Shown here piece by piece: positions 1 to 40,211 of a stretch of 40,211 bases of DNA (position 1 is its first letter; each line of letters opens with the position of its first letter). Where the stretch lies: positions 1 through 40,211 of the forward strand of contig JALFNZ010000062.1 of NCBI GenBank assembly GCA_022774085.1. Direction: 5' to 3'. Below the pieces are notes generated by a model, which was not told where the DNA came from, made no database searches, and saw nothing but the letters and a program-made list of their open reading frames with translations. A program made the translations under genes and the position numbers. Origin of the DNA: Bacteroidales bacterium. GTDB taxonomy: Bacteria > Bacteroidota > Bacteroidia > Bacteroidales > UBA932.

Positions 1-2
1 AT

Positions 3-560
3 ACAATTGGCGACTATCTCGCTTCCAAGTTCAAAGAGCCTAAGACAGACACCAATGCTCCTGAGTTTGAAGCTGCAGAAAAAGCTGTCAAGGACAAAAT
101 CAGCAAACTTTTCTCTATTAAAGGAAAACGTTCTGTCGACTCATTCCACAAGGAACTCGGACACATCATGTGGGAGTATGTCGGAATGGCACGTAACGAG
201 GCTGGTCTCAAGAAGGCAATCAAACTCATTCAGGAACTTAAGGCTGAGTTTTGGAAGAACGTATATGTAGCCGGTGTAAACGGTGAGTTCAACCAGGAAC
301 TTGAGAAAGCTCTTCGTCTTGCTGACTTCTTTGAAATCGGTGAACTCATGGCTCGTGACGCCCTTAACAGGAACGAGTCCTGCGGTGGTCACTTCCGTGA
401 GGAAATGCAGACAGAAGATGGTGAGACCAAGAGGGATGACCAGAACTACATGTACGTTGCTGCATGGGAGTACAAGGGAGAAGGTGCTGAGCCAGAGCTT
501 CATAAGGAGCCTCTTGTTTATGAGAACATTAAGATTGCAACAAGAAACTATAAAGACTAA
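3..560 (+). CDS. frdA: Succinate dehydrogenase/fumarate reductase flavoprotein subunit, C-terminal part (5' truncated by window edge)
   Basis: Frame 3 is open from the window edge ([17 protein letters not shown]...[20 protein letters not shown]...[13 protein letters not shown]...[11 protein letters not shown]) and is followed immediately by the Fe-S subunit. Confidence 0.9.
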
Positions 561-565
561 TTGAC

Positions 566-1345
566 ATGGATTTGACATTGAAAGTTTGGCGTCAGAAAAA
601 CGCCAAGTCAGCAGGACACTTTGAGACATATAAGGTAAAGAACATTTCTCCTGACAGTTCTTTCCTCGAAATGCTCGATATCCTCAATGAACAGTTGATA
701 GCAGAGGGTCTGGATCCTGTTGCAGTCGATAAAGGTTGCAAGAGCAGTGGTCCTGTATCATTTGACCACGATTGCCGTGAAGGTATTTGCGGAGCATGTT
801 CGTTGTATATCAACGGCAGGGCACATGGTCCAGACGATGAAGTTACTACTTGCCAGCTTCACATGCGTAAATTCAAAGATGGCGACACTATAACAATCGA
901 GCCTTGGAGAAGCAAGGGATTCCCTGTAATCAAAGACCTCGTTGTGGATCGTCAGGCATTTGATAAGATTCTTCAGGCTGGTGGATTTATTTCAGTGGGA
1001 ACAGGTGGTGTTCCTGATGGTAATGCCATTGCAATCTCTCACGAGAAAGCTGAAGAGAGCATGGATGGTGCAGCTTGTATCGGTTGCGGTGCTTGTGTTG
1101 CTACTTGTAAGAACGGTTCTGCAATGCTCTTCGTAGCTGCACGCGTAAGCTCTCTTGCTCTTCTTCCTCAGGGTAAGGTAGAGGGTGCAAAACGTGCTAA
1201 AGCAATGGTTGCAAAAATGGATGAGCTCGGATTCGGCGCTTGTACAAACACCAGAGCATGTGAAATGGAATGTCCTAAACATATTACAGTATCACATATT
1301 GCACGTCTGAACAGAGAGTATCTTTGTGCTAAATTCCAGGACTAA
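566..1345 (+). CDS. frdB: Succinate dehydrogenase/fumarate reductase iron-sulfur subunit
   Basis: 2Fe-2S motif [15 protein letters not shown] and ferredoxin-type [15 protein letters not shown] plus [13 protein letters not shown] clusters. Confidence 0.93.
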
Positions 1346-1361
1346 ATCCTATAAATTATAC

Positions 1362-1397
1362 AAAAAGAGAGGCTGACCCCGTCAGCCTCTCTTTTTT
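1362..1397 (+). terminator. Rho-independent terminator after frdB
   Basis: GAGAGGCTGAC-CCC-GTCAGCCTCTC perfect 11 bp stem followed by TTTTTT. Confidence 0.9.
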
Positions 1398-1487
1398 ATA
1401 TAATTTTCACAGTAATCCCTAATCATTCCAATCTGATTATTCCCTTGTAATTTCTACGGGAGGTACAAAGCACTGAAATGGATAAAT

Positions 1488-2675
1488 TTACCAAAGAAAA
1501 TTATCAAAAGGATACCTCCCCGCATGAATCTCAGCCACCATCTTATAAAGGTCACCCCTCAATTTGTCGATACCGATTCTATTCTTGGCGGAGATAAAAA
1601 TACAAGGAGTATTCTCCTTCGCAATCCAGCTGTTCTTAAATTCTTCTAAAGTGTAATTTTCAGGCCTTTTAGGCTCTAACGAGAACTCATCGTACTCTTC
1701 ATACCTATAAGCATCAATCTTGTTAAAAACAACGAAAATAGGCTTGTTTATAGCCTTGATATCTTTCAGTGTTTCTTCGACAACTCTTATATGCTCTTCA
1801 AAATTAGGATGAGATATGTCCACAACATGCATCAGAATATCAGCTTCTCGTACCTCATCCAGGGTACTTTTGAATGCTTCAACAAGTTGTGTGGGCAGTT
1901 TTCTGATAAAACCTACCGTGTCACTTAGCAGGAATGGAACATTTTCAATGACCACTTTTCTGACAGTAGTATCAAGGGTAGCAAACAGTTTATTCTCCGC
2001 AAAAACATCGCTCTTGGCCAGCAGATTCATCAATGTGCTCTTACCCACATTGGTATATCCGACAAGAGAAATTCTTACTAATGAACCTCTGTTTCCACGC
2101 TGTGAAGCCATCTGCTTGTCAACTTTCTTCAGTTGTTCTTTCAGTTTGCTAATCTTATCCTGGATGATTCTTCGGTCTGTTTCAATCTGGGTTTCACCAG
2201 GACCTCTCATTCCTATACCTCCCTTCTGCCTTTCAAGGTGAGTCCACATACGCGTCAGACGAGGAAGAAGGTACTGATATTGAGCAAGTTCCACCTGCAT
2301 TTTAGCATAAGCAGTCTTTGCCCTCTGAGCAAAAATATCAAGAATAAGGTTAGTTCTGTCCAATATCCTTACGTTAAGTTCCTTTTCTATGTTTCTCAAC
2401 TGGGTAGGGGAGAGCTCATCATCGAAGATTACTACATCAATAAAGTTTTCTTCAATATAGGTCTTTATTTCTTGAAGTTTACCACTTCTTATATATGTCC
2501 TGTTGTCAGGCTTATCTACTTTCTGAATGAATTTCTTTTGACCTTCAGCTCCTGCAGTCTCCGCAAGAAACTCAAGTTCATCAAGATATTCCATTATCTG
2601 TCTTTCGTCGTCACCCTGCTTGATTACACCTACGAAGACAGCCTTTTCTCTATATTTTTCTTCTAATTTAGCCAT
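1488..2675 (-). CDS. hflX: GTPase HflX
   Basis: HflX N-domain (YIRSGKLQEI..VIFDDELSPTQLRNIEKEL), GGIGMRGPGETQIETDRR, and G motifs GYTNVGKSTL, DTVGFI, NKID. Confidence 0.95.
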   Translation of the reverse strand: MAKLEEKYREKAVFVGVIKQGDDERQIMEYLDELEFLAETAGAEGQKKFIQKVDKPDNRTYIRSGKLQEIKTYIEENFIDVVIFDDELSPTQLRNIEKELNVRILDRTNLILDIFAQRAKTAYAKMQVELAQYQYLLPRLTRMWTHLERQKGGIGMRGPGETQIETDRRIIQDKISKLKEQLKKVDKQMASQRGNRGSLVRISLVGYTNVGKSTLMNLLAKSDVFAENKLFATLDTTVRKVVIENVPFLLSDTVGFIRKLPTQLVEAFKSTLDEVREADILMHVVDISHPNFEEHIRVVEETLKDIKAINKPIFVVFNKIDAYRYEEYDEFSLEPKRPENYTLEEFKNSWIAKENTPCIFISAKNRIGIDKLRGDLYKMVAEIHAGRYPFDNFLW

Positions 2676-2686
2676 TTTAATCAGAA

Positions 2687-2718
2687 AAACGACCGATCAA
2701 ATCTTTGGTCGGTCGTTT
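2687..2718 (-). terminator. Hairpin terminator between tonB-like gene and hflX
   Basis: AAACGACCGA / TCGGTCGTTT inverted repeat. On the minus strand it is followed by a T-tract (..GGTCGTTTTTCTG). Confidence 0.7.
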
Positions 2719-2735
2719 ATATTATTATTGTCAAA

Positions 2736-3425
2736 TTATCTCAACTGGAAGATTACAGGGAATGTGTAGGTTACAGGAACCGCACGGTCTCTCTGTTTTC
2801 CCGGTTTCCACTTAGGAGACATTGAAACTACTCTGACAGCCTCTTTATCAAGTGAAGGGTCAACACCACGAAGAACTTTTACCTTGGTAACCGATCCATC
2901 TTTCTCAACTGTAAACTGGAGTGTAACACGACCCTGTACACCATTTTCCTTTGCAATCTCAGGATAAACGAGTCTTGAGTTCACCCATTTTGAGAATTGG
3001 TTAGCATCTCCACCCTGGAATGACGGCTTTTCCTCTACGAGCTGGAATGGGATAGCCTCTTCCTCGACAACTTCCTCTTCAACCTCTACATAGTCCATAA
3101 TCTCAACTCCTGAGTCTGCATTATCCTCGAGGTTCATGAACATGTCATCATCAACTTTAATTTCATCGTCAACGATGTCGATCTGGTCTGAAAGGATAGG
3201 AATCTTAGGTGCTGATGGTGGAGGAGGAGGAGTTTCCTGGGTAATAGGAATAATTTCCTCTTCGGTTACGACCTGGGTCGTATCTTCAAGTGAAGATACA
3301 GTAGTTTCAGTGCTTGTCCACTCGAATCCTACGAGTGTAATGCCTAATGCAATCACAAGCCCAATTTCCACAAACAGGAGTTTCTTGTTCTCCAAGCTTG
3401 CCTTCTCTGACTTTTTGATTTCCAT
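2736..3425 (-). CDS. Energy transducer TonB family protein
   Basis: N-terminal TM anchor, proline-rich TPPPPPSAP, acidic linker, C-terminal TonB domain (YPEIAKENGVQGRVTLQFTVEKDGSVTKVKVLRGVDPSLDKEAVRVV..PKWKPGKQRDRAVPVTYTFPVIFQL). Confidence 0.92.
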   Translation of the reverse strand: MEIKKSEKASLENKKLLFVEIGLVIALGITLVGFEWTSTETTVSSLEDTTQVVTEEEIIPITQETPPPPPSAPKIPILSDQIDIVDDEIKVDDDMFMNLEDNADSGVEIMDYVEVEEEVVEEEAIPFQLVEEKPSFQGGDANQFSKWVNSRLVYPEIAKENGVQGRVTLQFTVEKDGSVTKVKVLRGVDPSLDKEAVRVVSMSPKWKPGKQRDRAVPVTYTFPVIFQLR

Positions 3426-3532
3426 ATCTGTTAGTGTATTTATAAATTCACTTTTGCCCGGTAAAGTTAGAAAGAATAATTTTTATTTCAAACTTTTTAT
3501 ACATTTTGTAGATTTGCAAAAAATTATTTACC

Positions 3533-3952
3533 ATGATTTCCTATTATTTTGAGGATACAGACTTCATTTTTAAGGGTAAAACCAAGAATAACCGTTGGTT
3601 GAAACTTGTTGCCGAGAGTGAGATTCGACGTATCGGCAACATCTCTATTATTTTCTGTTCAGATAATTACATTCTTGATGTTAACCAGAAATACCTTCAA
3701 CATGATTATTTTACCGATATCATCACTTTTGATTATTGTGAATCTGATAAACTGTCAGGGGATCTTTTCATAAGTGTTGACAGTGTAAGAGAGAACTCCA
3801 TTGAATACGGTACTGAGTTCGAAGACGAATTAAACAGGGTGATTGTTCATGGAGTCTTGCATCTTATCGGTTATGATGACCATTCAAAGTCTGATATTGA
3901 AATGATGAGGAAGAAGGAGAATTACTATCTTTCATTAAGAGATCTTATATAA
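3533..3952 (+). CDS. ybeY: rRNA maturation endoribonuclease YbeY
   Basis: YbeY metal-binding motif HGVLHLIGYDDH; stop overlaps the mnmG start (TAATG). Confidence 0.93.
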   Translation: MISYYFEDTDFIFKGKTKNNRWLKLVAESEIRRIGNISIIFCSDNYILDVNQKYLQHDYFTDIITFDYCESDKLSGDLFISVDSVRENSIEYGTEFEDELNRVIVHGVLHLIGYDDHSKSDIEMMRKKENYYLSLRDLI

Positions 3953-6051
3953 TGTTTGGAAATAATTATGATGTTATAGTAGTAGGAGGAGGTCATGCCG
4001 GTTGTGAAGCTGCAATGGCCGCCTCAAAGATGGGTTCATCGGTTTTGCTTATATCCATGGATATGGGCAAATTTGCTCAAATGTCCTGCAATCCAGCTAT
4101 AGGTGGAATAGCTAAAGGTCAGATAGTCAGGGAGATAGATGCTTTGGGAGGATACACAGGTATAGTAACTGATTCTTCTACTCTCCAGTTCCGCATGCTT
4201 AATCGATCCAAAGGACCAGCAATGTGGAGTCCTCGTGCTCAATGTGATAAAATCCATTTCTCTCTTAACTGGCGAAAAATCCTTGAAAGTAATTGTAAAT
4301 TAGATATTTACCAAGATACAGTCACAAATTTTATCTTTTCAGAATCGAAAATTTCAGGAGTCCGTACAACTACCGGGGCAATTTTCAATTCTCAGACAGT
4401 TATCTTGACAGCCGGGACCTTCCTTGACGGAAAAATGTTCATCGGAAGAACAATGTTCGAAGGAGGCAGGATAGGTGAGTTACCTTCACACGGATTAACT
4501 TCTCAACTTGTTTCCATGGGAATAAGGACAGCAAGAATGAAAACCGGTACACCCCCTCGAATTGATATTTCTTCTGTCAATACATCCAGACTTGTTCATC
4601 AGACCGGAGATACAGTTCCTGACAAATTCTCTTATCTTCCATATCTTTCGACAGCACAGAATGGAACTCCTCAGATGCCTTGTTTCATTGTCCATACCAA
4701 TCCTCAGGTTCATGATATCCTGAAAAGCGGATTCGGTGACTCTCCTCTTTTCACTGGATTGATAAAAGGTATAGGACCACGTTACTGCCCTAGTATTGAA
4801 GATAAACTCAGAACATTTGCAGATAAACAAGAACATCAGCTATTCCTTGAACCAGAAGGACGTTTTACTAATGAATATTATCTCCAGGGATTTTCTTCTT
4901 CCCTTCCTTTGAATATCCAGATGGATGCTCTTCATTCAATCCAGGGATTAGAAGATGTTAAAGTGTTCCGTCCTGCTTATGCAGTCGAGTATGACTATTT
5001 CGACCCGACTCAGCTCAAACCTAACCTTGAATTGAAAGAGATAGAAAACTTGTTCTTTGCAGGACAGATAAACGGAACAACTGGATATGAGGAAGCTGCA
5101 GCCCAGGGTTTAATGGCTGGTATAAACGCTCATCTCAAGGTTCATGAAAAAGACCCGTTCATTTTGAAAAGAGACGAGGCTTATATAGGTGTTCTTATAG
5201 ATGACCTCATTACTAAGGGAGTTGATGAACCTTATAGAATGTTTACTTCAAGAGCTGAATATAGGATTCTTCTCAGACAGGATAATGCTGACCTGAGACT
5301 GACTCCTTTATCTCACAATATAGGATTCGCAGACGATTTCAGGTATGATTATACAATGAAAAAATACGATAAGATTTCATCTTTAAACGAGTTTTTCGAA
5401 CAAGCATCCATCAAACCAGATGAGGTTAATTCATATTTGGAGTCAGTTTCATCTGCCCCTGTTGAGCATAGAGTTAAGATATCAAATCTTATATCACGTC
5501 CTCAAACATCAATTCATTCTATTTTTGATTTAGTTCCACGTGGAACTTTAAATAAATATCAAATTAATGTTGATGATATGTTTGATTCTCCGATTAATTG
5601 TATATGCCAAGAATATTCAGAGCTTGTTAAATATAATTCATATTCTGATTTAAGTAATACTTTAGGTAAAGAATCAGGTAAAGTTATTTCAATGGCAGAT
5701 GCCGGATATGTACTTCAGACAAATTCAGAATATCCCTTATCACTTCTTGAAAAGGGAAGAATGGATGAAATTATAAAAGAAAATTACAAGAGAGAGATTC
5801 TTGATTCCTCAGAGATTTCTATCAAGTATAAGGGCTATATCGAGAGAGAAAAACAACTTGCTGATAAAATCCAACGTTTGGAGAATCTTCTAATTCCTGA
5901 AGATTTCGACTTTGATAAAGTGGAAAGCCTTTCTATTGAATGCAGACAGAAATTGAAAAAATATTCTCCTCGTACTATAGCACAAGCTTCTCGAATATCG
6001 GGAGTATCACCAGCTGATATATCTGTTCTGTTGGTTTATTTTGGAAGATAA
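3952..6051 (+). CDS. mnmG: tRNA uridine-5-carboxymethylaminomethyl(34) synthesis enzyme MnmG (GidA)
   Basis: YDVIVVGGGHAGCEAAMAASKMG, SCNPAIGGIAKGQIVREIDALGG, GRFTNEYYLQGFSSSLP, AGQINGTTGYEEAAAQGL, C-terminal QASRISGVSPADISVLLVY. At 699 aa it is longer than the usual ~630 aa. Confidence 0.96.
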   Translation: MFGNNYDVIVVGGGHAGCEAAMAASKMGSSVLLISMDMGKFAQMSCNPAIGGIAKGQIVREIDALGGYTGIVTDSSTLQFRMLNRSKGPAMWSPRAQCDKIHFSLNWRKILESNCKLDIYQDTVTNFIFSESKISGVRTTTGAIFNSQTVILTAGTFLDGKMFIGRTMFEGGRIGELPSHGLTSQLVSMGIRTARMKTGTPPRIDISSVNTSRLVHQTGDTVPDKFSYLPYLSTAQNGTPQMPCFIVHTNPQVHDILKSGFGDSPLFTGLIKGIGPRYCPSIEDKLRTFADKQEHQLFLEPEGRFTNEYYLQGFSSSLPLNIQMDALHSIQGLEDVKVFRPAYAVEYDYFDPTQLKPNLELKEIENLFFAGQINGTTGYEEAAAQGLMAGINAHLKVHEKDPFILKRDEAYIGVLIDDLITKGVDEPYRMFTSRAEYRILLRQDNADLRLTPLSHNIGFADDFRYDYTMKKYDKISSLNEFFEQASIKPDEVNSYLESVSSAPVEHRVKISNLISRPQTSIHSIFDLVPRGTLNKYQINVDDMFDSPINCICQEYSELVKYNSYSDLSNTLGKESGKVISMADAGYVLQTNSEYPLSLLEKGRMDEIIKENYKREILDSSEISIKYKGYIEREKQLADKIQRLENLLIPEDFDFDKVESLSIECRQKLKKYSPRTIAQASRISGVSPADISVLLVYFGR
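5532..5547. promoter_or_regulatory. Candidate parS (ParB-binding) site 1, inside mnmG
   Basis: Perfect 16 bp palindrome AGTTCCACGTGGAACT, closely matching the general parS consensus TGTTNCACGTGNAACA. Confidence 0.65.
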
Positions 6052-6053
6052 AA

Positions 6054-6069
6054 AGTTCCACGTGGAACT
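6054..6069. promoter_or_regulatory. Candidate parS (ParB-binding) site 2, between convergent mnmG and ruvA
   Basis: Identical 16 bp palindrome AGTTCCACGTGGAACT, starting 3 nt after the mnmG stop codon. Confidence 0.68.
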
Positions 6070-6081
6070 AAAACCATAAGC

Positions 6082-6666
6082 CTAGAGTTTTTTCAGAGCG
6101 AGTTTTATAAGCTCCTCGACAGAAGCTCCAGGCTTTTCTTTTATAATAGAATTAAGCACTTTGTTGACATTTGGTTTTGTGAATCCTAGCATAACCAAAG
6201 CCGTGGTAGCTTCTTCTGCGTTGCTGTTTGCTGCACTTTGGAAGAGGGTAGTGTCCGATCCTCCACCTTTGACTACCTTATCCTTCAGCTCAAGAATGAG
6301 TCTCTGGGCGCTTTTGAGACCGATACCTTTTATGCTTTTTATCTTGTTGATGTCCTCTGATATTATTGCATTTCTGATTTCATCCGCTGTAAGGGAAGAT
6401 AACATCATTCTTGCAGTGGATGCTCCTATACCTGACACTCCAATCAGAAGACGGAATAGTTCCCTTTCATCCTTTGTACAGAATCCATAGTAGAGTTCCT
6501 CGTCTTCACGCAAGTAATGATGGATATATACGATAACATCCTCTTTTGTGTTGAATCCTTCATAGGATTGAAGTGAAATAAGTATTCTGTATCCTATTCC
6601 ATGACACTCTACTACCATATCCGTTGGTGTCAATTCTATGGTTCTGCCTTTAATATAATCTATCAT
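6082..6666 (-). CDS. ruvA: Holliday junction branch migration protein RuvA
   Basis: MIDYIKGRTIELTPTDMVVECHGIGYRI..LLIGVSGIGASTARMMLSSL..IKGIGLKSAQRLILELKDK. Start set at 6666 because the -7-like box lies between it and the longer ORF start (6705). Confidence 0.92.
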   Translation of the reverse strand: MIDYIKGRTIELTPTDMVVECHGIGYRILISLQSYEGFNTKEDVIVYIHHYLREDEELYYGFCTKDERELFRLLIGVSGIGASTARMMLSSLTADEIRNAIISEDINKIKSIKGIGLKSAQRLILELKDKVVKGGGSDTTLFQSAANSNAEEATTALVMLGFTKPNVNKVLNSIIKEKPGASVEELIKLALKKL

Positions 6667-6693
6667 AATGCTGCCTGATTTTTGTATCTGATG

Positions 6694-6701
6694 CAAATTT
6701 A
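6694..6701 (-). promoter_or_regulatory. Bacteroidota-type -7 element (TAAATTTG) for ruvA
   Basis: Minus strand TAAATTTG fits TAnnTTTG, ~28 nt upstream of the MIDYIKG start. No clear -33 TTG. Confidence 0.45.
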
Positions 6702-6735
6702 TCATAAAATCAGATTAAAAGAGAAATATGTTTAG

Positions 6736-6743
6736 TAAATTTG
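6736..6743 (+). promoter_or_regulatory. Bacteroidota-type -7 element (TAAATTTG) for sufS
   Basis: TAAATTTG followed by ATG at 6764. No clear -33 TTG. Confidence 0.4.
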
Positions 6744-6763
6744 CAGGATTTTCAGATAATAAT

Positions 6764-7993
6764 ATGGCTTCTATTAGTGACATACGTTCCATGTTCCCGG
6801 CACTTGAAAGAAAAGTGTATGGGAAGAGTCTTGTGTATTTGGACAATGCTGCCACAGGACAAAGACTTTCCTCTGTGATTGAAATGTGGGATGAATCGAG
6901 CAGAAACCACAATTCTAATCTTCACAGAGCTGTTCATTTGCTCGCATCCGAGGCAACAGAGGAATATGAGTCTGCAAGGGATGCAATAAGGCAGTATATC
7001 AATGCTGAAAGCAGGGAAGAGGTTATTTTTACCTCCGGAACAACAGCTTCGATCAATCTTGTAGCTTATAGTTTCGGCGAAGCCTTTGTTAAGGAAGGAA
7101 GTGAAATCATTGTCACGGAAGTTGAACATCATTCCAATATAGTTCCGTGGCAGTTACTCTGTCAAAGGAAGGGTGCTTTCCTGAAAGTGCTTCCTGTGGA
7201 TGATGATGGATATCTCAGAATTGAATGTCTTGAGAAAATGATAAACGACAATACTGCGATAGTATGTGTCAGTCATATTTCCAATGTTCTGGGCATTGTG
7301 AATCCGGTGAAGGAAATTGTGAGGATATGTCATTTAAAAGGTATTCCTGTCTTGATAGATGGTGCTCAGGGAGTTGTTCACTGCAGTGTGGATGTGCAGG
7401 ATCTTGATTGTGATTTTTATGCCTTTTCAGGTCATAAGATTTATGCTGCAACCGGTACAGGAGTATTGTATGGAAAGAAGAGATGGCTTGAAGCAATGCC
7501 TCCGTTCTTGGGAGGTGGGGAGATGGTCGGTACGGTGAAATTCTCCGGAACCACTTATGCTCCGCTTCCTATGAAGTTTGAAGCTGGAACTCAGAACTTT
7601 TCTTCAGCTATTACCATCAGACCAGCTTTAGAATTCCTTAAATCATTGAATGATAAGGAGTTAAATCAATATTATGAAAAAGTGAAGACTTTTGTATATG
7701 ATTCTCTTATAAATGATAAGAGAATTCGACTTTTTGGTGTTCCTCGTGGAACAACCGAAGACAAGATTCCTTTGTTTTCGTTCTGTGTTGAAGGGGTTCA
7801 TCATGAGGATTTGGCTCTTATTTTAGATAAGATGGGTATAGCAACCAGGTCCGGACAAATGTGTGCAGAGCCAATAATGGACAGGTTCGGAGTGTCTGGT
7901 ATGCTCCGGGCTTCATTTGCTCCGTATAATACCATTGAAGAGGCTGAATATTTTATTGAATGCCTGAACAGGGCAATAAAGATGTTAAGATAA
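6764..7993 (+). CDS. sufS: SufS-type cysteine desulfurase
   Basis: LVYLDNAATGQ, HHSNIVPWQLLC, SGHKIYAATGTGVLYG, RSGQMCAEP. Start taken at MASISDIRSMFPAL; the ORF also opens at 6728. Confidence 0.93.
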   Translation: MASISDIRSMFPALERKVYGKSLVYLDNAATGQRLSSVIEMWDESSRNHNSNLHRAVHLLASEATEEYESARDAIRQYINAESREEVIFTSGTTASINLVAYSFGEAFVKEGSEIIVTEVEHHSNIVPWQLLCQRKGAFLKVLPVDDDGYLRIECLEKMINDNTAIVCVSHISNVLGIVNPVKEIVRICHLKGIPVLIDGAQGVVHCSVDVQDLDCDFYAFSGHKIYAATGTGVLYGKKRWLEAMPPFLGGGEMVGTVKFSGTTYAPLPMKFEAGTQNFSSAITIRPALEFLKSLNDKELNQYYEKVKTFVYDSLINDKRIRLFGVPRGTTEDKIPLFSFCVEGVHHEDLALILDKMGIATRSGQMCAEPIMDRFGVSGMLRASFAPYNTIEEAEYFIECLNRAIKMLR

Positions 7994-7994
7994 T

Positions 7995-8417
7995 ATGTAC
8001 GATAATATGACATTGCAGGAGGCTGAGAATGCCGTTATCGGGGAATTTTCCATGTACGATGAGTGGTTGGACAAATATGAGTACCTTATCGAGCTTGGAA
8101 AGAATCTCGGCGAATATCCTCAGTCGGCAAAGACTGATGACAAACTTATCAAAGGATGTCAATCCAGAGTCTGGCTTGATTATTATATTCAGGATGGAAA
8201 AGTCTTTTTCCAAGCAGACAGTGATGCGATAATCACGAAGGGAATCATCTCTCTTCTCATAAGTATTTATTCTGGAAGGACACCTTCTGAAATTGCTTCT
8301 TCGGACTTTTCTGTGGTAGAAAAAATAGGACTGAAAGAGAATCTTTCCCCTACACGCGCCAACGGACTCGTGTCGATGATTGCGAAAATCCGTCAGGTGG
8401 CTCAGGAGAATAAATAA
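7995..8417 (+). CDS. sufE: SufE family Fe-S cluster assembly protein
   Basis: LIELGKNLGEYPQSAKTDDKLIKGCQSRVWLDYYIQDGKVFFQADSDAIITKGIISLLISIYSGRTPSEI. Confidence 0.93.
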   Translation: MYDNMTLQEAENAVIGEFSMYDEWLDKYEYLIELGKNLGEYPQSAKTDDKLIKGCQSRVWLDYYIQDGKVFFQADSDAIITKGIISLLISIYSGRTPSEIASSDFSVVEKIGLKENLSPTRANGLVSMIAKIRQVAQENK

Positions 8418-8426
8418 TATCATTTT

Positions 8427-8738
8427 ATGCCAAGTTTAGAAAGAGATATAATTATGGCTCTCAGGCAGGTCTATGACCCTGAGATACCGGTGAACATATA
8501 CGATCTCGGACTTATCTATGAGATTAAAGTGGATGAAGGACATAATGTTTTCATTCAGATGACTCTTACAGCACCCAATTGCCCTATGGCTGATTATGTG
8601 GTGGATCAGGTAAAATCTGCAATTGAGGATGTTCCCGGAGTTGTTACTGCTACAATAGAACTGGTTTTTGAACCGGTATGGGATAAAAGCAGGATGTCTG
8701 AGGAGGCCCTTGTTGAATTGGGGCTTGATGAGGACTGA
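8427..8738 (+). CDS. DUF59/MIP18-family iron-sulfur assembly protein (SufT/PaaD-like)
   Basis: ALRQVYDPEIPVNIYDLGLIYEI..MTLTAPNCPMADYVVDQVKSAI; adjacent to sufSE. Confidence 0.9.
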   Translation: MPSLERDIIMALRQVYDPEIPVNIYDLGLIYEIKVDEGHNVFIQMTLTAPNCPMADYVVDQVKSAIEDVPGVVTATIELVFEPVWDKSRMSEEALVELGLDED

Positions 8739-8744
8739 GAAATA

Positions 8745-9236
8745 ATGAAGAAAATTCTGCTATATTTGTCGCTTGGTTCCAATATCGGGGACAGGAAGTA
8801 CAATATCCTGAGGGCTTTGGAGTGTCTTGACAAGGCTTTCAAGGTGCCATATTCGAGACTTTCCTCTTTGATTGAGACGGATCCCTGGGGATTTGATTGT
8901 GACGAGAAATTCATCAATGCCGTAGTGGTATATGAACTTGATTTTCCCATGGTTTTTGATCCTGAGAAAGCTGGTGAATCCATACTTGATATTTGTAAGG
9001 GAATTGAGGCTGATTTTGGAAGAATTTCCAAAGTACAATATGACGGATATGGTCGCAGGATATATTGCTCGAGGATAATTGACATTGATATATTGTTCCT
9101 TGGAAATGAAAGAATTGATACGGAAATATTGACTGTACCACATAGACTGATGCACTTGAGGGATTTTGTCATGATTCCTTTAAGGGAGGTGGCTACAGGG
9201 TCTGTCATTGATTCTTTTCCAGAGATATTTAATTGA
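8745..9236 (+). CDS. folK: 2-amino-4-hydroxy-6-hydroxymethyldihydropteridine pyrophosphokinase
   Basis: YLSLGSNIGDRKYNI..ETDPWGFDCDEKFINAVVVYE..YGRRIYCSRIIDIDILFLGNERIDTEILTVPHRLMHLRDFVMIPL. Confidence 0.93.
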   Translation: MKKILLYLSLGSNIGDRKYNILRALECLDKAFKVPYSRLSSLIETDPWGFDCDEKFINAVVVYELDFPMVFDPEKAGESILDICKGIEADFGRISKVQYDGYGRRIYCSRIIDIDILFLGNERIDTEILTVPHRLMHLRDFVMIPLREVATGSVIDSFPEIFN

Positions 9237-9262
9237 TTATTAATTATATAACTAATATTACT

Positions 9263-10807
9263 ATGACACAGGAAGAACTCTTCAAAATTCTTGTTGCTCA
9301 CTGTAAGGAATATGGTTTTATCTTCCCTTCAAGTGAGATTTATGATGGACTCGGAGCCGTCTATGACTATGGCCAGATGGGTGTTGAACTAAAGAACAAC
9401 ATCAAGATGTATTGGTGGGAGGCTATGACAAGGCTTCACGAGAACATCGTCGGAATTGACTCGGCTATCTTTATGCATCCAAAAATATGGGAAGCATCCG
9501 GCCACGTAGGTGCTTTCAATGATCCTCTCATCGACAATAAGGACTCCAAAAAGAGATACAGAGCGGATGTTCTTATTGAGGATTATATCGGAAAGCTTGA
9601 GGACAAGATTCGCAAGGATGTGGAGAAGGGAAAGAAGAAATTCGGTGATGCTTTCGATGAGGCAAAATTCATTGAAACCAATCCAAATTGCATTCGCAAC
9701 AATGCCAAGATTGCAGAGGTGAAGAAGAGAATGGCAGATGCCCTCAATGCAAATGACTTGGATGCTCTCCGCCAGATTATCCTTGACTGCGAGATTGTGT
9801 GTCCTATCTCAGGTACCAAGAACTGGACTGAGGTTCGTCAGTTCAATCTTATGTTCAGTACCTCGATGGGAAGCACTGCAGAAGGAGCAAATACAATATA
9901 TCTGCGTCCTGAGACAGCACAGGGTATATTCGTGAACTATCTGAACGTTCAGAAAACAGGCCGAATGAAGATACCTTTCGGTATAGCCCAAATCGGAAAG
10001 GCCTTCAGAAACGAGATTGTAGCACGTCAGTTCATCTTCCGTATGAGGGAATTTGAGCAGATGGAGATGCAATTCTTCATCAAGCCTGGTACTGAACTCG
10101 ACTGGTTTGCAAAATGGAAGGAGAACCGCCTTGCATGGCACAAGGCTCTCGGAATGGGAGATGACAACTATCGTTTCCACGACCACGACAAGCTTGCCCA
10201 TTATGCAAATGCCGCAACGGATATAGAGTTCCGCTTCCCGTTCGGATTCAAGGAGCTTGAAGGTATCCACTCACGTACCAACTTTGACCTTGGAAACCAT
10301 CAGAAGTTTTCAGGAAAGAAGATTGAGTATTTCGATCCGGAAATAGGTGAGAGCTACACTCCATATGTTGTCGAGACATCAATCGGAGTTGACCGTATGG
10401 TTCTTGCAGTTCTTTCCAACTCATACAAAGAAGAGCAGCTTGAAAACGGAGAGAGCAGGGTAGTGCTCAGCATTCCTGCGCCTCTGGCTCCTGTAAAAGT
10501 TGCTGTAATGCCTCTCCTTAAGAATAATCAGGAGCTGGTTGACCTTGCACAGAAAATCATGGATGACCTCAAATATGACTATAACTGCCAGTATGACGAG
10601 AAGGATTCAATCGGAAAGCGTTATCGCCGTCAGGATGCAATAGGTACTCCTTTCTGCGTTACCGTTGACCATGATTCACTCGAGGATGGATGCGTTACAA
10701 TCCGTCACCGTGACAGCATGGCTCAGGAGCGCGTAAAGATTGAGGACCTCAATTCAATTATCGGCAAGGAAGTAAGTCTCAACAATCTTCTTCGCAAACT
10801 GAAATAA
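9263..10807 (+). CDS. glyS: Glycine--tRNA ligase (class II, single-chain)
   Basis: GFIFPSSEIYDGLGAVYDYGQMGVELKNNIK..TSMGSTAEGANTIYLRPETAQGIFVNY..FGIAQIGKAFRNEIVARQFIFRMREFEQMEMQFF; start at MTQEELF. Confidence 0.95.
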   Translation: MTQEELFKILVAHCKEYGFIFPSSEIYDGLGAVYDYGQMGVELKNNIKMYWWEAMTRLHENIVGIDSAIFMHPKIWEASGHVGAFNDPLIDNKDSKKRYRADVLIEDYIGKLEDKIRKDVEKGKKKFGDAFDEAKFIETNPNCIRNNAKIAEVKKRMADALNANDLDALRQIILDCEIVCPISGTKNWTEVRQFNLMFSTSMGSTAEGANTIYLRPETAQGIFVNYLNVQKTGRMKIPFGIAQIGKAFRNEIVARQFIFRMREFEQMEMQFFIKPGTELDWFAKWKENRLAWHKALGMGDDNYRFHDHDKLAHYANAATDIEFRFPFGFKELEGIHSRTNFDLGNHQKFSGKKIEYFDPEIGESYTPYVVETSIGVDRMVLAVLSNSYKEEQLENGESRVVLSIPAPLAPVKVAVMPLLKNNQELVDLAQKIMDDLKYDYNCQYDEKDSIGKRYRRQDAIGTPFCVTVDHDSLEDGCVTIRHRDSMAQERVKIEDLNSIIGKEVSLNNLLRKLK

Positions 10808-10849
10808 ACCAGCAAGTTACGTTTGCTCTTCAACGAGAATCAGTTTTAA

Positions 10850-10890
10850 AATTTGACCGCAATTCCTATATGGGGAGTTGCGGTTAAATT
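10850..10890. terminator. Imperfect hairpin after glyS, possible terminator
   Basis: AATTTGACCGCAA / TTGCGGTTAAATT stem with one mismatch; weak T-tract. Confidence 0.4.
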
Positions 10891-10946
10891 TGCCTTCTTA
10901 TTCTTATCTGACGTTTTAGCTCTCTAAGAGGACATCTTGGTCATAA

Positions 10947-11099
10947 TTCCAGACACACCAAGAACTTTCTTTATTTGCTCTTGATGAACCATTGTCTGCC
11001 AGATTTGTCGTTGAAAACGGGGACTTTGACATTATGATAGGACCTGACAGCCGTGATGTGCAATGCGCCAGGCTGACCGTGCAGATTCCGTTACTTTGA
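10947..11099 (+). pseudogene. C-terminal remnant of a GH3 beta-glucosidase (fibronectin III-like tail)
   Basis: Short open frame without a start codon: ..QELSLFALDEPLSARFVVENGDFDIMIGPDSRDVQCARLTVQIPLL*, resembling the GH3 C-terminal pattern (..FVVEPGEF.IMVGSSSRDIRL..). An in-frame stop lies immediately upstream. Confidence 0.55.
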
Positions 11100-12533
11100 A
11101 ACGGGCATCTTGGACTTTTTATTGGACAGGCGGCTCTTTTCCGCACGGAATCCCATCACATGGCTTTCTATTGAGGCGTCTATGCTGCTTGTAAGCTTTG
11201 ATTCATCCTGTGCAGATACGGCCTCGATAAAATCGCAGACGAGTGCCATGTCCCCGCCACCGTGGCCGGAACCCTTATATTCAGGAATATCGCTTACTTT
11301 CTTGTCCCATACAAGTTTACGGTTGCTCCTGAACTCATATACAGTGAACTTGCTCCCGTCTCCTTCTATATAGCCTGTAGTTCCCATTATCCTTGTCCTG
11401 CGGCCACCAAACGGGGTAAATGCTTCCATTGAGAAAGAAGCCGTGGTACCGTCTGCAAAGACCATCTCGCAGACAAAGTGGTCGGGCTGGTTATTATCGC
11501 AGAAATAGACGCATCTTCCCCATTCGTTGTTAGGATCTGAAATCTTGGACATGATTTCCTGCTCGTCGCGGGAGTTCTTCAAGTCGAAGACTCCAAGGTG
11601 CTGCTTCCTTTTGACATAGATGTCAATTGCAGAATAAGGGCAGGTTGACTCATGAGGACAGCCGTCTGTGCAGCGCTTTGGCGCACCTTGGGGAGCATTC
11701 TCCGGCTTGAACCATGTGAGTGACCCGTCCGCCACAATGCTCTGGCAAGGCTTTCCTACAAACCAGCGGAGAATGTCCAGATCGTGGCAACTTTTGGCAA
11801 GAATTATAGGTGTTGTTTTATTTGAATCCCTCCAATTGCCTCTCACATAGGAATGTGCCATGTGGCGGCATTCGATTGGTTCCATGTGCTGGATACTTAT
11901 CAGTTTGCCTATCATCCCACTCTTCAGGGCCTGGTACATGGCTCTGAAATATGGACTATATCTGAGGACATGGCATACGGCAACGATCCTTCCGTATTTA
12001 TGTGCCTGTGCAGCAATATCTGTACATTCCTTTTCAGTCTGAGCTACAGGTTTTTCCAGAAGGACGTCGTAGCCCCAACGCAAGGCTTTCATGCACGGGT
12101 GATAATGCAGGTCATCCGGAGTCGAGATGACCACAGCATCTGCAAATTTAGGGACAGAGAAGACTTCACTCCAGTCGCCGAAACGGTGCTCAACCGGGAT
12201 ATCAAACTTGTCTCCCATGGCCATCTTGCGGCTTTCCCTTATATCTGAAACGCCAACGACCTGCATGCATTCCGGGTATTTCCTCGCATATTCAGCATAG
12301 GTCCTTCCCCTGTTGCCTGCCCCTATTATTATGACTTTCACCGGTCCACCTTTTATATTGGCTTTCAATGATTTGACCGGGAAGTCCAATTCTGCATCAG
12401 TAGCCATTGAAGACATGGCCTCACCGCTTGCTCCAGAGAGTCGTTCAGCTGCTTTGAGAGTTCCTTCAGAAGGCAATATCGCCGCCCCTGCCGTAAGCAG
12501 GCCAAGGCTTTTCAGAAAATCTTTTCTATCCAT
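11091..12533 (-). CDS. Gfo/Idh/MocA family oxidoreductase with Tat-like N-terminus (paralog A)
   Basis: VKVIIIGAGNRGRTYAEYARKYP Rossmann motif, DAVVISTPDDLHYHPCMKALRWGYDVLLEKPVAQT; N-terminal MDRKDFLKSLGLLTAGAAILP. Confidence 0.9.
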   Translation of the reverse strand: MDRKDFLKSLGLLTAGAAILPSEGTLKAAERLSGASGEAMSSMATDAELDFPVKSLKANIKGGPVKVIIIGAGNRGRTYAEYARKYPECMQVVGVSDIRESRKMAMGDKFDIPVEHRFGDWSEVFSVPKFADAVVISTPDDLHYHPCMKALRWGYDVLLEKPVAQTEKECTDIAAQAHKYGRIVAVCHVLRYSPYFRAMYQALKSGMIGKLISIQHMEPIECRHMAHSYVRGNWRDSNKTTPIILAKSCHDLDILRWFVGKPCQSIVADGSLTWFKPENAPQGAPKRCTDGCPHESTCPYSAIDIYVKRKQHLGVFDLKNSRDEQEIMSKISDPNNEWGRCVYFCDNNQPDHFVCEMVFADGTTASFSMEAFTPFGGRRTRIMGTTGYIEGDGSKFTVYEFRSNRKLVWDKKVSDIPEYKGSGHGGGDMALVCDFIEAVSAQDESKLTSSIDASIESHVMGFRAEKSRLSNKKSKMPVSK

Positions 12534-12656
12534 GATATGTTAATTATGTGGTTGTTGTCTATTACTCAAGTCTCGCAAGTGATAATTGTCGAGACGTCAA
12601 AGCTTTGCACAAAAATAGTTAAAATTTTTGTAAAATACTTTTGCTGGAAAATTTCT

Positions 12657-12751
12657 GTCGTCGCTGCGCTCTTATTGGGATGTCGTCGCTGCGCTCTTTG
12701 ATTTCCTCTTTGGGGATGTCGTCGCTGCGCTTGACATCCCGCGCTCGCGGG
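12657..12751. repeat. GC-rich REP-like repeat cluster (three GTCGTCGCTGCGCT copies plus hairpins)
   Basis: GTCGTCGCTGCGCT at 12657, 12682 and 12718; the last lies in a GGGATGTC...GACATCCC hairpin, followed by CCCGCGCTCGCGGG. Confidence 0.65.
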
Positions 12752-12807
12752 GGGGGATTAGCCACGCTTTGCGTGCCTTTTCCCTTGCCGCTCGCCGCGG
12801 GGCCCTT

Positions 12808-12957
12808 GCAAAACATTGATTATCAGGAGTTACGCGACCTATGGTCGCTATTTCGTTTCTGTCCACTACCTTACAAGAGCAAGCTCTTGACGGCAGTGTA
12901 CAGAAACGAAATTAGCATCGCGAAAGCGATGCTAACTCCTGATAATCAATATTTTGC
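12808..12957. repeat. ~150 bp nested imperfect palindrome (cloverleaf-like)
   Basis: Outer arms 12808-12832/12933-12957 (24/25 complementary), lateral hairpins GCGACC-TAT-GGTCGC and GCATCGC-GAAA-GCGATGC, inner arms 12850-12862/12900-12912 (13/13), apical CAAGAGC..GCTCTTG. Confidence 0.85.
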
Positions 12958-13044
12958 GGTGAGAGGGGGATTCGAACCCCCGGTACGGTAATCCCGTACG
13001 TCAGTTTAGCAAACTGGTGGTTTCAGCCACTCACCCATCTCACC
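12957..13044 (-). tRNA. tRNA-Ser(GCT)
   Basis: Minus strand GGTGAGA..GAGTGGCTGAAACC..CAGTTTGCTAAACTG (anticodon GCT)..long variable arm TACGGGATTACCGTA..GGGGGTTCGAATCCCCC..TCTCACCG. CCA is not encoded. Confidence 0.95.
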
Positions 13045-13129
13045 AAACTACCCTTTGGGATGGCACGAACCGCTGGTCGGCCAATTGGGATTGCAAATAT
13101 ACAACTTTTTTATTGTTCTGCAACAAGAA

Positions 13130-15043
13130 TTACAGATTTTCAGCTTTTTCTTTGATGGTTTTCAGTTCTACCTGCCCGATTCCCATGGCTTCAGCAAAGG
13201 TTTTCAGGGCTTCGGCAGAGGCTTTGTCGGTATATGGACCTACGATGTATGTGATATGCCCTGCTTCGTTTTCTGTTTTTGCAATGTCCTTTCCTGAGGC
13301 CTGCTGTCTGATTCCTGAGGAGGCGGCTTCATCCAGTTCCGCTTCCGGTGTTATGAGCACTTGATAGAAGACTGGATTTTCCTTTTCCTTTGCTTCCAAG
13401 GCCCTTGCTTTTGATATAGTCACTTCCTTACCGTCATTGAAAGCTACAATGAAGGCACTTTTGAATCCCAATCTCTTGACAGTATTCAGTTTGGCGAGGA
13501 CATCCTTGTAACTGCGGAATACACCCACCCTATAGACGTAACGGCCGCTTGCGGTTTTTTGTTCAAAGACAGGACTCAAGCCCCGCAAATTTCTGACAGA
13601 AGCTTGCGTACCCATCGTAAATATTTGAATTTGATACAAAACGCCCTGTGGCAGCGTGTTGTCAAGTGCAAACTGCCCTTCATCAAGCACCTTGAAAGTG
13701 TAATCGAATACCACAGGAGGTGGCAAAATATCCATTTGCAGGGGACCGCCCATATTCATTCTCTCAAAGGTATAGTCAGCATCATCACCGACAACCTCGC
13801 GATCGGCAGCGGACATCAAAGTGTCGGGATCTATCACAACTCCGTTGAAAAGAAACTCCATCTCAATTTTGCGAAGCTCATCCGAAGCCCTTCCGAGCGA
13901 ATCCTGGATGGCGGGAATCTGAGCCTCTGTCGCAAGGATCCTGTTGGTCAGAAGGATTCTCTCATCAGCATCCGAACTCATCACATAAAGATTGCGGTCG
14001 TTCTCAAGCCTTGATTCGAATACCGCCAACGTATCACGAATTGCCCTGACCTGTGCCATCTTGTCCATATATCTGCGAGTATCCAGATTCTCCGGAATCT
14101 CAGCACTTACGTTCTTATTCCTGTCAGCTGAATCACCAAGAGGAACCAGATGCGACAACTGCTCCAATTCCGCGGAATCCTCGATGGCCTTCCTTACAGG
14201 CATGCTTACATATTCCAGGACATAGACATAGACACTATCTTTGCTGCAGTCCCTGTTAGACGCAAAAATCGTAAATTTGCCATCCGGAGTATTCATGTAC
14301 AGGAAATCATCAGCAGGGGAAGAATATGGGAAACCGAGATTCACGGGAGCGGACCAGTCTGCCCCTTCCTCATTCCACTCAGAGGCATATAGGTCGTATC
14401 CGCCAACCCCATAGAGGCCGGCAGAAGCGAAATACATTGTCTTTCCATCCGGGGACAGGACAGGATAAATCTCATCCGATGCCGATGTCATCTGTTCATT
14501 GATCAATGCCGGTGTGGTCCAGACTGTATCTTTCTTTTCAGTCATGCAAATATTCCTGATGCCCTCCGAATCGACGGCAGAATAATAGATTACATCTGCT
14601 CCGTCGGGAGCATACAATGCCTTTGAATACGGGTGGCCTGCGACTGAGTCCAGCTGATTCGGCACGCTCCTCCATGAACTGTCCCGAAAAGGGTAATAAA
14701 GGAAAAAGTCGGAAACTGAAAAACGGTGGCGCGCGACAACGACAGGATTGTCAACAAAGCCTGACATTGCCCGTCCGTTTTCAGCAAGAAGGATACGGTC
14801 GCTTGCAAGGGCAGTAAATGCCGAATCCAAACTTGTCCCGGAGGAATCCTTCACAGATTCCATCGCATCCTTGAGAACTTCCAAAGACTCCTCGAATCTG
14901 TAAGCCTTCCTCAGATCATCGGCTTGCAACAGCAAAGAATCTGCCTTCCGGGGAACGGAAGGCCTGGCAGAAACCGCAGAAAAGCAGTATGATGATATTA
15001 TAATGGTGCAAAGCACCTTCAAGAACATGGAAAATCCTCTCAT
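13130..15043 (-). CDS. Secreted PD40 beta-propeller protein with C-terminal SPOR-like modules
   Basis: Signal peptide MRGFSMFLKVLCTIIISSYCFSAVSA; PD40-type repeats (EIYPVLSPDGKTMYFASAGLYGVGGYDLYASEW, FLYMNTPDGKFTIFASNRD); C-term YQIQIFTM..YVYRVGVFRSYKDVLAKL and ITYIVGPYTDKASAEALK. Confidence 0.75.
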   Translation of the reverse strand: MRGFSMFLKVLCTIIISSYCFSAVSARPSVPRKADSLLLQADDLRKAYRFEESLEVLKDAMESVKDSSGTSLDSAFTALASDRILLAENGRAMSGFVDNPVVVARHRFSVSDFFLYYPFRDSSWRSVPNQLDSVAGHPYSKALYAPDGADVIYYSAVDSEGIRNICMTEKKDTVWTTPALINEQMTSASDEIYPVLSPDGKTMYFASAGLYGVGGYDLYASEWNEEGADWSAPVNLGFPYSSPADDFLYMNTPDGKFTIFASNRDCSKDSVYVYVLEYVSMPVRKAIEDSAELEQLSHLVPLGDSADRNKNVSAEIPENLDTRRYMDKMAQVRAIRDTLAVFESRLENDRNLYVMSSDADERILLTNRILATEAQIPAIQDSLGRASDELRKIEMEFLFNGVVIDPDTLMSAADREVVGDDADYTFERMNMGGPLQMDILPPPVVFDYTFKVLDEGQFALDNTLPQGVLYQIQIFTMGTQASVRNLRGLSPVFEQKTASGRYVYRVGVFRSYKDVLAKLNTVKRLGFKSAFIVAFNDGKEVTISKARALEAKEKENPVFYQVLITPEAELDEAASSGIRQQASGKDIAKTENEAGHITYIVGPYTDKASAEALKTFAEAMGIGQVELKTIKEKAENL

Positions 15044-15215
15044 TTCATTAAAAATACCTTCTCTCATTTGGGTGTGCAAAATTAAGAAATATTTACAGAA
15101 AGTTCATTTATTAGAAAAAAATCGTAAATTTGTGCCCTATTTTGCCGATGGTATGGATATCAACTTTCGTGCTTGAGGATGAATTTGAAGTAATATCATT
15201 AAAACAATATTAATT

Positions 15216-18200
15216 ATGCAAAGCAAAGGTGCAATCAGATTTGTGGCGATTTTGCTCGCTCTTGCCTGCGTTTGGCAGCTCTCTTTCACTCTTGTGACAA
15301 AGATCCAGGAGAACAAGGCTGTCAAATTTGCAGAAGCTGCAGCAGAGGCAGTACAGCAGTCTGCAGATTTCGCCAAAGTTCCTGAGATGGACAGAGCCTT
15401 CTATCTTGACTCAATAAGGAAAGATCAGAACAGGCATTACATTGACTCCATCTCTTCCGAAAAAGTATATTTCGGATACACTTACAAAGACATCAAATCA
15501 AAGGAGATCAACCTCGGACTTGACCTTAAAGGTGGTATGAACGTCATGCTTCAGGTCCAGCTTGAGGATCTCGTCAAGGCTCTTTCGGGTCACAACCAGT
15601 CTCCTGAGTTCCTTCAGGCTGTCTCTCTTGCAAAGGAGCGCAGCGTAAACTCAAGACAGGATTTCATAACCCTGTTTGCAGAGGCTTGGAAAGAGACTTC
15701 AAACGGTACTCCGCTCGCAAGAGTGTTCGGCACCCTGGATATGAAGGAAGTCACTCCTTCTTCAACTGATGCGGAAGTCATTGAAATCATCAGACGTGAG
15801 GCTGAAAGTGCAATAGCAAACTCATTCAACGTCCTGAGAAACCGTATCGACCGTTTTGGCGTAACTCAGCCTAACATCCAGAAACTCGGCAACAGCGGAC
15901 GTATCCTGGTCGAGCTTCCTGGTGTAAAGGAGCCTGAACGTGTAAGGAAACTCCTCCAGGGAACAGCATCCCTCGAGTTTTGGCCAACATACGACAATGC
16001 CGAGATTGAAGGCTACCTTGCTGAGGCAAATCAAACCCTTGCAGACCTGCTGGCTGACAGCGCAGAAGATGCCGAAAACATCGCTGACTCAAAGGAGGCG
16101 GAGGAAGACATCGTGGCTTCTGAGCTCAAGCAGGCAGAAACCGACGCCAAAGCTGAAGCTGAGTTCAGGAAACAGAATCCTCTTTTCAGCATTCTCCAGC
16201 CTTCCGGTGCAAGAGGGAATGCATGTATCGGCTATGCAAACTATTCTGATACTGCAAAGGTGAACAAATACCTTGCAATGCCACAGGTGAAGTCACTCTT
16301 CCCGCCTGAATTCAGGGCAATGTGGAGTGTGAAGGCATCGCCATACATTCCTGGTGAGAATACGTTTGAGCTTGTTGCCATCAAAGCCGCTTCACGCGAC
16401 GGAAAGGCTCCTCTTGACGGCGGTTCAGTCACTGACGCACGTGTACAGTACGGCAATACTAACGGTAATCCGGAAGTGTCAATGTCAATGAACGCACAGG
16501 GAGCGAGTGTATGGGCAAGACTCACGAAAGAGAATATCGGCAAACAGGTCGCAATCGTCCTTGATGGAATGGTTTATTCATATCCGACCGTTCAGAGCGA
16601 AATCTCAGGCGGAAGCTCACAGATTACCGGCAACTTCACTCTTGAAGAGGCTGAAGACCTTGCCAATGTCCTTAAATCCGGTAAGCTTCCTGCACCGGCA
16701 ACAATCATTCAGGAGCAGGTCGTAGGTCCTTCACTCGGAGCCGAGTCAATCAATGCAGGTCTGATCTCATTCGTCCTTGCGTTCGTCCTCGTGCTTATCT
16801 ACATGGTTCTTTTCTATCAGGGAGCCGGTCTTGTGGCTGATGTCGCCCTTATAGTGAATGTGCTCCTGCTTTTCGGTACTCTCGTATCGTTCGGAGCTGT
16901 CCTCACTCTCCCTGGTATTGCCGGTCTGGTATTGACACTCGGTATGGCGGTGGATGCCAACGTTATCATCTACGAGCGTGTGAAAGAGGAACTCCGTGCA
17001 GGAAAGGGTCTCAGCAAAGCAGTGGCTGACGGTTACAAGAACGCCTATTCTGCCATCGTTGACGGTCAGATTACCACCCTGCTCACCGGTATCGTCCTTT
17101 TCGTATTCGGTTCAGGTCCGGTACAGGGATTCGCAACAACCCTCATCATCGGTATCATCACCTCAGTTCTCTCATCAATCTTCATCACCCGTCTTATCAT
17201 TGACGACAGGATTGTCAAAGGCAAGGGAGTGGCATTCGACAACAAGGCTACAAGGAACTTCCTCCAGAACACAAAGGTAGATTTCATCAGCAAGAAGAAT
17301 ATCGCTTACATCGTTTCAGGTGCCATCATCCTTGTCAGTCTCGTTTCCATCTTTACAAAGGGATTCACCTATGGTGTTGATTTCACAGGTGGACGCACCT
17401 ATGTGGTCAGATTCGACCAGAGTGTCACTGCTGAGGACGTCCGTGCTGCTGCAATCGAAGAGTTTGACGGAGCGGTCGAGGTTAAGCAGTTCGGTGGCGA
17501 GAGCCAGATGAAGATTACTACCCAGTACCTTGTGGAAGACGAATCAACAGAGGCAGATGCTGAAGTTGAGGCAAAACTCTACAATGCATTGAAGGGATTC
17601 TTTGCAACAGAGAATTTCTCTCTGGAAGACTTCAAGTCAACTCTTGAAAACCCTAATGGTATCATCAGTTCAGACAAGGTTGGTCCTACCATCGCAAACG
17701 ACATTACAAGAGACGCCATCATCGCTGTAATCATCGCCCTGATTGTAATCTTTGCATATATCGCAATAAGATTCAAAGGCTGGACATGGGGACTTGGTGG
17801 AGTCATCGGTCTTGCTCATACAGCACTCATCGTGATTGGATTCTTCTCTTTGTTCTCAGGCATACTTCCATTCAGCCTTGACATTGACCAGACATTCATT
17901 GCGGCGATCCTTACCATCATCGGTTACGCAATCAACGATACCGTGGTTATCTTCGACCGTATCCGTGAGTACAAGGAACTTCATCCTAAGGCTGACTTCA
18001 AGACGAATGTCAATGAGGCTCTTAACAGTACACTCTCTCGTACCATGAATACATCACTCACAACCCTCGTTACCATGATTGCAATCGCAATCTTCGGAGG
18101 TGAAGTGATCAGAGGTCTGGCCGTAGCCCTCATCCTCGGTATCGTGGTCGGAACTTATGCCTCAATCTTCATCGCGACACCTATCATGTTCGATGTAACC

Positions 18201-18233
18201 AAAAAGGCAGCTCAGAAGAAAGAGAGCAAATAA
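15216..18233 (+). CDS. secDF: Protein translocase subunit SecDF (fused)
   Basis: SecD GLDLKGGMNVMLQV..VDANVIIYERVKEELRAGK; SecF YGVDFTGGRTYVVRF..TIIGYAINDTVVIFDRIREY. One 1005 aa ORF. Confidence 0.96.
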   Translation: MQSKGAIRFVAILLALACVWQLSFTLVTKIQENKAVKFAEAAAEAVQQSADFAKVPEMDRAFYLDSIRKDQNRHYIDSISSEKVYFGYTYKDIKSKEINLGLDLKGGMNVMLQVQLEDLVKALSGHNQSPEFLQAVSLAKERSVNSRQDFITLFAEAWKETSNGTPLARVFGTLDMKEVTPSSTDAEVIEIIRREAESAIANSFNVLRNRIDRFGVTQPNIQKLGNSGRILVELPGVKEPERVRKLLQGTASLEFWPTYDNAEIEGYLAEANQTLADLLADSAEDAENIADSKEAEEDIVASELKQAETDAKAEAEFRKQNPLFSILQPSGARGNACIGYANYSDTAKVNKYLAMPQVKSLFPPEFRAMWSVKASPYIPGENTFELVAIKAASRDGKAPLDGGSVTDARVQYGNTNGNPEVSMSMNAQGASVWARLTKENIGKQVAIVLDGMVYSYPTVQSEISGGSSQITGNFTLEEAEDLANVLKSGKLPAPATIIQEQVVGPSLGAESINAGLISFVLAFVLVLIYMVLFYQGAGLVADVALIVNVLLLFGTLVSFGAVLTLPGIAGLVLTLGMAVDANVIIYERVKEELRAGKGLSKAVADGYKNAYSAIVDGQITTLLTGIVLFVFGSGPVQGFATTLIIGIITSVLSSIFITRLIIDDRIVKGKGVAFDNKATRNFLQNTKVDFISKKNIAYIVSGAIILVSLVSIFTKGFTYGVDFTGGRTYVVRFDQSVTAEDVRAAAIEEFDGAVEVKQFGGESQMKITTQYLVEDESTEADAEVEAKLYNALKGFFATENFSLEDFKSTLENPNGIISSDKVGPTIANDITRDAIIAVIIALIVIFAYIAIRFKGWTWGLGGVIGLAHTALIVIGFFSLFSGILPFSLDIDQTFIAAILTIIGYAINDTVVIFDRIREYKELHPKADFKTNVNEALNSTLSRTMNTSLTTLVTMIAIAIFGGEVIRGLAVALILGIVVGTYASIFIATPIMFDVTKKAAQKKESK

Positions 18234-18250
18234 CGATTCCTAAACCATTA

Positions 18251-18305
18251 AGAGGGGGTGACTTGGAACGAAAGTTTTCAGTCACCCCCTCTACTATTTT
18301 TGTAT
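18251..18305 (+). terminator. Rho-independent-like terminator after secDF
   Basis: AGAGGGGGTGACT / AGTCACCCCCTCT perfect 13 bp stem followed by ACTATTTTT. Confidence 0.75.
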
Positions 18306-18324
18306 GCACTGTGGATAAATCAAG

Positions 18325-18355
18325 TTGCCCGATACGTTCCTTTTTCCTACCTTTG
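18325..18355 (+). promoter_or_regulatory. Bacteroidota-type promoter for dnaE
   Basis: TTG (18325-18327), 20 nt spacer, TACCTTTG (18348-18355), 26 nt before ATG. Confidence 0.65.
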
Positions 18356-18380
18356 TGTCCCCTAAGAAATAACACATACC

Positions 18381-21300
18381 ATGTCATTTGTCCACCTGCA
18401 CGTACATACACAATATTCCATCCTCGACGGATTCTCATCAATTTCCAAACTCTTTGACAGGGCTGAAGAACTTGGAATGCCGGCCCTGGCTATCACCGAC
18501 CATGGAAACATGTATGGTATCAAGGAATTCATGAAATTCGCAGGCAAGCATCCGAACGTCAAGCCGATACTTGGTTGTGAGGTGTATGTGACAAGACACT
18601 ATGACCACAAACTCAAGGACAACAATCACAGAAAATACTACCACCTCATTCTTCTTGCTAAGAATTATGAAGGCTACAGGAACCTTATGAAGATTGTCTC
18701 AATCGGTCATATCGAAGGAAAATACTACGACAAGCCGAGAGTCAGCCACGAGGTGATAGAGAGGTACCACGAAAATCTGATCTGTCTGTCAGCCTGTATT
18801 GCCGGTGAGATTCCACGCGAAATCATAAGCGGTGACATGGAAGCTGCAAGAAGGGCCATCAAATGGCACAAGGACCTTTTCGGCGAGGATTATTACCTGG
18901 AAGTCCAGTGCCACAAGACTGAAGTTCCCGGACTGTCGCAGGAGGTCTATGAGAACCAGATGATAGCCAATAAAGGTATATTTCAACTGGCTGAGGAAAT
19001 GGGTGTCAAGGTTGTCGCCACCAATGACGTCCATTTCATCCTGAAAGAGGACGGGCCTGCGCATGACAGACTTATCTGTCTGAATACCAATGCTTATCTG
19101 ACTGATGAAAACAGGTTGAGGTATACTCAGCAGGAGTATCTCAAAAGTGAGGAAGAGATGTCTTCAATGTTCCCGGAGCATCCTGAAGTCATTACAAACT
19201 CTCTCGAGGTAGCTTCGAAGATTGAAAGTTACAAGATAGACAGGGGACATGTCCTTCCGAAATTCGATCTTCCGGAGGATTTCCTTGCTGACATCGACAA
19301 CCAGCTGGAAAAATACAAGGAAGTCATTGACGTGGGACGCTGCGACAAGGATGGGAACGACAGAGGGGAGGAATTCTGCAAGAGCGTGGCATATCTTTGC
19401 CACCTGACATATAAGGGTGCCCATATCCGCTATGGGGAGACATTCACACCAGAGCAGAGCGAACGCATAGATTTCGAGCTTAAAACCATATGCAGGATGG
19501 GCTTCCCGGACTACTTCCTCATTGTCCAGGACTATATCGCCGCTGCCCGTGCAATGGGTTCGATGGTGGGCCCGGGACGTGGTTCCGCAGCCGGTTCGGT
19601 GGTAGCATATTGTCTGTGGATTACCAATCTGGATCCTATCAAGTACCAGCTCCTGTTCGAGAGGTTCCTCAACCCCGACCGTATCAGCATGCCTGATATT
19701 GATGTGGATTTTGAGGATCTTGGTGCTGCGCACAAATATGTGGAAGACCATTATGGTCTGAACCATGTGTCAAGGGTGATAACCTTCGGTACCATGGCAG
19801 CAAAAAGCGCCATAAAGGATGTCGCCCGAATCAGCAACCTGAGCATTGATGAGTCCAACCGTCTGACCAAGATGGTGCCTGACCGCCTGACCGAGATGAA
19901 GGAGAAGGAATATCCTTTCAACCCTAAGCTGGATGAGCTCAAGAAGGGATTCAAGCAGGTGAGCAGGATGGTTGAGGTAGATGACCCAGACAATCCCGGA
20001 CAGACGAAGACGGTTGAGAAATTCTATCAGGTCGGGATGGAGGAGGTCGATGCAAAGATCAACCTGAAGAACTGCTACAGGCTTGTTCCTGAGTTTCAGG
20101 AGGAACTGAAAAACGGTACTGAACTCAACAAGGAAGTGCTCTTCTATGCGCAGAAACTTGAGGGAAGCATCCGTCAGGTCGGTGTGCATGCATGTGCGAC
20201 CATCATCGGCCGTGGAAACCTGATGGATTATATTCCAATCTGCCTTTCAGAAGACAAGGAGGCCGTCGATGAAAACGGAAAGAAAAAGGAATTCTGGACA
20301 TCGCAATATGACGGTCACTACATCGAGGATGTGGGCATGCTCAAGATGGACTTCCTTGGTCTGAACACCTTGACAATCATCCATACCTGCCTCAACCTCA
20401 TAAAGGAAAGGCACGGGATAGACATAGATATAGAGGCCATCCCTATCGATGACAAGCCGACATACGAACTGTACGGACGCGGAGACACCGTCAGCGTATT
20501 CCAGTTCGAGTCTCCGGGAATGATGAACTGGCTGCAGAAACTCCAGCCTGAAAGGTTCGAGGACCTGATTGCGATGAACGCGCTCTACAGGCCGGGTCCT
20601 ATGGACTACATCCCGTCCTTTGTTGCCCGCAAGCAGGGTGTCGAGAAAGTGGAATATGACCTTCCCGAAATGCAGGAATATCTCGAAGATACCTACGGAG
20701 TGACGGTCTATCAGGAGCAGGTCATGCTTTTGTCCCAGAAACTGGCCGGATTCACGAAGGGTGAGGCGGACAAGTTGAGAAAGGCGATGGGAAAGAAGCT
20801 CATCGATGTGCTGAACTCCCTGAAAGACAAGTTCATGGCCGGAGGAATGAAAAACGGTCATCCTGAAAAGGTTCTTGACAAGATATGGAAGGACTGGGAG
20901 AAATTTGCTCAATATGCATTCAATAAGTCGCATGCGACCTGCTATGCCTGGGTAAGTTATCAGACAGCATATCTGAAGTGTCATTATCCATCTGAATTCC
21001 AAGCCGCCAATCTCACGGCCAACCTCGGTAAGGCGGATGAGATAAAGAAGATAATGGCAGACTGCAAAAAGAACAGGATAAATGTCCTCAACCCTGATAT
21101 CAATGAGTCCGAATCATTCTTCAGTGTCAACAAAGACGGCGACATCCGTTTCGGACTGGGTGGAATCAAGGGATTTGGTGACAATATCGTCAAATCGATC
21201 ATCAATGAAAGGAAGGCTAACGGTCCGTTTGCCGACATCTATGACTTCGTTGAAAGGCTTACTGGTACCGTGAACAGAAAAGCTTTTGAAATCCTCCTCC

Positions 21301-22196
21301 ACTCAGGAGCATTCGACAGTTTCGGCATTTGCCGCAAACAATTCATGCTCCCGTGCAAGAGTGGCGACACCTTCCTTGAGACACTTCTCCGCTATGGCGA
21401 ACTCTACAAGAAGGACCAGATGAACGAGAGCATCTCACTCTTCGGAGAAGTAGAGGAGCTGAAACCGGAAAGACCGGAAATGCCGCCGATGGAGGGAGAT
21501 GAAGATATATTGGAAAAACTGATGTTCGAGAAGGAACTTGTGGGAATGTATTTGTCTTCTCATCCTCTGGACAGATATGAATTCGAACTGAAGACATTCA
21601 CGACATGTGAAGTCTCGCAGGTGAACGGACTTGTTGCTGATTGTGAGAAGAAAAAGAGCGGACAGAAGGTCAATATCGCCGGATTCATCACAGCTACCCA
21701 GACTATGACCACCAAGACGGGAAGGCCATGGTCCAAGACCATGATCGAGGACAAGGGAGGCAACTTCGAACTGGCTCTCTTCGGAAAGGACCATGAGAAT
21801 TTCATGAAATATCTCACACCTCACAATGCCATCTTCATTGAAGGAGAAATAGGAGAGAAATACTTCGTCAAGCCGGAAGAAAGAAAGGATAAAAAGGATA
21901 TTCCTTACGGATTCAAGGTGAAGAATATCATGCTTTTAGGCAATGTCACGGAAACTTTCATCAAGGGCTTTGCAATCACAGTCTCCACCAATATGCTGAA
22001 CGATGCATTCAGGTCGTCGCTGGTGAAACTGCTCAAGTCCAATAAAGGAAATGTCCCGCTGACAATGTTCCTATATGAACCTGAGAAGAAATGGAAGATT
22101 GAATTCTTTTCAAGAAAATATAAAGTGTCGGTAACGGCACCGTTCATTGAAGAACTTGAAAGAATGCATATACAATACAGTGTATCTAAGAAATAA
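18381..22196 (+). CDS. dnaE: DNA polymerase III subunit alpha
   Basis: PHP domain FVHLHVHTQYSILDG..ALAITDHGNMYG; GPGRGSAAGSVVAYCLWITNLDP; PDIDVDFED; YRPGPMDYIPSFVARK. Confidence 0.97.
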   Translation: MSFVHLHVHTQYSILDGFSSISKLFDRAEELGMPALAITDHGNMYGIKEFMKFAGKHPNVKPILGCEVYVTRHYDHKLKDNNHRKYYHLILLAKNYEGYRNLMKIVSIGHIEGKYYDKPRVSHEVIERYHENLICLSACIAGEIPREIISGDMEAARRAIKWHKDLFGEDYYLEVQCHKTEVPGLSQEVYENQMIANKGIFQLAEEMGVKVVATNDVHFILKEDGPAHDRLICLNTNAYLTDENRLRYTQQEYLKSEEEMSSMFPEHPEVITNSLEVASKIESYKIDRGHVLPKFDLPEDFLADIDNQLEKYKEVIDVGRCDKDGNDRGEEFCKSVAYLCHLTYKGAHIRYGETFTPEQSERIDFELKTICRMGFPDYFLIVQDYIAAARAMGSMVGPGRGSAAGSVVAYCLWITNLDPIKYQLLFERFLNPDRISMPDIDVDFEDLGAAHKYVEDHYGLNHVSRVITFGTMAAKSAIKDVARISNLSIDESNRLTKMVPDRLTEMKEKEYPFNPKLDELKKGFKQVSRMVEVDDPDNPGQTKTVEKFYQVGMEEVDAKINLKNCYRLVPEFQEELKNGTELNKEVLFYAQKLEGSIRQVGVHACATIIGRGNLMDYIPICLSEDKEAVDENGKKKEFWTSQYDGHYIEDVGMLKMDFLGLNTLTIIHTCLNLIKERHGIDIDIEAIPIDDKPTYELYGRGDTVSVFQFESPGMMNWLQKLQPERFEDLIAMNALYRPGPMDYIPSFVARKQGVEKVEYDLPEMQEYLEDTYGVTVYQEQVMLLSQKLAGFTKGEADKLRKAMGKKLIDVLNSLKDKFMAGGMKNGHPEKVLDKIWKDWEKFAQYAFNKSHATCYAWVSYQTAYLKCHYPSEFQAANLTANLGKADEIKKIMADCKKNRINVLNPDINESESFFSVNKDGDIRFGLGGIKGFGDNIVKSIINERKANGPFADIYDFVERLTGTVNRKAFEILLHSGAFDSFGICRKQFMLPCKSGDTFLETLLRYGELYKKDQMNESISLFGEVEELKPERPEMPPMEGDEDILEKLMFEKELVGMYLSSHPLDRYEFELKTFTTCEVSQVNGLVADCEKKKSGQKVNIAGFITATQTMTTKTGRPWSKTMIEDKGGNFELALFGKDHENFMKYLTPHNAIFIEGEIGEKYFVKPEERKDKKDIPYGFKVKNIMLLGNVTETFIKGFAITVSTNMLNDAFRSSLVKLLKSNKGNVPLTMFLYEPEKKWKIEFFSRKYKVSVTAPFIEELERMHIQYSVSKK

Positions 22197-22200
22197 GATT

Positions 22201-23205
22201 ATGGCAGAAGACACTTTTTCCGACCTCGGAAGAGTCGGAGCAATTGAAAAACTATACGAAGGTACCCGCTACAAACCTTTCGAGAGTTCATGGTTCGAGA
22301 CTGAAGGCAAGGCGTTTTCAGGCTCACATTCAAAACTATTCCTCGAAGGCATAGATTTCGACCTCACATATTTTCCACTGAAACACCTTGGTTACAAATG
22401 TGTTACAGCAGTCACAGGAGAATTGTATGCCGAATTTTCCCATCCGCGTACAATGGATATACGGTTGGGAGTGTCTTCAAAGCTGGACTTCAGACACGTC
22501 AAGGAACTATGGGAAGGAATGGTGGCGGCTGCCTCTGAGCACGGATACAAACAAGTCACTCTCGACCTGACCCCTTCACCAAATGGACTGGCAATAAGTG
22601 TAAGCTCGTCAGGAGAGACTTCCCTTCTGATGGCAAAAAGACGTCCTGCGGCAAAGAGCATGGACCTTATTTGCATTTCGGACAATCTCGGTGCCGCATA
22701 TCTTGGCTTCCAGATACTTGAAAAGGAAAAACAAGCCTTCATAAAAAGTGGAGAAACCCACCAGAAGGCAGATATGGAAAAATATAAGAATCTGGTCGGC
22801 GCATATCTCAAACCACAGATAAATCCGGGCATCATCAGCCAGATGGAAGACTCAGGAATAATACCGTCATTCGGATACCTGATCAACCGTGGCCTCGCGG
22901 ACACAGTACGCAGGCTCACCAGGGACAGCGGGTTCGGAGCCAAGATTTATGTGGACAAACTTCCATTTGCCGGGAAAACCTTCGAAACAGCGAAAGAACT
23001 CGGTACTGACCCTATGACAGCCGCCCTCAACGGAGGAGAAGATTACAGGCTGCTCTTCACCATCCCTATAGGATACCACGATAAATTCCGCCACGACTTC
23101 CAGACATTCGACATCATCGGACATCTCGCGAAGCCGGATGTAGGTGCCGTCATCGTCACCCCGGACGGTGTTGAACTGCCAATCAAGGCACAAGGATGGG
23201 TATAA
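22201..23205 (+). CDS. thiL: Thiamine-monophosphate kinase-like protein (AIR synthase-related/ThiL family)
   Basis: FDLTYFPLKHLGYKCVTAVTGELYAEFSHPRTMDIRLGVSS..DNLGAAYLGFQIL..GGEDYRLLFTIP. Confidence 0.75.
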   Translation: MAEDTFSDLGRVGAIEKLYEGTRYKPFESSWFETEGKAFSGSHSKLFLEGIDFDLTYFPLKHLGYKCVTAVTGELYAEFSHPRTMDIRLGVSSKLDFRHVKELWEGMVAAASEHGYKQVTLDLTPSPNGLAISVSSSGETSLLMAKRRPAAKSMDLICISDNLGAAYLGFQILEKEKQAFIKSGETHQKADMEKYKNLVGAYLKPQINPGIISQMEDSGIIPSFGYLINRGLADTVRRLTRDSGFGAKIYVDKLPFAGKTFETAKELGTDPMTAALNGGEDYRLLFTIPIGYHDKFRHDFQTFDIIGHLAKPDVGAVIVTPDGVELPIKAQGWV

Positions 23206-23214
23206 TTTACGATT

Positions 23215-23285
23215 TTTAGTGATTTTTTGTTGTTTATCATAAAATATTTTTATATTTGCGGTACTAACAATAAAAAATCACTAAA
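23215..23285. repeat. Inverted repeat flanking the promoter of the NfeD-like gene
   Basis: TTTAGTGATTTTTTGTTG (23215-23232) and CAATAAAAAATCACTAAA (23268-23285): 17/18 complementary. Confidence 0.7.
23227..23258 (+). promoter_or_regulatory. Bacteroidota-type promoter for NfeD-flotillin genes
   Basis: TTG (23227-23229), 21 nt spacer, TATATTTG (23251-23258). Confidence 0.55.
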
Positions 23286-23286
23286 G

Positions 23287-23880
23287 ATGACTGAATGGTG
23301 GACCTCACTTGACCTCTTCATGAAGATTCTTTGGAGCATTGCCATTGCAACCTCGCTGATCTTCATCATTGAAACAATCCTTACCTTCATAGGTATCGAT
23401 CATGAAATTGATGCTGATTTCGATACCAGCATGGACGGCGGTTTTGAATCTGAACCGTCAATGAACCTCTATACCTTCCGCAATCTGGTGAACTTCCTGC
23501 TGGGAATGAGCTGGACTGCCATTCTCCTTAAAGAAAAGATTGTTTCTACAGCATTGCTCATGGTCATAGCCGTCGCTGTCGGAGTGATGCTTGTTGCCGC
23601 CGTTATGTATATGTTCAAATGGTTGAGCAAAATGCAGCAGAGTGGAAATATTGACGTATATAAATGTGCAGTGGGATGTATCGGAAAAGTATATCTGACC
23701 ATCCCTGCACAAAGAAAAGGTGCAGGAAAAGTTCAGATAACAATCAATGAAGCCGTCAGGGAATATGATGCTCTGACCGATTCGGAAAACGAACTGAAGA
23801 CAGGTGCTTCAATCAAGGTTATTGAAGTGCTCGATTCTTCAACCCTGCTTGTAGAAGAAATGAATTCATTAATCATCTAA
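23287..23880 (+). CDS. NfeD-like membrane protein (TM helices plus OB-fold-like C-terminus)
   Basis: Hydrophobic helices then GKVYLTIPAQRKGAGKVQITINEAVREYDALTDSENELKTGASIKVIEVLDSSTLLVEE; directly upstream of a flotillin gene. Confidence 0.65.
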   Translation: MTEWWTSLDLFMKILWSIAIATSLIFIIETILTFIGIDHEIDADFDTSMDGGFESEPSMNLYTFRNLVNFLLGMSWTAILLKEKIVSTALLMVIAVAVGVMLVAAVMYMFKWLSKMQQSGNIDVYKCAVGCIGKVYLTIPAQRKGAGKVQITINEAVREYDALTDSENELKTGASIKVIEVLDSSTLLVEEMNSLII

Positions 23881-23892
23881 TAACCTATTGTC

Positions 23893-25323
23893 ATGCAGCC
23901 AATTTACATCATCGTAATTGCCGTATTCGTACTGGTGGTTACTCTTGCGGCCATTTTAAGACGCTACAAACGTTGTCCTTCTGACAAAATCCTTGTCATT
24001 TATGGTAAGACAGGAAAAAATAAAACAGGCGGTGTGTCCTCAGCAAGGTGTGTACACGGAGGTGCAGCCTTCATATGGCCTGTTTTCCAGAACTATGCAT
24101 TCCTTGACCTGAAGCCTATTTCCATCGAGTGCAACCTCACAAATGCCCTCAGCAAGCAGAATATCCGCGTTGACGTGCCTTGCCGGTTCACAGTGGGTAT
24201 TTCGACTGAGCCAGAGAACATGACCAACGCAGCTGAAAGGCTCCTTGGTCTGAGCATAGAAAACATTCAGAACATCGCTACTGATATCCTCTTCGGTCAG
24301 CTACGTCTGGTGATTGCTACCATGGACATCGAGGAAATCAACTCCGACAGGGACAAGTTCCTGGCAAATGTCAGCATGAATGTCGAGGCAGAGTTGAAGA
24401 AAATCGGTCTCAAACTTATCAACGTGAACGTAACAGACATCCGTGACGAGTCCGGCTATATCGAGGCTCTGGGTAAGGAAGCAGCAGCCAAGGCTATCAA
24501 TGATGCCAAGAAAAGCGTTGCAGAACAGAATCGTTTCGGTGAAATCGGAAAGGCAGAAGCAGACAGGGATAAGGATATCAGGATTGCCGAGACTCTCAGG
24601 GATACCCGTATATGCACCGCAGATGCCAATGCAAAGGCCGTGGAAGGCGAGAACAACTCCAAGATAGCCATCGCAGCATCCGACGCTAAAAGGCGCGAAA
24701 AAGAGGCTGAATCTGCCCGTATTGCGATTGCTGCGGAGAAGGTTCAGGCTGCAAAGGCCCTTGAGGAGGCCTACAAGTCTGAAAGGGATGCCGAAATCGC
24801 CCGTGCTGAAAGGGAAAAGGCAACTCAGCAGGCCAATGTAGTGGTTCCTGCACAGATTGAAAAAGAGAAGGCCATCATCGATGCTGAAGCCGAAGCTGAG
24901 AAAATCCGTAGGCTGGCAAAGGGTGAGGCTGACGCAATCTACGCGAAGATGGATGCACAAGCCCGCGGTATGCTGGAAATCCTCTCAAAACAGGCAGAGG
25001 GTTTCAATCAGCTCGTTTCAGCGGCTGCCGGAGATCCTCAGAAGGCCGTACTTATGCTCATTGCAGACAAACTGCCTGACCTTGTCAAGACTCAGGTTGA
25101 AGCTGTCAAAGGCATCAAGATTGACAAAGTTACAGTATGGGACGGAAACGTCACAAAAGACGGAAAAACTGCCACATCCAATTTCATCTCCGGTATGATG
25201 AAGTCTGTTCCCCCTCTTGAAGAACTCTTCAATATGGCAGGAATGAGCCTTCCTTCATATCTTAAAGGAACTGCGGCAGAAGACCAGACTCCTGAGGCAA
25301 CTGAAAGTGAAACCAATAAATAG
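23893..25323 (+). CDS. Flotillin family protein (SPFH domain)
   Basis: N-terminal TM, SPFH region (YKRCPSDKILVIYGKTGKNKTGGVSSARCVHGGAAFIWPVFQNYAFLDLKPISIE), then long Ala/Glu/Lys-rich coiled coil. Confidence 0.92.
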   Translation: MQPIYIIVIAVFVLVVTLAAILRRYKRCPSDKILVIYGKTGKNKTGGVSSARCVHGGAAFIWPVFQNYAFLDLKPISIECNLTNALSKQNIRVDVPCRFTVGISTEPENMTNAAERLLGLSIENIQNIATDILFGQLRLVIATMDIEEINSDRDKFLANVSMNVEAELKKIGLKLINVNVTDIRDESGYIEALGKEAAAKAINDAKKSVAEQNRFGEIGKAEADRDKDIRIAETLRDTRICTADANAKAVEGENNSKIAIAASDAKRREKEAESARIAIAAEKVQAAKALEEAYKSERDAEIARAEREKATQQANVVVPAQIEKEKAIIDAEAEAEKIRRLAKGEADAIYAKMDAQARGMLEILSKQAEGFNQLVSAAAGDPQKAVLMLIADKLPDLVKTQVEAVKGIKIDKVTVWDGNVTKDGKTATSNFISGMMKSVPPLEELFNMAGMSLPSYLKGTAAEDQTPEATESETNK

Positions 25324-25326
25324 CCC

Positions 25327-25536
25327 ATGCCTATAGTAGTAAACATAGATGTAATGCTTGCAAGGCGGAAAATGTCGTCAGGAGAGCTTGCCGAAAAGAT
25401 CGGAATTACAGCGACAAATCTGTCAATTCTGAAGACAGGAAAGGCCAAAGCCATTAGATTCAGTACATTGGAAGCACTGTGCAGGGCTCTTGAATGCCAA
25501 CCCGGAGACATCCTGGAGTACACATCGGGCGAATGA
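25327..25536 (+). CDS. Small XRE/YozG-type helix-turn-helix regulator
   Basis: VNIDVMLARRKMSSGELAEKIGITATNLSILKTGKAKAIRFSTLEALCRALECQPGDILEY. Confidence 0.92.
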   Translation: MPIVVNIDVMLARRKMSSGELAEKIGITATNLSILKTGKAKAIRFSTLEALCRALECQPGDILEYTSGE

Positions 25537-25623
25537 TATCTTCTGACCGACATACACGCTTGGCCACGAATGTTAATTCTTTCAAAATTTTAATAAATCC
25601 AGCATATTTTTCAAATATTTTAC

Positions 25624-25654
25624 TATATTTGAGCGATTATCGCTTGTGCACAAG
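25624..25654 (+). promoter_or_regulatory. -7 box with downstream palindromes ahead of the DUF4434-Gfo/Idh pair
   Basis: TATATTTG (25624-25631), then AGCGATTATCGCT and a perfect 12 bp palindrome CTTGTGCACAAG (25643-25654). Confidence 0.45.
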
Positions 25655-25698
25655 TGAAAAGCAGGATGTTGAAAGAAATTGTTAAAATATAATACATT

Positions 25699-26775
25699 AT
25701 GAACAGCAGACGTGACTTTTTAAAGGAAATGGCCATAGGTGGAGCAGCCTTGACACTCTCTCCTCTTCTTTCAGCTTGCGAAAGAGACAAACAGCAGATT
25801 GTAACCGGTTCCGACTCTCCGCTGATTGTCCCGAAAGCGAACGGACTTCAGATTACCGGAACATTCCTGGATGAGATTTCCCATGACATCCCGCATCAGA
25901 ACTGGGGAGAAAAGGAATGGGACCAGGATTTCCAGTACATGAAAGCAATTGGTATCGACACGGTGATAATGATACGTTCAGGATACCGCAAATTCGTGAC
26001 ATATCCTTCAAAATATCTGTTGAAGAAAGGATGTTACATGCCATCAGTCGATTTGCTCGATATGTTTCTCCGTCTTGCTGACAAATATGGAATGAAATTC
26101 TATTTCGGCCTTTATGATTCAGGAATATACTGGGACACAGGCGATATGAGATGGGAAGTGGAAGACAATAAATATGTGATTGATGAAGTCTGGGAGAACT
26201 ATGGTTCAAAGCACAAAAGTTTCGGAGGATGGTATATCAGCGGAGAAATCAGCCGTGCCACCAAGGGAGCCATAGGAGCATTCCACACAATGGGCAAGCA
26301 ATGCAAGGATGTCTCAGGAGGACTGCCAACATTCATCTCACCATGGATTGACGGAAAGAAAGCCATAATGGGCACCAGCAAGAAAGTCAATGACAATGCG
26401 GTGACAGTGGACCAGCATGAGAAAGAGTGGAACGAAATATTCGACGGCATTCACGATGTTGTGGACGCTTGCGCTTTCCAGGACGGACACATTGACTATG
26501 ATGAACTAGATGCATTTTTCACAGTCAACAAGAAGCTTGCGGATAGATACGGAATGCAGTGTTGGACCAATGCAGAATCATTTGACCGCGATATGCCTAT
26601 CAATTTCCTTCCAATCAAGTTCGACAAACTGCGCATGAAACTCGAAGCCGCCAAGAGGGCTGGCTATGACAAGGCAATCACCTTCGAATTCTCACATTTC
26701 ATGAGCCCTCAGTCTGCATACCTTCAGGCAGGACACCTGTATGACAGGTACAAAGAGTATTTTGGAATGAAGTAA
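25699..26775 (+). CDS. DUF4434-like (TIM-barrel glycosidase-like) Tat lipoprotein
   Basis: MNSRRDFLKEMAIGGAALTLSPLLSACERD (twin Arg plus lipobox), ITGTFLDEISHDIPHQNWGEKEWDQDFQYMKAIGIDTVIMIRSGYRKFVTYPS..YFGLYDSGIYW. Confidence 0.75.
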   Translation: MNSRRDFLKEMAIGGAALTLSPLLSACERDKQQIVTGSDSPLIVPKANGLQITGTFLDEISHDIPHQNWGEKEWDQDFQYMKAIGIDTVIMIRSGYRKFVTYPSKYLLKKGCYMPSVDLLDMFLRLADKYGMKFYFGLYDSGIYWDTGDMRWEVEDNKYVIDEVWENYGSKHKSFGGWYISGEISRATKGAIGAFHTMGKQCKDVSGGLPTFISPWIDGKKAIMGTSKKVNDNAVTVDQHEKEWNEIFDGIHDVVDACAFQDGHIDYDELDAFFTVNKKLADRYGMQCWTNAESFDRDMPINFLPIKFDKLRMKLEAAKRAGYDKAITFEFSHFMSPQSAYLQAGHLYDRYKEYFGMK

Positions 26776-26792
26776 TAGATTATACATAGAAT

Positions 26793-28232
26793 ATGGATAG
26801 AAAAGAATTTCTGAAGAGTATAGGTTTGCTTTCAGCCGGAGCAGCATTCATACCTTCCGAAGGAACCATCAGGGCGGCAGAACGCTTTTCCGGAGCCGGT
26901 TCAAACGATCTGGCGACACTTGACATGGCCACTGACAAAGAAGTTGATTTCCCGGTCAAACCTTTAAGAGCAAATGTGAAAGGAGGACCTGTGAAAGTGA
27001 TAATCATAGGTGCCGGCAACAGAGGACGTACTTATGCTGAATATGCCAGGAAATTCCCTGAATGCATGCAGGTTGTCGGCGTTTCCGATATCCGTGAAAG
27101 CCGCAAGAATGCAATGGGAGACAAGTATGGAATACCGGCAGAGCACCGTTTCGGCGACTGGAGCGAAGTCTTCAAAGTTGGCAAGTTTGCAGATGCCGTG
27201 GTAATATCAACCCCGGATGACCTGCATTATCATCCGTGCATGAAGGCATTGCAATGGGGATATGATGTACTTCTCGAAAAACCTGTCGCACAGACAGAAA
27301 AGGAATGCACCGATATTGCCGCCCAGGCACATAAATATGGAAGAATCGTGGCTGTATGCCACGTCCTGAGGTATAGCCCGTATTTCAGGGCAATGTACCA
27401 GACATTGAGGGATGGAATGATCGGAAAGTTGATAAGCATTCAGCACATGGAACCGATAGAGTGCCGTCACATGGCTCATTCCTATGTCAGGGGCAACTGG
27501 AGAGATTCGAAGAAAACCACTCCTATAATCCTTGCCAAGAGCTGTCATGACCTGGATATTCTCCGTTGGTTTGTAGGCAAGCCTTGTAAGAGCATAGTTG
27601 CGGACGGCTCCCTCACATGGTTCAAGCCTGAGAATGCACCAGAAGGAGCTCCAAAGCGTTGCACTGACGGCTGTCCTCACGAGTCAACATGCCCTTATTC
27701 GGCAATTGATATCTATGTGAAAAGGAAACAGCACCTTGGAGTTTTCGACCTGAAGAACTCCCGCGATGAGAATGAAATCATGTCCAAGATATCCGATCCG
27801 AACAATGAGTGGGGAAGGTGCGTGTATTTCTGCGACAATAACCAGCCAGACCACTTTGTCAGTGAAATGGTATTCGAGGATGGCACCACAGCCTCTTTTT
27901 CAATGGAAGCATTCACTCCTTTCGGAGGCCGCAGGACAAGGATTATGGGAACTACCGGATATATCGAAGGCAATGGAAGCTCCTTTACAGTCTATGAATT
28001 CCGAAGCAACAGGAAACTTGTATGGGACAAGAAAGTCAGCGAAATCCCTGAGTATAAAGGCTCTGGACATGGAGGAGGTGATATGGCCCTTGTATGCGAT
28101 TTTCTTGAAGCCGTATCCGCCCATGATGAATCCAAGCTCACAAGTAGCATAGATGCCTCAATTGAGAGTCATGTTATGGGATTCCGTGCCGAAAAGAGCC
28201 GCCTTTCCAACAAAAAAGTATCCATGAAATAA
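26793..28232 (+). CDS. Gfo/Idh/MocA family oxidoreductase with Tat-like N-terminus (paralog B)
   Basis: Same architecture and near-identical protein to 11091..12533 over most of its length. Confidence 0.9.
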   Translation: MDRKEFLKSIGLLSAGAAFIPSEGTIRAAERFSGAGSNDLATLDMATDKEVDFPVKPLRANVKGGPVKVIIIGAGNRGRTYAEYARKFPECMQVVGVSDIRESRKNAMGDKYGIPAEHRFGDWSEVFKVGKFADAVVISTPDDLHYHPCMKALQWGYDVLLEKPVAQTEKECTDIAAQAHKYGRIVAVCHVLRYSPYFRAMYQTLRDGMIGKLISIQHMEPIECRHMAHSYVRGNWRDSKKTTPIILAKSCHDLDILRWFVGKPCKSIVADGSLTWFKPENAPEGAPKRCTDGCPHESTCPYSAIDIYVKRKQHLGVFDLKNSRDENEIMSKISDPNNEWGRCVYFCDNNQPDHFVSEMVFEDGTTASFSMEAFTPFGGRRTRIMGTTGYIEGNGSSFTVYEFRSNRKLVWDKKVSEIPEYKGSGHGGGDMALVCDFLEAVSAHDESKLTSSIDASIESHVMGFRAEKSRLSNKKVSMK

Positions 28233-28287
28233 GTTGTTTCACAGATACTTTCCATAAAATTATAATTTGATAAGACTGCCTAATGGA

Positions 28288-28311
28288 CAGACAGGCGAAT
28301 TATCCTGTCTG
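28288..28311. terminator. Hairpin between convergent Gfo/Idh and glmS, possible terminator
   Basis: CAGACAGG-CGAATTAT-CCTGTCTG perfect 8 bp stem; no clear T-tract. Confidence 0.35.
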
Positions 28312-28337
28312 GCCCTTGGGCTTCAGGCATGATGACA

Positions 28338-30182
28338 TTATTCTACGGTTACACTTTTGGCCAGGTTTCGTGGCTGATCCACGTTGCGGCCTTTATAAAC
28401 GGCTATATAATAGGCCATTAGCTGGAGAGGAATGGATACGATGACAGGCATAAGGCACTCGTCGGTAGTTGGGATTTCTATGGTATAATCCGCACTCTTT
28501 CGCGCATGAGAGTCTCCCTGGGCAATCACGGCGATGATTTTTCCTCCGCGTGCCTTTATTTCCTCCATATTGCTTACAGTCTTTTCATAAGTGTGGTCCG
28601 GAACTGCTATCACCACAGTAGGCATTTCTGCATCAATCAGCGCAATAGGACCATGCTTCATCTCCGCGGCAGGATAACCCTCAGCATGGATGTATGATAT
28701 TTCTTTGAGTTTCAGTGCTCCTTCAAGGGCTGTAGGATAGTTGTATCCACGGCCGAGATAGATGAAATTGTGTGCATAGGTGAATATTTTCGAAAGGTCA
28801 GCAACCATCTTGTCCGTTTCGAGAACTTTCTTGATGGTCTGGGGCAGTTCGAGCAGGGATTTTGCGATTGCCTGTCTGCGCTCTGTGCTGATGGTACCTT
28901 TTTCCTTGGCGATGGCCAGAGCAATCATAGCCATGACTGTGACCTGACCTGTGAATGCTTTGGTCGATGCAACTCCAATTTCTGGTCCCACATGGATATA
29001 AGTACCTGAATCTGTGGCTCTTGCGATGGACGAACCAACTGCATTGCAGATACCGTAAACAAAGGCACCGGCCTTGCGGGCAAGTTCAACTGCAGCGAGG
29101 GTATCTGCTGTTTCTCCCGACTGGGAAACGGCAATGACCACATCATTGCTTCGGATAATCGGGTTCCTGTAACGGAATTCCGATGCATATTCCACTTCCA
29201 CAGGGATGCGGCACAGGTTCTCAATCAGGTGCTCTCCGATGAGCGAAGCATGCCATGAGGTACCGCATGCCACGAAAATAATTCTGCCGGCTTGAAGGAA
29301 CTTGTCTTTGTTCAGCTCCACGCCGGAGAGCTTAACTTCTGCTGTATCCGGATTGATTCGTCCCCTGATGCAGTCGATGATGGTATTTGGCTGTTCATGA
29401 ATCTCCTTAAGCATGAAATGAGGATATCCTCCTTTTTCGAGCTGAGAGATGGAGAGTTCGAGGTGGCGGATGTCAAGATTGCTGGTTTCGTTTTCCAATG
29501 TCTTGATTTCCAGAGGCTTATTTTTATTTATTATGGCTATCTCCCCGTCGTTGAGATAGGCGAAATCGTTGGTATAGTCGATGATGGACGCAGCATCTGA
29601 GCTGAGGAAATATTCTCCTTCGCCAATTCCAATCACCATCGGGCTGCTCTGCCTTGCTGCGATTATCTGGTCCGGATTGCCTTTTTCAATAACGGCAATG
29701 GCATAAGCTCCAACAGCTTGTTTAAGTGCAAGTCTGACTGCTTCGGAAAGACAGCAGTCATTTTCTTTTCTGATATATTCAATCAGGTTTACGAGAACTT
29801 CAGAGTCAGTACTGCTCTTGAACTGGTAGCCGTTCTGGATGAGGGCGTCCTTCAGTACGCGGAAGTTTTCGATGATTCCGTTGTGAATCAGAGCAATCTG
29901 GCCGGATTGGGAATAATGGGGATGGGCATTGCGGTCGCTCGGTTCACCATGAGTTGCCCAGCGGGTATGGGCGATTCCGATGTTGCCGGAATAATCTTTT
30001 CCATCAAGGAATTCCTCAAGAGAGGATACTTTTCCCTTGCATTTGTAAACATTCAGATTGCCGTCTTTGTTGATGACTGCCACTCCGGCACTGTCATAGC
30101 CACGGTACTCAAGTCTTTTGAGTCCCTTAAGCAAAATAGGGCATGCTTCACGATACCCTACATAACCTACGATTCCACACAT
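28338..30182 (-). CDS. glmS: Glutamine--fructose-6-phosphate transaminase (isomerizing)
   Basis: MCGIVGYVGYREACPILLKGLKRLEYRGYDSAGVA; SIS domains ACGTSWHASLIGEHLIE, SQSGETADT; C-term NVDQPRNLAKSVTVE. Start trimmed from 30254. Confidence 0.97.
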   Translation of the reverse strand: MCGIVGYVGYREACPILLKGLKRLEYRGYDSAGVAVINKDGNLNVYKCKGKVSSLEEFLDGKDYSGNIGIAHTRWATHGEPSDRNAHPHYSQSGQIALIHNGIIENFRVLKDALIQNGYQFKSSTDSEVLVNLIEYIRKENDCCLSEAVRLALKQAVGAYAIAVIEKGNPDQIIAARQSSPMVIGIGEGEYFLSSDAASIIDYTNDFAYLNDGEIAIINKNKPLEIKTLENETSNLDIRHLELSISQLEKGGYPHFMLKEIHEQPNTIIDCIRGRINPDTAEVKLSGVELNKDKFLQAGRIIFVACGTSWHASLIGEHLIENLCRIPVEVEYASEFRYRNPIIRSNDVVIAVSQSGETADTLAAVELARKAGAFVYGICNAVGSSIARATDSGTYIHVGPEIGVASTKAFTGQVTVMAMIALAIAKEKGTISTERRQAIAKSLLELPQTIKKVLETDKMVADLSKIFTYAHNFIYLGRGYNYPTALEGALKLKEISYIHAEGYPAAEMKHGPIALIDAEMPTVVIAVPDHTYEKTVSNMEEIKARGGKIIAVIAQGDSHARKSADYTIEIPTTDECLMPVIVSIPLQLMAYYIAVYKGRNVDQPRNLAKSVTVE

Positions 30183-30230
30183 TTCAATATAATTTAAGTT
30201 CGTTATAAAAAAGAAAGCGCCAAAAGTAAT

Positions 30231-30261
30231 AAAAATCTTGGTAAACGTCACCAAGATTTTT
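30231..30261. terminator. Palindromic terminator between mutS and glmS
   Basis: AAAAATCTTGGT-AAACGTC-ACCAAGATTTTT perfect 12 bp stem. Confidence 0.75.
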
Positions 30262-30289
30262 CATAAAAATGTTGCCATTCAAATGGGAA

Positions 30290-32926
30290 TCAATCAATTC
30301 CCATTTTTTCTTTCATGCTTCGGAGAAGGTCGAAAGCCTGAAGAGGTGTCATGTTGTTAAGGTCTGCCGAGTCCAAATCTTCCTTGAGCGACATAAGAAG
30401 CGGATCTTCAAGCTGGAAGAAAGACAACTGCAGGGAACCGTCGCTCTCCACGCGTCCCTCTCTCACGTTGTGTGGCTTGATGATGGCTGGCTTCCTGGAT
30501 AATGAGGCTTCCTCGTTCTCCAAACGGTCAAGGGTCTTCTGCGCCGAATCAATCACCTGACGCGGCATGCCTGCCATCCTTGCGACATGAAGACCGAAAC
30601 TGTGTGCCACGCCTCCTTCTGCGAGCTTGCGCAGGAAAATGACATTCTTGCCCACCTCCTTGACGGCGATATGGAAGTTGCGAACCCTCGGATATATGGT
30701 CTCAAGGTCGTTAAGTTCATGATAGTGAGTGGCAAACAATGTCTTAGCGCCATGGCCGTATTCGTGAATATATTCCACGATTCCCCGGGCAATCGACATT
30801 CCGTCATAGGTTGAAGTACCCCTTCCGATTTCATCAAGAAGCACAAGAGAACGCTCGGACAGATTGTGCAGGATCATGGATGTTTCGAGCATCTCCACCA
30901 TGAAGGTGGATTCTCCACGGGAAATGTTGTCCGATGCTCCCACGCGGGTGAAAATCTTGTCACAATATCCGATTTCGGCCTCATCCGCCGGCACGAAACA
31001 CCCTATCTGCGCAAGCAGGACTATCAGGGCAGTCTGCCTCAGAAGAGCTGATTTACCGGCCATGTTAGGACCTGTAAGGATTATAATCTGCTGTGAATCA
31101 GCATCGAGGAAGATGTCGTTCGGAACATACTCTTCTCCCGGGGCCATCATGGTTTCGATGACAGGGTGGCGGCCTGCCTTGATGCATATTTTCTTGCCGT
31201 CATTCATTTTCGGACGGCAATAATTCCGTTCAAGTGCAAGGTCCGCAAATCCAGCGAGTGTGTCCAGACGTGCTATGATGCGGCAGTTGGTCTGGATTGA
31301 GGAGATATTCTGCTGAATCGTTGCAACAAGCTGTGCATATATCTGTGATTCAAGAACATATATTCTCTCTTCAGCCCCGAGGATTTTCTGCTCGTATTCC
31401 TTCAGTTCCTCGGTGATATATCTTTCAGCGTTGACGAGGGTCTGTTTGCGGATCCATTCCTGTGGTACCTGGTCCTTGTAGGTGTTGCGCACTTCGAGGT
31501 AGTATCCGAATACGGAGTTGAAACCTATCTTCAAGGAGGAAATGCCGGTGCGCTCGATTTCACGCTGCTGTATGCCAAGGAGATAGTCTTTGCCATGACG
31601 TGCGATGTTGCGAAGCTCATCCAGCTCGGCGGACACTCCGCTTGCGATGACGTCGCCCTTGCCCACAGCCGCAGCCGCTTCCGGATGCATTGTGCGTCCA
31701 AGGTAGTCCAGAAGGGCGCTGCAATCCGCCATGGAATCCATCATCTGCTCCAGAGGAGCGACAGAGCGTCCCCTGCACAGCCTTATGATGGGCGCGGTTT
31801 GGCTGAGGCCGCGTCTTAGCTGCATCACTTCCCTCGGCATAATCTTGCCGGCTGCTGCACGGGAGATGATTCTTTCAAGGTCTCCGATATCTGAAATCAG
31901 TCCCTGGAGGGTACGCAGGTCATCCTGTTGCTCCGTGAAATGTTCCACGACGTCGTACCTGTCCCGGAGCTCGTTCAGGTCCATCACCGGCATAGCCAGA
32001 TATGACCGCAGGAGCCTTGCGCCCATCGGGGATGAACATTTGTCAATCACGTCTATCAGGGCTACGCCGTCCTTGCCGGCTGTGGATGAGAATATTTCGA
32101 GGTTGCGGAAGGTGAACCTGTCCATCCAGACGAAGCTGTTCTCGTCAATTCTGGAGATGGAACAGATGTTTTTCAGTCCGACATGCTGTGTCTGTTCGAG
32201 ATAGAAGAGCAGGGCTCCGGCAGAGGTTATCCCAAGAGGGAAAGTGTCTATGGCAAAGCCCTTCAGGGAATCCACTCCAAGCTGTTTCCTGAGCTTTTCT
32301 ACGGAATTGTCATAGACAAAGGCCCATTCGTCCATGGTCGAAATGTACCACGAGTCGCCGAATTTTTCCTTTACACCCTTCTCCCATCCCCTCTGAACGA
32401 GGATTTCCTTCGGGGAGAATGTCCCTAAAAGCGTTGATATATAATCGATGCTTCCTTCTGCAAGCTGGAATGTTCCCGTAGAAACATCCAGGAAGGCAGC
32501 GCCGCATCGCTCTTTATGAAAAGTCAGGCCAGCAAGGAAGTTGTTTTCTTTCTGCTGCAGAAGCTGGTCGTTGAAGGCGATGCCCGGAGTCACGAGTTCG
32601 GTGACACCTCTTTTGACAATCTTCTTCGTGAGTTTGGGGTCCTCAAGCTGGTCACAGACTGCAACCTTGTAGCCTGAACGAACCAGGCGCGGCAGATAAA
32701 CGTCAAGCGAATGGTAGGGGAAACCGGCCATCGGGATTGCGTCCGGAGCTGCATTGGAGCGCTTTGTCAGCACGATTCCCAACACTTTGCTGGCAATCAG
32801 GGCATCGTCACCATAGGTTTCGTAAAAGTCACCGCACCGGAACAAAAGCAACGCCTCCGGGTGCTCCGCCTTCACAGCGAAGAACTGCTTCATCATAGGT
32901 GTCTCGGTCGGTTTTTTCTCTGCCAT
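30290..32926 (-). CDS. mutS: DNA mismatch repair protein MutS
   Basis: PMMKQFFAVKAEHPEALLLFRCGDFYETYGDDA; Walker A TGPNMAGKSALLRQ; DEIGRGTSTYDGMSIARGIVEYI; FATHYHEL. Confidence 0.97.
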   Translation of the reverse strand: MAEKKPTETPMMKQFFAVKAEHPEALLLFRCGDFYETYGDDALIASKVLGIVLTKRSNAAPDAIPMAGFPYHSLDVYLPRLVRSGYKVAVCDQLEDPKLTKKIVKRGVTELVTPGIAFNDQLLQQKENNFLAGLTFHKERCGAAFLDVSTGTFQLAEGSIDYISTLLGTFSPKEILVQRGWEKGVKEKFGDSWYISTMDEWAFVYDNSVEKLRKQLGVDSLKGFAIDTFPLGITSAGALLFYLEQTQHVGLKNICSISRIDENSFVWMDRFTFRNLEIFSSTAGKDGVALIDVIDKCSSPMGARLLRSYLAMPVMDLNELRDRYDVVEHFTEQQDDLRTLQGLISDIGDLERIISRAAAGKIMPREVMQLRRGLSQTAPIIRLCRGRSVAPLEQMMDSMADCSALLDYLGRTMHPEAAAAVGKGDVIASGVSAELDELRNIARHGKDYLLGIQQREIERTGISSLKIGFNSVFGYYLEVRNTYKDQVPQEWIRKQTLVNAERYITEELKEYEQKILGAEERIYVLESQIYAQLVATIQQNISSIQTNCRIIARLDTLAGFADLALERNYCRPKMNDGKKICIKAGRHPVIETMMAPGEEYVPNDIFLDADSQQIIILTGPNMAGKSALLRQTALIVLLAQIGCFVPADEAEIGYCDKIFTRVGASDNISRGESTFMVEMLETSMILHNLSERSLVLLDEIGRGTSTYDGMSIARGIVEYIHEYGHGAKTLFATHYHELNDLETIYPRVRNFHIAVKEVGKNVIFLRKLAEGGVAHSFGLHVARMAGMPRQVIDSAQKTLDRLENEEASLSRKPAIIKPHNVREGRVESDGSLQLSFFQLEDPLLMSLKEDLDSADLNNMTPLQAFDLLRSMKEKMGID

Positions 32927-32975
32927 ATTCTTGTTCTTTATGTTCTGCTAATGCCAAGCTTCTTTTTTTCAATAT

Positions 32976-34034
32976 TTATAAAGCCTCAATGACTTTCTGT
33001 GCCAGTTCGAGGAAGGCGATGCCGTCGGGGCGGGTGGAAAGTGCTGCTGGCTCCCCGGTGTCGCCGCCTTCGCGTATGCTCTGCACAATCGGAATCTGGC
33101 CAAGGAGCGGCATACCGTATTTTTCGGCCATCCTTTCTCCGCCGCCCTTTCCGAAGATATAGTATTTATGGTCAGGAAGTTCCTCCGGAGTGAACCATGC
33201 CATATTCTCTATCAGGCCGAAAATCGGTTTTTCGACACTCTTGTTGCGGAACATGTTCACACCTTTTTCCACGTCCGCAAGAGCTACGTCCTGAGGTGTT
33301 GTTACAATCACAGCACCCTCCATTGGGATGTCATGTACGAGGCTGATGTGGATGTCTCCTGTTCCAGGAGGCATATCTATGAGCAGGAAGTCCAGTTCGC
33401 CCCAGCGCACCTGCAGAATCATCTGTTTGAGGGCATTGCATGCCATAGGGCCTCTCCAGATGAGGGCCTGTTCAGGTGAAGCGAAATATCCGATGGACAT
33501 CCATTTGACTCCGTATTTTTCCAGCGGTACGATTACTTCTTTCTCTCCGTCCTGGAAAGCATCCGGCATAAGTCCTTCTGTAGCAGTCATCTTAGGCACG
33601 GAAGGACCATAAACATCCGCATCGGCAAGGCCCACTTTGTAGCCAAGGCGTGCAAGTGCCACAGCAAGGTTCACTGCTACGGTTGACTTGCCGACTCCGC
33701 CCTTGCCGGAAGCTATTCCGATGATGTGTTTTACATCTGAGAGTTCTTCAAGACCAAGGTCCAGGCCCGGTTTTTTCTTCGGAGCCTCTTCTTTGACTAC
33801 GGTTTTCACTTCCACTTCTGTGCCCTGCGGGGCATTGCGGATGATTGCTGCCCTGGTGCTTCCGGTGAGATATTCTGCCAGAGGGTCACGGTGCTTGCTG
33901 AATGCAAGGGTTACTGTGACCTTATTATCCTGAATATCAATCTTTTCTACCATTCCGAGCTCCACTATGTTCTTGTCGCCCTTTGCCGGGTGCAGGACCT
34001 CGAAAAGCCATTTATTTATTTCGTTCGGTTTCAT
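32976..34034 (-). CDS. Mrp/NBP35 family Fe-S carrier ATPase
   Basis: N-terminal DUF59-like region; GIASGKGGVGKSTVAVNLAVALARLGYKVGLADADVYGPSVP; LLIDMPPGTGDIHISL. Confidence 0.94.
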   Translation of the reverse strand: MKPNEINKWLFEVLHPAKGDKNIVELGMVEKIDIQDNKVTVTLAFSKHRDPLAEYLTGSTRAAIIRNAPQGTEVEVKTVVKEEAPKKKPGLDLGLEELSDVKHIIGIASGKGGVGKSTVAVNLAVALARLGYKVGLADADVYGPSVPKMTATEGLMPDAFQDGEKEVIVPLEKYGVKWMSIGYFASPEQALIWRGPMACNALKQMILQVRWGELDFLLIDMPPGTGDIHISLVHDIPMEGAVIVTTPQDVALADVEKGVNMFRNKSVEKPIFGLIENMAWFTPEELPDHKYYIFGKGGGERMAEKYGMPLLGQIPIVQSIREGGDTGEPAALSTRPDGIAFLELAQKVIEAL

Positions 34035-34044
34035 AAAGAGAAAT

Positions 34045-36201
34045 CTATTTTACAATATCCATTTCATCAATAAGGTGACGGGCTCCGCCGAACTTATCCA
34101 CAATGAAGAGGACATAACGGATGTCCACATTGATGCACCTCTGAAGGTCCGGCTCGAACATCACGTCGCTGCTCATGGACTCCCAGTTGCCGTCAAAAGC
34201 AAGGCCGATGAGTTGTCCGTCTGCATTCATAATCGGACTGCCGGAGTTGCCACCTGTGATGTCGTTGTTGCTAAGGAATGCCACAGGCATCTTCCCGTTC
34301 TCCAGAGCATATTCCCCGAAGTCCTTTTCCTGCCACAACTGCTTGAGCTTTGAAGGAACGACGAACTCCCAGTTGTCTGGATCCTCTTTCTCCATCACTC
34401 CGTCCAAAGTCGTGTAATATCTGTAGATTACGCCATCCTTCGGAGAATACCCCCTGACAGTACCGTAAGTAAGCCTCATGGTTGAGTTAGCATCAGGATA
34501 CATTGCCTGGCCTTTCTTCCACTGCAGAAGCCCCTTTGTGTATATCTGTCTTGAATCAGCAAGGGCATTGGTTGCCTTTCTGATAATAGGTACATATTTG
34601 TATATAATCTGATATACGGATTGTGACAGGTTTGCAGATGGGTCATCAAACACTCCCAAACCCTTTTCGTCTATGGCTGCACCAAGAGCCTCCCTGCTTG
34701 AAAATACTGTATTTTCAAATACTGCGTCAACATAGGAGTCGATGTCCATCTGCGCAAAATCAGCATCCAGACCTTGTAGATAATCTTCCGCTGAGGCATT
34801 TTCCCTGTAGAATTTCAGCAGGGCCTTTGCTTCGTTGCGGTCAACTATCTGGCTATAATCATCATACAAAGGAGAAACGGCCTCAAAGGCAGCCTTAAGG
34901 GAAGCCAGGGTGTCGCTCCCGGACTTGAGGCCCTTGCCGAACTCATTTTTCAACATTGCAGCAAAACCGACAACCTCTATCCTGCCAACCGACTCCGTTG
35001 CAAGAGTGTAGGAAAGCATTTCTTTTCTCTGGCTCTCCACTCCGGTAGCAATCTCTCCCATTATATTGCCGAACTCTTTCTGTCTCTTGTCCTTCTTGCC
35101 AACCCACTCGGCGAAGTCGGCCTCTTGCTGACGCGCTCTTCCGATGATGTCAAGTTTGCCGAAAGCGAGCTTCATTCCCTGCCACTTCTTCCAGCCGTTT
35201 GAAGATCCTGAGTATTTGCTCGCATACTGAATCTTTACCTTCGGATCTGCAAGCATCTGCTCAAGCATCACGTCCTGACGCACCGTGCGGGCTGCGATAC
35301 GGACATCGTTCTGCTCAATCTGGAACTCCAGTTCAGGGGAAGTCTGGAAACGTGTCGTCCTTCCCGGGAATCCCATAATCATGGTGTAGTCGCCTTCCCG
35401 AACTCCCTTCAGAGATATCTTCAGATGATTCTTCGGTGCAAGCGGCACATTCTCAGGAGAAAAGTCTGCCGGATTGTTGTCCTTGTCCGCATAGATACGG
35501 AACATCGAGAAATCTCCTGTATGGCGTGGCCACATCCAGTTGTCGGTATCGGCTCCGAACTTACCGATTGATGAAGGCGGAGCTCCCACAAAACGGATGT
35601 CCCTGTAGGTCTTGGTTACGAGCAGATAAAAAACATTGTCATTATAATAAGGAGTGAGTTTCACATCGCAGTGAGGATGCTCTCCCTTCAGTTGCTCAAT
35701 GATTGAGTCGAGGGCCTTGTTCACTGCCTCTGCGACTTTCTGGTCTGCTTCCGGATCCTTTGCATATTTCTTCCTTGCCTTCTGCTCTGCCTTATCCATG
35801 ATGACAGTTACATCCACCATCTTCTCCAGGAAGGTGACAGTCAGACCATTGCAAGGCAGTTCCTCGCTGCGTCCCATTGCCCAGTAGCCATCCTTGAGGT
35901 AATCGTGTTCCACACTGCTGAGCTTCTGGATGCTGCCGTAGCCGCAATGGTGGTTGGTCACCAGAAGACCTTCGGACGAAATAATCTCACCCGTGCATCC
36001 GCCGCCGAACTGGACGATGGCATCCTTGAGCGAGGAATTGTTGATGCTGTAAATCTGTTCCGGAGTAAGCCTGCACCCGAGCTGTTTCATCGCATCTGCG
36101 TTGAGCTCTTTCAGCAGTGGAAGCATCCACATGCCTTCGTCAGCCCTGATTGTGCCGGCAAATACCGCAATGGCGGTCAGAATGCAAAATATCTTTTTCA
36201 T
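34045..36201 (-). CDS. S46 family dipeptidyl peptidase, DPP7-type
   Basis: DEGMWMLPLL; catalytic TNHHCGYGSIQ; GGNSGSPIMNADGQLIGLAFDGNWESM. Gly in FDGNW, where DPP11 enzymes have Arg. Confidence 0.92.
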   Translation of the reverse strand: MKKIFCILTAIAVFAGTIRADEGMWMLPLLKELNADAMKQLGCRLTPEQIYSINNSSLKDAIVQFGGGCTGEIISSEGLLVTNHHCGYGSIQKLSSVEHDYLKDGYWAMGRSEELPCNGLTVTFLEKMVDVTVIMDKAEQKARKKYAKDPEADQKVAEAVNKALDSIIEQLKGEHPHCDVKLTPYYNDNVFYLLVTKTYRDIRFVGAPPSSIGKFGADTDNWMWPRHTGDFSMFRIYADKDNNPADFSPENVPLAPKNHLKISLKGVREGDYTMIMGFPGRTTRFQTSPELEFQIEQNDVRIAARTVRQDVMLEQMLADPKVKIQYASKYSGSSNGWKKWQGMKLAFGKLDIIGRARQQEADFAEWVGKKDKRQKEFGNIMGEIATGVESQRKEMLSYTLATESVGRIEVVGFAAMLKNEFGKGLKSGSDTLASLKAAFEAVSPLYDDYSQIVDRNEAKALLKFYRENASAEDYLQGLDADFAQMDIDSYVDAVFENTVFSSREALGAAIDEKGLGVFDDPSANLSQSVYQIIYKYVPIIRKATNALADSRQIYTKGLLQWKKGQAMYPDANSTMRLTYGTVRGYSPKDGVIYRYYTTLDGVMEKEDPDNWEFVVPSKLKQLWQEKDFGEYALENGKMPVAFLSNNDITGGNSGSPIMNADGQLIGLAFDGNWESMSSDVMFEPDLQRCINVDIRYVLFIVDKFGGARHLIDEMDIVK

Positions 36202-36237
36202 AATATCCTAGTAATTACAATTTTATTAAAACAAATA

Positions 36238-36819
36238 TTAAAACAAAGTAGGTTCCAGCTCCTTGGGATGGAAGCTCATCCTGTGATGAGGGGTGAATCC
36301 GTATCTTTTGATGGCTTCAATATGTTCTTTCGTGGGATATCCCATGTTCCTGTCCCATCCGTATTCGGGGAATTGCTTTGCAAGCTTCCTCATATATTCG
36401 TCCCTCCATGTCTTTGCCAGAACAGATGCGGCTGCAATGGGGGCATATTTCCCATCCCCCTTCACAATGCATTGATACTCATAGCCGTCAAAAGGCTTGA
36501 ACCGGTTTCCGTCGATAAGAAGAAATTCCGGTTTAATGCTCAGTCGTCTTACGGCTCTTTGCATGCCGGTGATTGATGCATTCAAAATATTGATGGAATC
36601 AATCTCGCACGGGTCAACTTTTTCCACCGCCCATGCCAGAGCCTCCCTTTCAATCACCTCACGAAGGATATTACGTGCCTTTTCCGTCATTTTCTTCGAA
36701 TCGTCGAGCAGGGGATGATGGAAATCCGAGGGCAGAATCACCGATGCGGCAAAAACAGGACCGGCAAGAGGTCCTCTCCCGGCTTCGTCGCACCCGGCTT
36801 CAATCACTCCGGGATGCAT
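36238..36819 (-). CDS. rnhB: Ribonuclease HII
   Basis: EAGCDEAGRGPLAGPVFAASVILP..LDDSKKMTEKARNILREVI..WGRD-like MGYPTKEHIEAIKRYGFTPHHRMSF. Start set at MHPGVIEAG because TATTTTTG (36861-36854, minus) overlaps the longer ORF start at 36864. Confidence 0.93.
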   Translation of the reverse strand: MHPGVIEAGCDEAGRGPLAGPVFAASVILPSDFHHPLLDDSKKMTEKARNILREVIEREALAWAVEKVDPCEIDSINILNASITGMQRAVRRLSIKPEFLLIDGNRFKPFDGYEYQCIVKGDGKYAPIAAASVLAKTWRDEYMRKLAKQFPEYGWDRNMGYPTKEHIEAIKRYGFTPHHRMSFHPKELEPTLF

Positions 36820-36867
36820 GAAATTCAAAAGTTTCGGCTCAACGTGCATCCTGCAAAAATACACAAT

Positions 36868-37257
36868 CTATTCGTCTTCGCCAAAGCTTTTCTTGAGCAT
36901 CGTGATTATTTCATTCTTTGTTGCAATGGTTTCCTCCAGATATGAGACCATTTTTTCGAGTTCGGCAATCCGTCTGTCCCGTTCCTTTATTTTTTCTTCA
37001 TATTCAGCCTGAAGGTCACGGAGTTTACCGGGATTGTCAATTTGTGCCGGCATGTAGCCAAGGACAATTTCTTCGGTGGGAGTATTGGTGATTCGTGCCA
37101 TCTTCAGGATGTGCTGATTCATCATGGATGTACTTCCTTTCTCCAATTCCCGGTATGCTGTAATGGAAATCCCCAGCAGGTCGGCCATCTCTTCCTGAGT
37201 CATTTTCCGCTGCTTTCTGAACTTGCATACATTGTCCTTTATGGAATTGTTGTCCAT
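36868..37257 (-). CDS. XRE-family helix-turn-helix regulator with C-terminal coiled coil
   Basis: VCKFRKQRKMTQEEMADLLGISITAYRELEKGSTSMMNQHILKMARITN + LQAEYEEKIKERDRRIAELEKMVSYLEETIATKNEIITMLKK. Confidence 0.9.
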   Translation of the reverse strand: MDNNSIKDNVCKFRKQRKMTQEEMADLLGISITAYRELEKGSTSMMNQHILKMARITNTPTEEIVLGYMPAQIDNPGKLRDLQAEYEEKIKERDRRIAELEKMVSYLEETIATKNEIITMLKKSFGEDE

Positions 37258-37311
37258 AGAAATTTTCCTTTGTTCTTCCGGCAAAAATATTGGTAAAACT
37301 TGTGCCCGTTA

Positions 37312-37328
37312 AACAAGATTTGCTTGTT
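37312..37328. promoter_or_regulatory. Putative operator O1 (dyad)
   Basis: AACAAG-ATTTG-CTTGTT. Confidence 0.55.
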
Positions 37329-37404
37329 AAAAGCAAGAAAAAATTATTAAAAATTGAAAAAATCGCTTAAAACAGAAAAACTTGCATGGTTATAGCCTGC
37401 GAAT

Positions 37405-37421
37405 AACAAGAATTGGTTGTT
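37405..37421. promoter_or_regulatory. Putative operator O2 (dyad)
   Basis: AACAAG-AATTG-GTTGTT, within the longer dyad AATAACAA..TTGTTATT (37402-37424); 15/17 identical to O1. Confidence 0.55.
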
Positions 37422-37435
37422 ATTTTTCCATACAA

Positions 37436-37657
37436 ATGCCAGATTTGCAAAAAATGATTGGGCGTATGAAAGACAGGAAAACACGAAAATTTGAACAGGT
37501 ATGCCAGGATCTTGTGACTTCGACCAACCCGACCGAGGGTGGTTTCCTTGATAGTTGCCGTTCCAGAGGGCTGTCCGTGAAGGTGGCTCAGAACATGGTC
37601 TATGAGTATTTTGGAATGTCCGTTTCTGAAATGACAAGGCTTTTGCAGGGTGGGTAA
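37436..37657 (+). CDS. Small protein of unknown function (73 aa from the internal Met)
   Basis: MPDLQKMIGRMKDRKTRKFEQVCQDLVTSTNPTEGGFLDSCRSRGLSVKVAQNMVYEYFGMSVSEMTRLLQGG; divergent from the HTH gene; ORF opens at 37382. Confidence 0.6.
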   Translation: MPDLQKMIGRMKDRKTRKFEQVCQDLVTSTNPTEGGFLDSCRSRGLSVKVAQNMVYEYFGMSVSEMTRLLQGG

Positions 37658-37692
37658 TATGGTGCCTGAATGAAAATTACTTGATTGATTTA

Positions 37693-37723
37693 TTGTTATT
37701 GCGGTTTTATTTTATTAGATTTG
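37693..37723 (+). promoter_or_regulatory. Bacteroidota-type promoter for the EF-G paralog
   Basis: TTG (37693-37695), 20 nt spacer, TAGATTTG (37716-37723). Confidence 0.65.
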
Positions 37724-37784
37724 CGAGGATGTGTCTCGACAGGCACGAAAAGAACATAATTATAAACACATAATATTAAAACTG

Positions 37785-39938
37785 ATGAAAGCTTATTCCA
37801 CTCAAAACATCCGCAATGTGGTTCTTCTTGGCAGTACGAAGTCGGGCAAGACCACATTATCTGAAGCCATGCTCTATGAAGGAAAAGTCATTGACAGACG
37901 TGGAACAGTAGAGGCTAAGAACACAGTCTCAGACAACGCGGAAATCGAACAGATCAACCAGAGGTCAATCTATGCAACTCCTCTTTATGCAGAGTTCATG
38001 GATACCAAATTCAATATCATCGATACTCCGGGTGCAGATGACTTCGTAGGTGGAGCTGTGTCTGCATTCAAGGTATGCGATACCGGAGTCCTTCTTATCA
38101 ATGCACAGCAGGGTGTTGAGGTCGGAACACAGATTTTCAGACGCTATGCCCGTGAGTATGACATTCCATTGATTGTCGCTGTAAACCAGCTCGACGGTGA
38201 CAAGGCCAACTGGGAAGGCACTCTGGATTCAATGAAAGAGGCGTTTGGCAACAAGCCGGTCATCATCCAGTTCCCTGTGAACGTAGGACCTTCATTCGAC
38301 GGCTTCGTTGATGTGCTTACAATGAAATATTACCATTTCACCGATGAGAACGGTACCCGCCAGGACCTCGAGATTCCTGCCGACCTGAAAGACCAGGCAG
38401 ATGAGCTTCGCCAGGCTTTGATTGACCGTGCAGCCGAGTATGACGACACTTTGATGGAGAAATACTTCGAGACAGGTGAACTTTCCGAGGATGAAATCCG
38501 CCAGGGTCTTGGAATCGGTATCCGCCAGGGTGAGGTTTACCCTGTATTCTGCCTTTCTGCAAAGAAAGACATAGGAGTCAAGAGGCTTATGCAGTTCACA
38601 ATCCGTGTTGCTGCTTCTCCTGCGGAAAAGAAAGCCCTTACAAAGGATTTGAATGAAATCGAGTGCAAGCAGGATGCTCCTACTACACTCTTTATATATA
38701 AGACAGCCGTTGAGCAGCACCTCGGTGAGGTTGCATATTTCAAGGTTATGTCAGGTGAACTTACAGAAGGCATGGATCTGGAGAATCCGGAGACCGGAGA
38801 CCGTGAGCGTATCTCTGCAATCTATGCAGTGGCAGGCAAGAAGAAAGAGAAGGTTACCGACCTTTATGCCGGAGATATAGGATGTACGGTGAAACTGCGT
38901 GCAGCCAAGACAAATGTAACTCTCTGCACTCCTGGTACTGACATCGCTTTCGAAGAGATTAAGTTCCCTCACTACAAATATCGTTGTGCCGTCAAGGCAA
39001 AAGATCCGAAGGAAGAGGAGAAGGTCAGCGACGCAATGGCTAAGATTGCTGCCGAGGATCCTACTTATGTGATTGAGTATCACAAGGAAATGAAGCAGAC
39101 CATCCTCAAGGCACAGGGTGAGCAGCATGTGAATACTCTCAAATGGAGACTTCAGAAAGAGAATAAGCTTGAAATCGAGTTCTTGGCTCCTAAGATTTCC
39201 TACAGGGAGACCATCACAAAGGTTGCATGTGCAGACTACCGCCACAAGAAACAGTCTGGTGGTGCCGGCCAGTTCGGAGAGGTTCATCTTCTCGTTGCTC
39301 CATATCAGGAGGGCGTAGATCCTGGCAACAAGTTCAAGATTGCCGGAAAAGAGGTGGTACTCAACATCAAAGGCAAGGAAGAGTTTGACCTTCCATGGGG
39401 TGGAAAACTCGAGTTCTACAACTGTATCGTCGGTGGTGCCATCGATGCCCGCTTCATGCCAGCCATCCTCAAGGGTATCAATGACAAGATGAACGAAGGT
39501 CCTCTTACAGGTTCCCTCGCACGCGATATCCGCGTATATGTATATGACGGAAAGATGCACCCGGTTGATTCAAACGAAATCTCATTCGTTCTTGCTGCGC
39601 GCAATGCTTTCAAAGAAGCATTCCGCAATGCCGGTCCTAAGATTATGGAGCCTATCTACAATGTTGAGGTTCTCACTCCGAGCGAGTACATGGGATCCTG
39701 CATGTCCGATCTTCAGAACCGTCGTGCCCTTATCGAAGGAATGGGTAATGACAAGGGATTTGACACTATCAAGGCAAGGGTTCCTCTGGCTGAACTCTAC
39801 CGTTACTCCACAACCCTCAGTTCCCTCACATCAGGAAGCGCAACCTTCAAAATGGAATTTGCTGACTACCAGCCAGTTCCTGCTGATGTTCAGGAGAAGC
39901 TCCTGAAGGCATACATGGAAGAAGACAAAGAAGACTAA
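37785..39938 (+). CDS. Elongation factor G paralog (EF-G2 type)
   Basis: EF-G domain order with divergent G motifs: GSTKSGKTT, DTPGADDF, NQLD; C-term domain IV/V (..MEPIYNVEVLTPSEYMGSCMSDLQNRRALIEGM..). Start at MKAYSTQNIRNVVLLGS. Confidence 0.93.
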   Translation: MKAYSTQNIRNVVLLGSTKSGKTTLSEAMLYEGKVIDRRGTVEAKNTVSDNAEIEQINQRSIYATPLYAEFMDTKFNIIDTPGADDFVGGAVSAFKVCDTGVLLINAQQGVEVGTQIFRRYAREYDIPLIVAVNQLDGDKANWEGTLDSMKEAFGNKPVIIQFPVNVGPSFDGFVDVLTMKYYHFTDENGTRQDLEIPADLKDQADELRQALIDRAAEYDDTLMEKYFETGELSEDEIRQGLGIGIRQGEVYPVFCLSAKKDIGVKRLMQFTIRVAASPAEKKALTKDLNEIECKQDAPTTLFIYKTAVEQHLGEVAYFKVMSGELTEGMDLENPETGDRERISAIYAVAGKKKEKVTDLYAGDIGCTVKLRAAKTNVTLCTPGTDIAFEEIKFPHYKYRCAVKAKDPKEEEKVSDAMAKIAAEDPTYVIEYHKEMKQTILKAQGEQHVNTLKWRLQKENKLEIEFLAPKISYRETITKVACADYRHKKQSGGAGQFGEVHLLVAPYQEGVDPGNKFKIAGKEVVLNIKGKEEFDLPWGGKLEFYNCIVGGAIDARFMPAILKGINDKMNEGPLTGSLARDIRVYVYDGKMHPVDSNEISFVLAARNAFKEAFRNAGPKIMEPIYNVEVLTPSEYMGSCMSDLQNRRALIEGMGNDKGFDTIKARVPLAELYRYSTTLSSLTSGSATFKMEFADYQPVPADVQEKLLKAYMEEDKED

Positions 39939-39957
39939 TCCTCTCCATAACCGATTC

Positions 39958-39990
39958 AAACGCGTTCCTCACCACGGGAACGCGTTTTTT
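39958..39990 (+). terminator. Rho-independent terminator after the EF-G paralog
   Basis: AAACGCGTTCC / GGAACGCGTTT perfect 11 bp stem followed by T-tract. Confidence 0.9.
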
Positions 39991-40155
39991 GTTGTTCCAT
40001 GGTATCAGAGCTTTCTGTCACTTAATCAGATAATTTTAACAGTTTGACAAGTCATAATTGAACAAATTGGAAACAATCTGGACGATAGTAATAACAATAA
40101 TAACCGAATGTTGAATATCTTTGCATCCGGCTTAAATTAATAACCAAAGATATTT

Positions 40156-40211
40156 ATGAAAAAGAATTCTATCTTCCTTTCTCTTGCTCTTGTGGTTGCT
40201 GCATGTGGCCA
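40156..40211 (+). CDS. Start of a lipoprotein CDS (3' truncated by window edge)
   Basis: MKKNSIFLSLALVVAACG..: signal peptide with lipobox-like VAAC; TATCTTTG at 40116-40123 upstream. Confidence 0.6.
   Translation, partial: MKKNSIFLSLALVVAACG

Follow-up and report, generated by a model that had tools for sequence, protein, structure and literature searches.

Why should a tRNA gene be followed, without a single intervening base, by a large nested palindrome? The question arises from the window analysed here, a stretch of 40,211 nucleotides of DNA from a Bacteroidales bacterium (GenBank assembly GCA_022774085.1, contig JALFNZ010000062.1, positions 1 to 40,211 of the forward strand), in which such a palindrome (12808–12957) is fused to the 3′ end of a gene for tRNA-Ser(GCT). 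The original prediction, made from the sequence of the window, offered three readings, that is, a non-autonomous element associated with tRNA 3′ ends, a structured RNA processed together with the tRNA, or an elaborate terminator. The evidence presented below leads us to conclude that the palindrome is quite probably the body of a very small, protein-less mobile element (about 150–230 bp) which is specialised for the 3′ ends of tRNA genes.

A cloverleaf fused to tRNA-Ser(GCT)

A check of the sequence located every predicted arm of the palindrome at its predicted position, and folding of the minus strand, which is the tRNA-sense strand, yields −95.8 kcal/mol versus −41.8 ± 4.0 kcal/mol for dinucleotide shuffles (z = −13.5), with none of 200 shuffles being equally stable. 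On this strand the region 12808–12957 folds into a cloverleaf with a four-way junction, which begins at the discriminator base of the tRNA. Its long outer helix P1 is formed by a 5′ arm (GCAAAATATTGATTATCAGGAGTTA, 12933–12957) and a 3′ arm (12808–12832) that are 96% complementary; P1 cells are 92–95% paired in the 56 aligned copies described below. Moving inward, fold and alignment define the lateral hairpin P2 (12915–12932, within the stretch 12912–12935), which is directly followed by the T-rich 5′ strand of P3. Sequence, fold and alignment agree on the inner helix P3 (12900–12912 with 12850–12862, 13 of 13 positions paired) and on the second lateral hairpin P4 (GCGACC-ATA-GGTCGC on the minus strand, 12834–12848). 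P3 leads into P3b and a CUUG-capped hairpin, the apical pair of which (CAAGAGC, 12874–12880; GCTCTTG, 12883–12889) belongs to a core, CCGTC-AAGAGC-TTGC-TCTTG-TAAGG (12869–12893, minus strand), recognised by motif counts and a pattern scan and comprising this hairpin with flanking CGU and UAAGG. The tRNA gene occupies 12956–13044 of the minus strand (ARAGORN; Rfam RF00005, 55.8 bits), and the outer arm indeed starts at its discriminator position 12957, overlapping C74. Searching the window against Rfam at gathering scores returned the tRNA only, and nothing credible was found in E-value mode.

The element very probably continues beyond 12808. It is followed on the minus strand by a second hairpin, M2 (GGGAAAAGGC-hp-GCTAATCCC, 12754–12784), which is supported by relatives and by an inverted-copy test, and the outer strand of which, in relatives, is the complement of the repeated T-stem, and then by the eroded remainder of a distal repeat of the tRNA 3′ end (12743–12759, minus strand), where the match of AATCCCCC spans 8 nt, at +196 counted from the tRNA, and is then lost. 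In view of this hairpin and this eroded copy at about 12743–12784, the predicted length of 150 bp describes the cloverleaf correctly and not the whole unit. An additional M2-like hairpin, GGGATGTC-AAGCGCAGCGACGACATCCC (12713–12740, minus strand; sequence and direct repeats D1/D8), is related to repeats which extend to 12650 and belong to the same tail in relatives.

The full form is present as a single copy in its own genome (83% complete). Behind each of the two other tRNA-Ser genes recovered there lies a reduced form with a single hairpin, and at one of these loci (L273) M2 comes next. Some further features of the surroundings may be recorded here. The short hairpin repeats beyond the element (12650–12740) read GTCGTCGCTGCGCTC, and arrays of M2-like hairpins also trail elements in genomes G092, G154 and G111, the tail being longer in G111. 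The latter relative is ~96% identical to the window 3′ of the element and only 75% identical 5′ of the tRNA, a drop in sequence identity which suggests a recombination breakpoint at the tRNA/element. Two genes for Gfo/Idh/MocA oxidoreductases (11091–12533 and 26793–28232) are 83% identical, inverted, and 14.5 kb apart.

A family of elements at tRNA 3′ ends

Since a direct DNA search gave only one near-full relative (79% identical), covariance models were employed. Model R1, built from the window, this relative and locus L030 from a tRNA survey of five genomes, matches 83 of 200 genomes of the genus; model R2, built from 56 copies, matches 128 of 300 genomes of the family (15 of 26 genera) and 53 of 394 genomes of the order (35 of 206 genera). 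Other copies likewise reside at tRNA 3′ ends: 178 of 198 fetched copies begin immediately past the 3′ end of a tRNA or tmRNA gene (105 of 114 in a first set and 73 of 84 in a second), several of the apparently tRNA-less copies being located at contig ends or after a displaced 17-nt tRNA end. In the second set, for which the two strands were compared by score, no copy is antisense to the tRNA. Genes for serine tRNAs predominate among the targets, with all four isoacceptors represented; tRNAs for Arg, Gly, Pro, Met, Lys, Val and His and, once, tmRNA are also found, and about a third of 30 tRNA-Ser loci drawn by tRNA pattern rather than by model hold the full form. The units (about 150–230 bp) have no coding capacity, and no gene lies between the tRNA and the distal repeat.

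We thus apparently encounter a large gene-free family at tRNA 3′ ends across Bacteroidales that has so far not been described; in the open-access literature we found no description of such a family. Palindromic Bacteroidetes candidates, mostly terminators, have been reported (PMC8040213), and these may include fragments of the present element.

Conservation of the structure

In the alignment of 56 copies, 95.2% of cells are paired, double changes occur in 55 of 55 pairs, and the covariation amounts to 0.794, versus 0.07–0.10 when partners are slid. The notion that pairing is kept while sequence varies is supported by this covariation, though not proved by it, since the copies were aligned with the structure as a guide; moreover, palindromes can stay paired through template-switch correction even when function is not selected for. 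Neither of the two outcomes that the original prediction had named as speaking against it, a single-copy sequence devoid of covariation or a lack of tRNA association, was encountered.

The core CGU-hairpin(CUUG/CUCG)-UAAGG hardly varies (CGT in 52, TAAGG in 45, and the loop CTTG or CTCG in 47 of the 56 copies). G·U pairs outnumber A·C pairs in P2 (6.2 versus 0%), P3 (8.8 versus 1.1%) and P3b (11.6 versus 1.8%), which indicates that the sense strand matters in the inner part; P1 exhibits no such excess (2.1 versus 1.8%) and looks like a DNA palindrome. At least five T are found among the first eight nucleotides after P2 in 45 of the 56 copies, and the commonest P3 pairs are U-A. Because a T-rich strand follows it directly, P2 resembles an intrinsic terminator, and judged from the sequence P2 and the T-run look like one in most copies. 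The T-run of the window itself (TTTCGTTTCTG) is weak.

A repeat derived from the target

The last 17 bases of the tRNA gene, from A58 in the T-loop to C74, constitute the target sequence (AATCCCCCTCTCACCGC, 12956–12972, minus strand; identified by sequence and repeat tests), which is duplicated in relatives. There, M2 is found about 165–215 nt past the tRNA and is followed by AATC, the start of the repeated 3′ end of the host tRNA. Among 173 elements, 18.5% repeat the 17-mer of their own tRNA with at least 14 of 17 matches, versus 0.15% when foreign 17-mers are used as a control; the corresponding values for an inverted copy with at least 13 of 17 matches are 15% and 0.4%. A direct repeat with at least 15 of 17 matches is present in 24 copies, and in most of these, tmRNA included, a hairpin and a T-run come right after the repeat, which matches what is expected for the displaced native end of the gene. 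Duplication of the target is hence seen at the level of the family, as a 17-nt copy of the local tRNA, with repeats eroded or unclear in about 80% of copies. The distal repeat of the window itself comprises 8 nt only, located inside a C-run, so that the case for insertion at this locus rests on its relatives.

Other repeats of tRNA 3′ ends were observed as well. Units of a second type, which start upstream of AATC (GGGTTCGA...) and are devoid of the cloverleaf, are found at tRNA-Asp and apparently tRNA-Val (L285 758–929 in G030; L302 in G016; L013/L018 at the tRNA-Val of the window's own genome). At locus L286 (G081:C22), four copies of the tRNA-Ser(GGA) 3′ end are spaced 1.0–1.3 kb apart with small multi-gene cassettes between them, which suggests site-specific accretion of gene cassettes.

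Relocation, tandem copies and empty sites

Pairs of similar elements are found more often at different tRNA types (264 pairs) than at the same type (185 pairs). The highest identity across types is 92.4%, between elements at tRNA-Ser(TGA) and tRNA-Ser(GCT) of two species, and reaches 86.9% within one genome. When related bodies behind tRNAs with distinguishable 17-mers are compared, the repeat tracks the local tRNA: it matches its own tRNA versus that of the partner over 12 versus 4 nt in G031, 15 versus 5 nt in G076, and 15 versus 8 nt in G079. Tandem copies split by perfect 17-mers exist in three genomes, namely (i) two different elements in G112, (ii) three near-identical units in G493, and (iii) two units around an M2 array in G504. 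Finally, empty sites, which the original prediction had suggested to look for, do occur: at the syntenic SPOR-gene/tRNA-Ser(GCT) locus (14 loci of relatives and the window) we find five plain terminators, two reduced forms and eight full elements including that of the window, with the orthologous loci, at ~45–60% protein identity, being too diverged for a base-exact comparison of empty and filled sites.

Interpretation and alternatives

Taken together, the existence of the family, its tRNA association, the conservation of its structure, the target-derived repeat, relocation, tandem accretion and empty sites are well supported. Tandems, relocation, empty sites, 17-nt repeats and the tRNA-bound copies strongly favour the first of the three original readings, a non-autonomous element associated with tRNA 3′ ends. 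We infer that such an element would insert at the T-loop/3′ end of the gene with a direct copy of the last 17 bp (A58–C74) on each side. The near copy would keep the tRNA intact, since the last 17 bases are duplicated on insertion, and the far copy would be displaced along with the gene's own terminator. P2 and its T-run may then act in vivo as a replacement for that terminator, and would thereby render the insertion tolerable. The cloverleaf with its CUUG hairpin would most likely be a folded single strand of DNA that is recognised by a recombinase or transposase acting in trans.

The same features can be read differently. A structured RNA co-transcribed with the tRNA (a trailer sRNA or regulatory RNA), selected in place and with the distal repeat serving as a tRNA-like processing signal, would account for the G·U excess in P2, P3 and P3b, as expected for a sense-strand RNA, and for the CUUG loops, which are classic RNA tetraloops; the repeat and its inverted copy fold into an acceptor/T-arm minihelix, and the repeats at E. 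coli tyrT carry an annotated small RNA, RttR. However, P2 and the T-run should end transcription before the remainder is made, P1 is without G·U excess, and patchy presence, relocation between tRNAs and tandems are not expected for a resident RNA gene. Hence, we regard this explanation as improbable; of the predicted co-processed RNA, what persists is that the G·U excess allows for an RNA role, while transcription probably stops at P2. An intrinsic terminator, elaborate and immobile, the pairing of which is kept by palindrome correction, fits the terminator-like P2 with its T-run and the existence of reduced single-hairpin forms, but it leaves the local-tRNA repeats, the second terminator past the repeat, the tandems and the core motif unexplained and is, in our judgement, very improbable indeed. 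The terminator reading of the original prediction is therefore retained for P2 in most copies, with the restrictions that P2 covers only part of the structure and that the signal is weak in the window.

A repeat of 17 nt from the T-loop to the 3′ end is also the usual footprint of tRNA-targeting integrases, and the palindrome might thus represent a remnant, or an attachment site, of integrative elements of the NBU2 type, which use a tyrosine recombinase, at tRNA-Ser 3′ ends. Yet no gene, integrase genes included, is found between the repeats, the spacing from cloverleaf to M2 is conserved, and at tRNAs for Ser, Arg, Pro, Val and Met and at tmRNA the repeat corresponds to the local gene, also where the body is closely related to one at a different tRNA, which a fixed attP would not produce. 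An attP with a fixed core is disfavoured for this last reason, and we consider an NBU2-type origin unlikely.

Relation to known systems

For the mobile element that we favour, the closest analogue is provided by the E. coli tyrT/tyrV repeats (about 178 bp; RttR RNA, Rfam RF00391, RtT), the units of which also follow a tRNA. At the MG1655 locus (L293) each unit likewise closes with the tRNA 3′ end repeated from AATC onward (AATCCTTCCCCCACCACCA), and this repeat is preceded by hairpins and an incomplete inverted copy (GGGGAAGGAT) as in the present element, but the units are devoid of the cloverleaf and of the CGU/CUUG/UAAGG core. R2 yields no match at the E. coli locus, and the RF00391 model, positive for the E. 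coli control, yields none in the genome of the window; identity with RtT was consequently rejected. To our knowledge, repeats of the tyrT type occur at one tRNA type only and have not been described as mobile.

Tyrosine-recombinase tRNA islands of the NBU2 type likewise possess a directly repeated tRNA 3′ end and a displaced gene end; in contrast to them, the present unit contains no integrase and its repeat always matches the local tRNA. MITEs are, like the element, non-coding (under about 600 bp), palindromic and flanked by direct target repeats, and differ in that here a 17-bp repeat is located at a fixed position of a gene, the body is a cloverleaf, and no autonomous parent was found. CGTC-tagged REPs, short palindromes with an unpaired CGTC tag and with Bacteroidetes among their hosts, have no dedicated known transposase (PMC3733652), and tag and lack of a known transposase are thus shared with our element. 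They are, however, 20–40 bp long, of high copy number and located between ORFs (PMC3733652), versus 150–230 bp, few copies, tRNA 3′ ends and a target repeat in the present case; the label 'REP-like' of the original prediction is inappropriate with regard to size, copy number and context. Casposons duplicate their target (14 nt for MetMaz-C1) and are reported to have tRNA-like target sites (PMC10359463), but are about 10 kb long and carry cas1, whereas the present element is gene-free.

Candidates for the mobilising enzyme

A casposase was rejected as the mobiliser: Cas1 (PF01867) is absent from 12 of 16 carriers and present in only four, and none was found in the window's own genome (83% complete). 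Within the mobile-element explanation, it is conceivable, if rather doubtful, that a Y1 (HUH) transposase of the RAYT/IS200 type moves the element, in which case the CUUG hairpin would be a REP-like binding site and M2 an end composed of guide, hairpin and cleavage site. PF01797 was matched in 15 of 16 element-bearing genomes, the layout of M2 resembles the ends of IS200/IS605 elements, and in genome G210 (L313) a Y1 ORF adjoins the element at tRNA-His with the same hairpin (GCCAAGCTTGCTTGAGCAG) on the far side of the ORF. On the other hand, 18 other Y1 loci exhibit no flanking hairpin pairs, a RAYT-like match is found at one of 111 core-motif loci, PF01797 was not found in the window's own genome (83% complete), and we know of no duplication of 17 bp by IS200-type insertion. 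A Y1 match in G150 was dropped, since the ORF extracted from that position encodes another protein, which resembles a kinase. The arms of P1 constitute inverted repeats, and no autonomous relative with which they would be shared as terminal inverted repeats, as expected for a MITE, was found among the Y1 loci of carriers or the 111 core-motif loci.

The arrangement in G210 (L313, 3216–4420) comprises the tRNA-His element, the RAYT-like Y1 ORF (3472–4266, minus strand) and, beyond it, the second, identical CUUG hairpin, and this unit is a possible autonomous partner. A 21-bp sequence, ACTTTGGCGCAGTTTGAGGTA, forms an inverted repeat around the spacer of L313 and recurs by another element of the same genome (L213).

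Occurrence beyond Bacteroidales and implications

The exact degenerate core pattern occurs in 111 stretches of the genome contig collection, in which about 0.1 matches would be expected by chance (estimated from base composition), and a tRNA lies immediately upstream of 63 of the 80 matches listed. Outside Bacteroidales, the matches listed come from Flavobacteriaceae (Robiginitalea, Robertkochia), where most are located at tRNAs, and, in Firmicutes, from Lachnospiraceae/Clostridia, where most follow protein genes. In Lachnospiraceae loci within L364–L443 (such as L373, L375, L414, L435 and L439), the core hairpin is accompanied by a comparable second hairpin, GAGCAAAA-hp-TTTTGCGAA.

It is tempting to speculate that an unrecognised class of protein-free mobile DNA might land at the T-loop, which is invariant in tRNA and tmRNA genes, duplicate the last 17 bp, replace the terminator and move as a folded cloverleaf strand by means of a recombinase recognising a hairpin common to Bacteroidota and Lachnospiraceae, with the E. 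coli tyrT repeats being a distant member. We put this forward tentatively, as a possibility somewhat short of even. Large islands classically integrate at tRNA genes; here, the element that lands is of about 200 bp, gene-free and order-wide, and keeps its target gene intact while supplying what looks like a new stop signal. It also offers a mobile-element reading of the long-known tyrT repeats, and with the recognition hairpin defined to the base, the question of the mobilising enzyme becomes testable. Finally, many contigs of metagenome-assembled genomes stop no more than about 200 nt away from a tRNA gene (C158, C140, C162 and C112 of G000; C71, C175 and C100 of G048), and repeats at tRNA ends may break assemblies in such a manner that contigs end at tRNAs.
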